IMG/VR virus record: IMGVR_UViG_3300045241_000165
Span: 1 to 40,887 of that record
Reading direction: 5' to 3' (one strand)
Source of the DNA: a virus
Length of the DNA stretch: 40,887 bases
A program made the translations under genes and the position numbers. Below, one piece after another: positions 1-40,887 of the stretch (position 1 is the first letter of the stretch; each line of letters begins with the position of its first letter). Below the pieces are notes generated by a model that was given only the letters and a program-made list of their open reading frames with translations, had not been told where the DNA came from and searched no databases.

Positions 1-127
1 GTCGGTCAGGTACAGCCCGTTCTTCTGGGCGTTGGCCGCGCGCTGGGCGTTTTCGTTCTGCACCGTGGCCAGGTCAGCCGCGCTCTTGGCGGCTGCCGCG
101 TGAGCCTGCTCGACCTGGGCCTGGCTG
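1..127. repeat. Left copy of 127-bp exact terminal repeat
   Basis: Bases 1-127 are identical to 40761-40887. The repeat lies inside an open gene that continues in frame across the join. I read it as the overlap left when a circular or circularly permuted genome is assembled, giving a 40,760-bp circle. Confidence 0.95.
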
Positions 128-540
128 GCAGCAATCGCCGCGTCCGTCTCGGGACCGGTCTTGCCCGTGTTGGGCGCCACCGTCTGGTCAACACCTGTGA
201 CAGTCCAGTCGACCTGGTCCAGGGGCGTACTCGTCACGTCACTGCCGCTCTGCGGCGTCATGGTGACCGTGCGTGTCTCGCCCTTCGGTCCGCTGACCTG
301 AATCGTGTACTGGCCCGGAATGGGAGTGTTGTCTTTGTCCAGCTTCTGGGTGGGCAGCCCGACAGTCTTCCAGCCGTCAGCCGGGTTGAGCCCCATGCTC
401 TGCAGGAAGGCGTCGGTCCCAATGCGGCTCTTGTCGCCACGGTTCGACGGGCTGGTCTGCACCGGGCCGGTGTTGGTGCTGCCGTTGACCGATGGCTCGC
501 CAACGGTGCCGCTGTCGTTAAGCTCGTTCGGTCTACCCAT
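1..540 (-). CDS. N-terminal part of 569-aa Ala/Gln-rich virion protein (split by window edge)
   Basis: The ATG at 540 overlaps the stop of the 1599-aa gene (ATGA). The frame is open to base 1 and continues at 40760, in frame, to the stop at 39591, giving 569 aa in the closed genome. This part holds a Gly/Asn/Thr-rich, probably beta-structured N-terminus (about residues 1-145), then the start of a long Ala/Gln/Asn-rich helical segment. No family is recognised. Its place between the giant ejection-type protein and another Gln-rich protein, upstream of scaffold and capsid genes, suggests an internal virion (ejection) protein. That role is inferred from order and composition only. Confidence 0.75.
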   Translation of the reverse strand, partial: MGRPNELNDSGTVGEPSVNGSTNTGPVQTSPSNRGDKSRIGTDAFLQSMGLNPADGWKTVGLPTQKLDKDNTPIPGQYTIQVSGPKGETRTVTMTPQSGSDVTSTPLDQVDWTVTGVDQTVAPNTGKTGPETDAAIAASQAQVEQAHAAAAKSAADLATVQNENAQRAANAQKNGLYLTD

Positions 541-3500
541 CAGCGACTCCCTACGGGCTGCAGCTTGCCAACCACGGTCTTACCCGCTGCCACTCGTCGA
601 GCGCGCTCCTCGGGTGTGACCATGCGTGTCCATAGTGCAGCGGAACGATCGTCAAAGCGAGACATAATCGACGCCAGCGTCCTGGCCTTTTGCGTGTCGG
701 TCATCTGCTCCCAGGTCGGCGTGTTGATCTGGGCCTGCACCGCCTGGTCGATCAGCTTGCCACGCTCGGTGGCCACCTGGCGCTGCTCATCGTCGGTCAG
801 CGGGATCACCGAGCCGCTGATGGTGACACTGGTGGGCGCCTTAGTCGGGTCGGGGATCTTGTAGCCCTTGCGCTCGAGGTCGGCAATCTGCGTCTCGAGC
901 GCTGACGCTGGCCGCGTCTGCATGCCCACCAGCTCGCCGAAACCGGCGCTCCGCCGCTCCTGGGGCTGACCGCTCGTCATCACTGGCTGCGCCGGCAACT
1001 GGGCCTCCAGGCCGGGGATCTTGGCCTGCTGGCGCGCGACGACCGTGAGCAGCGGGTTGTCGCGCGTCGTGTCGCGCAGGATCGGGTCCCATGCCGCGGT
1101 GGCCTGGTTCAGCGCGCCGCTGTACGGCAGGTAGCGATCGGCGTAGCTGCCGGCGAGCTGGCCGATCGCGCCGCTGGCGTTGCCCTCGCCGACCTGGTTG
1201 AGCGTCTTCACCAGGTCGGCCAGGTAGAACTGGTTGCCCATCGCCTTGCCCATCGCGTTGATCGCGGCGTTGATCTGGTTCGGGTTGGGCTTGTTGCCCT
1301 CTTTCTGCGCGCTCTCATAGATCGCCGCGGGGATGGCCATCGGCAGCGCCCAGGCGCCCCAGCCGCTGTAGTCGTACCACTGGCCGGCGATCTTGACGCC
1401 ACTCGGGTGCTCGGGATCGTCCGGTCCGCGGATGTTGCCGTTGGCGACGTTGGACAGGATCGCCGCGGTGGCCACGCTCTGGGTCAGCCCGTCGCCCAGG
1501 GCCTGGCGCGCAGCGTTGACGTCGCCTTTCTTGAAGGCGATACCGGCACGTGCCATCGCGTCGAGCTCGCCCACCCCGGGAATGCGCTTGAGGCCGATGT
1601 TCCAGATGCGGCCTGGGATAGCTGCGAATGGCACACCGGCGTCCAGCATCATGCCCAGCGCTTGCTTGCCGTAGTCGCCCTTCGCCCCCAGCAGGCTGTT
1701 CTTGAGGCTGGTGATGGCGTGTGCGCCGGGACTGCCGCCCTCTCCGAAGACCGACAGCGAGCCTGCCGTCTGTCCCGCCTTGTCGATCGCCGCCTGGTTC
1801 CTGCTCAGGATGGCACTCGGGCTAAGTCCGGTCGAGGCTCCCTCGCGCAGCGCGCGGCTGCCCTCCTGGCCGGCGCCCATCGCCCAGCCGATGGTGCGGA
1901 AGAAGTCATCGGTAGCCCCCAGCAGGCGCAGGAACGGCGTGTACACCGGCGTGTTGGCGTGCCCCGTTGGCTGATAGGCGGAGCTACCGGACTGCATCGT
2001 CTTGACGAAGTTTGAAAACGCGTCGGGCACCGCCGAAGCAGCCGTCTTGAGCCCGGTCACTGCGTCATCTTCACGGCCACTGAGCGCAGTTGCTAGCGGC
2101 TGGCGCCCGAGTTCGGCTAGCTGGGTCAGGATGTTGGTGAGGTGTGTCTTCGGACCCGAGAGTAAAAAGTCCTTCGTGACCGCACTGGTGAGCTCCGCCG
2201 GTGTGCCACGCCCGCCGGCTGCCGTGAGCAGACTCGGCTGCACCACGCGCAAGCCGCGCACGTCGTTGTACAGTCCGCGCCGCGCCACTCCGACGGCCAC
2301 ACCCGGCGCGGTACTGCTCAGGACACCCGCGGCCACATCACGACCAAAGCGCCCCCATGGGTCAGCTTTGTCCTGGTCGGACATGGTGGCTTCCTGGCTG
2401 GCTACACCTGCCGCAGCGCCGCCCAGGCGTGCGCCCACCCTCGGACTGACCGAGCCGACCTCCGAGCCCTCGCCCGTCAGGAAATCAGCGATTGGGTTAG
2501 CGCTGGCCGCGCGGGTCGTGACATTCCCGACGTCGCTGGCTCCGGACGACGCGGTTTCATCGGTGATCGATGGACCATTCACATCAACACGGTCGACCAC
2601 CCGCGTCATCTGGTCTTTGACCGCGGCGGCCACCTCGCGCAGCTTGTCGACGTCGAGCGTGCCGGCGGTGTCGGTCAGGAAGTCGCCTACCGGGCCTTTG
2701 GCCAGGTCGGACATGATGTCCTCGACGCTGGAGCGCGCCCACCGGCCAGCTGCCGAGATAGCCAGGCGCTGGGACGCCAGCTTGTCGCCTACGGCGGCCG
2801 CGACGCGCAGCTGGTTGGTCGGTACCGCCGCGCGACCTGCGGCACGACCGCCCGCGCCGGCGGCACCACCTGCGAAGCGCTCCTCGGCGCCCACCGGCAC
2901 CAGGAAGTTGGCAGCCTGGCCGACGATGTCCGCGAGGGGAGTGGGGCCCAGGAACGGCAGATTGACCGTCTGGTTGGCGGGCAAAATACGGCTGGTCTTG
3001 AGGAACGCGGACAGCGGGCCGCTCAGGTCGGGGGCCTGGGCACCGGGCGGCGCCGGCGCATTCAGGATGCCCTCGCGGATGTCATCAGGCAGCTGCCGCC
3101 CCGTGGCGCCCTCCACGGCATTCACGCCCAGCGCGTAGGGGCTCTGCTGCTGGCTCTGCTGGTTGGCCGCGTCATTGGCATCGCGCAGGCTCTGGCCCAG
3201 CGTCTGCAGGTTGTCGGGCGCGCTCTGGATGTCGCGAAGGTTGTCGCCGATCGTCCCGCCGGCCGGCGATGGCGCGATGTCTAGGGTGCGCTGGATGGCC
3301 TGCCCGGTATCGGAGCTGCCCGCGTCGCTCAGCGCCTGGCGCGTGGTGTCTAGAAAGCTGAAGTTGCGCGGGTTGAGCAGATCCTGACGCGTCTTCTCGG
3401 TCTCGGCCGCCACCTGGTCGCGCCAGGTCTGGTTCCGCTTCGCGGCGTCCTGCGTCTCCTGGTTCAGCTGGTCCTGGCTGGCGCGCAGCTGGTTCTGCGC

Positions 3501-5339
3501 CTGCAGCAGCGCGGTGGCTCCGCTCGTCTTGAGCTCATCGGCGCGGTTGGCTATGGCAGTGCTGGCACCCGTCACGCCGGAGAGTGCCTGGCTGCCCGCC
3601 GAGCTCAGCGCATCCCCAGCGGAACTCACTGCATTGGAAGCTGTACTTCCAAGGTTGCTCGCCGCGTCTCCTACGGCCTGCTGGAACTGGCTGTAGACCT
3701 GCTGTGCTCTGGCGATCTCACCCGCTGCCAGGTCCTCGCGCGGTCGCTCGAACTTGTTGACGATGGCCGTTACCGCGTCGTTGCCGGTCAGGCCACTGGC
3801 GACGCTCGAAACCTGGTTGAGCCAGTAGTCGAGGCCGGGCGGCGTCCAGGACCAGGCCGGCGCGTTGTCACCCTGCTGCTTGATGATGTCTGCACCGGCA
3901 CCGTTGCCGTACCAGGACGCGGGCCCAAAGCTGATGTTGCCCTCGCCGGGTAGCTTCCAGTGCGAGCCGGGATCGGTGTTCAGCCCCTCCTGGTTGGCCA
4001 CCGCCAGCACAGCGGCCGGGTCCAGCCCGAAGTCTTTGGCGCGCTTCTGCACGTAGGCGATGACGCCGTTTTTGTCGAGCATCTTGGTGGGGTCGGGCGG
4101 GCTCCAGCCACCTTGATCACTCTGGCTGCCATGGCTGGTCGCCTGGTTCACCGCCGAACTCACGGGCCCCTGACCGCCGGTACTGGGCACGTTCGGGTTG
4201 TCCGCGAACAGCGCACCTTGCAGCTTGCCCATGCGCGCCTCCATCTGCGCGGGGGTCATCCACTCGCTGCCGCCGCGCAGGTCGAGGCCCGAACGTCCCA
4301 CGTGAAACGCTCCGGTGTCGGGGTTGAAACCGTCTGCCATGAAGTAGTGGCCGGGCGTGCTGATGGTCACCGGGTTGCCAGTAGTGGCTTCCCGCGCGAT
4401 AGCGTCCCAGTTGGCACCGACCATGTGGGTGCTGATGCCGAGCTTGTCCATCAGCGCTTTCTCGGAGCCGATGCCGGCCATGCCGTTGGCGCTGGTCCAG
4501 CCCACGCTGGTGGCCAGGTCGACGGCCTCGCGGAGCGTGGGGTTGCGGCCGTAAAACTGAGCGAAGCGCACGGCTGCCGCGGGCCCACATGCTGCGTAGG
4601 CTTCGGCAGCCGTCAGCTGCGGATTGTTTTCGGGGAGCTGGCTGGTGCCCATCACCGCGTCGGTGTTGCGCTGGTCGACGCCCAGCACGTCGCTCGGCCC
4701 ACCAGGCTGACTGGCCGGCTCGCTGGTGACCGCGTGCACTGCCTGGTCGAGCTCTCTGGCTTTCTGGTCGATGAGCCCACCCAGCGCCTGGCCTGAGCCG
4801 GTGGTCGCCTGCGACGCGAGCGTGCCCAGGTTGCTGGCCACGCCGCCGATCGCCTGCCCGACGCCGCTGCGCTGCTGGTTGACGAACTGGTCGAACTGGT
4901 CGAGCGCGTCCTGGTTGACGGGCGCCGGCGCCGGCTGTGACAGGTCCGGCGCCGGCGCCGGACCTGTGTCGGGTGAGGCCGGTCCGGTGTCTGGTGGGGG
5001 TTGGGTGTCAGGCGTGGCGGGTTGCGTAGAAACCGGGCTTACGGGTGCGCTGGGTTGGACTGTGACCTGGGGCTGAGCCTGGTCGGCCTGCGTTTGAGCG
5101 GCCAGCTTGGCGGCTGCCGCCTGCCGCTGCTGGTCAGCCCATTGGTCGAACTGCGCCACGTTGGCGTTGATCTGCTGGCCGGCGCCGCTGAGTGCCTGGC
5201 CGGCCTGGTTGGCGGTGGCGCTGACCTGAGCGGCGGCCGCGTTGGCAGCGTCCTCGGCAGCTTTCTTTTGCTGCTCGCGCCACTGGTCAAACTCGCTGAT
5301 GCGCGCATCGGGCGCGTCATCGCTCAGCAGGAACGGCAC
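540..5339 (-). CDS. 1599-aa multidomain ejection protein: papain-like peptidase + lysozyme domain
   Basis: The largest gene; GTG start three bases after the 174-aa gene. Residues 17-24, 63-72 and 148-156 carry an FDQW/F-x2-QQ motif repeated three times in Ala/Gln-rich helical sequence, followed by a Pro-rich linker. Residues about 240-375 look like a C39/papain-like cysteine peptidase: ACGPAAAV with Cys251 and PGHYFMADG with His331. Residues about 415-550 look like a phage lysozyme/transglycosylase: ANQEG with candidate Glu451, then NKFERP. The C-terminal 1000 residues are Ala-rich with hydrophobic stretches and a FLLSGPKTHLTN segment (1058-1069) of a type seen in large phage injection proteins. 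Likely role: ejected with the DNA, opening peptidoglycan and forming a conduit, like T7 gp16. The stop overlaps the 569-aa gene start. Confidence 0.8.
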   Translation of the reverse strand: MPFLLSDDAPDARISEFDQWREQQKKAAEDAANAAAAQVSATANQAGQALSGAGQQINANVAQFDQWADQQRQAAAAKLAAQTQADQAQPQVTVQPSAPVSPVSTQPATPDTQPPPDTGPASPDTGPAPAPDLSQPAPAPVNQDALDQFDQFVNQQRSGVGQAIGGVASNLGTLASQATTGSGQALGGLIDQKARELDQAVHAVTSEPASQPGGPSDVLGVDQRNTDAVMGTSQLPENNPQLTAAEAYAACGPAAAVRFAQFYGRNPTLREAVDLATSVGWTSANGMAGIGSEKALMDKLGISTHMVGANWDAIAREATTGNPVTISTPGHYFMADGFNPDTGAFHVGRSGLDLRGGSEWMTPAQMEARMGKLQGALFADNPNVPSTGGQGPVSSAVNQATSHGSQSDQGGWSPPDPTKMLDKNGVIAYVQKRAKDFGLDPAAVLAVANQEGLNTDPGSHWKLPGEGNISFGPASWYGNGAGADIIKQQGDNAPAWSWTPPGLDYWLNQVSSVASGLTGNDAVTAIVNKFERPREDLAAGEIARAQQVYSQFQQAVGDAASNLGSTASNAVSSAGDALSSAGSQALSGVTGASTAIANRADELKTSGATALLQAQNQLRASQDQLNQETQDAAKRNQTWRDQVAAETEKTRQDLLNPRNFSFLDTTRQALSDAGSSDTGQAIQRTLDIAPSPAGGTIGDNLRDIQSAPDNLQTLGQSLRDANDAANQQSQQQSPYALGVNAVEGATGRQLPDDIREGILNAPAPPGAQAPDLSGPLSAFLKTSRILPANQTVNLPFLGPTPLADIVGQAANFLVPVGAEERFAGGAAGAGGRAAGRAAVPTNQLRVAAAVGDKLASQRLAISAAGRWARSSVEDIMSDLAKGPVGDFLTDTAGTLDVDKLREVAAAVKDQMTRVVDRVDVNGPSITDETASSGASDVGNVTTRAASANPIADFLTGEGSEVGSVSPRVGARLGGAAAGVASQEATMSDQDKADPWGRFGRDVAAGVLSSTAPGVAVGVARRGLYNDVRGLRVVQPSLLTAAGGRGTPAELTSAVTKDFLLSGPKTHLTNILTQLAELGRQPLATALSGREDDAVTGLKTAASAVPDAFSNFVKTMQSGSSAYQPTGHANTPVYTPFLRLLGATDDFFRTIGWAMGAGQEGSRALREGASTGLSPSAILSRNQAAIDKAGQTAGSLSVFGEGGSPGAHAITSLKNSLLGAKGDYGKQALGMMLDAGVPFAAIPGRIWNIGLKRIPGVGELDAMARAGIAFKKGDVNAARQALGDGLTQSVATAAILSNVANGNIRGPDDPEHPSGVKIAGQWYDYSGWGAWALPMAIPAAIYESAQKEGNKPNPNQINAAINAMGKAMGNQFYLADLVKTLNQVGEGNASGAIGQLAGSYADRYLPYSGALNQATAAWDPILRDTTRDNPLLTVVARQQAKIPGLEAQLPAQPVMTSGQPQERRSAGFGELVGMQTRPASALETQIADLERKGYKIPDPTKAPTSVTISGSVIPLTDDEQRQVATERGKLIDQAVQAQINTPTWEQMTDTQKARTLASIMSRFDDRSAALWTRMVTPEERARRVAAGKTVVGKLQPVGSR

Positions 5340-5342
5340 GCG

Positions 5343-5867
5343 CTACATGCTCGGGGCTGTGAACGGGCCGGGTGGCGCCGCGGCCTGCTGCTGCTGGATG
5401 GCCGCCAGCGCGGCGGTCACCAGCGACGGGTCCATCGCTCCAGCCGGCGGCACAGCGGGAGCGGGCGCGGGCATCACTGGTGCCGCCGCGGGAGGTGGCA
5501 CCGCCGGGGATGCTAGCGCGGCCATCGGGCTGGGCGGGGCGATGGCTTGCTCGGCGGCCGGCGGTGCCAGTTCGGGTGGGAGCGCCGCGGCGGGCAGGTT
5601 TTCGGGGAGCTGCATGCCGATGCCCTCGGCGACGCGCAGGAACTGCCGCGGATCGCGCGTCGCCTCGGACGCGAGCCAGTCACGGTCACCTTGCTGGAGC
5701 TTCTGGCGGTACATCGCGCGCAGCTGGTCCTCGCTCACGTTGCTCACGTCTGGCTCACGCGCGGCCGCCTGCTGGCCGAAGAGCTGGTTCCCGATGACCT
5801 CGGCGTCGCGGCTGACCTCCTCGGTGATCTGGTCGCGCAGCAGGGAGACCTCGTTCTGGCTGGGCAT
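5343..5867 (-). CDS. Pro/Ala-rich 174-aa protein downstream of portal
   Basis: ATG at 5867, three bases after the preceding stop. The N-terminal 100 residues are charged and helical (RDQITEEVSRDAEVIG). The C-terminal 75 residues are almost all Pro, Ala, Met and Gln. No family is recognised. It sits between the portal and the giant ejection protein, so a minor virion component or assembly factor is likely. That is inference from context. Confidence 0.7.
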   Translation of the reverse strand: MPSQNEVSLLRDQITEEVSRDAEVIGNQLFGQQAAAREPDVSNVSEDQLRAMYRQKLQQGDRDWLASEATRDPRQFLRVAEGIGMQLPENLPAAALPPELAPPAAEQAIAPPSPMAALASPAVPPPAAAPVMPAPAPAVPPAGAMDPSLVTAALAAIQQQQAAAPPGPFTAPSM

Positions 5868-5870
5868 CAG

Positions 5871-6065
5871 TTAGAAACCCCAGCCTCGGGACGCCATCTT
5901 GGGAGCGTCCGGGGACTTACGTACCCAGAACTCACGCCAGAAATGGCGCTGTTCGGGGTCCGGCACCCACAGGACCGCCGCGAACTGGTCAAAGCTGGAG
6001 GGTGTGGCCTGGACCGTGTCCACTCTTCCAGCCTGCAACTGGACCACCTCTTCGTCATCGGGCAT
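5871..6065 (-). CDS. 64-aa hypothetical protein coupled to portal
   Basis: The ATG at 6065 shares bases with the portal stop (ATGA), and the stop TAA lies three bases before the next ATG. The protein has an acidic N-terminus (MPDDEEVVQLQ) and an aromatic, basic middle (RHFWREFWVRK). No family is recognised. Tight coupling and co-orientation are the main support. Confidence 0.65.
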   Translation of the reverse strand: MPDDEEVVQLQAGRVDTVQATPSSFDQFAAVLWVPDPEQRHFWREFWVRKSPDAPKMASRGWGF

Positions 6066-8065
6066 CAGCCGTACCGCACTGTCTGCTGGGCGGCGGGCAG
6101 GCCACCCGCTGGGATGCCGCCACCCGCCGCCTGTGCCGCGCCGGCCATGACGGCGGGGCCCGGTGGAGCGTTGACCCCCGCGCCGTTGGGCGCGGCGGCG
6201 AGCGCGGCCATATCGGGCACGGCTGGTTGACCCTCAAAGACACCTGGTGCACCAGGCGCTGGAGCGCCGTTCGGCGCTCCGCCAGGGGTTCCTTGAGTCT
6301 GGTCCGGCGTGACGCCACGTTGTGCCAGCTCGGTGGCCTGCTGCGCCAGCTGCAGGATGTCGCCGCGGCCGGCGAACATGAACACCTGGCTATCCAGCCA
6401 CTTCTGGTACTGCTCCGTCTGGCGGATGCGATCGCGCTCTTTGCTGCGGCGGATCTCGTCGGGGTTGTCGCCCAGGTACTCGATCGCCTCGTCGCTGCCC
6501 CACGTGCCGGCGGCCAGGCGCTCATGGGCGTAGCGCGCCCGCATCATGTCGTCGGTGGGCAGCTGCTGCTGCACCTCCCACTGGATGCGCACCGGCCGCT
6601 CGAAGTCCTTGGGCCCCAGGCCGATATAGCCGCCGTTGCCGGCGTTGTCCTCGCCCTCCGGCGCCGAGTAGCCGACGTAGATCTTCTCTTTGACCTTATA
6701 GCGCGCCAGGTCCCACAGCTTTTCGGTCTGGCCCTTGAGCAGCGTCTGCAGGCCTCGGCTGACGGGTGAGACGCGGGTGCGCGAGTAGCTCAGCACCTGG
6801 CTGATGGCGAAGCCGGCCCCTTCCATGCCGCCCAGCGTGGTCACCTTGGGGCTCTCCAGCTGGGCGATGGCCTGGTCGATCAGGCTCATGTGCTTTTCCA
6901 GCGTCGCCGCGTCGGGGTACTCGATCCGCGACAGTTGCCGACCGGGCCCGTTGTTGATGATCTCGCCTGGCAGTGGCCCAGGGTCGCGCTCGCGCGGCTT
7001 GCCGTCGTTGCCGATGACCGGCGCCGCGGTGGAGTCGCCGAAGGATTGCAGCGGCGAGAGCAGGTCGCGCGCGACGTACTGCGCATGCATGGCGCGGAGG
7101 TACTGGCGGTACTTGACCAGCCACAGCTTCGTCTGGCTGATGCCCCATCCCACCTTGCGGTTGCGCCAGTAGCTCATCCACAGGCCCGGTCCGAAGTCGT
7201 ACGGCACGCCGAACGGGTAGCCGTGCTCGAACTGCTTGACGATCGCCGCAGTGGGGTGGCCCTTGTAGTTGCTGCCGGCCACCGACCAGGTGCACCACTG
7301 CTCGTCCCAGTGCTCCTGCATGGCGATCGAGTACGGCAGCGTGCGCGGATTGTTCTCGGCCTGGGGTCGGCCCAGCTCCTCGGGCACGATGTTGCCGTCG
7401 CCGTCGAGGCCCAGCGAGTAGCGGCGGAACGTTGAGCGCAGCGGCCGCTCGGTGACCTCGAGCACCTCGACCAGCCGTCCACCCGAGAACACCGGGTACA
7501 CACACCGCGGATCGACGTACATCCAGCAGAACGGCGGGCCGGCGCCCTTCTTGGCGTCCTCGGTGGCGTGGTCATATCTGGTGTACGCCTCGAGCCCGTC
7601 GCGTGTCTTGGGCGTCTCGAGGCCATAGCGCACGTCCCACGCGTCGCGGGTGAACAGGATCTTGCTCCACGCGCCGCCGTCATTCAGCGCGGAGTCGGTG
7701 CACTGCGCCATCGTGTCCTGGCCGGGCTCGCGCGTGCCGCACTCCCAGAGCGTCTCTTCGGTCCAGTGCTCGCGCAGGCTGGCGTTGGTCTGCGCCGTGT
7801 CGCCCTCGCCCGCCTTGAGCGTGAGTTTCGGGCGCTCCATGGTCATGATGGCCGCCTGCTGGAACGCCTCCTCGGTGACGTCCGGGTCGCGCGGGTCGAC
7901 GTTGACCAGGGTGTAGCGCTTGTCCGCGCCCTCCATCGCCGGCACGCGCATCTCGCGCTGCTTGCGCGCGTCGTCGAGTTGCCGATCGTCGTCGAGGTAC
8001 AGCTCGCTGAGCTCGGTGTTGAGCCCGCGGATGTACTCGGCCGTGGGCGGCTTGAGGTCAGCCAT
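6065..8065 (-). CDS. Portal protein (666 aa)
   Basis: Forms the dodecameric ring at the capsid vertex through which DNA enters and leaves. Length, acidic-helical N-terminus, mixed alpha/beta core and Gln/Pro/Gly/Ala-rich C-terminal tail (from about residue 590) fit portals of short-tailed phages. The gene lies two genes after the large terminase and upstream of scaffold and capsid. The assignment rests on size, order and overall sequence character (for example long helical regions such as LEKHMSLIDQAIAQLESPK in the crown/stem part), not on a single diagnostic motif. The ATG at 8065 overlaps the end of the prim-pol gene by 8 bp. It could in principle be another large virion protein, but no better portal candidate exists in the genome. 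Confidence 0.8.
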   Translation of the reverse strand: MADLKPPTAEYIRGLNTELSELYLDDDRQLDDARKQREMRVPAMEGADKRYTLVNVDPRDPDVTEEAFQQAAIMTMERPKLTLKAGEGDTAQTNASLREHWTEETLWECGTREPGQDTMAQCTDSALNDGGAWSKILFTRDAWDVRYGLETPKTRDGLEAYTRYDHATEDAKKGAGPPFCWMYVDPRCVYPVFSGGRLVEVLEVTERPLRSTFRRYSLGLDGDGNIVPEELGRPQAENNPRTLPYSIAMQEHWDEQWCTWSVAGSNYKGHPTAAIVKQFEHGYPFGVPYDFGPGLWMSYWRNRKVGWGISQTKLWLVKYRQYLRAMHAQYVARDLLSPLQSFGDSTAAPVIGNDGKPRERDPGPLPGEIINNGPGRQLSRIEYPDAATLEKHMSLIDQAIAQLESPKVTTLGGMEGAGFAISQVLSYSRTRVSPVSRGLQTLLKGQTEKLWDLARYKVKEKIYVGYSAPEGEDNAGNGGYIGLGPKDFERPVRIQWEVQQQLPTDDMMRARYAHERLAAGTWGSDEAIEYLGDNPDEIRRSKERDRIRQTEQYQKWLDSQVFMFAGRGDILQLAQQATELAQRGVTPDQTQGTPGGAPNGAPAPGAPGVFEGQPAVPDMAALAAAPNGAGVNAPPGPAVMAGAAQAAGGGIPAGGLPAAQQTVRYG

Positions 8066-8675
8066 TGCGCATGCCCTGCTGGAGCCAGCGCTGCCACGTG
8101 TCGTACAGGCGTGGGCTCGGACGGATCTCGGTCGGCGTGCCAGGGATGTGCTGGCCGGTGACCGTCAGAAAGCGGCGGCGGGTGTACATCTCGACCCAGT
8201 CGCGCCGCCGGCGCCCCTCCGGCAGGTGGCCACGGACAAAAATACGCAGACCGTCGCCACTGGGCGTGGTCTCGGAGTACGTGTTCAGGTCGGACATGAT
8301 CCTGGCCGCGTGGGCGCGGTGCTCGCTGATGTGGTCCAGATCGACGCCGACCAGGCCCCAGCGCTCGTCCAGCGCGAAGCTGATGCCGGACCAGTCACCC
8401 GCCTGGTACGCCTCGAGCGCGTCGGTGAACGAGCACCAGGTGCTGGGGTCGCTCGGCTCAGCCTTGTCGCCATTGGGCTGGTAGGGCGGTTTGGACCAGC
8501 GGTTGTTTTCGTACTCGTAGCGCCACACGGCCCAGGCCTGATGGTGGCGGAGCTCGCCGGGGATCTGCCACGGCGACACCTTGAGCGGTCCGTTCGCGGG
8601 GGGCGCTTTCTGAGGTGCGCGCCCCCTGGGCGTCACGAGCTGCTCTAGCCACCTGGGAGTCGCGCTGAGGCTCAC
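8058..8675 (-). CDS. Stand-alone primase-polymerase (AEP) domain protein, 205 aa
   Basis: Archaeo-eukaryotic primase type domain like the N-terminal part of NrS-1-type phage polymerases. Visible motifs: GVDLDH with the metal-binding pair Asp112/Asp114, TPSGDGLRIF (137-146), VEMYTRRRFLTVTG (161-174) with Glu162. The N-terminal WAVWRYEYENNRWSKPPYQP is also typical of the family. It should synthesise RNA/DNA primers or short DNA tracts. Most relatives are fused to a helicase; here the protein ends right after the prim-pol domain and no helicase or DNA polymerase gene is present. The gene sits in the packaging/structural block between terminase and portal, far from the other replication genes. 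GTG start at 8675, no clear ribosome binding site. Confidence 0.75.
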   Translation of the reverse strand: MSLSATPRWLEQLVTPRGRAPQKAPPANGPLKVSPWQIPGELRHHQAWAVWRYEYENNRWSKPPYQPNGDKAEPSDPSTWCSFTDALEAYQAGDWSGISFALDERWGLVGVDLDHISEHRAHAARIMSDLNTYSETTPSGDGLRIFVRGHLPEGRRRRDWVEMYTRRRFLTVTGQHIPGTPTEIRPSPRLYDTWQRWLQQGMRNG

Positions 8676-8706
8676 CGTGTCACGCGCGAGTGTAGCGCCA
8701 CGTCAC

Positions 8707-8749
8707 CGTGAAACATTACACCGCAATGTTTCACGGCCAATGTTTCACG
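8707..8749. promoter_or_regulatory. Three 11-bp half-sites upstream of the moron (parS-like half-sites)
   Basis: CGTGAAACATT (8707-8717) faces AATGTTTCACG (8725-8735) as a perfect 11-bp inverted repeat with a 7-bp centre. A third copy, AATGTTTCACG, follows at 8739-8749 just upstream of the -10 box at 8761. The core TGTTTCAC is the half-site of bacterial parS, but the arms point outward, so no complete parS is present. It probably serves as an operator for the plus-strand gene at 8827. Confidence 0.7.
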
Positions 8750-8760
8750 CCGGCGTGGGA

Positions 8761-8766
8761 TATAGT
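8761..8766 (+). promoter_or_regulatory. -10 box of moron promoter
   Basis: TATAGT inside GATATAGTC, the same -10 context found at the 24.6-kb promoter. No good -35 is visible at 16-18 bp; the half-site at 8739-8749 occupies that position, so an activator or repressor may bind there. Expected start near 8773, about 54 nt before the ATG. Confidence 0.55.
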
Positions 8767-8826
8767 CGGCGCCCCGGCCCAGGGAGCGGGCCGAGTCACC
8801 TCGCACAACGAAGGGCAATCTTCGCC

Positions 8827-9078
8827 ATGCATACGCCACTGTACCGCCGCATCGGATCAGCCCTGATCATCTTTCCGGGCATCTTCGTCATTCCGCTCGC
8901 CATCGGGTGGTTCTTTGGCGAGGCCTTCGGCTATGAGGTCCACACGCTCGTGCCCGGCAGCTTCGCCGTGGCGTGCCTCACCGGGGGCATCGCGTTCGGG
9001 GCGATGGTCGGCTGGTTCGCTGGACGTGCTGCCATGGAAATGCGCAACACCGATCAACCAGGTCCAGAGAACGCGTAG
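8827..9078 (+). CDS. Moron: 83-aa two-TM membrane protein
   Basis: The only gene on the plus strand within the structural block. Start ATG at 8827 (GAAGGG about 10 nt upstream); an open frame extends further upstream, but that stretch covers the operator-like sites and is not protein-like. Two hydrophobic segments are visible: GSALIIFPGIFVIPLAIGWF (about residues 10-29) and an FAVACLTGGIAFGAMVGWFA segment (about 46-65). An own promoter, opposite direction and insertion between terminase and prim-pol genes are the hallmarks of a lysogenic-conversion moron. Its last 25 bp overlap the 3' end of the large terminase gene (9054). Possible roles are superinfection exclusion or envelope modification; nothing in the sequence decides between them. 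Confidence 0.75.
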   Translation: MHTPLYRRIGSALIIFPGIFVIPLAIGWFFGEAFGYEVHTLVPGSFAVACLTGGIAFGAMVGWFAGRAAMEMRNTDQPGPENA

Positions 9079-10475
9079 CTCGTGCGCCGCGGCGCGGAGT
9101 CCAGCGACGCCCCCGACCACGCCAGCGCCAGGGCGATCACCGTGTCGTCGTGCATGCCCTCCGGCGCCGCGTAGCGGACCATGCCCGTCTGCGTCACGCT
9201 CGTCTCGAACGCCTGCAGCTCGCCCTTCTGCGTTACGTCGTCGAGCAGCGTGAGCTCGCCCTGCTCGAGCGCCAGGCTCAGCGCCTGGATGACGCCAGCC
9301 TTGCTGGCGTTGGTCGCCGTCCACGGCATGACCGGCAGCGCCGGCCGCCAGTCGCCGGTGAGCGTGTAGTAGCCGCTCTGCAGGCGGCTGATGACGGGCC
9401 CGCCCATGGCGTTCGCTTCGGCCACGATGAGCCGCGGTTTGTACGCCTTGACCCAGCGGTGCAGCCGCTCGGTCTGAAACTCCCAGTCGATCTGGTTGAA
9501 GCGATCCATCGCCACCTGCTCGCGGGTCGAGGCATTGATGATGCTAAAGACGGAAAAGTCCAGGTCGCGCGCCCAGTCGACGCCGATGACGTACTGGTCA
9601 TAGCGTTGCGGTGCCTGGGGTTTGAGGCGAGCCACGGCGTCGAGTCCGCGGAAGACGCCAGCTCCCTCAATCACCAGGAACCTGGCCTCGTATTCCTGCG
9701 CGAACTCGCGCTCAGTGAGGTCGTGCCGCGCTGATTCGATCTCCTGCGGGGCGATGTACGGATTGACCGACGTCGGCATCTGCCACGACGCCCACTCGGG
9801 CTCGAGCGCGTCCTGGCCGCGCTGAAAAAGGCGGTGAAAATCGTTCAGGCCGCGCGGCGTGGAGTTGAACCACGCATCGCCCTGGTAGTCGGTCAGCGTC
9901 GGGCGGATGGCCTGGGCCCAGGTATCGCTGAGCCGCGGCACCATCGCCGCCTCGTCGAGCACCACGCGTGCGTACTTGCGGCCGCGGGCGGGGTCGCCGC
10001 TGTCCATCGACCAGCACTCGATCGTGCCGCCGCTGCCCAGTTCGAGACGGTGCTGCTGCTCGCTCTTGGCCACGGTCTGATCCGTCAGCACGAGCTTGAG
10101 CTCCCGAAAAAACTCCTCGAGCAGCTTGTACGTCGGCGCGAAGTAGCCGCCGGGCTGGCCGGCCATGGCCGTCTCGGCGAGCAGGCGCTGCGCCAGCGTG
10201 GTTTTCCCGGTGCGCCGGCCGAGGGCCAGGACGTTGAAGCGCCGCCGCTCATCAAAGATCTGCTGCTGTGCCGGGTGGAGCGTTGGTAGCGTCGGCTGCC
10301 TCGAGCGCTGGCTGCTCGACGGGTCGGAATCCTGCGAGAAGTCGAATGAGCGTGTCCCGTTCGGTCCCCAGTAGCGCGGCAAGGTCTCCGGCGGACTGCC
10401 CCTGAACGTAGGAAGTGGAGGCGGTCGCTTGAAGCTGAGCGCGAATCGTCGTGATGTGCTCGGCGACGAGGTCAA
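9054..10475 (-). CDS. Terminase large subunit (ATPase/nuclease)
   Basis: Packaging motor. In the longest frame (473 aa): Walker A GRRTGKTT (86-93), Walker B VVLDEAA (171-177), RNase H-like nuclease with Asp300 (VIGVDWARDLD), a conserved VAEANAMG segment (351-358) and a final HDDTVIALAL motif. The start is uncertain. TTG 10475 has GGAGG 9 nt upstream but lies 224 bp inside the small-subunit gene and adds about 65 Ser/Pro-rich residues unlike a terminase. Another TTG is at 10382. No ATG or GTG precedes the Walker A motif. The recognisable domain begins at LPTLHPAQQQIFDERRRF, exactly where the small-subunit frame stops at CTT TGA, so a +1 frameshift is an alternative. Confidence 0.9.
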   Translation of the reverse strand: MTSSPSTSRRFALSFKRPPPLPTFRGSPPETLPRYWGPNGTRSFDFSQDSDPSSSQRSRQPTLPTLHPAQQQIFDERRRFNVLALGRRTGKTTLAQRLLAETAMAGQPGGYFAPTYKLLEEFFRELKLVLTDQTVAKSEQQHRLELGSGGTIECWSMDSGDPARGRKYARVVLDEAAMVPRLSDTWAQAIRPTLTDYQGDAWFNSTPRGLNDFHRLFQRGQDALEPEWASWQMPTSVNPYIAPQEIESARHDLTEREFAQEYEARFLVIEGAGVFRGLDAVARLKPQAPQRYDQYVIGVDWARDLDFSVFSIINASTREQVAMDRFNQIDWEFQTERLHRWVKAYKPRLIVAEANAMGGPVISRLQSGYYTLTGDWRPALPVMPWTATNASKAGVIQALSLALEQGELTLLDDVTQKGELQAFETSVTQTGMVRYAAPEGMHDDTVIALALAWSGASLDSAPRRTSYAFSGPG

Positions 10476-10674
10476 AGATCATTGCCTCCAAGGCTTCGGG
10501 AGTCCGGGCGTTCCCGCGCGTGGTTGCAACCGTTGCATCCGCGGCAGCCCAGCGCGAGACGAGGCTCTTGTCGAGCTTGAAGCGCGCAGCGACTTCCGCT
10601 ACGGAGGCGCCGGCAATGATCGCGGCGACGACCTGGGCGCGCAGCTCGGGGGGATGGGCAACGCCGCGGGGCAC
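10252..10674 (-). CDS. Terminase small subunit
   Basis: Recognises viral DNA and hands it to the large subunit. 140 aa: an N-terminal helix-turn-helix of the HTH_23/transposase-like type (ELRAQVVAAIIAGAS, then VAARFKLDKSLVSRW, about residues 10-43), a helical oligomerisation region, and a C-terminal Pro/Ala tail. GTG start directly after the preceding stop with no gap. Position immediately before the large subunit supports the call. It ends in GAT CTT TGA, a context noted for +1 slippage. Confidence 0.75.
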   Translation of the reverse strand: MPRGVAHPPELRAQVVAAIIAGASVAEVAARFKLDKSLVSRWAAADATVATTRGNARTPEALEAMIFDLVAEHITTIRAQLQATASTSYVQGQSAGDLAALLGTERDTLIRLLAGFRPVEQPALEAADATNAPPGTAADL

Positions 10675-10833
10675 TCACGCTCCCCACAGCTCGCGAGCGG
10701 TATAGACGACGACCATCAGGGCCGAGCCGAACAGCATCCCGAGGACGAACGTGAAGCACATCCAGAAGCGCAGCGTGCGGGTGAAGACGCTCGTACGCAG
10801 CAGCATGTAGTCGCAGTCTTCGGCGTCAGCCAT
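10675..10833 (-). CDS. 52-aa single-TM protein
   Basis: Short N-terminal acidic segment (MADAEDCDYM) and one hydrophobic span with FWMCFTFVLGMLFGSALMVVV (split here as FWMCFTFVLG and MLFGSALMVVV). The ATG at 10833 overlaps the end of the 74-aa gene; the stop abuts the small terminase GTG. Unknown function; an inner-membrane peptide. Confidence 0.6.
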   Translation of the reverse strand: MADAEDCDYMLLRTSVFTRTLRFWMCFTFVLGMLFGSALMVVVYTARELWGA

Positions 10834-11050
10834 GCACCACTCGGGTATGCCGAGCGCCGAGGTCCGGGTCGAGTCGGGTGAGCCACTCCACCGGAACGCC
10901 GGCCAGGTCGGCCCACGACTCGTCGATGACCGAGCTGCGGCCGGTGCCGAGGTCGTCGGCCCAGCGGGCAATGACGGCGATGGCCAGGAACCGCTCCGGC
11001 CGGTCGAGGCCTTGTCGCAGCGCCTGAGCGAGATGCAGCGAGTAGCTCAC
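10826..11050 (-). CDS. 74-aa hypothetical protein
   Basis: GTG start in a GTGA overlap with the initiator gene. Helical, with ALRQGLDRPERFLAIAVIARWADD and VPVEWLTRLD segments, suggesting a small winged-helix or alpha domain. No family is recognised. Linked to the replication initiator by translational coupling. Confidence 0.65.
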   Translation of the reverse strand: MSYSLHLAQALRQGLDRPERFLAIAVIARWADDLGTGRSSVIDESWADLAGVPVEWLTRLDPDLGARHTRVVHG

Positions 11051-12093
11051 GCCTCGCTCCGCGGCTGCAGGCCAATCCGCGCAACTTCCGCGGCGATTTG
11101 CTCCGGAGTCGGCCGTTCACGCTCCATCCGCTCGAGCTCGGCGCGCACCTCCGGCGGCACGCTTTCGGGCGGTTCGAAGAGGCGCTGAAAACCGCGCCCG
11201 GCGCGGCGTCTGGGCGGGGCCTGGATTGGCTCGCTCAGGACGAGCTCGCAGGGGTGCTCGTCGAACTCATCGACGAACATGGACCGTTCGCAGCGGGGAC
11301 AGCGCACCTTGAGCAGCGTCACTTCGCCCTGGCCGTCGGGGGTGCCCTGGAACTGGCCTGGGGCGACCTCCTCCCAGGTCGGGGGCGGGGGCTCGGCAAG
11401 AGCCCGCGGGTTGGTGCCGAGCGCTCTGGGATTCGTGCCGAGAACGCGTGGGTTCGTCCCCAGCTCACGTGGTGTGGGTTTACGAGCGGACGCGGTGCCC
11501 GTAGGGCCTTGAGCGTCCGCGTCGGCGTTGAGGGATCTAGGGTCCGGTAGGTCCGGGACACAGGGGCTAGGGCCCCCTGTGTCCGGTTGGTGTGGTCCGG
11601 TGTGGTCGTCAGGCGCGCGCGCGAGATGTCCGGCCCCATGTCCTGCGGACACGACGCCATGTCCTGCGGACAACCCCCCGGACAATGGGGCCTTGTCCGG
11701 GCTAGAACGTGCGGACTGTCCGCCGCTGGAGGCACGGACTGTCCGTTTGCGCTGCGCGTCTTTGTCCAGACGTTGCAGCCGTCGAATGGCATACACGTCC
11801 CAGTCGTGGACGACATACGCGCCGTCCACTCCGGAGGGTGCCTCCAGAAAACCGACCTGCAGCAATCCACTCCAGAACCGGTCCGCGGCGCCATGCCACT
11901 CGCAGTAGGCGACCACCTGCGGAAAGAACTCCGGCCGGATCACTCCACTGGGTGCGTACTCCAGCGTCCACCACCACAAATCATGGAGGTGACCCACAAC
12001 GCAGGTTTTACGGTCCGCCCAGGTCGCCGCGAGCGTCACCGTCTTCGGATGGTCCTTGAGCCCACGGTGGGACTCGATCCAGTCGAACGCCAC
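11047..12093 (-). CDS. Replication initiator/helicase-loader-like protein (DnaD/O type)
   Basis: 348 aa, GTG start behind a GAGGAG sequence. Residues 1-105 (FDWIESHRGLKDHPKT, GHLHDLWWWTLEYAPSG, YVVHDWDVY) resemble the winged-helix N-terminal domain of phage replisome-organiser/DnaD-like proteins that bind the origin. Residues about 106-250 are low complexity, with SAGHG repeats and a 7-aa repeat (ALGTNPR x3-4). The C-terminal part carries a zinc-finger-like CPRC-x11-HPC. The linker DNA contains an array of GTCC/GGAC palindromes (11639-11746), as lambda O carries its iterons inside its own gene. With no helicase gene in the genome, it probably recruits the host replicative helicase. Confidence 0.7.
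   Translation of the reverse strand: MAFDWIESHRGLKDHPKTVTLAATWADRKTCVVGHLHDLWWWTLEYAPSGVIRPEFFPQVVAYCEWHGAADRFWSGLLQVGFLEAPSGVDGAYVVHDWDVYAIRRLQRLDKDAQRKRTVRASSGGQSARSSPDKAPLSGGLSAGHGVVSAGHGAGHLARAPDDHTGPHQPDTGGPSPCVPDLPDPRSLNADADAQGPTGTASARKPTPRELGTNPRVLGTNPRALGTNPRALAEPPPPTWEEVAPGQFQGTPDGQGEVTLLKVRCPRCERSMFVDEFDEHPCELVLSEPIQAPPRRRAGRGFQRLFEPPESVPPEVRAELERMERERPTPEQIAAEVARIGLQPRSEA
11388..11463. repeat. 21-bp tandem repeat in the initiator gene
   Basis: Three to four degenerate 21-bp units (GTGCCGAG at 11414 and 11435, GTCCCCAG at 11456) encode the heptapeptide repeat ALGTNPR between the origin-like array and the zinc-finger-like C-terminus. Confidence 0.7.
11639..11746. other. Palindrome array inside the initiator gene: candidate replication origin
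   Basis: Five perfect dyads in 108 bp: TGTCC-TGC-GGACA at 11639-11651 and again at 11660-11672 (21-bp spacing); CCCGGACAA/TTGTCCGGG at 11677-11685/11693-11701; GCGGACTGTCCGC at 11711-11723; ACGGACTGTCCGT at 11734-11746. More GTCCGG copies lie at 11542-11600 and 11627-11633. It lies in the linker-coding part of the initiator gene. Confidence 0.6.
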
Positions 12094-12104
12094 GCTCTCC
12101 TCGC

Positions 12105-12932
12105 TTAGCCAGCCGCGCGCAGTATGTCGAACGCCTCACCCAGCAGCCGCTTGGCCAACGCCACCCGGTCGGCGTACACCTCCTCGAGCGCGCGCTCGGC
12201 GTTCGGCATGCTGAATCGCAGCGCCAGCCGCGCGTCGTCGCCCACGGATGCGCGCAGCTTCACTTTCAATTCGTAGACAACGGGCTTGCCCAGCTCATCG
12301 ACATGTCCTTTCAGAATGGGTACGCGGATGGTGATCTCCGACGGGAGGTCCACCGTCCCGCCACGCGCGCTGATGCCCTTCTCGTCGACGTACGTGACCC
12401 CGGTCGATCCGTCGGGCCGCAGCTCGGTCTGCGCGCTCTTGTTGACCGTGGTCCGCAGCGTGCGGAGCATGGTCATCAATTCGGCTGCGGAGGGCTCCAC
12501 GATGTCCGCGCCGCGGTCCTCGAGCGCCTCGATCGCCATCCGCTGCGGCTTTCCGCGGCCGTCCGCCAGCGCCGACCAGCCCGCAAACTCCGGCGCCTGG
12601 ACGAACGGCATCACCGCGATCCACTGCGCCCGCGCCGGCTCGTGGGCCGTGTGGTAGTCCAGCACCGAGCGCAGTCCACCCGCGTTCCATGTCACCAGCG
12701 GCGGGTACTCGGGCAGCGGACAGAACCGCAACACGTACGCGGCCCAGCTCTCGACGTCGCCGAAGCACTCGGTGGTGCGGATGGGCCCGATGTGGTTGTC
12801 GATCTCCCACGGCTTCAGGACCTGCACCAGGTCCTTGTGCACCCACAGCGCGCCGCTCTTGTCGTCGCGGACCGAGGCGTCGACCTGGACCGCGTAGTCG
12901 TTGTCGTCTTCGCTGGGCAGCGTGACTGCCAT
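12105..12932 (-). CDS. DUF2303 (YfdQ-like) protein
   Basis: 275 aa, ATG overlapping the preceding stop. Family features: LRSVLDYH, the W-x-ALADG-x-Gln-x2-A-x-E/D segment, IEALEDRGADIVEPSAAELM (split as IEALEDRGAD and IVEPSAAELM), and a C-terminal beta region with PILKG. DUF2303 proteins are common in phage and prophage early regions next to recombination genes; their molecular role is not established. Here it lies between the initiator and a small conserved protein, in the same unit as RecT/Bet. Confidence 0.8.
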   Translation of the reverse strand: MAVTLPSEDDNDYAVQVDASVRDDKSGALWVHKDLVQVLKPWEIDNHIGPIRTTECFGDVESWAAYVLRFCPLPEYPPLVTWNAGGLRSVLDYHTAHEPARAQWIAVMPFVQAPEFAGWSALADGRGKPQRMAIEALEDRGADIVEPSAAELMTMLRTLRTTVNKSAQTELRPDGSTGVTYVDEKGISARGGTVDLPSEITIRVPILKGHVDELGKPVVYELKVKLRASVGDDARLALRFSMPNAERALEEVYADRVALAKRLLGEAFDILRAAG

Positions 12933-13285
12933 CAGTTCGCCTCTCTCACAGCCTGCGGGTCATCCGACGGCTTGCGAACCTTTGCGTCCTCCTCCACCAC
13001 GCGGAAGTCCATCTGCTCCTGGCGCGGATCGCGGCGGTGGAACTCGCCCTCGTCGATGAACAGGATGGCGCCGCGCGGGTCTCGCTTTGGCGGCGTGCGC
13101 TTGATCTCTTCATTGACGATCACCGACGGTTCGCCAGGCGAGGCCTGCTCCAGTTTGAGGGTGAGCGTCACCGTGCCCTTGCGACCGGTGTTGATGACAT
13201 CCTCAGCGACGTCGATCATCGCCTCGCACAACTCGTCGAATAACTGGCCGCGCGCCAGCGTCTGCAGTGTCCCGAGCGCATCCAT
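12932..13285 (-). CDS. 117-aa conserved early phage protein
   Basis: ATG at 13285 with AGGAG 10 nt upstream; a longer open frame upstream overlaps the neighbouring gene and is not protein-like. Features: FDELCEAMIDVAEDVINTG, then KGTVTLTLKLEQ, RTPPKRDPRGAILFIDEGEF and RDPRQEQMDF. This pattern (helix, beta strands, PRQ near the end) recurs in phage early regions immediately upstream of DUF2303 genes, as here. Function unknown. Confidence 0.75.
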   Translation of the reverse strand: MDALGTLQTLARGQLFDELCEAMIDVAEDVINTGRKGTVTLTLKLEQASPGEPSVIVNEEIKRTPPKRDPRGAILFIDEGEFHRRDPRQEQMDFRVVEEDAKVRKPSDDPQAVREAN

Positions 13286-13289
13286 TGGC

Positions 13290-13553
13290 TCAGGTCTCCT
13301 CTCGTCTCGGTCTGTCTCGACAGGTGCGCCAGTGACTCGTGCCAGTCCTGGTGCCGTCGGGCTTGATGTCAAACGGACAGCGCCGGTTGTTGGCGCGTGT
13401 GAAGCCCCACCAGATCGGCGCCCCACAGCCCGTCTGGGCGCAGCGTCGCGCGGGTGCCGCACTGGCCAGCAGGATCTGCTGCGCGTCATCGGGGTAGATG
13501 CGCCACGCGTACTCGCGCTCCGTCTCGCCCTCAAGCGCTGGCGGCCGCGGCAT
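13290..13553 (-). CDS. 87-aa zinc-binding-like protein
   Basis: The ATG at 13553 overlaps the methyltransferase stop (TGATG); a GTG one codon upstream is possible. Cysteines CAQTGC and RRCPFD with a C-terminal HWRTC suggest one zinc site around IWWGFTRANN, a pattern seen in many small phage proteins. Unknown function. Confidence 0.65.
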   Translation of the reverse strand: MPRPPALEGETEREYAWRIYPDDAQQILLASAAPARRCAQTGCGAPIWWGFTRANNRRCPFDIKPDGTRTGTSHWRTCRDRPRREET

Positions 13554-15256
13554 CACGCCACCTCCGCGGATTGAGTCACCTCGACGGTGAAACCTCCGTC
13601 GCGTCGAATCCGGTCAGCGGCCATGGCGACGTACTCGGGCTTCAGTTCGATGCCGACGGAATCACGTCCCAACCGCGCGGCCACCATGTTGGTGGTCCCA
13701 GCACCGGCGAACGGATCCAGCACCAGGTCACCCGGGCGCGAGCCCGCGAGGATGCAGCGCCGTGGCACCTCGGTCGGGAATACCGCGAAGTGCGCCTCCG
13801 GGAACGGCTCCGGCGCCAGCAGCCAGACGTTGCGCATATTGCGCCTCTCCACAAGCTCCGACACGGATTGGTGGAAGCTAGGATTCGCTTTCACGCCGTC
13901 GCCGCGGTCGCCCTGTTTGCCATCGAGACTGACGGGCCCGGACCCGGTGCGCGCGTGCGTATTGGAGTCCGCAGTACTCTCAGCGACGGCATCCTGGTCG
14001 TAAAAATAGTCACGTGACTTCGACAGGAGCAGCACCGGCTCCCACGCCGACGTCGGCCGATCGTCCACGCTCTCTGGCATGGGCGCCCGCTTGCACCAGG
14101 CGATCGTCGACCGCCAGTACCAGCCCTCCGCCTGCAACGCCATCGCCACCAGCCACGGAATCGGCACCAGGTCCTTCGGCTTGTAGCCACCCGGCACCAG
14201 GCGCGGGCGATCAGCGAGCTCGCCGCGACGACCATACTCGTAGGCCGGTGAGTGCCCATGGAATCCCTGCCGCGCGACCTGGTCGCTGAGACCGCTCCAG
14301 CCAGTCGGACCTTTGCCGGAGCCCGCGTAGCTGAAACCGATGTTCAGCCACAGCGTGCCGTCGGCCTTCAGGACTCGCCAGACCTCGCGGAACACCTCGA
14401 CGATGTGCTCCACGTAGAGGTGGGGCGTCGGTTCACTACCGAGCTCGCCACACCACGCGCCACACCCACATAGGCTTCCCATCGTGCCGGCGTGCGGCCG
14501 TTTGATCGCCTGGCGAATCGCCGCGGATGAACTGCTGAGCCCGCTGGTGGCGATGCTGCGTTCCCCGTTGCCGCCCGGGCTCCAGACGTACGGCACCGCA
14601 TCCCAGGTGTGCGTATGAACACTGTCACCGCCCCAGACCTGGGGGGCTGTGCCGTAGGCGCGCAGACCCCAGTAGGGCACCGACGTAACGCATGTCTGCA
14701 CCGACGCCGGCTCGAGCTGCGCTAGGCCTCCCCGCACGTCCATCTGCAGCAGTTGGACGCGCGACGGTCTGGCGAGCCCATTGTCGTGAGGCATCGGAAT
14801 CGGCTGCCTGGCGCGCTGGTGGTCCGCGGCAAGCCGCAGCGCCGCGGAGGTCGTGATCTCCTGACCGCGCTGCTTGGTTTCCGCGAGATGATCCTCAAAC
14901 AGTCGCTCGGGAATCGACGCCACCGCCTGATAACGGTGCGATTGCGAGCGACTCAGCCCCAGCTCTTCGAGCGTCGGCGCCGGCTGTAGCGGCTCGCGAC
15001 GGCCGTAGCGGTTGCCTTCATGGCGGGGCAGCTCCCGCAGCAGCTCGCCCGCGCGGCGCTCGGCGCGGAGCTTGATTTCGGCGGCATGGTTCTGGGCCTC
15101 GAGGCCCAGCTGCGCCTCTCGGGCGTACACGCGAGCGGCTTCGGCCATGTCACGGATGTTTTTCACCTCGTCGACGGACCGCGCCGCGGCGAGCAATTGC
15201 ACCGCGTCCTCCAGGCGGCGCAGCGGCGCAGGTTCGGCCGGCGACAGTTCGATCAC
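13553..15256 (-). CDS. DNA methyltransferase (beta class) with N-terminal DNA-binding-like domain
   Basis: 567 aa from a GTG in a GTGA overlap at 15256. The C-terminal two thirds is an S-adenosylmethionine-dependent amino-methyltransferase: catalytic motif IV TSVPYWGLRAYG (191-202) precedes SAM-binding motif I DPFAGAGTT (514-522), the order of beta-class N4-cytosine/N6-adenine enzymes. The usual second residue of the motif is Pro; here it is Val (SVPYW for SPPYW). Residues 10-135 (ARSVDEVKNIRDMAEAARVY, EIKLRAERRAGELL, LEELGLSRSQSHRYQ) match a ParB/KorB-like module usually found as a separate phage gene. Likely protects phage DNA from restriction or marks the origin. Confidence 0.85.
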   Translation of the reverse strand: MIELSPAEPAPLRRLEDAVQLLAAARSVDEVKNIRDMAEAARVYAREAQLGLEAQNHAAEIKLRAERRAGELLRELPRHEGNRYGRREPLQPAPTLEELGLSRSQSHRYQAVASIPERLFEDHLAETKQRGQEITTSAALRLAADHQRARQPIPMPHDNGLARPSRVQLLQMDVRGGLAQLEPASVQTCVTSVPYWGLRAYGTAPQVWGGDSVHTHTWDAVPYVWSPGGNGERSIATSGLSSSSAAIRQAIKRPHAGTMGSLCGCGAWCGELGSEPTPHLYVEHIVEVFREVWRVLKADGTLWLNIGFSYAGSGKGPTGWSGLSDQVARQGFHGHSPAYEYGRRGELADRPRLVPGGYKPKDLVPIPWLVAMALQAEGWYWRSTIAWCKRAPMPESVDDRPTSAWEPVLLLSKSRDYFYDQDAVAESTADSNTHARTGSGPVSLDGKQGDRGDGVKANPSFHQSVSELVERRNMRNVWLLAPEPFPEAHFAVFPTEVPRRCILAGSRPGDLVLDPFAGAGTTNMVAARLGRDSVGIELKPEYVAMAADRIRRDGGFTVEVTQSAEVA

Positions 15257-15486
15257 TGGCGATGCATGCTCGTGTAGAACTCCGGCACGGTCTGGGTGAG
15301 CTGCTGCGCATTGAAGGATTGCGCGCCCGCCACCCCTGGCAGGACCTGCGTCGTCATGCCAAGGTTGTGCTGCTGCAGCTGTGCGAATGGATCCACCCAA
15401 AGGGCAGTCCGCGCCAGCTCTGCATGCAGCGCCGCCTCCACCTTCTCTTTTGGAAAGGGTGCATCGGCAGTGGCGGGCGCGCTCAC
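15253..15486 (-). CDS. 77-aa hypothetical early protein
   Basis: GTG start in a GTGA overlap with the 68-aa gene. Pro/Ala-rich N-terminus, then FPKEKVEAALHAELART and a Gln-rich C-terminus. No family is recognised; supported by the coupled operon structure. Confidence 0.6.
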   Translation of the reverse strand: MSAPATADAPFPKEKVEAALHAELARTALWVDPFAQLQQHNLGMTTQVLPGVAGAQSFNAQQLTQTVPEFYTSMHRQ

Positions 15487-15689
15487 GCGAAAGGGCGCAC
15501 GAGGACCTCGAGCCGTGAGCGGTCGACCTCCTTCAATTCGCCGTCGGAGTCCAGCACCGCGCTGATCGCCGCGGACTGGGCGTCGCGGGCGATCACGGCC
15601 TTCGGCCCAAAAATCAGCTCCTGGCCGATGCCATCCTCGGCGGCCTTCTTCGTCGGATTCTGCAGGATCGCGACTTCGAACAACGGCAT
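15483..15689 (-). CDS. 68-aa conserved early phage protein
   Basis: MPLFEVAILQNPTKKAAEDG at the start and RLEVLVRPF at the end, with FGPKAVIARD in the middle. This small beta-rich protein is seen in many phage early regions; its role is unknown. The ATG overlaps the RecT/Bet stop. Confidence 0.75.
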   Translation of the reverse strand: MPLFEVAILQNPTKKAAEDGIGQELIFGPKAVIARDAQSAAISAVLDSDGELKEVDRSRLEVLVRPFA

Positions 15690-16792
15690 CAGCTCACACC
15701 TTCCTTCACGATTCCGGCTTCCGCATCACGCACTCGCCGTTCGAGGTCCTCGACCGCAGCAAGGGCGTCCACGTCGCTCACCGACTGACTGAGGGGCTCG
15801 TACTCGACGCCCAGGTCGCGCGCCTTCCCTGTCAGCAGTCCCCAGCGCTCCCGCAATTGCGCGCGGCTGAGCTGCGCCACCGTCTCGTCGCGCGCCTGGG
15901 CCGCCGCGTGCGCCTGCTCGACGATCGCCGCGGCGCGCTCGCCGTCGGTCGGGGATGGTGAGTCCTCGTCCGACGACGCCGCGACCGAGCGGTGCGCCGT
16001 GCCCGGGCGGTCAGGTTCGATGAGCACCTCACCGGTCACCGTGTCGACCACTCGACCCTCGATCACTCTGGTCTGTGCAACGGCGGGTGCAGCTGGTGGC
16101 CGCCGCGGCGCCATGGGCTGATCCTCGGGGCCGAAGATCTCGTCGTACCGGCGTGCATTGCGGCGCGTCGCCTCTGGATCGTCGCGGCGCGTCATGTCCG
16201 CCTCAGCCGCGTCCACCCACTCCTGCGGTGGCTGCACGTGCAGCTCCAGCGACGCGGTCTGTTGCGGGAACGCCTTCCTCAGGGCGTGCGACTCGGCACG
16301 AATGGCGAGCTGGTTGTGCGGCCGCTTGCGGTACTGCTCGCCGACCTTGCCAGGGCCTGGATAGAACTCCGACCATCGGGCGCTGGCGGTAAACGGCACG
16401 CGTTGGCCCGAGACGATTTTCCATACCGTGACGGTGGCTTTCGACGGCCATCGCGGGCCGCTGTTCTCTGGCTGCCCGACGTCGTCATATTCGAACTCCG
16501 GGTCGTCGGAGCCGGCGTACACCTGAGATTGCTCGGCGCGGGCGCGGTAGCCGTCGATGCCCACCACGATCTCGGCCGGACTTGTCTCCGAGTACTTGAT
16601 CAGGTAGATCTGGCGCAGGATCGGGTCGAGCCCGAGCCGTGCCGAGTTGACCAGGAAAAACGCGAGCTCGAGCCGAGTCGCTTTCGGCGCGACGGTTTGC
16701 TCCATCAGCGCGATCTCCGCGTCGGTGAAGCCGGAGATGGCCGCCAGCCGCGACTGCTCGCGCGCCGGCGCCTTGGCCAGGGCCTGGGTCAT
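15689..16792 (-). CDS. RecT/Bet-family single-strand annealing protein
   Basis: 367 aa from the ATG at 16792 (ATGA with the Acb2-like gene). Residues about 30-190 contain the Bet/RecT core: LELAFFLVNSARLGLDPILR, QIYLIKY, IVVGIDGYRARAEQ, YAGSDDPEFEYDD and a late RAESHALRKAFP helix. It promotes annealing of complementary single strands in phage recombination and replication. The C-terminal 170 residues are a charged, partly helical tail. No dedicated 5'-3' exonuclease gene is visible; the VRR-NUC protein further upstream is the only nuclease partner in the operon. Confidence 0.85.
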   Translation of the reverse strand: MTQALAKAPAREQSRLAAISGFTDAEIALMEQTVAPKATRLELAFFLVNSARLGLDPILRQIYLIKYSETSPAEIVVGIDGYRARAEQSQVYAGSDDPEFEYDDVGQPENSGPRWPSKATVTVWKIVSGQRVPFTASARWSEFYPGPGKVGEQYRKRPHNQLAIRAESHALRKAFPQQTASLELHVQPPQEWVDAAEADMTRRDDPEATRRNARRYDEIFGPEDQPMAPRRPPAAPAVAQTRVIEGRVVDTVTGEVLIEPDRPGTAHRSVAASSDEDSPSPTDGERAAAIVEQAHAAAQARDETVAQLSRAQLRERWGLLTGKARDLGVEYEPLSQSVSDVDALAAVEDLERRVRDAEAGIVKEGVS

Positions 16793-17037
16793 AGCGGGTA
16801 CGTCCTTCCGTCGAAGGCGATTGCCGCATTTGCCCACATGCGCGCCTCCTGGAGCTTGCGGATCGCCAGCGTGCGCTCGGCGCTGCGCGGAGCCTTTTCC
16901 AGGATCACGTCGTAGAACGCTTTGGCGGCGATGTTGATCGCCTGGAAGCGGGCAATGACCATCGGGTCGTCGGTGTCGATGTACTGCATCGGGTCCGAGA
17001 TCGCGTGAGCCTCAAGCTGCTTCACGTTGTCGGTCAT
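16789..17037 (-). CDS. Acb2/Tad1-hairpin-like protein (possible anti-CBASS)
   Basis: 82 aa. The C-terminal signature PRSAERTLAIRKLQEARMW followed by ANAAIAF resembles the small helical-hairpin family that includes Acb2, which forms hexamers and sequesters cyclic nucleotide signals so that CBASS effectors are not triggered. Length (Acb2 is about 90-100 aa), all-helical character and early-operon location fit. The family also contains members without tested activity, so the anti-defence role is inferred. ATG overlaps the preceding stop (ATGA). Confidence 0.65.
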   Translation of the reverse strand: MTDNVKQLEAHAISDPMQYIDTDDPMVIARFQAINIAAKAFYDVILEKAPRSAERTLAIRKLQEARMWANAAIAFDGRTYPL

Positions 17038-17249
17038 GTCAGCAGGACCTCCATGCTTGGTTGGAGTAGTGCGTCGTAGCGTGCGCGCTGGGTGCGCAGC
17101 TCCTGGAGCTCAGCGACCCAGCGCTTCAGCCGCTGTTCCAGCTCGCTCTCCGGTTCGAAGTACAGGTTCTCAAGGGCTTCGCTCAGGAACGTGAGGAGCG
17201 CCTGCGCATCGCCGTCATCCAGGCTCCAGATGATCTCGCTCCAGGTCAC
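17034..17249 (-). CDS. 71-aa hypothetical helical protein
   Basis: GTG start at 17249 (GTGA overlap, GGGAG just upstream); an ATG 12 bp upstream is an alternative. Contains SLDDGDAQALLTFLSEALEN and a charged LEQRLKRWVAELQELRTQRA helix, so two antiparallel helices are likely. No family is recognised. Confidence 0.65.
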   Translation of the reverse strand: MTWSEIIWSLDDGDAQALLTFLSEALENLYFEPESELEQRLKRWVAELQELRTQRARYDALLQPSMEVLLT

Positions 17250-17479
17250 GGAAGCTCCCATGCCGCGTCATCGGTGCGCGCGGTCTCGTAGGCACGCCGA
17301 TCACCGGTGAACCAGTGCCAGCGCTGGTAGTCGAACTCGGCCAGGCCCTTGCCCTGGTGCTCCTGATGCCCGTCGGCCTCGAGCATGCACCGCGTGTGCA
17401 GACCTCGGGTCTCAGCAGGCAACGTGGACCGCTCCGGATACCAACCCATGCTGATCGCAACTGGGCAGCGGTCAGGCAT
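17246..17479 (-). CDS. 77-aa hypothetical protein
   Basis: ATG in an ATGA overlap with the lysozyme-like gene. Rich in His, Trp and Tyr, with ISMGWYPERSTL and QRWHWFTGDRRAYE. Two Cys (CPV, TRC) are too few for a clear zinc site. Unknown. Confidence 0.6.
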   Translation of the reverse strand: MPDRCPVAISMGWYPERSTLPAETRGLHTRCMLEADGHQEHQGKGLAEFDYQRWHWFTGDRRAYETARTDDAAWELP

Positions 17480-17958
17480 CAGCAGAGCCCCGCGGTGACG
17501 ACAGCGAACTCGCGGGCACGGCCAGCTGCGAGCATGTACTGGACGGCCGCGCGGTTGGCGGCCGGGTCGAACACCGACAGCCCGGCGCGGCCCTGGGGCG
17601 TAGACCTCCAGGTAGAGGGCAAAAATTGCCCCAGGCCGCTCGCGCCGGACCGCGGATTCACAGCACGCGCATCACCGCGGCTTTCGTAGCGGATGATGCA
17701 CGCCACTCGCCCGTCGACCGGAGGTGACACTCGGCCGACGGGTTGGAGTGGTGGCAGTTCGCCCGTACCCCGCAGCAGAACGTACGGGTCCACTCCTTCG
17801 GTATTGACCCATCCCTGGAGGGCGATGGGGTCGACATGGGCCTCGGCGGCCGCGGACAACACCTCGGCGCTGACGTCGTCGGCGTGGGTGCTGGCCACGG
17901 CGGCGCACAGGGCAATGCCGCACACCAGGCCGCCAGCGAACGCCATCGCGCGCGCCAT
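17479..17958 (-). CDS. Secreted lysozyme/transglycosylase-like protein in the early operon
   Basis: 159 aa from the ATG at 17958 (ATGA overlap; GGAGG 9 nt upstream; a GTG two codons earlier is less well placed). Residues 1-27 form a signal peptide (MARAMAFAGGLVCGIALCAA, STHA before the likely cut). Residues 83-150 resemble SLT/Rpf-type muralytic domains: IIRYESRGDA with Glu92 as candidate catalytic residue, then SGASGLGQFLPSTW (104-117) and a repeat-rich helix. It should act on peptidoglycan outside the cytoplasmic membrane. Its location among replication genes, far from the lysis cassette, is unusual. Confidence 0.75.
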   Translation of the reverse strand: MARAMAFAGGLVCGIALCAAVASTHADDVSAEVLSAAAEAHVDPIALQGWVNTEGVDPYVLLRGTGELPPLQPVGRVSPPVDGRVACIIRYESRGDARAVNPRSGASGLGQFLPSTWRSTPQGRAGLSVFDPAANRAAVQYMLAAGRAREFAVVTAGLC

Positions 17959-18191
17959 CAGCACTGTCCTCCCGGTTCAAGCAGCACACGCGCGGCGCTT
18001 TCCGCCATCTCGAGCGCGCAGCCCAGGTCGCGGCAGACACCGCGGAAGCGCCGACCCGAAGTGATCCAGTCCACCTCAAAGCTGCCGGTGTCCTCGCCCC
18101 AGTTCAGGGTCAAGCTCGACCCGTGGTTGATCAGGTATTCGAGCCGCGCCTCCAGTCCTGACGGGAAGACCGGCGGCCACGCGTGCGCCAT
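17958..18191 (-). CDS. 77-aa hypothetical protein
   Basis: ATG at 18191 overlapping the preceding stop. Mixed alpha/beta: EYLINHGSSLTLNWGEDTGS then FEVDWITSGRRFRGVCRD and a final helix. Small globular protein of unknown role. Confidence 0.65.
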   Translation of the reverse strand: MAHAWPPVFPSGLEARLEYLINHGSSLTLNWGEDTGSFEVDWITSGRRFRGVCRDLGCALEMAESAARVLLEPGGQC

Positions 18192-18595
18192 CAGGGTGCC
18201 TCCCGCGATACCGCCGGGCCAGCCCCGGCGGCACCCTCACGGGTGGGGACGTCAACGCCGACCGCGGCTTGAATCGTCAGAGGCTGGCTCTGCAATCCGT
18301 CCGCACCGCGGCTTGGACGGGACACTCCCTTCGGCTCGGTCCCCGATTGGGAATTCAGTGTGAGCTGGCGATCGGCCTTCCACGCCAGCGCCAGGCAGTT
18401 CTCAACGGTGGGCTGAACGCGTGGCTTGCGTGTGCCACACGCGTACACCACCGTCTGCCGTGCGGTCGCACCGCAGTCCGTGCAGCCCGACTCGAGGTAG
18501 ATGTACGTCGCGCCGCCGACCTCGTGCGGGCAGCGTCCGATCTCCACGAGCGTGTGGTCGCCCAGGACCTGCGAGCCCTGACACGACCCGGTCAC
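18191..18595 (-). CDS. 134-aa Cys-rich hypothetical protein
   Basis: GTG start in a GTGA overlap. The N-terminal half has CPHEVGGATYIYLES, GCTDCGATARQT and VVYACG, a likely zinc-binding beta domain. The C-terminal half is low complexity (Pro, Gly, Ala, Ser). No family is recognised. Confidence 0.6.
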   Translation of the reverse strand: MTGSCQGSQVLGDHTLVEIGRCPHEVGGATYIYLESGCTDCGATARQTVVYACGTRKPRVQPTVENCLALAWKADRQLTLNSQSGTEPKGVSRPSRGADGLQSQPLTIQAAVGVDVPTREGAAGAGPAVSREAP

Positions 18596-18804
18596 GAGGC
18601 TGCCTCTGGCGCAACGGCGTACTCGATCCCAAGCTGGTCCAGGTCATTCAGGAACCCGCGCAGGTTGACCCATGGGCCTTGCGGTGCGCTGAACCGGATC
18701 GTGGCTCGCCATTCCCCACAGTCGCAGTGCTCCAGCGTCGCCACGCCACGTGATCCGTCGGCACTGTCGACGACTGTCCAGGTATGGCGCGCACGCTCGC
18801 TCAT
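18592..18804 (-). CDS. 70-aa hypothetical protein
   Basis: ATG at 18804 in ATGA overlap. Beta-rich start (HTWTVVDSADGSRGVATLEH), CDCGEWRATIRF, and a helix LRGFLNDLDQLGIEY. Unknown function; a possible small regulatory or anti-host protein. Confidence 0.6.
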   Translation of the reverse strand: MSERARHTWTVVDSADGSRGVATLEHCDCGEWRATIRFSAPQGPWVNLRGFLNDLDQLGIEYAVAPEAAS

Positions 18805-19229
18805 AGAGGCACGTCCTCGAGCTCGTTGGCGTCCTCGCCTTCGATCTCCTCGACCTCGTCGCCGGCGGTCTCGTCGATCTCCCGTTGGCGCTGCTGCTTC
18901 ATCTCTTGGTAGCGGGCCTCGCGCTCCCCGTCCTCCGCCAGCTTGCAGGCGGGGTGCAGATAGCCCGTCTCCTCGTCGCTCAGCGGCTCCGAACAGCGCT
19001 GGCAACGCCGTACCTCACGGATGACAGACCGGCGCACGCGCAGCGCGGGCGACTCGCCGAGGCAGCGCTCAACATAGAAGCGGCCTTGGCCCACCAGGTT
19101 CTCGGCAGCGACGTGCCAGTCGTCGGCGGGGTCGAGTTCAGCGACCAGCTCGAACCTGGCCTTTTCTGAGCTGTAGTCGCCCGCATTGGCAAGCTTCTCC
19201 AGCCCGATGCTGATGCGGGTGATGCGCAT
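18801..19229 (-). CDS. 142-aa early protein with zinc-like motif and acidic tail
   Basis: The ATG overlaps the nuclease stop (TAATG). MRITRISIG at the start and KARFELVAELDPADDW belong to a phage early family of unknown function. A CQRC-x13-HPAC motif suggests zinc binding. The C-terminal 30 residues are strongly acidic (DEVEEIEGEDANELEDV), like tails used for protein contacts in replication factors. Sits directly after the VRR-NUC gene, so a recombination or replication accessory role is possible. Confidence 0.7.
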   Translation of the reverse strand: MRITRISIGLEKLANAGDYSSEKARFELVAELDPADDWHVAAENLVGQGRFYVERCLGESPALRVRRSVIREVRRCQRCSEPLSDEETGYLHPACKLAEDGEREARYQEMKQQRQREIDETAGDEVEEIEGEDANELEDVPL

Positions 19230-19675
19230 TACTGCATTCCTCCCAAGCCGTAGCGAAAGATGTGCTCGATCTCCAGGCCATCCCGCGGATACCAGACAAA
19301 CACGACCAGGCCGCCGCGGCGCAGGGACGGGATCGTGCGCTTCTGCCACTTGCTCAGGTGCCCGCTGGCGCCTTTCAGTTCGGCGCCAAAATGCTGGCCC
19401 AGCTTCTCGTGCCAGAAGAGCCAGTCGGGCATGCCCATGGCTTCTGAAAAACCATCCAGCCGTTCCACGTGGATGCTCTCAATGACGCCCTGGCTGTAGC
19501 GCACGTGCACGCCGTTCCAGTCGTGCACTCTGGCGCGCGCTTTCACGAAGCGGGTGAGCTCCTCCTCGCCGGCGCCCTCGAGCATCATGAGCTGTGCTCG
19601 GGTGAGCGTGGGCGCGGAGACGCGGTACGCCTGGGCGCGCGCGGGAAAGCCCAGGCCACGGGTCGCGATGCTCAC
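19229..19675 (-). CDS. VRR-NUC domain nuclease
   Basis: 148 aa from the GTG at 19675 (GTGA overlap). PD-(D/E)XK fold of the VRR-NUC type: acidic EEE at 38-40, GMPDWLFW with Asp84, GAELKG with Glu99 and Lys101, Gln111 in LSKWQ, and VVFVWYPRDG. Phage VRR-NUC proteins act on branched or Holliday-type structures, resolving recombination or replication intermediates. Partner of the RecT/Bet protein in the same unit. Confidence 0.85.
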   Translation of the reverse strand: MSIATRGLGFPARAQAYRVSAPTLTRAQLMMLEGAGEEELTRFVKARARVHDWNGVHVRYSQGVIESIHVERLDGFSEAMGMPDWLFWHEKLGQHFGAELKGASGHLSKWQKRTIPSLRRGGLVVFVWYPRDGLEIEHIFRYGLGGMQ

Positions 19676-19914
19676 GGCAGCTCCTCGAAGTTGGCCGCGA
19701 AGTAGGCGGCGGAAACGAGCCACCGGTCCTCATGGTTGTCGCGGTTACGTGCAATCTTGTCGCCAGCCTTTGGAGAGCCTGCGACGACGTCCGGCTCGCT
19801 GATGGACACGCCGTCCATCGGAAAGCCCGGCTCCCAGTCGGCCATCTCGGCGATCTGCGTGCGTTTGTAGCGGCGCCACACAACGAGACGGCCGCTCGGA
19901 CCACCGGCTGTCAC
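19672..19914 (-). CDS. 80-aa hypothetical protein
   Basis: GTG start in a GTGA overlap. Starts with a basic segment (RLVVWRRYKRTQ) and contains MDGVSISEPDVVAGSP and NHEDRWLVSAAYFAANFEEL. No family is recognised. Confidence 0.6.
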   Translation of the reverse strand: MTAGGPSGRLVVWRRYKRTQIAEMADWEPGFPMDGVSISEPDVVAGSPKAGDKIARNRDNHEDRWLVSAAYFAANFEELP

Positions 19915-20276
19915 GGTTCGACGTGCTCCATGGCGGGGTCACCGAAGGGCCGCCGTCGGTTCGAGGGGAGGTGGCGGTACCAGCCAAACGGCTCGGGCTG
20001 CTCGGGGTCGTAGGCGAGGAACGCGACCAGGGTATGGGCGGTGTGGTCCGCATCGAACATGTACGCCTGGCCCCAGCCCTCCAGGTCGGGCTCGCCGGTG
20101 CGCGGGTGGGGTGCGGCGATCGACACCTGCAGGTCGTCGAACAGCAGCGGAGTGAGCGACACGACCGTGTTGTCGGGCAGCAGGCGCGTGCCGAGCGTGC
20201 CGTCGATGGCGACGTCTTGCGGCAAGTTGAGCGCGCGCTCCGTACTGACGCCCCGATGTGCCCCGTCGGCGCTCAT
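19911..20276 (-). CDS. 121-aa hypothetical protein
   Basis: ATG at 20276 overlapping the preceding stop. Beta-rich sequence (VVSLTPLLFDDLQVSIAAPH, QAYMFDADHTAHTLVAFLAY) ending in a basic FGWYRHLPSNRRRP segment. Unknown function. Confidence 0.6.
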   Translation of the reverse strand: MSADGAHRGVSTERALNLPQDVAIDGTLGTRLLPDNTVVSLTPLLFDDLQVSIAAPHPRTGEPDLEGWGQAYMFDADHTAHTLVAFLAYDPEQPEPFGWYRHLPSNRRRPFGDPAMEHVEP

Positions 20277-20401
20277 TGGCCGCGCGCCCATTCTGGTGGC
20301 CCGGAAAAGGCCTCGTTGCGACGGGACGTCCACTGCTCCAGCGCCAGCAAGCCGCCGACGGCCGCCGCGGCCCCGATCAGGAACCACACGAGCGTGCTCA
20401 T
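20273..20401 (-). CDS. 42-aa single-TM protein
   Basis: N-terminal hydrophobic segment LVWFLIGAAAAVGGLLAL, then a short hydrophilic tail. Start in ATGA overlap with the 40-aa membrane peptide. Too short for many gene finders, but the two consecutive coupled TM peptides look genuine. Confidence 0.55.
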   Translation of the reverse strand: MSTLVWFLIGAAAAVGGLLALEQWTSRRNEAFSGPPEWARGQ

Positions 20402-20520
20402 CGGCTGACCAGCTTCCAGACGATGACCGCGGCCACTAGCCAGACCGCGAGCCCACCGCCCACGGTGAGCCAGACGAACGGGGGCACATGCCACTGGCTC
20501 TCGTCCTCGTCGTCGATCAT
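20398..20520 (-). CDS. 40-aa single-TM protein
   Basis: Acidic N-terminus (MIDDEDESQW), then FVWLTVGGGLAVWLVAAVIV as one TM span with a basic end (WKLVSR). ATG at 20520 in ATGA overlap with the preceding gene. Confidence 0.55.
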   Translation of the reverse strand: MIDDEDESQWHVPPFVWLTVGGGLAVWLVAAVIVWKLVSR

Positions 20521-20861
20521 CAGCGGGCCTCCTGGTGCTGGTGAAACTCGTGATCAGGGTCGAGCTCGCACCGGCTGGGCGGCGTCTCGGCGGCCTCGGT
20601 GCGCCAGTACGCGCTCGAGCGTTCCAGCTCGCGTTCGATCGCCGCGGTGCGATAAACGCTGATGAGCTCCTCCAAGCGCGCGACAAGGCCGCCCAGCTCG
20701 CTGGTGCGGTGGATGGCGTCCCAGCCCCCGTCGCGCCAGGCGTCAGCCCACAGCCGACTGATGACGTCGGGCGGCACATCGCTCAGTGCCGCGGCCTCGC
20801 TTGGATGCTGGGCGAGCCACACGAAGTAGCTCTTCCGCTGCGTGGCATCAGCCGCGCCCAT
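20520..20861 (-). CDS. 113-aa protein, paralogue of the 106-aa cargo protein
   Basis: SYFVWLAQHPSEAA followed by RLWADAWRDGGWDA and helical VARLEELISVYRT. The layout YF-x-W/K ... HP-x-EA ... W-x2-AW-x-GG matches the protein at 25619-25939 and the 16-aa fragment at 25198, so the genome carries a small paralogous family. Function unknown. ATG overlaps the preceding stop. Confidence 0.65.
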   Translation of the reverse strand: MGAADATQRKSYFVWLAQHPSEAAALSDVPPDVISRLWADAWRDGGWDAIHRTSELGGLVARLEELISVYRTAAIERELERSSAYWRTEAAETPPSRCELDPDHEFHQHQEAR

Positions 20862-21043
20862 CAGGCGACCTCACCGACCGGCTGTTGATCGTCGAGACGG
20901 AGCCGAGCCTCCTCCTGAACTTTCAGATGAAGAAGCCAGCTCCCCTGCTCACGGACGGAGCGGCCATCCAGAATTGCCAGTTTGCGCAGCGGGTCCTCGT
21001 CCTCGCTTCGCAACTCCACCTGCATGCGCATGTTCGCCAGCAT
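20861..21043 (-). CDS. 60-aa ribbon-helix-helix-like protein
   Basis: RMQVELRSEDEDPLRKLAIL as a beta strand plus helix, then REQGSWLLHLKVQEEARLR as a second helix: the layout of small ribbon-helix-helix DNA-binding proteins. ATG at 21043 behind GAGGGCGG. It starts 33 bp after one of the 25-bp operators (21076-21100), so it is probably a regulated early regulator. Confidence 0.6.
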   Translation of the reverse strand: MLANMRMQVELRSEDEDPLRKLAILDGRSVREQGSWLLHLKVQEEARLRLDDQQPVGEVA

Positions 21044-21075
21044 GCATCCGCCCTCAGCGGTCCGGCGCGACACGA

Positions 21076-21100
21076 GCGGACACCTTGCTAAGTTGTCCGC
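21076..21100. promoter_or_regulatory. 25-bp inverted-repeat operator, copy 1
   Basis: Arms GCGGACAcCTT and AAGtTGTCCGC around a GCT centre. Near-identical to 21572-21596 and 22068-22092. It covers the last codons of the 152-aa gene and lies upstream of the ribbon-helix-helix-like gene. Confidence 0.75.
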
Positions 21101-21546
21101 TTGTCTCCTTTTCGGGGCCGGTAGACGCGGTCCGGCTCGTCTGGATCCCATCGCTCGGGCGGCCAGTCGCCGGGGTCCAGGCCGTACGCCTCCATGACGC
21201 GCGTGATGGTCTTCGCTGAGTCGGGGCCGAGCATGGCGACGGCCTCCTTCGTCACCCGTGGAGCTTTGACCAGTGCCGCGAGCCGCTGCAGATCGAGGAC
21301 AAAGCCGCGCCACGTTCGCCAGCGCGGGTTGGTCGGGTGAGATTGAGACTCGCGCACAACGATCCCCGCTGCGCCTGTCGACGGCTCCGGGGGCTTGGCC
21401 GTGCCATTGGCCTGGAGCGCGGCGATGTACGCGGCCTGGATGCGCACGGTCTCGGCCTGCATTTCGACCAGGCGAAACAGGAGTTGCTCCCGCGGGTGCA
21501 GGTTCGAGTTCGGGTCGAACATCGGCACTTGCTCATACTCAGCCAT
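21088..21546 (-). CDS. First early-operon gene: 152-aa hypothetical protein
   Basis: ATG at 21546 behind GGGGGA; the start lies in the palindrome ATGCCGGCAT. Contains PMFDPNSNLHPREQLLFRLV, a helical VEMQAETVRIQAAYIAALQA segment, a Pro/Ser-rich linker and a C-terminal helical domain (TKEAVAMLGPDSAKTITRVM, DPGDWPPERWDPDE). No family is recognised. As first gene behind the operator/LexA-box promoter it is likely an early regulator or host-takeover protein. Confidence 0.7.
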   Translation of the reverse strand: MAEYEQVPMFDPNSNLHPREQLLFRLVEMQAETVRIQAAYIAALQANGTAKPPEPSTGAAGIVVRESQSHPTNPRWRTWRGFVLDLQRLAALVKAPRVTKEAVAMLGPDSAKTITRVMEAYGLDPGDWPPERWDPDEPDRVYRPRKGDKRTT

Positions 21547-21571
21547 GCCGGCATCCCCCGGCAGGACAAGT

Positions 21572-21596
21572 GCGGACACATTCGAAAGTTGTCCCC
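21572..21596. promoter_or_regulatory. 25-bp inverted-repeat operator, copy 2
   Basis: Arms GCGGACAcaTT and AAgtTGTCCcC around CGA. It lies in the untranslated leader between the LexA-box promoter (21650-21668) and the ATG at 21546. Confidence 0.75.
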
Positions 21597-21649
21597 TTGC
21601 CGGCAATGGATACACCCGCCATCTGTGCCGATTCCCCACGAAGCGAAGG

Positions 21650-21668
21650 ATTGTAGAACACCTGTTCT
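21650..21668 (-). promoter_or_regulatory. LexA-type SOS box next to the early -10
   Basis: AGAACACCTGTTCT (21655-21668) is a perfect dyad of the Gram-positive LexA form GAAC-N4-GTTC. Its left edge shares one base with a minus-strand -10, TACAAT (21655-21650), so bound LexA would block the early leftward promoter. The -35 is poor. Confidence 0.55.
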
Positions 21669-21770
21669 GGTTTCGTCCGCAGACTGCCGCTGCGTGCCGC
21701 CCTCACGGTTCCCTTGTCCCAGCGACGTTAACTCCGCTGTTACCCAGAACAAAATTAGTCAGGCGGCCGA

Positions 21771-21799
21771 TTGACAAATCAAGTTTGAAAGACTACTGG
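21771..21799 (+). promoter_or_regulatory. Probable promoter of the XRE regulator gene
   Basis: TTGACA (21771-21776), 17-bp spacer, TACTGG (21794-21799). The surrounding stretch is AT-richer than the genome. The consensus -35 also forms a small dyad, TTGACAAATCAA. The -10 is imperfect. Confidence 0.45.
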
Positions 21800-21878
21800 A
21801 AACACACTCGATAACAACGTCCTAGGCACTTCCTGGGCACTAGTCGCTCTTGTGTAGCGCTCCTGATCATGTACCGTT

Positions 21879-22082
21879 GTGTTCGTGCCGGCTCTGCTAC
21901 GTCGATACAGAACTCAACAGGCACTCTCACAAGAGGAGCTCGCCGAGAAGGCTGGGCTCGTGCGCTCAACCGTGCTCAAGCTGGAATCGGGCCGCGCGAA
22001 ACCGCGCCCATCGACGATCCGCAAGCTGGCCAAAGCCCTGGGCGTGAAACCCGCTGATTTGATGGCAGCGGACACTTTGTAA
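21879..22082 (+). CDS. XRE-family repressor-like regulator
   Basis: 67 aa, GTG start, no Shine-Dalgarno sequence. A single Cro/CI-type helix-turn-helix: SQEELAEKAGLVRSTVLKLE with SGRAKPRPSTIRKLAKALGV following. Transcribed divergently from the early operon, as expected for a lysogeny or lytic switch regulator. A 25-bp operator overlaps its last codons. It is a close paralogue of the regulator at 24361-24582 (both end in ALGVKPxDLM). Too small to carry an autocleavage domain, so SOS control would have to come from host LexA. Confidence 0.8.
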   Translation: MFVPALLRRYRTQQALSQEELAEKAGLVRSTVLKLESGRAKPRPSTIRKLAKALGVKPADLMAADTL

Positions 22083-22092
22083 AGTTGTCCGC
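22068..22092. promoter_or_regulatory. 25-bp inverted-repeat operator, copy 3
   Basis: Arms GCGGACAcTTT and AAAgTTGTCCGC around TGT/G, the most symmetric copy. It straddles the stop codon of the XRE gene, so it could control the downstream plus-strand ORF or act as a distal looping site. Confidence 0.75.
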
Positions 22093-22136
22093 TCGTGTCG
22101 CGCCGGACTAGATGGTGACGCCGCAGACTGGAAGAG

Positions 22137-22340
22137 GTGGCCAGTCCTGCCCGTCAACCCCGCAAGCGGCGCCAGCAACCTGCCGGCTACCAGCTACGCG
22201 TCGAAAGCATCACCTATCTGGGCGATGACGCGGCCGCGGCGCGCGCGATCGAGAATTTCCTGCGCCTAAGCCGGTCGCGTGACCGGCAGCGAGCGATGGA
22301 TCTCGAGACCGACCGTCCCGATGTTGAGACCGGCGGGTAG
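22137..22340 (+). CDS. 67-aa small basic protein convergent with integrase
   Basis: GTG start behind GGAAGAG. Basic N-terminus (QPRKRRQQPAGYQLRVES), then a helix GDDAAAARAIENFLRLSRS. Its last 75 bp overlap the 3' end of the integrase gene on the other strand. Protein-like, but the start is poor and no family is certain; a recombinase accessory protein is a guess. Confidence 0.4.
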   Translation: MASPARQPRKRRQQPAGYQLRVESITYLGDDAAAARAIENFLRLSRSRDRQRAMDLETDRPDVETGG

Positions 22341-24041
22341 CGAGCCGTCGCGCCAAATATGGCGATAGTGCTGTTGGTTGTTTTCGCGTGACACGGGCGC
22401 CGAGAACACGAACACCATGCGCACTGCCCCGTCCGCGGCGAGGTACATCTCCCGCAGTGTGTCCTGCACCATCGAGCGCAGCTGGACGCGGTCATCGGCT
22501 TCACGCGCGGCTGGCCAGCGCTCGCGCAGATCATGCAGCCGGCCAACCGACTCCACCAGGCGCGTTTCGATTACGCCCGCGAGCGCGTCTTCGGCCTCGA
22601 GCATCTCGAGCTCGTGGCGCACGGCGCCGGCCTCCTCGCCCGCGGCCTTGGTCTCGCGGAAGAATTCCTCTTCGGAGATCTGGTTGCGGCGGACGTAGGT
22701 CAGCAGCTTCGCCCTGGCCTGTTCGTAGTCGGCGAGGCGAGCTCGCAAGAGTTTGGCGCGATCGTCATTGGCGACACTCGTCCCATGGCGCTCGCGGGCC
22801 TGTTCGCGCAGGACCACAAGGGCCGAGTCCGGGTGAGCGACGAACTCGTCGATGGCGTCCAGGACGAAGGCCTCCAGCGCATAGCCGTCGTGGTTGCGCC
22901 TTGCCTGGCAGGGGTCGAGGCCTCGGCGGCCGCGGGGCGCCTTGGCCGACGCGCACACATAGTAGAGACGCGCTTTCGGATCCCAGCGCTGATTGGCGAC
23001 GCGATAGTTGCCTAGCATGCGGTGCCCACATTCCGCGCACAGCAGCTTGCCCGACAATAGGTAGACGTAGCCCTCGTTCTGGCCGGCGTTGAATTTGCTG
23101 ATGCGACCGCTGACCATCGCGTTCGCCTTGTCCCAGACCTCGCGGCCCACGAGCGCGGGCACCTCCTGGCGCAGGACGGCGCCAGAGTAATTCAGCTCAC
23201 GCTCGCCGTAGTAGGTCGTCGAGTGGATCAGCTTCTGCATGCGAGCGGCATTCCACTGCTCAACGGTGCGCTCGCGCTCGGCGCCATCGCGGCGGATGTA
23301 GCGCTGCGTCGACGGCACACCGTTAGCCCTGAGCCAGACGGTCAGCGCCGCGGCGCTCTCGCCGGACGCAGCGCGCCTGAAGATCTGGCGCACCATGTCA
23401 GCTTCGGTGCAGCCCAGCTCCTCGACGATCCGCTCCGACGGGACGAGACGGTTGTCGTCGCCGAGGTCGTAGCCGATCGGCACCGGGCCGTTGATGAACT
23501 TGCCCTCACGCGCGCTGCGATCACGGCCGAGCGTGAACCGCTCGATGATGGTCTCGCGCTCGAGCTCGGCGATGGAGCCGAGCAACTGAAAAACGAACTG
23601 GCCGATGGGCGTGCGTGTGTCGAAGGGCTCGGTTGCGCTGAGGATGGCGACGTTGTGGCGCTCGAGCTCCTCGTGAATGTCGAGCAGAACCCCGAGGCGG
23701 CGGCCCAGGCGGTCGAGGCGGTAGGAGATGACGACGTCGACGCCGCGGGCGCGGACCAGGTCGAGCAGGCGCTTCCCTTCCGGGCGGTCCGCGATCGCAA
23801 GCGCGCCACTGTAGCCGTCATCGACGAACTGCCCGACGAACTGCATCGGCTCGAGCGAGTCGGGATCGAAGTTCGCCTGGTACTTCTTCTGGAGAAAATC
23901 GATCTGGTTGCGGGCCGTGGCCCGCTCAGTCTGTTCCTCGCTCGAGACCCGAATGTAGAACGCGACGCGAGTAAGCCCTACCCCGCCGAGCTCGCGGGAC
24001 GAGCCTCGGCGGGGGCGAGAGCGCGAGGCGGTGGTCATCAA
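22266..24041 (-). CDS. Large serine integrase
   Basis: 591 aa; catalyses site-specific integration and, with a directionality factor, excision of the prophage. Resolvase domain: YIRVSSEEQ with catalytic Ser33, VDDGYSGALAIADRPE, and ISYRLDRLGRRLG. The recombinase domain follows (from about residue 185), then a zinc ribbon with Cys335, Cys338, Cys363 and Cys378, and a helical coiled-coil segment (about 420-500). ATG at 24041 overlaps the coiled-coil gene stop. It is the third gene of an operon headed by an XRE regulator, so integrase expression is probably tied to that regulator. The attP site was not identified. Confidence 0.95.
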   Translation of the reverse strand: MMTTASRSRPRRGSSRELGGVGLTRVAFYIRVSSEEQTERATARNQIDFLQKKYQANFDPDSLEPMQFVGQFVDDGYSGALAIADRPEGKRLLDLVRARGVDVVISYRLDRLGRRLGVLLDIHEELERHNVAILSATEPFDTRTPIGQFVFQLLGSIAELERETIIERFTLGRDRSAREGKFINGPVPIGYDLGDDNRLVPSERIVEELGCTEADMVRQIFRRAASGESAAALTVWLRANGVPSTQRYIRRDGAERERTVEQWNAARMQKLIHSTTYYGERELNYSGAVLRQEVPALVGREVWDKANAMVSGRISKFNAGQNEGYVYLLSGKLLCAECGHRMLGNYRVANQRWDPKARLYYVCASAKAPRGRRGLDPCQARRNHDGYALEAFVLDAIDEFVAHPDSALVVLREQARERHGTSVANDDRAKLLRARLADYEQARAKLLTYVRRNQISEEEFFRETKAAGEEAGAVRHELEMLEAEDALAGVIETRLVESVGRLHDLRERWPAAREADDRVQLRSMVQDTLREMYLAADGAVRMVFVFSAPVSRENNQQHYRHIWRDGSLPAGLNIGTVGLEIHRSLPVTRPA

Positions 24042-24364
24042 TTTCGCCCTGGAGAATCGCGAAGGTGCGCCTCAACGAGGCCGAGACGGTCATCAATGGA
24101 ATTGACACGAGCTTCGACGCGACCGAGACGGTCATCGATGGAGTTGACGCGCGTTTCGACGCGGCCGAGACGGTCATCGAGACCATCAAGACGATCAGTA
24201 ACGCCTTCGAAACCGCGGCGCATCTCAACCAGAATGGCGTCAAGAGTCGCAGCCATATGGCCAAAGAGAGCGCGCTGCTCGCGGTCGAACGCCTCGTCAC
24301 GGCGGATCAGGGCATCCGCCTGGGTCTCCGTGAAGCCAGCGGCAAGGTACTCAGCAGGCGTCAT
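24038..24364 (-). CDS. 108-aa coiled-coil protein between regulator and integrase
   Basis: Residues 1-45 (TPAEYLAAGFTETQADALIR, AFDREQRALFGHM) form a small helical head. Residues 55-105 are a near-perfect 14-residue repeat, DRLGRVETRVNSID, with Leu/Val/Ile in heptad positions: a parallel coiled coil. ATGA overlaps link it to both the regulator and the integrase. No family is certain. A partner or oligomeric modulator of the integrase or regulator is suggested by position only. Confidence 0.7.
   Translation of the reverse strand: MTPAEYLAAGFTETQADALIRRDEAFDREQRALFGHMAATLDAILVEMRRGFEGVTDRLDGLDDRLGRVETRVNSIDDRLGRVEARVNSIDDRLGLVEAHLRDSPGRN
24077..24187. repeat. 42-bp tandem repeat coding the coiled coil
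   Basis: About 2.5 units of 42 bp, each with GACCGAGACGGTCATCGATG or a close variant. It encodes the 14-residue heptad repeat of the 108-aa protein; coding, not a CRISPR or iteron. Confidence 0.75.
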
Positions 24365-24582
24365 GACTGTGGCTCCATCAAGTCGGTGGGTTTGACGCCG
24401 AGGGCTTCAGCAAGCTTGCGAACCGTGCTCATGTATGGCTCCTGGGCACCGGATTCGATTCGGGACAGCGTCGCTGGCGTGAGACCGGCCTTGGAGGCGA
24501 GCTCGCGCTGATTGAGCGCCTGGCGCTCGCGGATCGCCTTGAGGCGGGACAACTTCACCACATGCACATCGTACACAGACAT
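24361..24582 (-). CDS. XRE-family regulator heading the integrase operon
   Basis: 73 aa from ATG 24582; a TTG 18 bp upstream lies inside the promoter and is rejected. HTH: NQRELASKAGLTPATLSRIE, with YMSTVRKLAEALGVKPTDLM after it. The predicted transcription start is at or within 2 nt of the ATG, so the mRNA should be leaderless. It probably controls the symmetric divergent promoter from which it and the plus-strand cargo operon start. Confidence 0.85.
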   Translation of the reverse strand: MSVYDVHVVKLSRLKAIRERQALNQRELASKAGLTPATLSRIESGAQEPYMSTVRKLAEALGVKPTDLMEPQS

Positions 24583-24590
24583 GAACAAGA

Positions 24591-24596
24591 CTATAT
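24591..24596 (-). promoter_or_regulatory. -10 box for the regulator-integrase operon
   Basis: TATAGT read on the minus strand, 9 bp before the ATG at 24582. The -35 region (GTGCAT-like, about 17-18 bp away) is weak, which suggests activation or a basal level set by the regulator. Confidence 0.5.
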
Positions 24597-24603
24597 CCAA
24601 ACC

Positions 24604-24632
24604 TTGCTTACTTATGCACGTCTTGATATAGT
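24604..24632 (+). promoter_or_regulatory. Sigma-70-type promoter of the cargo operon
   Basis: TTGCTT (24604-24609), 17-bp spacer, TATAGT (24627-24632). Transcription should begin near 24639, only about 8 nt before the SWIM gene ATG. Confidence 0.7.
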
Positions 24633-24646
24633 CTCAATACGAAGTC

Positions 24647-25048
24647 ATGAATATCTCGATCTCAGCAACTGATCCGCGTGGCCCCAAAGCCGTCGTCATT
24701 GCCACGGACGCCGGCCAATGGCTCAAGTGCCGCACGCGCGACGGCCGCAAGGCGTACGGCATCCGCAGCTCGCGCGACGCCAACGTCGTGTACTTCACCA
24801 CCCGCACGAGCTGCACCTGTCCCGACGCCCGCCGCCACGACTGCAAGCACATGCTCGCCGTCCGGCTGCACTGCGAGCTCGTCGCCGAGCAGCGCCAGGC
24901 CGCGGCCGCGGCGAAGTACGACGACATCTTCTCCCGCTTCGATGACGCGCCCAAGGCCGACCTGAGCCGCATCCTCGGCGGACCTGCCCCGTGGACTCGC
25001 CAGCAGCGCGGTGTTATCCCCGCTTCGCAGATCGAACAGGAGGACTGA
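24647..25048 (+). CDS. SWIM zinc-finger protein
   Basis: 133 aa. The SWIM motif CTCPDARRHDCKHMLAVRLH (CxC-xn-CxH, about residues 57-76) binds zinc and mediates DNA or protein contacts. The N-terminal part is a small beta domain (AVVIATDAGQWLKCRTRDGR), the C-terminal part is helical and charged. Short leader, no Shine-Dalgarno sequence. First gene of the plus-strand operon expressed from the symmetric promoter, hence likely expressed in lysogens or under the XRE regulator. Exact function unknown. Confidence 0.8.
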   Translation: MNISISATDPRGPKAVVIATDAGQWLKCRTRDGRKAYGIRSSRDANVVYFTTRTSCTCPDARRHDCKHMLAVRLHCELVAEQRQAAAAAKYDDIFSRFDDAPKADLSRILGGPAPWTRQQRGVIPASQIEQED

Positions 25049-25051
25049 GCG

Positions 25052-25201
25052 ATGCCAGCGATCACCACGCGTCGGGTGGCCGCCATCGCCGTGCTCGCGC
25101 TGCTGCTGGCCGCGGCCTACGTGTGGCTTGCGATCTGGGCGGACGAGCGCAACCAGCGGTTTTTCCTCGCCTCGGAAGAGCGACCGGACTGGGCCCGATG
25201 A
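25052..25201 (+). CDS. 49-aa single-TM peptide
   Basis: AGGAGG 8 nt before the ATG, a strong ribosome binding site. A VAAIAVLALLLAAAYVWLAI hydrophobic span after a basic N-terminus (TTRR), then a charged tail. Type II membrane anchor of unknown role. Confidence 0.65.
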   Translation: MPAITTRRVAAIAVLALLLAAAYVWLAIWADERNQRFFLASEERPDWAR

Positions 25202-25248
25202 GCACCACCGACGCGTCCAGCGCGTACTTCGCCTGGCGGTACTACTGA
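25198..25248 (+). pseudogene. 16-aa 5' remnant of the gene interrupted by HNH
   Basis: ATG in ATGA overlap with the preceding gene; reads MSTTDASSAYFAWRYY and stops. Its N-terminal pattern matches that of the gene after the HNH (MTNASREYFKFKYYHP) and ends at GTACTAC, which recurs at the far side of the HNH block. Joining the two at that heptamer restores one open gene. Confidence 0.6.
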
Positions 25249-25660
25249 TGCCGACCGGCGTATATCCGCGCAAGCCAGCGATAGAGCGCTTCCTGGCGAA
25301 GGTCTCGAAGACCAACACTTGCTGGATTTGGCTCGGTGCCATCGGTTCTGACGGCTATGGCAAGTTGTCAATAGGCGGGCGTGGCGCCCGACGTGATCTA
25401 AAGGCGCATCGATTTGCGTATGAACAATTCGTTGGTCCAATTGAGTCAGGCCTGGATCTAGACCACCTCTGCCATGTCCGAACATGCGTCAACCCGGCGC
25501 ATCTTGAGCCTGTCACTAGAAGCATCAATAGCCAAAGAACCAGACGCTGCCCTATGGGACATCTCTTCATCCCAATGAATTGCCTAGCGTGCGCGCGTCA
25601 ACACGGGGTAGCCATGGCATGACCAACGCCAGTCGTGAATATTTCAAATTCAAGTACTAC
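25246..25660 (+). mobile_element. HNH endonuclease insertion with recoded target 5' end
   Basis: About 415 bp of visibly lower G+C between two copies of GTACTAC (25239-25245 and 25654-25660). It consists of the HNH gene plus 42 bp that re-encode the first 14 codons of the target gene with different, AT-richer codons. Limits are inferred from the repeat and the composition change. Confidence 0.6.
25248..25622 (+). CDS. HNH homing endonuclease
   Basis: 124 aa. HNH core: LDLDHLCHVRTCVNPAHLEP (His, Asn, His) with Cys pairs for zinc, preceded by DGYGKLSIGGRG and AHRFAYEQFVGPI, followed by a C-terminal CPMGH-x6-NCLAC zinc ribbon. Start ATG at 25248 overlaps the remnant's stop (TGATG); stop overlaps the next ATG (ATGA). 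Codon use is more AT-rich than in neighbours. It should nick or cut alleles lacking the insertion and so spread by homing. Confidence 0.9.
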   Translation: MPTGVYPRKPAIERFLAKVSKTNTCWIWLGAIGSDGYGKLSIGGRGARRDLKAHRFAYEQFVGPIESGLDLDHLCHVRTCVNPAHLEPVTRSINSQRTRRCPMGHLFIPMNCLACARQHGVAMA

Positions 25661-25939
25661 CACCCGCACGAGGCCGAGGATCCCAGCGCGGTCTGGTCCG
25701 CGGCATGGAAAGCCGGCGGCCGCGCGGCGATGTATGACAGCGCGCGCCTCGTGGCGCTCGTGCCGTTGCTCAACGACCTGCTGCAGCTGCTGCAGGACGA
25801 GCGCGTCGAGGCCGCGGTACGCGCCAGTGATCGTCGCTTCTGGGACAGTGTCGGTATCGACCCGGACTATGAAGCGGCCCACGATGCCTGGGAGAGCGTG
25901 GAACGCGTCGCAGCGGATGACTGCTGGGTGTCCTGGTGA
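25619..25939 (+). CDS. 106-aa protein, target gene of the HNH insertion
   Basis: ATG at 25619, coupled to the HNH stop; a frame start 39 bp upstream lies inside the HNH gene and is not used. Pattern EYFKFKYYHPHEAE, VWSAAWKAGGRAAMYDSARL, then a helical LLNDLLQLLQDERVEAAVRA. Paralogous to the 113-aa protein at 20520-20861. The first 14 codons look imported with the HNH; from HPHE on, G+C returns to the genome level. Function unknown. Confidence 0.7.
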   Translation: MTNASREYFKFKYYHPHEAEDPSAVWSAAWKAGGRAAMYDSARLVALVPLLNDLLQLLQDERVEAAVRASDRRFWDSVGIDPDYEAAHDAWESVERVAADDCWVSW

Positions 25940-26301
25940 TGAACGGCCGTGTGCAGACGTCGGATGTCGAGGGCCTAGTCGAGAGCGTCAACGCCACCGG
26001 CCTCAAGATCGGGGGCGCGTGGGTCAACGTCTCGCGGTATCACCCGGTAGAGTTGCCCGAGAGCGGCGCCCGTGTGCGACTTCAGGTGGATGCAAAGGGG
26101 TACATCGTGGGCCTCGAGAACCTCTCCTCTGGCGCAACTCCCACAGTTCTGAGTGCGAAGGACGACCGCATCACGCGACTGGCCGTGCTCAAGGCTGCGG
26201 CCGAGTTCGTGGGGTTGTGGGGTCAGTCTCGTGAGGACGTTCGCTCGGACCACGTGCTGGTCATTGCCGACAAGTGGCTCAAGTGGGTCGAGGGCGATTG
26301 A
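25939..26301 (+). CDS. 120-aa OB-fold-like protein
   Basis: ATG at 25939 in a TGATG overlap. Residues 1-58 form a compact beta pattern: VEGLVESVNATGLKIGGAWV, NVSRYHPVELPESGARVRLQ, VDAKGYIVGLE, suggestive of an OB or similar nucleic-acid-binding barrel. Residues 70-120 are helical (DRITRLAVLKAAAEFVGLW, ADKWLKWVEGD). A single-strand-binding accessory role is possible but unproven. Confidence 0.6.
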   Translation: MNGRVQTSDVEGLVESVNATGLKIGGAWVNVSRYHPVELPESGARVRLQVDAKGYIVGLENLSSGATPTVLSAKDDRITRLAVLKAAAEFVGLWGQSREDVRSDHVLVIADKWLKWVEGD

Positions 26302-26319
26302 ACCTGACGACCACAACAT

Positions 26320-26575
26320 GTGGCGTTCCTACAGGTGGTAACCACTACGGGTTGCGGCTAAAATGCGTGCGACCTGCTTTGGAGAGCAGGTCGCACAAAT
26401 AGTTCCCTCGGAAGCCATGTCGGGGCTTCGGGAAACCCTGGATCTGTTCGTAACCCTACGGGGTTAGCCCAGGCATAAACAAGCCCCGCGGAGATTTCCG
26501 GCGGGGCTCATTCATTCCTGCGGGGTTGGCACCCCAACAGGCGAACCAACACTTCCGACTCTACCCGGAAGCCGC
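26320..26575 (+). other. Hairpin-rich non-coding stretch (candidate structured RNA)
   Basis: No credible gene in 26302-26646. Successive stem-loops: GTGG-TAA-CCAC (about 26335-26345); GTGCGACCTGCT/AGCAGGTCGCAC, a perfect 12-bp stem (26367-26378/26385-26396); TTCCC plus GAAGCC pairing with GGCTTC plus GGGAA (26403-26434); CCTGG and TAACCC pairing with GGGTTA and CCAGG (26437-26473); the terminator at 26482-26508; GGGGT/ACCCC (26522-26535); CTTCCG/CGGAAG (26552-26571). It lies between the cargo operon and the YjzC-like gene. Confidence 0.55.
26482..26516 (+). terminator. Terminator-like hairpin after the cargo operon
   Basis: AGCCCCGC (26482-26489) pairs with GCGGGGCT (26501-26508), with an inner GGA/TCC pair. 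It is followed by CATTCATTC, only moderately U-rich. The strongest stop signal for the plus-strand operon. Confidence 0.6.
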
Positions 26576-26646
26576 CCGGACGTGTCAAGCCACGGTGTGG
26601 TCGATCGCTCCTCGCAGGGCCATCCCTTCCAAAGGAGCCACATCAC

Positions 26647-26844
26647 ATGTCAGAAGAGCTGTACAAGCCAGGCGAGCCGGCCCCCGTCTCGTCGCAAGTT
26701 GAGATCGTGGGACCACGCGGTGGCCACACTGGCGAGGAGCGCACTGTCGTTCAAGGCAAGCCGCTTCCGCCCACGCCGCAAGCCGGCCAGCGCTACCGCG
26801 TTGCCGATCCCACGCATAACGGCGCCGGTAAGCCCAAGAAGTAG
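26647..26844 (+). CDS. YjzC-like protein
   Basis: 65 aa, with AAAGGAG upstream of the ATG. Matches the YjzC family layout: YKPGEPAPVSSQVEIVGPRG, GEERTVVQGKPLPPTP, GQRYRVADPT, then a basic tail. The usual Gly after PVS is Ser here. The family is widespread in bacteria and phages and uncharacterised. Confidence 0.85.
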   Translation: MSEELYKPGEPAPVSSQVEIVGPRGGHTGEERTVVQGKPLPPTPQAGQRYRVADPTHNGAGKPKK

Positions 26845-26857
26845 GTAATTGAGCCAT

Positions 26858-26888
26858 GTCCCGCGTCTCTGATCAGAAGACACGGGAC
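26858..26888 (+). terminator. Hairpin between YjzC-like and zinc-ribbon genes
   Basis: GTCCCGcGTCT (26858-26868) pairs with AGACaCGGGAC (26878-26888), one mismatch, loop CTGATCAGA. No U-run follows, so it may be a processing or attenuation element. Its presence argues against the long N-terminal extension of the next gene. Confidence 0.4.
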
Positions 26889-26918
26889 GTTCCCGCCATG
26901 CCAGTAGGAGGTGCATGG

Positions 26919-27113
26919 GTGACGACCAACGTGAGACGTGAGCGTTTCTGTCCGCGGGTGGCGGGCTGGTCAGCGTCCTGGGGCCCGACCGAGAAGCCGA
27001 CCGATCGCTGCGCCGAGTGTGGCGAGCTGGTGATCTACAACCCGACGCTCGGCGAGGGGCCCGTGCGCCTGGTGTGCATCGACTGCCTGCACCTGGGCGC
27101 GACCCGTGGCTGA
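26919..27113 (+). CDS. 64-aa zinc-ribbon protein
   Basis: GTG at 26919 with a perfect AGGAGG 7 nt upstream; an in-frame ATG at 26856 would place a hairpin inside the coding region. Zinc ribbon CAEC-x17-CIDC with basic flanks (RRERFCPRV). Probably a small nucleic-acid- or protein-binding factor; last gene before the convergent lysis region. Confidence 0.65.
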   Translation: MTTNVRRERFCPRVAGWSASWGPTEKPTDRCAECGELVIYNPTLGEGPVRLVCIDCLHLGATRG

Positions 27114-27182
27114 GGCCAGCGTGCCTCATGATGGACGACACTGTCGATTAGTGCCCTCAGCGACTCGCGGGATCGGCTCGCT

Positions 27183-27269
27183 CTAGCCGCCGGGGTGCAG
27201 CCAGATCCAGGCGCACGTGCCGACGAAGACCGCGAACACGATCACCCATAGGGTGATCGAGAGCCTCAC
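27183..27269 (-). CDS. 28-aa single-TM peptide, end of the late unit
   Basis: GTG start in a GTGA overlap with the 53-aa gene. Almost entirely one hydrophobic span (ITLWVIVFAVFVGTCAWIWL). Could be a lysis accessory peptide. No clear terminator follows before the convergent gene ends at 27113. Confidence 0.4.
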   Translation of the reverse strand: MRLSITLWVIVFAVFVGTCAWIWLHPGG

Positions 27270-27427
27270 ACCAGGCGAGCGACGCCCAGCGCCGTGATCA
27301 AGCCAAAGACCACCGTGGCGTTCATGGGCAGCACGCCGACGAGTCCCAGGATGCCCAGCAGGATGACCACCACGGCTATAAGAGCACCAATGGTCACCCA
27401 CGCAGGACCCGTCTGAGATACGCGCAT
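27266..27427 (-). CDS. 53-aa two-TM protein, holin candidate
   Basis: ATG at 27427, no good Shine-Dalgarno sequence. Two hydrophobic segments: VTIGALIAVVVILLGILGLV and ATVVFGLITALGVARLV. The alternative longer frame over the same bases (from 27457) is Arg/His-rich and not protein-like. Small two-TM proteins next to cell-wall hydrolases are typical holins. Confidence 0.6.
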   Translation of the reverse strand: MRVSQTGPAWVTIGALIAVVVILLGILGLVGVLPMNATVVFGLITALGVARLV

Positions 27428-27463
27428 GAGGCAGTCGCTTGACCCGAGAATACGCCATACGCA

Positions 27464-27718
27464 CTAGCTATGCCGGCGCCCCAGGAACGGCTCACGCACC
27501 ACGCCAAACCAGGCACCCAGCACCAGGCCCGCCACGAGGGCGATGCCCGAGGCGTACTCGGGGTGATTGAGCAGCAGCCACAGCGCCACGAACAGCGTCC
27601 CGCACGACAGCGCGAACTGGCACAGCAGCCGCACGATGGTCACCGACGGCGCCTCGTGCCACTCGGGCGTGGAAACCTCGTGCCACTCAGGTGCGAGGGG
27701 TGCTGGTCTGTCGTCCAA
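27464..27718 (-). CDS. Two-TM small membrane protein, holin candidate
   Basis: 84 aa from TTG 27718 overlapping the previous gene by 32 bp; GTG 27643 (with GAGG 8 nt upstream) is a good alternative, giving 59 aa. The N-terminal part holds a repeated PEWHE from a 24-bp duplication. Two TM spans: CQFALSCGTLFVALWLLL and ASGIALVAGLVLGAWFGVV, then a basic end. Part of the lysis group. Confidence 0.6.
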   Translation of the reverse strand: MDDRPAPLAPEWHEVSTPEWHEAPSVTIVRLLCQFALSCGTLFVALWLLLNHPEYASGIALVAGLVLGAWFGVVREPFLGRRHS

Positions 27719-27878
27719 ACAGGAAGCCCACGGCGGAGCCGACGACGACCAGAGCCGCCTTAGCCGCCTCGTCGGTGGCGGTCGGGCTCAGCACGATCCA
27801 GGTCATCGCGCACAGCAACACGATCGCGATGATCGCCTCCACGACCAGATGCACGACCTTGACCGTCTGGTCGCTCAC
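27687..27878 (-). CDS. 63-aa two-TM protein, holin candidate
   Basis: GTG at 27878, five bases after the peptidase stop. TM spans VVEAIIAIVLLCAMTWIVL and AKAALVVVGSAVGFLFG separated by a short polar loop (SPTATDEA), with a hydrophilic C-terminus: the layout of class II-like holins. Directly follows the peptidase, so it is the leading holin candidate. Confidence 0.65.
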   Translation of the reverse strand: MSDQTVKVVHLVVEAIIAIVLLCAMTWIVLSPTATDEAAKAALVVVGSAVGFLFGRQTSTPRT

Positions 27879-27883
27879 GCGGG

Positions 27884-28441
27884 CTACTGCGACCCGACAA
27901 CCATAACCGCCGTCCAGCCGCCCCAGGCGTTCCACTCGCCCGCGTCCAGGTTGTCGCCGACGCCCTTCCAGTTCGGCGCCGGGTTGGCGAGCTGAAAGAC
28001 CGCGCCGTCGTAGCCGCGCACGCCAGTCCAGTGATACCAGCGCGCCCCGCCGAGCTGGCCGACGCCGAGCTCGCACAGGTATGCCAGGTCTGGCCAGCCC
28101 ACGCCCGCGCGCTGCACGGCGAAGCCGTACGCGTTGTACACGCGCTCGAGGTCCTGCCCATTGCCGTAGGCCAGCCCGTAGTCGGGCGACACCGCGGAGT
28201 AGCCGGCGATGCGACGCAGCTCGTTGACGCCGTCCCACTCATCCCATTTGCCACCGCCAGGCGCCTCCACGCCCAGCGCATTCATCACCCACGCCAGCGA
28301 GGCGCACGAACAGGTCCAGTCCGCGGACTGACGCACGGGCGGCTCGTTGCGGTTGAAATCGAAGGCCGGCGGCGCCGGCTCAGGCCACGGCTCGGGCGCC
28401 CACTTCGTCGACGGGACGAACAGCGCGGCGACCGTGGTCAC
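27884..28441 (-). CDS. Papain-like (C39-type) peptidase, lysis-associated
   Basis: 185 aa, GTG in a GTGA overlap with the LGFP-like gene. Residues 36-56 (VRQSADWTCSCASLAWVMNA) supply Gln38 and a candidate nucleophile Cys44 or Cys46; GGARWYHWTGVRGYDG supplies His137, and LANPAPNW an Asn/Asp. This Gln-Cys-His-Asn pattern fits the papain/C39 fold. Placed between a wall-binding-like module and holin candidates, it is probably the endolysin-type hydrolase cutting peptide bonds of the wall; no separate amidase or muramidase is found in this cassette. Confidence 0.65.
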   Translation of the reverse strand: MTTVAALFVPSTKWAPEPWPEPAPPAFDFNRNEPPVRQSADWTCSCASLAWVMNALGVEAPGGGKWDEWDGVNELRRIAGYSAVSPDYGLAYGNGQDLERVYNAYGFAVQRAGVGWPDLAYLCELGVGQLGGARWYHWTGVRGYDGAVFQLANPAPNWKGVGDNLDAGEWNAWGGWTAVMVVGSQ

Positions 28442-28659
28442 ACCAGGCGCGCCCCGTTGACCGGATCCCAGGCGATGACCGCGCCCGAGCTGAAGGGTTG
28501 CTGCACCTCGGTGTCGCTCACGGCCGTCTCCGGCGCGAGCGGCACGCCGAGGTAGTTGCCCTCCTCGCGGTACGCGTTCCAGAGCTTGTAGATCGCGCCG
28601 TCGGTGTTGAGCTCACCGCCGCCCGCCGCGGCCCAGATGATGTGATCGACCATGCTCAT
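28438..28659 (-). CDS. LGFP-like wall-binding module protein
   Basis: 73 aa, ATG behind GAGGTGA. YREEGNYLGVPLAPETAV followed by QQPFSSGAVIAWDPVNGARL follows the LGFP repeat plan (LGxP ... F-x-GG-x-I-x-W-x-P-x-x-GA), common in cell-wall proteins of actinomycetes. A single repeat. Likely tethers the adjacent peptidase to the wall or forms part of a tail-tip protein. Confidence 0.6.
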   Translation of the reverse strand: MSMVDHIIWAAAGGGELNTDGAIYKLWNAYREEGNYLGVPLAPETAVSDTEVQQPFSSGAVIAWDPVNGARLV

Positions 28660-28711
28660 GCCGTCACCTCTTTCGCCACGCCATTGTGCCGACGATCAAT
28701 CAACTGGTCGG

Positions 28712-28933
28712 TCATACGGGTGCCGGCACTTCGGTGACCAGCGTCTGGTGGTCGGCGGCGAGGTAGCAGACCGAGTTGTTGAGGATGACCTGGTACTGCG
28801 CGTCGTCGCTGAGGGTGTAGATCGGATAGTCGGGGCCGAAGTCGGTACCGGGCAGAAAGGTGTGGTCCGCCGACGGGCCGACGCTGATGACCATGTTGTT
28901 GTTGTTGGCTGCAGTCGCGACCTGGAAGCTCAT
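28712..28933 (-). CDS. 73-aa hypothetical, tail-fibre region
   Basis: ATG in ATGA overlap. Beta-rich sequence (NNNNMVISVGPSADHTFLPG, YQVILNNSVCYLAAD) typical of small fibre or attachment proteins. No family is recognised. A 52-bp gap with the next gene's ribosome binding site follows. Confidence 0.65.
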   Translation of the reverse strand: MSFQVATAANNNNMVISVGPSADHTFLPGTDFGPDYPIYTLSDDAQYQVILNNSVCYLAADHQTLVTEVPAPV

Positions 28934-29292
28934 ACCGCCACCTGCCAGCGGCCGACGCCATCCATCTGCTCGCAGTGGGTCTTGACGTGGCCGCCAGTCA
29001 GCTGCAGCGGCAAGCCGCTGGGTAGATCCGCGGGGCACGGGCAGCCATCGTGGTCGGCCAGGTACACGAACATCTCCTGGACCAGCGGCGGCTGGGCGCC
29101 GCCACCGACGGGTTGGGTGCTGACCGCCCCGCACACCGGGCAGGTGACGGCCGCATAGTTGTGGTTGTGCGAACCGTCCATGTTCTGGATGTAGCCAACG
29201 TCGGTGGGCTGGATAGAGCCGCTGTGGCCGGCGTCGTCGTGGGTGACGATCCAGGTATCGCCGGAGGTGAAGTCGGACACAAAGACGCTCAC
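28930..29292 (-). CDS. 120-aa protein with Cys/His clusters, fibre region
   Basis: GTG in a GTGA overlap with the fibre gene. Features SDFTSGDTWIVTHDDAGHSG, TCPVCGAVS, GCPCPADLP and GGHVKTHCEQMD. The cysteines suggest a metal or disulfide-stabilised small domain. Possibly a fibre accessory or chaperone; inferred from position. Confidence 0.65.
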   Translation of the reverse strand: MSVFVSDFTSGDTWIVTHDDAGHSGSIQPTDVGYIQNMDGSHNHNYAAVTCPVCGAVSTQPVGGGAQPPLVQEMFVYLADHDGCPCPADLPSGLPLQLTGGHVKTHCEQMDGVGRWQVAV

Positions 29293-30299
29293 GGGTTGGC
29301 CTCCGCGGTGATGAAGCTCGTCGGATCAAGCGTCGTAAATGACGATGCGCCAGTAGCCGTCACTGTCGCGTAATAACGGAACGCGCCCACCTCTGCGATA
29401 TCGACAACCGGCTGGGCGCAGTTTGTTGTGGAAAAGCTGCCGTTCTTGGTCATTGTGGGAGTGACAGCCTTCTTTGCAGCGAACGAAATAGTTTGACCTA
29501 TGACTGCGCCTGCTGAGCCATAGGCAGCAAAGAACAGCAGCGAATTGCTGCCCCCTCCAAACTTTTCGTAATAGCGGAGGCACCGCGCCAGGTCGTCGGC
29601 CGGGTGCAGCGGCACGTAGTTGGCAGCCTGCGAGCCGAGCACCAGCATGGCATTGTCGAGATACACCGTGTTGCCGATCGTCGAGACAAACAGACCCGGC
29701 TGGAAGTACTGCGTACCAGCGGGGATGGTCACCGTGAACGTCAGCGTTTCATAGAGACCGCTGCCCGAGTGGTAGGCACCGTACTGGTAGTTGTTGGCGC
29801 CGGCGTTCAGATTGGCGCCCAGGCGCGCCGAGTTAGGCGTGCTGCACTTCACCCGCGCTGAAAGCGTCACCGTCTTGCCCAGCAGCGAGCCGAACTCGAC
29901 GGTGAGGTGCATCGATTGGATCAGGCGGTTGGTGGGGTCGGCCAGCGCGCCGAAACTCACCGCCGCGCAGGCGCCCACCCCGCTGCCGCCGTCGGTGTTG
30001 GTTGTGTCGCGGGTCACCGAGGCCGTGCCACCAGCGGCGGCCGCCACCTGCCACATGTCGGCGGTCAGCAGGCCACTGGCGAACGGGCCGTTGCCGCGCT
30101 GCCAAACCTCTAGGCCGCCGTTGATGAGTAGGTTGGGACGCGCGACGTCGATCTGCAGGCCATGCACCCCGTCGTGGACGTGGGTGCTGACCGCCGCCGC
30201 CAGCTGCTGCACGTCCTCCTTTTTGAAGGGGTCGGTCGCTTCCGTGGCGCGTGGAAATGAGGGACCGGTGTAGTTCGGGTCGCTGGCGATACGGACCAT
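29289..30299 (-). CDS. Tail fibre / receptor-binding protein
   Basis: 336 aa from the ATG at 30299 (ATGA overlap; an ATG 21 bp upstream is unlikely). Residues 1-50 form a short attachment region. From about 54, NLLINGGLEVWQRG, SGLLTADMWQVAAAA and SVTRDTT are the hallmark of fibre-type jelly-roll domains that recur in phage tail proteins. LHPADDLARCLRYYEKFGGG follows, then a C-terminal beta region. Expected to bind the host surface. G+C is lower in its 3' third (29,330-29,560), as if the tip region had been exchanged. Confidence 0.8.
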   Translation of the reverse strand: MVRIASDPNYTGPSFPRATEATDPFKKEDVQQLAAAVSTHVHDGVHGLQIDVARPNLLINGGLEVWQRGNGPFASGLLTADMWQVAAAAGGTASVTRDTTNTDGGSGVGACAAVSFGALADPTNRLIQSMHLTVEFGSLLGKTVTLSARVKCSTPNSARLGANLNAGANNYQYGAYHSGSGLYETLTFTVTIPAGTQYFQPGLFVSTIGNTVYLDNAMLVLGSQAANYVPLHPADDLARCLRYYEKFGGGSNSLLFFAAYGSAGAVIGQTISFAAKKAVTPTMTKNGSFSTTNCAQPVVDIAEVGAFRYYATVTATGASSFTTLDPTSFITAEANP

Positions 30300-32242
30300 C
30301 AGGCCGCCTCCGGACTCCACTGCACAGCCTTGATGTGCAGGCTGCCGCGCCAGGTGCGTCCGATCTCATCGAAGGCCTGGCTGATCGAGTAGTCGGTGAT
30401 CGACAACTGCTGCGTCTGCTCGGTGGGCAGCACCACGGTGACCGCGCCTGGGTTGTCGACGGCCTGCTCGACCAGGTGCTGGATCTCGTTGCGGCCGATG
30501 CGCAGTGGCACCCCGTCGCGGCGCACCAGCCCATCGGCGCACAGGATGTCGCACTCGAACGACATGTAGCGGTTGGGACGTAGGGCGTGGCCCACCGCAA
30601 ACGCGCTCACCAGCGGGCTGGCGGTGGCCGCCACGTTCTGCAGGTGCACGCGGAACTGGCCCAGCACCGCCGTGGCGTCGGTGGGCAGCTGCGCCTCCTC
30701 GTAGATCTGCGAGTCGAACTGATTCGGCAGCGTGGTCCAGGCCAGCAGCGTCGGGTCGAGCTTGTAGTCGATGGTCACGAAGTTATTCGCGTCCAGCTTC
30801 GGGCCGGTGATGGCGAAGTGGCGCAGGCTCTTGCGGCTGGCGTGGTAGGTGCCGTGCCAGATCGGCAGCTCAACCCAGCCGTCGCCCACATCGAACAGAT
30901 ACGCCGAGCACGTCGGCGGGTTGGCGCTGCACGGGTTGATCATGTAGCCGATCGAGCCATCCGAAAAGCCCGACCAGGTGCGCGTGTGGCCCGCGGGCGC
31001 GTCGATGCTGCTTTCAAACAGCGCCTGGCCGACGACGCCCTGCACGCCGTGGATCAGCGAGCCGTGCCACACGTCCACGCGGACGATGCCCGAGGCCTGC
31101 GACGACAGCGCCGAGGCCTGCGAGCCGGGCACGAAGCCGCCGAACTTCATCAGGTGACTCTGAAAGGTGTCCGGGTTGTACAGCCAGCCGTAGGCAAACA
31201 CGTCGCCCACGCCACAGAAGGCGGTCATCTGCCCGCGCACCGGGCCCGAGTTGTCGATCATCCGCTCGGGCCCGATCTCCTCGAGCGACAGGTCATTGTT
31301 CAAGCGCAGGAACGAGCGACCGTAGCTGATGTACAGGCTGTTTTCGAACTGGCCGGCGTACTTGCCCCCGTCCAGGCTCCTGGCCATCTTCAGAAATGGA
31401 AACAGCGGGTGATCGTCGCCGGTGGCATCCAGCGTGTACAGCCCATCGGTCTTGGCGACCACCATCGTGCCGGCGGCGGTCGCCAGCAGGTTGGTGATGG
31501 GCGAACCCTTGTCGCCGGCACGGAAAATCAGGTTGGTGTAGTTGTCCTCGTTGGTCGGGTCGGCGTTGGTGTCGCACTTTCTCAAGCGGTTGACGTCGTC
31601 CGCCCACCAGAACTCCCGTCCCAGCGGCAAGAAGGCCAGCGAACTGAACGTGGCCATCGGCGTGTAGGTCGCCCCGTCGACGGTGTATTGCGCCGGGCCC
31701 GCGCTCAGCGCGAACCAGGCACGCTGCAGCCCGTCGAAGTTGCTGGTGAACACCGCGGTGTTGAGGATGGCGATGCCGCCGCCGAAGTCTTTGACCACCG
31801 CCCAGGTGTTGACGCCGTCGGCCTTTTTGAGCACGTAACGGCCCTGGGCGCAGTACAGCTTGCCGCCGAGCTCGAAGAAGCTCCGCACGCCGGCCACGCT
31901 GTCGCGCACCGGCGGGACGTAGGTGCTCAGCTGCGGACCTTTGCACCACGGCCACACCGACAGGTCGACGCCCATCGCCTGGGCGTAGCGGAAGTCCTGC
32001 CATTTGTCCTGGATGCGCATGCCGAAGCCCAGCGCCAGGCTCTCGTACGGCTCCTGGCGATCGCTGGTCGGGCTGGTGCCGCCGTAGCTGTAGTCGGGCG
32101 GCACCACCGCGCTCAGGTCCTGTGTCTTCGAGCTCACGAGCTGCACGTTGGGCTTCTTGGGGTCGGTGGTGCCCAGCAGCAGGCCGGTGCCATCCAGCAT
32201 GAGGTGGTACGGCCAGGGGTTGCGTCTGGAGTAGTACGCCAT
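30299..32242 (-). CDS. Large tail (hub/nozzle-like) beta protein, 647 aa
   Basis: ATG at 32242 (ATGA overlap). Many repeated beta motifs (GGKLYCAQGRYVLKKADGVN, GAQ/Gly-rich turns, FLPLGREFWWADDVNRL, DGLYTLDATGDDHPLF) suggest a beta-propeller-like body. Follows the 344-aa adaptor-like protein and precedes the fibre, as tail tubular/nozzle proteins do in short-tailed phages. No enzymatic motif seen. The function is inferred from order and fold character. Confidence 0.65.
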   Translation of the reverse strand: MAYYSRRNPWPYHLMLDGTGLLLGTTDPKKPNVQLVSSKTQDLSAVVPPDYSYGGTSPTSDRQEPYESLALGFGMRIQDKWQDFRYAQAMGVDLSVWPWCKGPQLSTYVPPVRDSVAGVRSFFELGGKLYCAQGRYVLKKADGVNTWAVVKDFGGGIAILNTAVFTSNFDGLQRAWFALSAGPAQYTVDGATYTPMATFSSLAFLPLGREFWWADDVNRLRKCDTNADPTNEDNYTNLIFRAGDKGSPITNLLATAAGTMVVAKTDGLYTLDATGDDHPLFPFLKMARSLDGGKYAGQFENSLYISYGRSFLRLNNDLSLEEIGPERMIDNSGPVRGQMTAFCGVGDVFAYGWLYNPDTFQSHLMKFGGFVPGSQASALSSQASGIVRVDVWHGSLIHGVQGVVGQALFESSIDAPAGHTRTWSGFSDGSIGYMINPCSANPPTCSAYLFDVGDGWVELPIWHGTYHASRKSLRHFAITGPKLDANNFVTIDYKLDPTLLAWTTLPNQFDSQIYEEAQLPTDATAVLGQFRVHLQNVAATASPLVSAFAVGHALRPNRYMSFECDILCADGLVRRDGVPLRIGRNEIQHLVEQAVDNPGAVTVVLPTEQTQQLSITDYSISQAFDEIGRTWRGSLHIKAVQWSPEAA

Positions 32243-33276
32243 CAGTAGGTCATCGCCACCGGGCCGAACTGGCGCTTGCGGTGCAGCGTGCGGGCCGGCA
32301 GCGGGGCCGAAAAGTGCTTGCGCGTCTCGTCGGAAAACCACGCGGCGGCGGTCTGCTGGTCGCGGATGAGCCGCTGGTTGGCCAGTGGCTCGAGCATATG
32401 CCCGAAGCGGCGCCAGGCGATCGTCAGGGCGCTGGCACACAGCCACTCGCGCTCGACCGGCGCCTCGTCGGTCTCCAGCAACAGCCCCGACTGCTGGCCA
32501 TAGAAGCCATCCACCGGGCGGCAGTGGTCATACGCGCGCTTGAGGCAGCGCAGGTACAGCGTCTCGGTGCTCTTGAAGGTACGCATGCCGGTGTTCAGGT
32601 AGAAGTCGCCGCCGTCACGCTCGACCTGGCCCTGCACGATGCGTTCGAAGGGGTCGAACGCGTTGCGGTCCTCCCCCTCGGCCAGGTAGCCGACCTGCAG
32701 CACGTCGAGCGTGTCCTGCAGCCAGTTCGCGACGACACCCAGGTTGTGGCGCGCGGAGTCGTCGGCCGGCTGGCACGCCACCTCGACGATCAGCCAGCAC
32801 TGCTTGAGGCCGTCATTCAGCAGGCGATGCGTCGTCGGCGCATCGAACGGGCCCAGGATTTCAAAGCGCTCCCCGATGCCGGCCTCACCCACGCCCTCCA
32901 GGTCCTCGTACAGGTTCTCGACCGGGAAGCCCTCCAGGTCGGCGTAGGTGTAGTTCTCCAGGTCGGCGTACGTGTTGCCCTCGTCTGAGAAGAACATGGC
33001 GGTGGCCCAGGGCAGGTCCGGCGTGATGGTGCCGCTCGGCGGGTCGTAGGTCATCACGTAGCGGTTGCGATCGAGCTCGAGCGCCGCGGTGGGGCGGTAG
33101 ATCGGCCGATCCAGCAGCGAGCTGGAGATGGCCATGCCGCTGCGGATGGGGTACGCGCTCGAGACCAGCTGCGTCTCGGTCGAGCCGCTGGTGGCGCGCA
33201 CGACGTACGTCTCGGGCCCGATATACGGGCCGGCCTCGGTGGAAAACGTCGAGCGGAACTCGGCCAGGTTGGGCAT
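32242..33276 (-). CDS. Tail adaptor-like protein, 344 aa
   Basis: ATG overlaps the stop of the Pro-rich gene. Beta-rich N-terminus (YVVRATSGSTETQLVSS), a TYADLE/TYADLE/LYEDLE repeat (about residues 103-126), and a helical C-terminal half with several aromatic residues. Position directly upstream of the 647-aa tail protein suggests a tail tubular A-like or other neck/tail connector. No diagnostic motif. Confidence 0.6.
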   Translation of the reverse strand: MPNLAEFRSTFSTEAGPYIGPETYVVRATSGSTETQLVSSAYPIRSGMAISSSLLDRPIYRPTAALELDRNRYVMTYDPPSGTITPDLPWATAMFFSDEGNTYADLENYTYADLEGFPVENLYEDLEGVGEAGIGERFEILGPFDAPTTHRLLNDGLKQCWLIVEVACQPADDSARHNLGVVANWLQDTLDVLQVGYLAEGEDRNAFDPFERIVQGQVERDGGDFYLNTGMRTFKSTETLYLRCLKRAYDHCRPVDGFYGQQSGLLLETDEAPVEREWLCASALTIAWRRFGHMLEPLANQRLIRDQQTAAAWFSDETRKHFSAPLPARTLHRKRQFGPVAMTY

Positions 33277-33437
33277 CAGTGCCCCCGCAACACGCGCCCC
33301 GGTGGCACGGGTCCAGGATCGGGCGGCAGCACGTAGTAGGGCAGCAGCGGCGGCGCCGCCAGATCTGGCAGGGGTAGCAGGTCGGGTGCCCCCGGCGCGG
33401 ATGGCTGGGGCGGCAGCGGCTCGGGATCAACCACCAT
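33276..33437 (-). CDS. 53-aa Pro/Leu-rich protein
   Basis: ATG at 33437; stop overlaps the next ATG. About one third proline (DPEPLPPQPSAPGAPDLLPL, then YYVLPPDPGPVPPG). Likely an unstructured virion linker or chaperone peptide. Confidence 0.55.
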   Translation of the reverse strand: MVVDPEPLPPQPSAPGAPDLLPLPDLAAPPLLPYYVLPPDPGPVPPGRVLRGH

Positions 33438-33639
33438 ACGTCAGGTCCTCGATCGAATTGGGCACAGCGTGCGCGGCGGCTTCCAGCGCCGCCACGCGGT
33501 TGAGGAGCGCCTGCCAGTCGTCGGGCAGCAGCAGCGTGACGCGCACGCCGTTGTCGAGCACACAGCTGACGCGGAGTTGTCCAATGTGATTGGACAGCCC
33601 TTCGCTGCGCACGTCGCCCGGCGCCTGGCTGGTCATCAT
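33427..33639 (-). CDS. 70-aa small beta/coiled protein
   Basis: ATG at 33639 in an ATGA overlap. VSCVLDNGVRVTLLLPDDWQ and a C-terminal helix ALLNRVAALEAAAHAVPNS. Unknown; a small neck/tail or assembly protein by position. Overlaps the next gene by 11 bp. Confidence 0.65.
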   Translation of the reverse strand: MMTSQAPGDVRSEGLSNHIGQLRVSCVLDNGVRVTLLLPDDWQALLNRVAALEAAAHAVPNSIEDLTYGG

Positions 33640-34088
33640 GAGGCGTCGTCCAGCGTGACGGTGGTGAGCGGCCGCCCGCGCTTTTTGATGACGATCGGCA
33701 CGTGCGGGCCGCCCTGGCTCTCGCGGTTGTCGCGCGTGTAGACGGCGTCCTGGACCTGCTTGTACACGCGCGAATACTCCGCTTCGTTGTCGAGGCCCAC
33801 CAGGCTCATCGCCTCGGGCCGCGGCATGCCCAGCCACGTCTCGGCGTCGACTACGTCCGGCGTGTTGGCGTCGCCCACGCGCAGGCCGTCCAGGCAGTAG
33901 CCGTCACGATCGACGCGCTCGACGCGCTCGGGCGGCACGAGGGCCAGCGTGTGCTCGACGGCTTCCTGGTTGTGTCGCCAGAGGCGCGTGCCGTCCTGGA
34001 ACACGATGCGAAAGAACTCGGTGGGCAGGCCGCCGAAGGTGCAGTCGGCGCGGTGGACCGTCGCGACCAGCAGCTGCGGCTCAGACAC
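33636..34088 (-). CDS. 150-aa structural-region protein
   Basis: GTG at 34088 (AGAGG 9 nt upstream; TTG at 34091 is an alternative). N-terminal beta part (LLVATVHRADCTFGGLP, FFRIVFQDGTRLWRHN), then helical PEAMSLVGLDNEAEYSRVYK and a basic C-terminus. No family is recognised; likely a head-tail joining or minor virion protein. Confidence 0.65.
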   Translation of the reverse strand: MSEPQLLVATVHRADCTFGGLPTEFFRIVFQDGTRLWRHNQEAVEHTLALVPPERVERVDRDGYCLDGLRVGDANTPDVVDAETWLGMPRPEAMSLVGLDNEAEYSRVYKQVQDAVYTRDNRESQGGPHVPIVIKKRGRPLTTVTLDDAS

Positions 34089-34269
34089 CAACGGCAGCCT
34101 CTACCGCGCGCGCGGCCGCGATCCAGGCGGTTTTGATCGCGTCGCCCAGGCCCTCCCAGGGCGGCAAGTCGTCGCCGGTGACCAGGCTCTTGCCGCCGGT
34201 CTGCATGCGGTAGGCCTCGTACGCCTCCTCAGCCAGGTGCAGGTCGCGCTGCTCGCTCGGCCCGCCCAT
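34081..34269 (-). CDS. 62-aa conserved phage protein (TGGKSLVTG type)
   Basis: EEAYEAYRMQTGGKSLVTGD followed by LPPWEGLGDAIKTAWIAAAR. This short alpha protein occurs in many phages and in bacterial genomes, usually in structural or accessory positions; role unknown. ATG overlaps the preceding stop. Confidence 0.75.
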   Translation of the reverse strand: MGGPSEQRDLHLAEEAYEAYRMQTGGKSLVTGDDLPPWEGLGDAIKTAWIAAARAVEAAVGV

Positions 34270-34727
34270 CAGAACGTCGTGACCGTGAGCGTGTTCGACA
34301 CGGCCGTGCCCTGGGCGTTGGTGCCCTGCACGTTGACGTAGTACGTCGTCTTGGTGGTCAGGCCAGTGGCGCTGATCGTCTGCGCTGCCGCCACGGTGCC
34401 GGCCGCGTTACTGGCCACCGCCGGGGTCAGGCCGTAGTTGATGCGCGAGCTGGTGACCGCCGCGTCGAAGACGACCGCCACCCCGAAGCCGGTGCTGGTC
34501 ACGTTGGTGATCTGCATGCTCAGGATCTGCGGCGCACCGGCGGGCCCGGTCTGCGTCGAGGCGCCACCCGGCCGTGTGCCGCCGCCGGTGCTCAGGTAGC
34601 CCTGGCTGGCATTGTTGGGCCAGGTGCCGGCTTTCGCCTTGCCCTCGTTGCCAGCCCAGTCCACGGGGCTGTGCGTCCACAGCCCCTGCGCCGCGCCGAC
34701 CTGGCTCTCGATGTCCGTCGCGTTCAC
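34269..34727 (-). CDS. 152-aa Ig/FN3-like domain protein
   Basis: GTG at 34727 in a GTGA overlap. Residues about 70-152 form an Ig/fibronectin-III-like domain (ILSMQITNVTSTGFGVAVVF, INYGLTPAV, TKTTYYVNVQGTNAQGTAVS, LTVTTF). Such domains on capsid or tail surfaces bind carbohydrates or mucus weakly. Likely a capsid decoration or neck protein. Confidence 0.7.
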   Translation of the reverse strand: MNATDIESQVGAAQGLWTHSPVDWAGNEGKAKAGTWPNNASQGYLSTGGGTRPGGASTQTGPAGAPQILSMQITNVTSTGFGVAVVFDAAVTSSRINYGLTPAVASNAAGTVAAAQTISATGLTTKTTYYVNVQGTNAQGTAVSNTLTVTTF

Positions 34728-35113
34728 GGCGTGCTCGCCGGCGCCTGTTTGGCACGATTCGCCTGGTAGACCACCAGGTCGGGGATCTCCTCCTCGGCGC
34801 CGCGCGTGAAGCCCTTGCGCTCGTAGTAGTCGGCGTTCGACAGCGGAGCGAGGAACTCGCTGCCGTCGGGCTTGGTCATGTGCACGTACACGTTCGGGTC
34901 GATCTGGGCGTCCGGCCCGATGACCGCCCCCTCGCGCCCCAGGCTGTTGGGTTCGAGGCCCAGCACCCACTGCGGCGAGGCCGGCGCGGGATAGCGCGCC
35001 AGCTCGTCAGCCAGCGTTGCTGGGTTCAGTTGGATCGGGGCCTGGGTCGGGCTCGGGTCCACGATCGGCGGATTCAACAGGTTCTCGGTCTGCGTCGGGG
35101 TGGTCTCGGTCAC
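34724..35113 (-). CDS. 129-aa protein with KPDGS...YYxxKG domain
   Basis: GTG at 35113 with AGGAG 7 nt upstream; a longer frame is rejected. Residues about 76-98 (MTKPDGSEFLAPLSNADYYE then RKGF) are homologous in pattern to the 214-aa protein (FLKPDGSVVQ ... YYQDKGY); both begin MTETT. The first 107 bp overlap the end of the 168-aa gene in another frame. Likely a structural protein of the head/neck region. Confidence 0.7.
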   Translation of the reverse strand: MTETTPTQTENLLNPPIVDPSPTQAPIQLNPATLADELARYPAPASPQWVLGLEPNSLGREGAVIGPDAQIDPNVYVHMTKPDGSEFLAPLSNADYYERKGFTRGAEEEIPDLVVYQANRAKQAPASTP

Positions 35114-35513
35114 GGGTGGGCTCCTGGGGCACTTTACGCACGGGGTCGGGGTACGGCCCCTTCGGCGGATCAGGGTATGGGCCAAGCGGAGGGTCGACCT
35201 GCTCGGGTGTCTGGATCTGCAGGTGTGCCTGCGGGTCGCCAGGATCACCACCCGGTGACTCGCCCAGCGAGCCGTGTACCGGCGCCGGCGGCGCACCCGT
35301 GTCGTCGATGACCTCGGTCTGCTCGGTGTGTGGCTGTTCCGGGCTGTGAAACTCGGTCTGTTGCTGCTCCTGCAGCTGGGCGCGGCGCTCGTTGACCGCG
35401 CTGAGCACCGTCGTGCGGCCGTTGGCCTGTGCCTCGATCTCGTCGAGCTCCTGGTCGCTTTCCGCGATCTTGGCCTGTTCGATCAGGTCCGCGGCACTCG
35501 CCTGCTCGCTCAT
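35007..35513 (-). CDS. 168-aa acidic Pro-rich protein
   Basis: ATG at 35513 in an ATGA overlap. Helical acidic N-terminal half (AADLIEQAKIAESDQELDEI), Gln-rich middle, and a C-terminal half with GPYPDPPKGPYPDP repeats and a highly charged end. The last 107 bp are also coding for the next gene. Composition suggests an unstructured virion or assembly protein. Confidence 0.65.
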   Translation of the reverse strand: MSEQASAADLIEQAKIAESDQELDEIEAQANGRTTVLSAVNERRAQLQEQQQTEFHSPEQPHTEQTEVIDDTGAPPAPVHGSLGESPGGDPGDPQAHLQIQTPEQVDPPLGPYPDPPKGPYPDPVRKVPQEPTRDRDHPDADREPVESADRGPEPDPGPDPTEPSNAG

Positions 35514-36154
35514 GTGGAACTCCCTCCCCTCTGGCGCTGGCGTCGCGCCTGGTCGATCGGGTCGTAGCCCTGGCCCTGGATCGGGACGCCCGCCTGGCGC
35601 GTCAGCACGCTCTGGATTTCCTCGAGGCTGCGCGTCTCGGCGGTCTCGACGCCAGCCATCAGCCGCGCGTCGGCGAGCTCTTCGCGCTGCTGGGCGCGCC
35701 GCGGCTGGATGACGCGGATGTCCTTGCCGGTTTCCTCTTTGATCTCCCTGAGATAGTCGCGGATCTCGTCGACGGTGTAGTCGTCGAATGTGTCCTCGAG
35801 CGACAGGTCCTTGTAGCGCTCGCCGGCGCGGCGGATAGCGTTGATCAGCGCCGCCTTCGTGCGCTGCTCCTCGAGCAGTCGGGGCCGCTCGACGCTCAGG
35901 TACTGCTGCTCCTCGCTGAGGCCGCCGACGCGGCCGGGCGTCTGGCCCAGCAGGCGGTAGCCCTTGTCCTGGTAATACGCGCGGTTCTGCGGGTCGCCCT
36001 GGAGTTGCACCACCGAGCCGTCCGGCTTCAGGAACCAGCGCAGCGGGTAGTTGTAGTTCTGCCCGCGGCGAGGCTGGCTGGCGACGGCCGGCGTGGCCTG
36101 CAGCAGACTGTCCAGGAACGCGCTGCCGCTCAGCGGCGCGGTGGTCTCGGTCAT
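35510..36154 (-). CDS. 214-aa head/neck protein with KPDGS...YYxxKG domain
   Basis: ATG five bases after the capsid gene stop. Residues 35-70 (YPLRWFLKPDGSVVQLQGDP, RAYYQDKGYRLLG) match the paralogous domain in the 129-aa protein. The rest is a charged helical region (LREIKEETGKDIRVIQPRRA). Position directly after the major capsid protein suggests a head-completion or decoration role. Confidence 0.7.
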   Translation of the reverse strand: MTETTAPLSGSAFLDSLLQATPAVASQPRRGQNYNYPLRWFLKPDGSVVQLQGDPQNRAYYQDKGYRLLGQTPGRVGGLSEEQQYLSVERPRLLEEQRTKAALINAIRRAGERYKDLSLEDTFDDYTVDEIRDYLREIKEETGKDIRVIQPRRAQQREELADARLMAGVETAETRSLEEIQSVLTRQAGVPIQGQGYDPIDQARRQRQRGGSST

Positions 36155-36159
36155 GACGG

Positions 36160-37014
36160 CTACGACGCTCCGTTGACCAGCACGCCGAAGTTGTCGCGCA
36201 TCTCCTGGTGGCCGTAGATCAGCTCGCTGGCCAGCTTCCAGGTGAAAAAGTCGATGTCGTAGAAGACGTGGGTCTTCGGCGTGCGCTGCTCGACCAGCGC
36301 GAGGGCGTCGCGGTGAAAGATGGCGTTATTGGCCTGGCCGGCGGCGGGCTTGACCAGGTTGGTGGTGACCTTGAGGGTCAGGCCGTACATCTCGCCGAGC
36401 ACGCCGTTGCGCACGGGCATGTTGCCGGTGCCGATGTACAGCGCATTGCTCCACCGGTCCAGGGCGAGCTTGGCGACCTTCTCGGCAGGGGTCATGATGA
36501 AGAAGCGGTCGTCCTGCGGCACGTCCGCGTCGTCGAGCAGTTTGATCGCCGCTAGCACGTTGGCGTCCGAGGCCGCGGTGCCGAGGGTGCCCACCGACTG
36601 CGAGAAGCCCGCGAAGTCGGTCGCGAGCTTGGTGTCGACGTCGCGCGCCAGGGCGTAGCCGAGCTTGCGCTGGTACTCGTTCTGGACGTCGACCTGGCTC
36701 TGGACCTTGACGATGTCTTCGATGCCCACGGCAGCGTACGACCAGATGTTGAGCACGATGGTGGTCGCGGTTTCGGCCACGGTCTCATACGTGATGGCCG
36801 TGTTTTCGGCCTTGGCGCGGGCCGCGAGGTTGCCGATGGAGGCGACCTTGACGCTCTTGCCCACCGAGGCGTCGTCTTCGAACCCGCGGTTCACGCTATC
36901 GGCGATAACGAGGTTCGACTCGGTGGCGCGCAGCACCTGCTTCGACCAGATATCTGGCGAGAAGATGCCGTCGGCAATCGTTTTGTCGACAAACTCTGAG
37001 GCCCCAGTGGCCAT
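36160..37014 (-). CDS. Major capsid protein (HK97-fold type)
   Basis: 284 aa, ATG behind CCAGGAG. Family features: VDKTIADGIFSPDIWSKQVL at the N-terminus, a GKSVKVASIGNL strand, ITYETVAETATTIVLNIWSY, GIEDIVKVQSQVDVQNEYQR, FFIMTPAEKVAKLALDRW and a C-terminal HVFYDIDFFTWKLASELIYG. No long N-terminal delta domain is present, consistent with a separate scaffold gene just upstream. It should form the icosahedral shell. Confidence 0.9.
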   Translation of the reverse strand: MATGASEFVDKTIADGIFSPDIWSKQVLRATESNLVIADSVNRGFEDDASVGKSVKVASIGNLAARAKAENTAITYETVAETATTIVLNIWSYAAVGIEDIVKVQSQVDVQNEYQRKLGYALARDVDTKLATDFAGFSQSVGTLGTAASDANVLAAIKLLDDADVPQDDRFFIMTPAEKVAKLALDRWSNALYIGTGNMPVRNGVLGEMYGLTLKVTTNLVKPAAGQANNAIFHRDALALVEQRTPKTHVFYDIDFFTWKLASELIYGHQEMRDNFGVLVNGAS

Positions 37015-37030
37015 GTCTTACTCCTGGCGT

Positions 37031-37049
37031 CTCACCCCCGTAGGGTGAG
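37031..37049 (-). promoter_or_regulatory. Stem-loop upstream of the capsid gene
   Basis: CTCACCC (37031-37037) pairs with GGGTGAG (37043-37049), loop CCGTA, in the 39-bp gap between scaffold and capsid genes. It ends 8 bp before the capsid ribosome binding site on the mRNA. Possibly stabilises capsid mRNA or tunes the scaffold/capsid ratio. Confidence 0.5.
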
Positions 37050-37053
37050 GAGA

Positions 37054-37998
37054 TCAACGCCGGGTGACGTCGGTTGCCTGAATAAAGCGCACCTGTCGGC
37101 CCGGTTTTGGGCGTCCGTTCGCGTCGAAGTGCTCGTTGTACTCGGCAAGTGTCATTCGGCCGATCTCCGCGTCCGTGATCTCGCGGACACGTGGGGCAGG
37201 GCCGCCTTCTCGCTCGGGCATTGGCTCGCTGCCAACGGTTGCAGAGAGCTCCATTTTGTCCAGCGCCGCCTGGCGCTTTTTGATCTCGGCAGCCACCTGG
37301 CTGTCGACGGCATGCTTGACCGCGGCCGCATTCAACGCTTCGAAGTACGCGGCGAAGCTCGGGTACTGCTTGCCCGAGACCTCGGCCTGCACCTCTTGCG
37401 GCAGCGTCATCTGAAACTGGGTCACCTGCTGCATGAACGGCTCGCTGGCCTGGGCCAGCTGGGCCTGCTGCGCAAGCTGCTCCTGGGTGCTCGCCTCGAG
37501 CTCGCCCAGACGGTAATAGTCGCCCCGCCGCCAGGCGTCCTGTCGTTGCTTCTGCGCATCCTCAGCAGCTTGCCTGGCAGCCTGCTCGCGGGAGACCCGC
37601 TGGGCCATGTTGCCGATCCAGCCACTGATCTGGGGGTGCTTCTGCAGCTCTTCGAGCGGGACGTTTTTGAGAATGGCCGCGAGCGCCGCTTGCGGGTCCG
37701 TCGACTCGCGCACGGTCTGGAACCATTCCGGCAGCGAGGTGCCGTCGGGAGCCTGGGGCTCGGATCGCTCTCCGCCTTCGGCCCCTTCTGGCGAAGCTCC
37801 ATCGTCCCGCGATGCCTCACCGGGAGTTGTCGGGTTGGCAGACGCTGGAGCTCCACGCGGTGCGAAGCGGCCGTTTGGCCCCCGCGCCCGCGCGTCGCGC
37901 GATGCGGCTTCTGGAGCCGGCGTCTCCGGCTCCGCCGCGCGTGAAGTTTCGACCTCTTCGAGCAGGTCCGGGTGAACCCCTCGATCGCTCATTGTCAT
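37054..37998 (-). CDS. Scaffolding protein
   Basis: 314 aa, ATG at 37998 (a second ATG two codons on). Disordered Pro/Ala/Glu-rich N-terminus, a Gln/Ala-rich helical middle (QAARQAAEDAQKQRQDAWRR, QLAQQAQLAQASEPFMQQV), and a basic C-terminal domain (ITDAEIGRMTLAEYNEHFDA, NGRPKPGRQVRF) typical of scaffolds that contact the capsid protein. Adjacent and upstream of the capsid gene. It directs procapsid assembly and is then lost or cleaved. Confidence 0.8.
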   Translation of the reverse strand: MTMSDRGVHPDLLEEVETSRAAEPETPAPEAASRDARARGPNGRFAPRGAPASANPTTPGEASRDDGASPEGAEGGERSEPQAPDGTSLPEWFQTVRESTDPQAALAAILKNVPLEELQKHPQISGWIGNMAQRVSREQAARQAAEDAQKQRQDAWRRGDYYRLGELEASTQEQLAQQAQLAQASEPFMQQVTQFQMTLPQEVQAEVSGKQYPSFAAYFEALNAAAVKHAVDSQVAAEIKKRQAALDKMELSATVGSEPMPEREGGPAPRVREITDAEIGRMTLAEYNEHFDANGRPKPGRQVRFIQATDVTRR

Positions 37999-37999
37999 T

Positions 38000-38137
38000 T
38001 CAGCGGGTGCTCTTTCGCTGGCGCTTCTGGCGCATAGCCGCGGCGACGGCCTGGCGCTGTGGGTAGCCGGCCTTGCGCATCTCGCGGATGTTGTTGCTGA
38101 CCACCTTGTCGGACGTGCCCTTTTTGAGTGGGGACAT
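38000..38137 (-). CDS. 45-aa basic phage protein (DUF6496-like)
   Basis: ATG overlaps the preceding stop (TAATG). MSPLKKGTSDKVVSNNIREM followed by RKAGYPQRQAVAAAMRQKRQ follows the widely seen small phage family with PLKKG...NI-x-E...GYPQ-x-QAVA. Function unknown; often near structural genes. Confidence 0.75.
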   Translation of the reverse strand: MSPLKKGTSDKVVSNNIREMRKAGYPQRQAVAAAMRQKRQRKSTR

Positions 38138-39591
38138 TATGCAGCCCTCTTGACAGTGCCATAGGTCGCCGGCGCCTGAAAGCCTGGCAGCGTGTTTTTG
38201 ATCATGTTCAGGCTGTCGCTCGGGTCCAGGCCGTACTTCTGTTGCATGCCCGTGAGCACCAGATTTTGCGTGCTCGTCGGCGCTTTGAAGAAGTTGACCG
38301 AGTCGAGCTTGGTAGGCGTTGGGATGGCGCCGAGAACGTCGTCGGTGGTGGTCTGGTTGGATGCACCACCACTCTTGATGTCGTCGAGCATCTGCTGCAG
38401 ATAGCCGACGCCACCCGTGCCGGCGCCGGCCGCGGTGCCCGTGTTGGCGAAGCCGGCGACGTTCTGCCCACCCAGCAAATTTTTCAGCTGCCCGAGCGCA
38501 GCCTGCTGCTGGAACGGGTTGGCCTGCAGCCCGGCGATGAGGCTCACCAGGCCGGTGCCCTGCGCGTACTGCTGCTGGTTGCCGGCGAGCGTCTGCTGCC
38601 CGACCTGGGGTGTGTTCACCCCGGCCACGCCCTGCTGCCCCGGTGCGCCAGGTGCGTAGTACTGGCCATATTGGGTGGCCAGATCATTGGCCTGCTGGAA
38701 ATACTGCTGCTGGGCCGCCATCGTCTCCTGCGGAGCAGCCGCGCCAGGTGTTGGCACCGGCAGCCCACGGTCCTGGTAGTACTTGGTGATCGCGGCGTTG
38801 GAGTCGGTGACCCACTTGTTCATGGCCGCGCCCCAGTCGCCGCCATTCGAGTAGTAGTAAGCCATCTGGTCGGCCTGGGGCAGCTGGTAGAACGTGCTGC
38901 CGTTCAGGTCGGTGCCCGGCGCTTGGACCGTCGCCGGCGCCTGGTACATGCCCGTTACGCCCGACTGCGCGATGGCCTGGTTCTGCGCCGACGTATTCAG
39001 GTTCGCGTAATTGGTTTTCGACGCCTCGGTCTGCTGCGGCAGGTTCGTCGGCGGCGCGCTCTCCAGCGTGGCAGCCGTAGAGAACGGGATGGTGTTCATC
39101 GCACCCAGGTTCCCGTTCCAGCCCATCTGCTGGGCCTGCTGGGTGCTCACCCGCTGCAGCTGGCCACTCGGCAGCACGTAGTCGAGCTGGTCCTTGTAGG
39201 TGTTGTAGTCGTACGTGCTCGGGTCGATGCGCAGGAACGTGCCCGGCGTGTACGCGGACTGCTTGGGGTTGGCGTAGACGCCCGTCAGCCCGGCCGCGTT
39301 GCTGGCAGAGCTCTGCAGGCCCGAGAGCTCCGCGCTGGTCTGTCCAGCCGTCAGGCCGCTCGCGCCAGGGATGTACCCGACGCTGCCAACTGCCTGACCC
39401 GCTGCCAGCGTGCTCGCGTTCTGCGGCGCCGGGTTGCCGGGCCCGTAGTTGTTGCCGTACAGCTGCGCCACGCTGTTGGCGTAGGTCAGGTTGTACTCGC
39501 GGATGGCCTCCTGGAACTGGGCCAGGTTGCCTGAGGCCATGGCCTGATTGGCCGAATTGATCGCTGCGGAAAGCTGCGCGTTGTCGGGCAT
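38137..39591 (-). CDS. 484-aa Gln/Ala-rich virion protein
   Basis: ATG overlaps the stop of the 569-aa gene (ATGA). Low-complexity Gln, Ala, Gly, Asn and Tyr-rich sequence with a TFLRIDPSTYDYNTYKDQLD block (residues about 117-136), a QTEASKTNYANLNTSAQNQA block and a C-terminal LDPSDSLNMIKNTLPGFQAP motif. No family is certain. Third in the row of Gln-rich proteins between portal and scaffold, so an internal or ejection protein is the best guess. Confidence 0.7.
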   Translation of the reverse strand: MPDNAQLSAAINSANQAMASGNLAQFQEAIREYNLTYANSVAQLYGNNYGPGNPAPQNASTLAAGQAVGSVGYIPGASGLTAGQTSAELSGLQSSASNAAGLTGVYANPKQSAYTPGTFLRIDPSTYDYNTYKDQLDYVLPSGQLQRVSTQQAQQMGWNGNLGAMNTIPFSTAATLESAPPTNLPQQTEASKTNYANLNTSAQNQAIAQSGVTGMYQAPATVQAPGTDLNGSTFYQLPQADQMAYYYSNGGDWGAAMNKWVTDSNAAITKYYQDRGLPVPTPGAAAPQETMAAQQQYFQQANDLATQYGQYYAPGAPGQQGVAGVNTPQVGQQTLAGNQQQYAQGTGLVSLIAGLQANPFQQQAALGQLKNLLGGQNVAGFANTGTAAGAGTGGVGYLQQMLDDIKSGGASNQTTTDDVLGAIPTPTKLDSVNFFKAPTSTQNLVLTGMQQKYGLDPSDSLNMIKNTLPGFQAPATYGTVKRAA

Positions 39592-40887
39592 CAGGCTGCC
39601 ACCGTCTGGGGGGCCATGAACGGCTGAATGGGACGAACGGCCGACACGGGGATACTGGGAATTGGCTGCACACCCGGCACGCCCCAGGGTGCGCCGGTGT
39701 TGCCGCCCACCACCAGCGCAGGGTTGGCCGGCTGCCCGACGGCTGGCTGCGCCTGAGCCTGCCAGCCCGCCCAGGTGTTGGGTGGCACAGCAGTGGCTGG
39801 TGCAGTGACCGCCTGAGTGGGCGCCGGCGCGGACGGTGGGGTAACGACACCGCCCGCACCTGCCCCAGCTGTCACAGGAGCCGTGACAGGCAGGCCACCG
39901 GCAGCTGCGCCTGCCCTGGCCTGCTCTACCTCCAGTGGGTGGGGTTGGCCAGTCTGCGCCTTGTACAGGTCGAGCATGCCGCGTAGCGCGGTGTACGCCT
40001 GCGACGCCAGGTCCTGGTTCTGGCTAATGGCCGGGTTGGCAGCGTTGACCATGGCCGCCGCCGAGTCGTACACCGGCTGGCCGCCGCCCAGGCCAGTGAT
40101 CCACTCCTGCAGCCCGTTGGTGATGTTTTCACCGAAATTCGCGGGCGCCTGCAGCATCTTGGACTGCCCGAGCGTGCCCATGATGTTGCCGAGCGCGCCG
40201 GTGGCCGCTGTGACGCGGTTCTGGAGCAGCCCGGCGCCGGTCTGGGCGTTCTGGGCCTGGTTGGTCTGGGTCGTCTTGTAGATGTCGGCAGTGGTCGTGA
40301 GCGCGTTCTGCTGCGCCTGCTGCTGGGCCGTCTGCTGCGCCTGGGCCTCGGTCGCCTGGTTGTGGCGCTGGGTCTCGATGCCTTCAGTGCCGCGCAGCGT
40401 GTTCGCCTGACGGCTGTTTTCGACCTGCTGCTGGGCCACCTCGTTGGCCTGGCGCTGCGTCAGCTGGTCGAGCGCCAGCTTGCCGTCAGCCTGGGCGTTG
40501 GTGATCTTCGCCTGCTCCTCGGTGAAGATCTGTTTGGCCTGGTCGAGGTTCAGCTGGTCCTTGCCCAGCTGCACGCGCGCGTCGTCGATGATGGCGTTGT
40601 GCTCGGCCACCTTGGCGTTGGTCGCCGCGTTCTGCGCCGCGATCTCGTTGCTGGTGGCCGAGTTCTTGGCGTTGTCACTGGCGATCTTCAGCTGCGCGTC
40701 GATCTGCGCCTGCTGCAGATTCGAGCTGCGTAGCTGCGCCTCCATGTCCGCGCGCTCTTTGTCGGTCAGGTACAGCCCGTTCTTCTGGGCGTTGGCCGCG
40801 CGCTGGGCGTTTTCGTTCTGCACCGTGGCCAGGTCAGCCGCGCTCTTGGCGGCTGCCGCGTGAGCCTGCTCGACCTGGGCCTGGCTG
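39591..40887 (-). CDS. C-terminal part of 569-aa Ala/Gln-rich virion protein (split by window edge)
   Basis: Continuation of the gene that starts at 540. The frame is open to the right edge and its first 127 bases are duplicated at the left edge. A long heptad-like stretch rich in Ala, Gln, Asn and Lys (with segments such as NAQRAANAQKNG and QAQQTAQQQAQQNA) predicts extended coiled coil. It is followed by a small globular part and a Pro/Ala/Val-rich tail. The stop overlaps the next start (ATGA at 39591). Composition and position resemble DNA-ejection proteins of short-tailed phages, but no homologous domain is visible. Confidence 0.75.
   Translation of the reverse strand, partial: SQAQVEQAHAAAAKSAADLATVQNENAQRAANAQKNGLYLTDKERADMEAQLRSSNLQQAQIDAQLKIASDNAKNSATSNEIAAQNAATNAKVAEHNAIIDDARVQLGKDQLNLDQAKQIFTEEQAKITNAQADGKLALDQLTQRQANEVAQQQVENSRQANTLRGTEGIETQRHNQATEAQAQQTAQQQAQQNALTTTADIYKTTQTNQAQNAQTGAGLLQNRVTAATGALGNIMGTLGQSKMLQAPANFGENITNGLQEWITGLGGGQPVYDSAAAMVNAANPAISQNQDLASQAYTALRGMLDLYKAQTGQPHPLEVEQARAGAAAGGLPVTAPVTAGAGAGGVVTPPSAPAPTQAVTAPATAVPPNTWAGWQAQAQPAVGQPANPALVVGGNTGAPWGVPGVQPIPSIPVSAVRPIQPFMAPQTVAA
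40761..40887. repeat. Right copy of 127-bp exact terminal repeat
   Basis: Exact copy of bases 1-127. Removing one copy closes the genome and restores the split 569-aa gene. A true direct terminal repeat of a linear virion DNA is possible but would have to lie inside a coding sequence. Confidence 0.95.

Follow-up and report, generated by a model that had tools for sequence, protein, structure and literature searches.

The inserted block described here is best understood as a homing endonuclease element that sits inside a useful phage gene and replaces the end of the gene that it cuts off, a reading to which we assign a probability of about 0.7. It lies in a virus record of 40,887 bases, called the window below, and it combines an HNH endonuclease gene with a new 5' end for its target, ORF106. 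We also hold it to be rather probable, with somewhat less confidence, that the block represents a widespread class of phage mobile elements, in which an HNH gene and a diverged, cut-resistant end of the target move as one unit and are found in many unrelated genes, at either end of them.

The features of the locus are collected in the table below. The reading frames are tightly interlocked: the ATG of the HNH gene overlaps the stop codon of the orphan start (TGATG), and the HNH stop in turn overlaps the ATG from which ORF106 is now read (ATGA). The orphan 16-codon ORF, the HNH gene, the coupled ATG and both copies of GTACTAC are found at the coordinates given in an earlier note on this DNA. 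The right limit of the insert may be placed at any position within the shared heptamer. ORF106 may be dispensable in the phage; its AlphaFold model (mean pLDDT 74.5, pTM 0.36) is too weak for identification of a fold.

Features of the ORF106 locus in the window
Feature	Position	Strand	Remarks	Basis
ORF49 (49 aa), upstream neighbour	25052..25201	+	TGA (25199-25201) overlaps the orphan-start ATG	sequence
Displaced native 5' end of ORF106 (MSTTDASSAYFAWRYY, stop), 16 codons	25198..25248	+	upstream of the insert; ATG 25198-25200, codons to 25245, TGA 25246-25248	matches to native starts, GC3 16/16, empty alleles
GTACTAC, left copy	25239..25245	+	final bases of the displaced end	sequence
Inserted block, 415 bp	25246..25660	+	HNH gene and replacement 5' end	comparison with 27 empty alleles
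HNH homing-type endonuclease gene (124 aa)	25248..25622	+		Pfam HNH_3, phrog_826, GC3
Replacement 5' end of ORF106 (MTNASREYFKFKYY), 14 codons	25619..25660	+	AT-rich, diverged	G+C; not in other viral contigs
GTACTAC, right copy	25654..25660	+	junction of replacement and native body; ends codon 14 of ORF106	sequence
Native body of ORF106 (HPHEAEDPSA...)	25661..25939	+	intact to the stop	alignment of 18 homologues
ORF106 as read now (106 aa)	25619..25939	+	chimeric target gene; mainly helical by prediction	alignment; AlphaFold

The uninterrupted state of the gene is preserved in relatives of this phage. A scan with ORF106 as a single protein gave nothing, a difficulty that was solved by scans with two of its neighbours, a SWIM zinc-finger protein and ORF121, through which syntenic virus contigs were found. 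A profile scan recovered 28 contigs with ORF106, and in 27 of these, three of which are near-identical copies, the gene has no HNH gene inside it. The starts of these empty alleles correspond to the orphan of the window joined to the body of ORF106, which bears out the earlier proposal that joining the two at the heptamer yields an intact allele. The orphan matches the native start of L016 (MSVAADPSGAYFAWRYYHPHEAEDPSA) at 39 of 48 bases and that of L021 (MSVATDASSAYFGWRYHHPHEAEDPSA) at 42 of 48, and the replacement matches the latter poorly. Moreover, the replacement start, NASREYFKFKYY, is encoded by no other viral contig, and no donor allele with this exact start was found among them. Given these matches of the orphan and the absence of the replacement from other viral contigs, it is the orphan that represents the native start, and ORF106 now begins with a foreign one. 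The earlier note had named beforehand two outcomes that would speak against its reading, a lack of joined alleles and an HNH-free allele with the replacement start; alleles resembling the join exist in the 27 contigs, and an allele of the second kind was not found. ORF106 has no match among annotated phages and was not found in bacterial genomes, and a nucleotide search of phage records with this region of the window likewise returned no match. A small upstream gene in L023 was considered as a remnant of an HNH gene and rejected, as it is a separate zinc-ribbon-like ORF.

The block is AT-richer than its flanks, as had been noticed at the outset. The G+C content is 69% both in the orphan before GTACTAC and in the body of ORF106, versus 56% in the HNH gene and 39% in the first 12 codons of the replacement (replacement against body, Fisher P = 0.0006), and GC3 is 0.58 in the HNH gene versus 0.83 in the ORF106 body (P 1e-4). 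Over the 12 aligned codons the replacement and the displaced start share only 6 of 12 residues (pS 0.95, pN 0.37), and the replacement is therefore a diverged homologous start; the earlier description of a synonymous-like, AT-rich version of the first 14 codons was thus sound as regards its composition and divergence, and has to be amended in that the change is not simply synonymous. The start-anchored similarity score of the orphan and the replacement is 41, which exceeds chance (P about 5e-4 against cross-locus pairs). The shared heptamer says little by itself, because GTACTAC encodes two conserved tyrosines. A paralogue of ORF106 (MGAADATQRKSYFVWLAQHPSEA...) is found elsewhere in the same phage, on the minus strand at 20520-20870 of the window, and several relatives have one too; comparison ruled it out as the source of the replacement start.

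The HNH protein matches the Pfam family HNH_3 at 53 bits, against a curated cut-off of 24.8, this being the sole family match above its cut-off, and phrog_826 with an E value of 1e-38; no solved structure matching it by sequence was found. HNH genes like this one are well established as phage homing endonucleases (PMC12724721, PMC2988022). Occupancy of the site varies among close relatives, with an HNH gene in the window and in L028 and empty alleles in the other contigs. In L028, ORF106 holds a different HNH gene, 49% identical to that of the window, whose point of entry is two codons away. In that contig the native start, MEPLQLHIAASAYFAWR, and the HNH protein form an in-frame fusion (QRFWDKVWKTETCWIW), and the live ORF106 restarts at an ATGA overlap with a new start, MSALANAATEYFRWRFHHP (MSALANAATEYFRWRFHHPHETEDPSA). 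In a quick tree of HNH proteins the two elements fall into one weak nine-member group, the resolution being too low to bear on a single origin.

The view that an HNH element had replaced the 5' end of its target has thus proved largely right, and the arrangement recurs not only at ORF106 in L028 but also in many unrelated genes. For about 193 related HNH loci we compared the peptides encoded on the two sides of the HNH gene, looking for a match between them and taking pairs swapped between loci for the null; 34 loci from bacterial genomes, scored in the same way, formed an independent set. Among the former, the HNH gene is flanked at 13 sites by a displaced end and, on its opposite side, by a diverged replacement; eight of these sites are 5' (the window, L028, L118/L151, L186, L191, L259, L160 and, more weakly, L249) and five are 3' (L148, L217, L197, L133, with RusA as the target, and L258, with Sipho_Gp157). 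The paired ends are exemplified by MKACPRCGCQG/MPTCPRCQCQGHG in the 5' case of L118/L151 and by CEYHPMFGGKCRMAPLKVED versus EFNPLFGGRCRMAPARVED in the 3' case of L148. In the start-anchored test of the 193 loci, six score at least 35 against 0.15 expected; since L217 scores only through an off-frame echo of its 3' case, the true start-anchored cases number five. The bacterial set adds two further 5' cases, L334 (score 46, null maximum 29) and L348 (score 34), the latter with a DUF5131 gene as its target. The target genes, about 14 in number, are unrelated to one another. Uninterrupted forms of some of these targets are also on record: for that of L259 there are ten or more native homologues free of an HNH gene, some in the phage group of the window, and that of L217 has an intact homologue in Clavibacter phage CN1A. 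The layout is found at about 6 to 7% of the loci, and no displaced ends were seen around the 13 homing endonuclease genes of named phages that were tested, which marks it as a minority form. When similarity was at first tested without constraints, GC-rich off-frame matches dominated the result, and L107, L114, L121, L113 and L096/L097 were dropped as off-frame or compositional noise.

Across these loci, the live end of the target lies downstream of the HNH gene in the 5' cases and upstream of it in the 3' cases. Its GC3 is lower than that of the displaced end in 14 of 14 pairs measured (sign test 6e-5), GC3 not having been a criterion in picking the cases. The pooled pS of 0.84 versus a pN of 0.22 between live and displaced ends indicates that the protein is kept by the replacement, and in the clearest case, L197, 18 of 19 residues are kept and 14 of the 18 conserved codons differ. 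Together, these observations imply that the live ends are functional protein sequence that arrived with the HNH gene from a diverged source.

For the element of the window, we envisage that the HNH protein would cut or nick the uninterrupted ORF106 of a co-infecting phage near FAWRYY/HP, and that repair would copy the element between two homologous arms, namely the 5' flank and the body of the gene. The recipient would gain the HNH gene along with the start of the donor, and its own start would become a new displaced fragment. The donor start differs from the native one at 10 of the 17 bases to the left of the shared heptamer, which suggests that the repaired gene would probably not be cut again; since the cutting site would be restored by an unchanged native start, a stable insertion would call for a diverged one. 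Elements of the 5' version would also take over the translation start of their target, either by fusion of the HNH protein to the displaced start or by a stop-start overlap. Such a fusion is seen in L028, L160, L186, L249, L334 and L348. At 6 of 10 5' sites the replacement start codon is placed 4 bases ahead of the HNH stop end, and it overlaps that stop (ATGA or GTGA) in the window, L028, L186, L191, L160 and L334. If this scenario is true, the 5' version uses the start site of the gene for its own expression and gives the gene a new start that overlaps the HNH stop, and such elements are natural home-and-rescue drives. Besides a serine integrase and an HTH repressor, the phage of the window encodes a RecT-type annealing protein, and this protein would favour repair through short homology. 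The serine integrase/recombinase and the HTH repressor lie on the minus strand at 22266-24600 of the window, divergent from the early genes that hold the element, and their presence suggests that the phage is probably temperate; an N6/N4 DNA methylase and the RecT annealing protein are encoded on the same strand at 13553-16837.

The alternative that survives best, albeit an unlikely one, sees the layout as a by-product of one-sided repair. The donor would then have carried a free-standing HNH gene between genes, and, once ORF106 had been cut, one side would have been repaired by homology, with the HNH gene and the start being copied, and the other joined at a short match, leaving the orphan behind; the replacement end would be a co-converted flank and not part of the unit. 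Neither the occupation of one site by two distinct HNH genes that each have a replacement start of their own, nor the repetition of the layout at both gene ends across about 14 genes sits easily with such an accident, even if the GTACTAC at both joins and TGCCAGGG in L118 fit a short-homology join and a RecT-like annealing protein is among the products of this phage. Phage endonucleases are known to co-convert flanking sequence (PMC2988022), and if the donor had an HNH gene just beside the target, such co-conversion could produce an identical trace even with no selection of the end as part of the element; yet the same structure is a recurrent homing unit in the WHO elements of yeasts (PMC7282813), which further favours the homing element with a replacement end.

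The remaining explanations are far less probable. Homologous starts on both sides of the HNH gene would also be expected from tandem duplication of the start of the gene, with an HNH gene inserted later between the copies. We give this little credence, as the live copy is AT-richer in all 14 pairs, the synonymous divergence is near saturation (pooled pS 0.84), close relatives match the displaced copy and not the live one, and no relatives with both starts and without the HNH gene were seen. An equally slim chance attaches to the joining of the displaced start to the body by RNA splicing, an intein or ribosome bypassing, which would leave the replacement start unused. A TAC repeat, present ahead of the stop and again on the far side, does resemble the take-off and landing arrangement of T4 gene 60, but HNH coding sequence occupies 375 of the 415 bases of the insert and the displaced start is fused to the HNH protein at the loci listed above; further, the in-frame stop before the HNH gene excludes an intein, and there is no Rfam match at E 1 and therefore no known intron family. 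Least probable of all is an assembly chimera or a chance similarity, for although the window is one metagenome contig and the match is short, L118 and L151 are contigs of two separate metagenomes that share the structure in a 100% identical HNH locus, which shows that it is not an artefact of assembly there, and the independent instances in other viruses and bacterial genomes are far above the cross-locus expectation.

The homing element with a replacement end is best read as a phage mirror image of the WHO elements of yeasts and of the endonuclease hybrids of fungal mitochondria. In Torulaspora and Lachancea the 3' end of FBA1 is replaced each time a WHO element homes, the old end being left as a fragment, and the replaced end has been shown in yeast to give resistance to the element's own enzyme (Coughlan 2020, PMC7282813). 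In both systems the endonuclease gene adjoins the gene whose end it replaces and the former end lies on the far side (25198-25248 in the window). However, WHO elements encode HO-like LAGLIDADG enzymes, reside in nuclear genomes and replace mostly one gene, FBA1, and always its 3' end, whereas those described here are HNH elements of phages with many target genes; in the window it is the 5' end that is replaced, with takeover of the translation start, and a 3' counterpart is seen with five relatives of the HNH gene. In the mobile-ORF hybrids of fungal mitochondria, the C-termini of atp6, atp9, cox2 and nad3 in Glomus and of atp6 in Allomyces have been replaced (PMC3630166). There too an endonuclease ORF brings a diverged end of the gene, the native end remains beyond it, and the DNA has diverged with the protein being kept. 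These hybrids differ in being C-terminal only, mitochondrial and of the LAGLIDADG or GIY-YIG type, and were interpreted as horizontal transfer (PMC3630166), in contrast to the N-terminal replacement in a phage genome seen in the window.

Phage endonucleases, for their part, are described in reviews and surveys as intergenic, intron-borne, intein-borne or gene-splitting (PMC2988022, PMC10448857, PMC12724721). The free-standing HNH and GIY-YIG enzymes known from homing and marker exclusion, such as T4 seg and mob (PMC2988022) and the Skunavirus HNH (PMC12724721), resemble the present one in including HNH_3-type phage enzymes and in presumably homing by cutting endonuclease-free relatives, with co-conversion of the flanks. 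They differ in occupying intergenic positions or in dividing a gene into two parts (Aeh1 nrdA, T4 gene 60), and a displaced end with a diverged replacement is not described in the available parts of PMC2988022 and PMC12724721. The element of the window is set apart from an ordinary intergenic endonuclease by the presence of the displaced end and by the empty alleles that show the gene intact. In the open-access literature we came across no account of replacement ends in phages, nor of the 5' kind in any organism, and to judge from that literature the 5' form seems to be previously undescribed; a precedent elsewhere is possible.

What is described here is a phage-borne, either-ended variant of an already known type of homing element, and it is broader than first observed. 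Homing endonucleases are usually said to avoid harm by residing in introns, inteins or intergenic sites; a further route in phages would be insertion in coding sequence with a recoded end supplied. This would explain short gene fragments and odd gene starts beside HNH genes, and it carries a warning for annotation, in that such genes are chimeric. It also offers a simple bacterial system for testing resistance by recoding, the principle of engineered rescue drives.

Some loci outside the window display related features. In L148 (3001-3444), a 3' version, the displaced tail EFNPLFGGRCRMAPARVEDSEGDN has gained an ATG just upstream (MSEFNPL...), so that annotation may list it as a small gene, and it may even be expressed as one. 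In L009 (11880-12590) an HNH gene lies between two coiled-coil ORFs (LRLQEENRQLKEELAKWQ, RIAHLEAENERLRANNERL), possibly another case of replacement, with complexity too low to call. Finally, the metallophosphoesterase gene that is the target in L217 is followed by an HNH gene in Microbacterium phage ISF9 (L311, 598-2417) and by a GIY-YIG gene in Clavibacter phage CN1A (L310, 595-2511), in both cases without displaced ends, so that its 3' end looks like a hot spot for two families of endonucleases.
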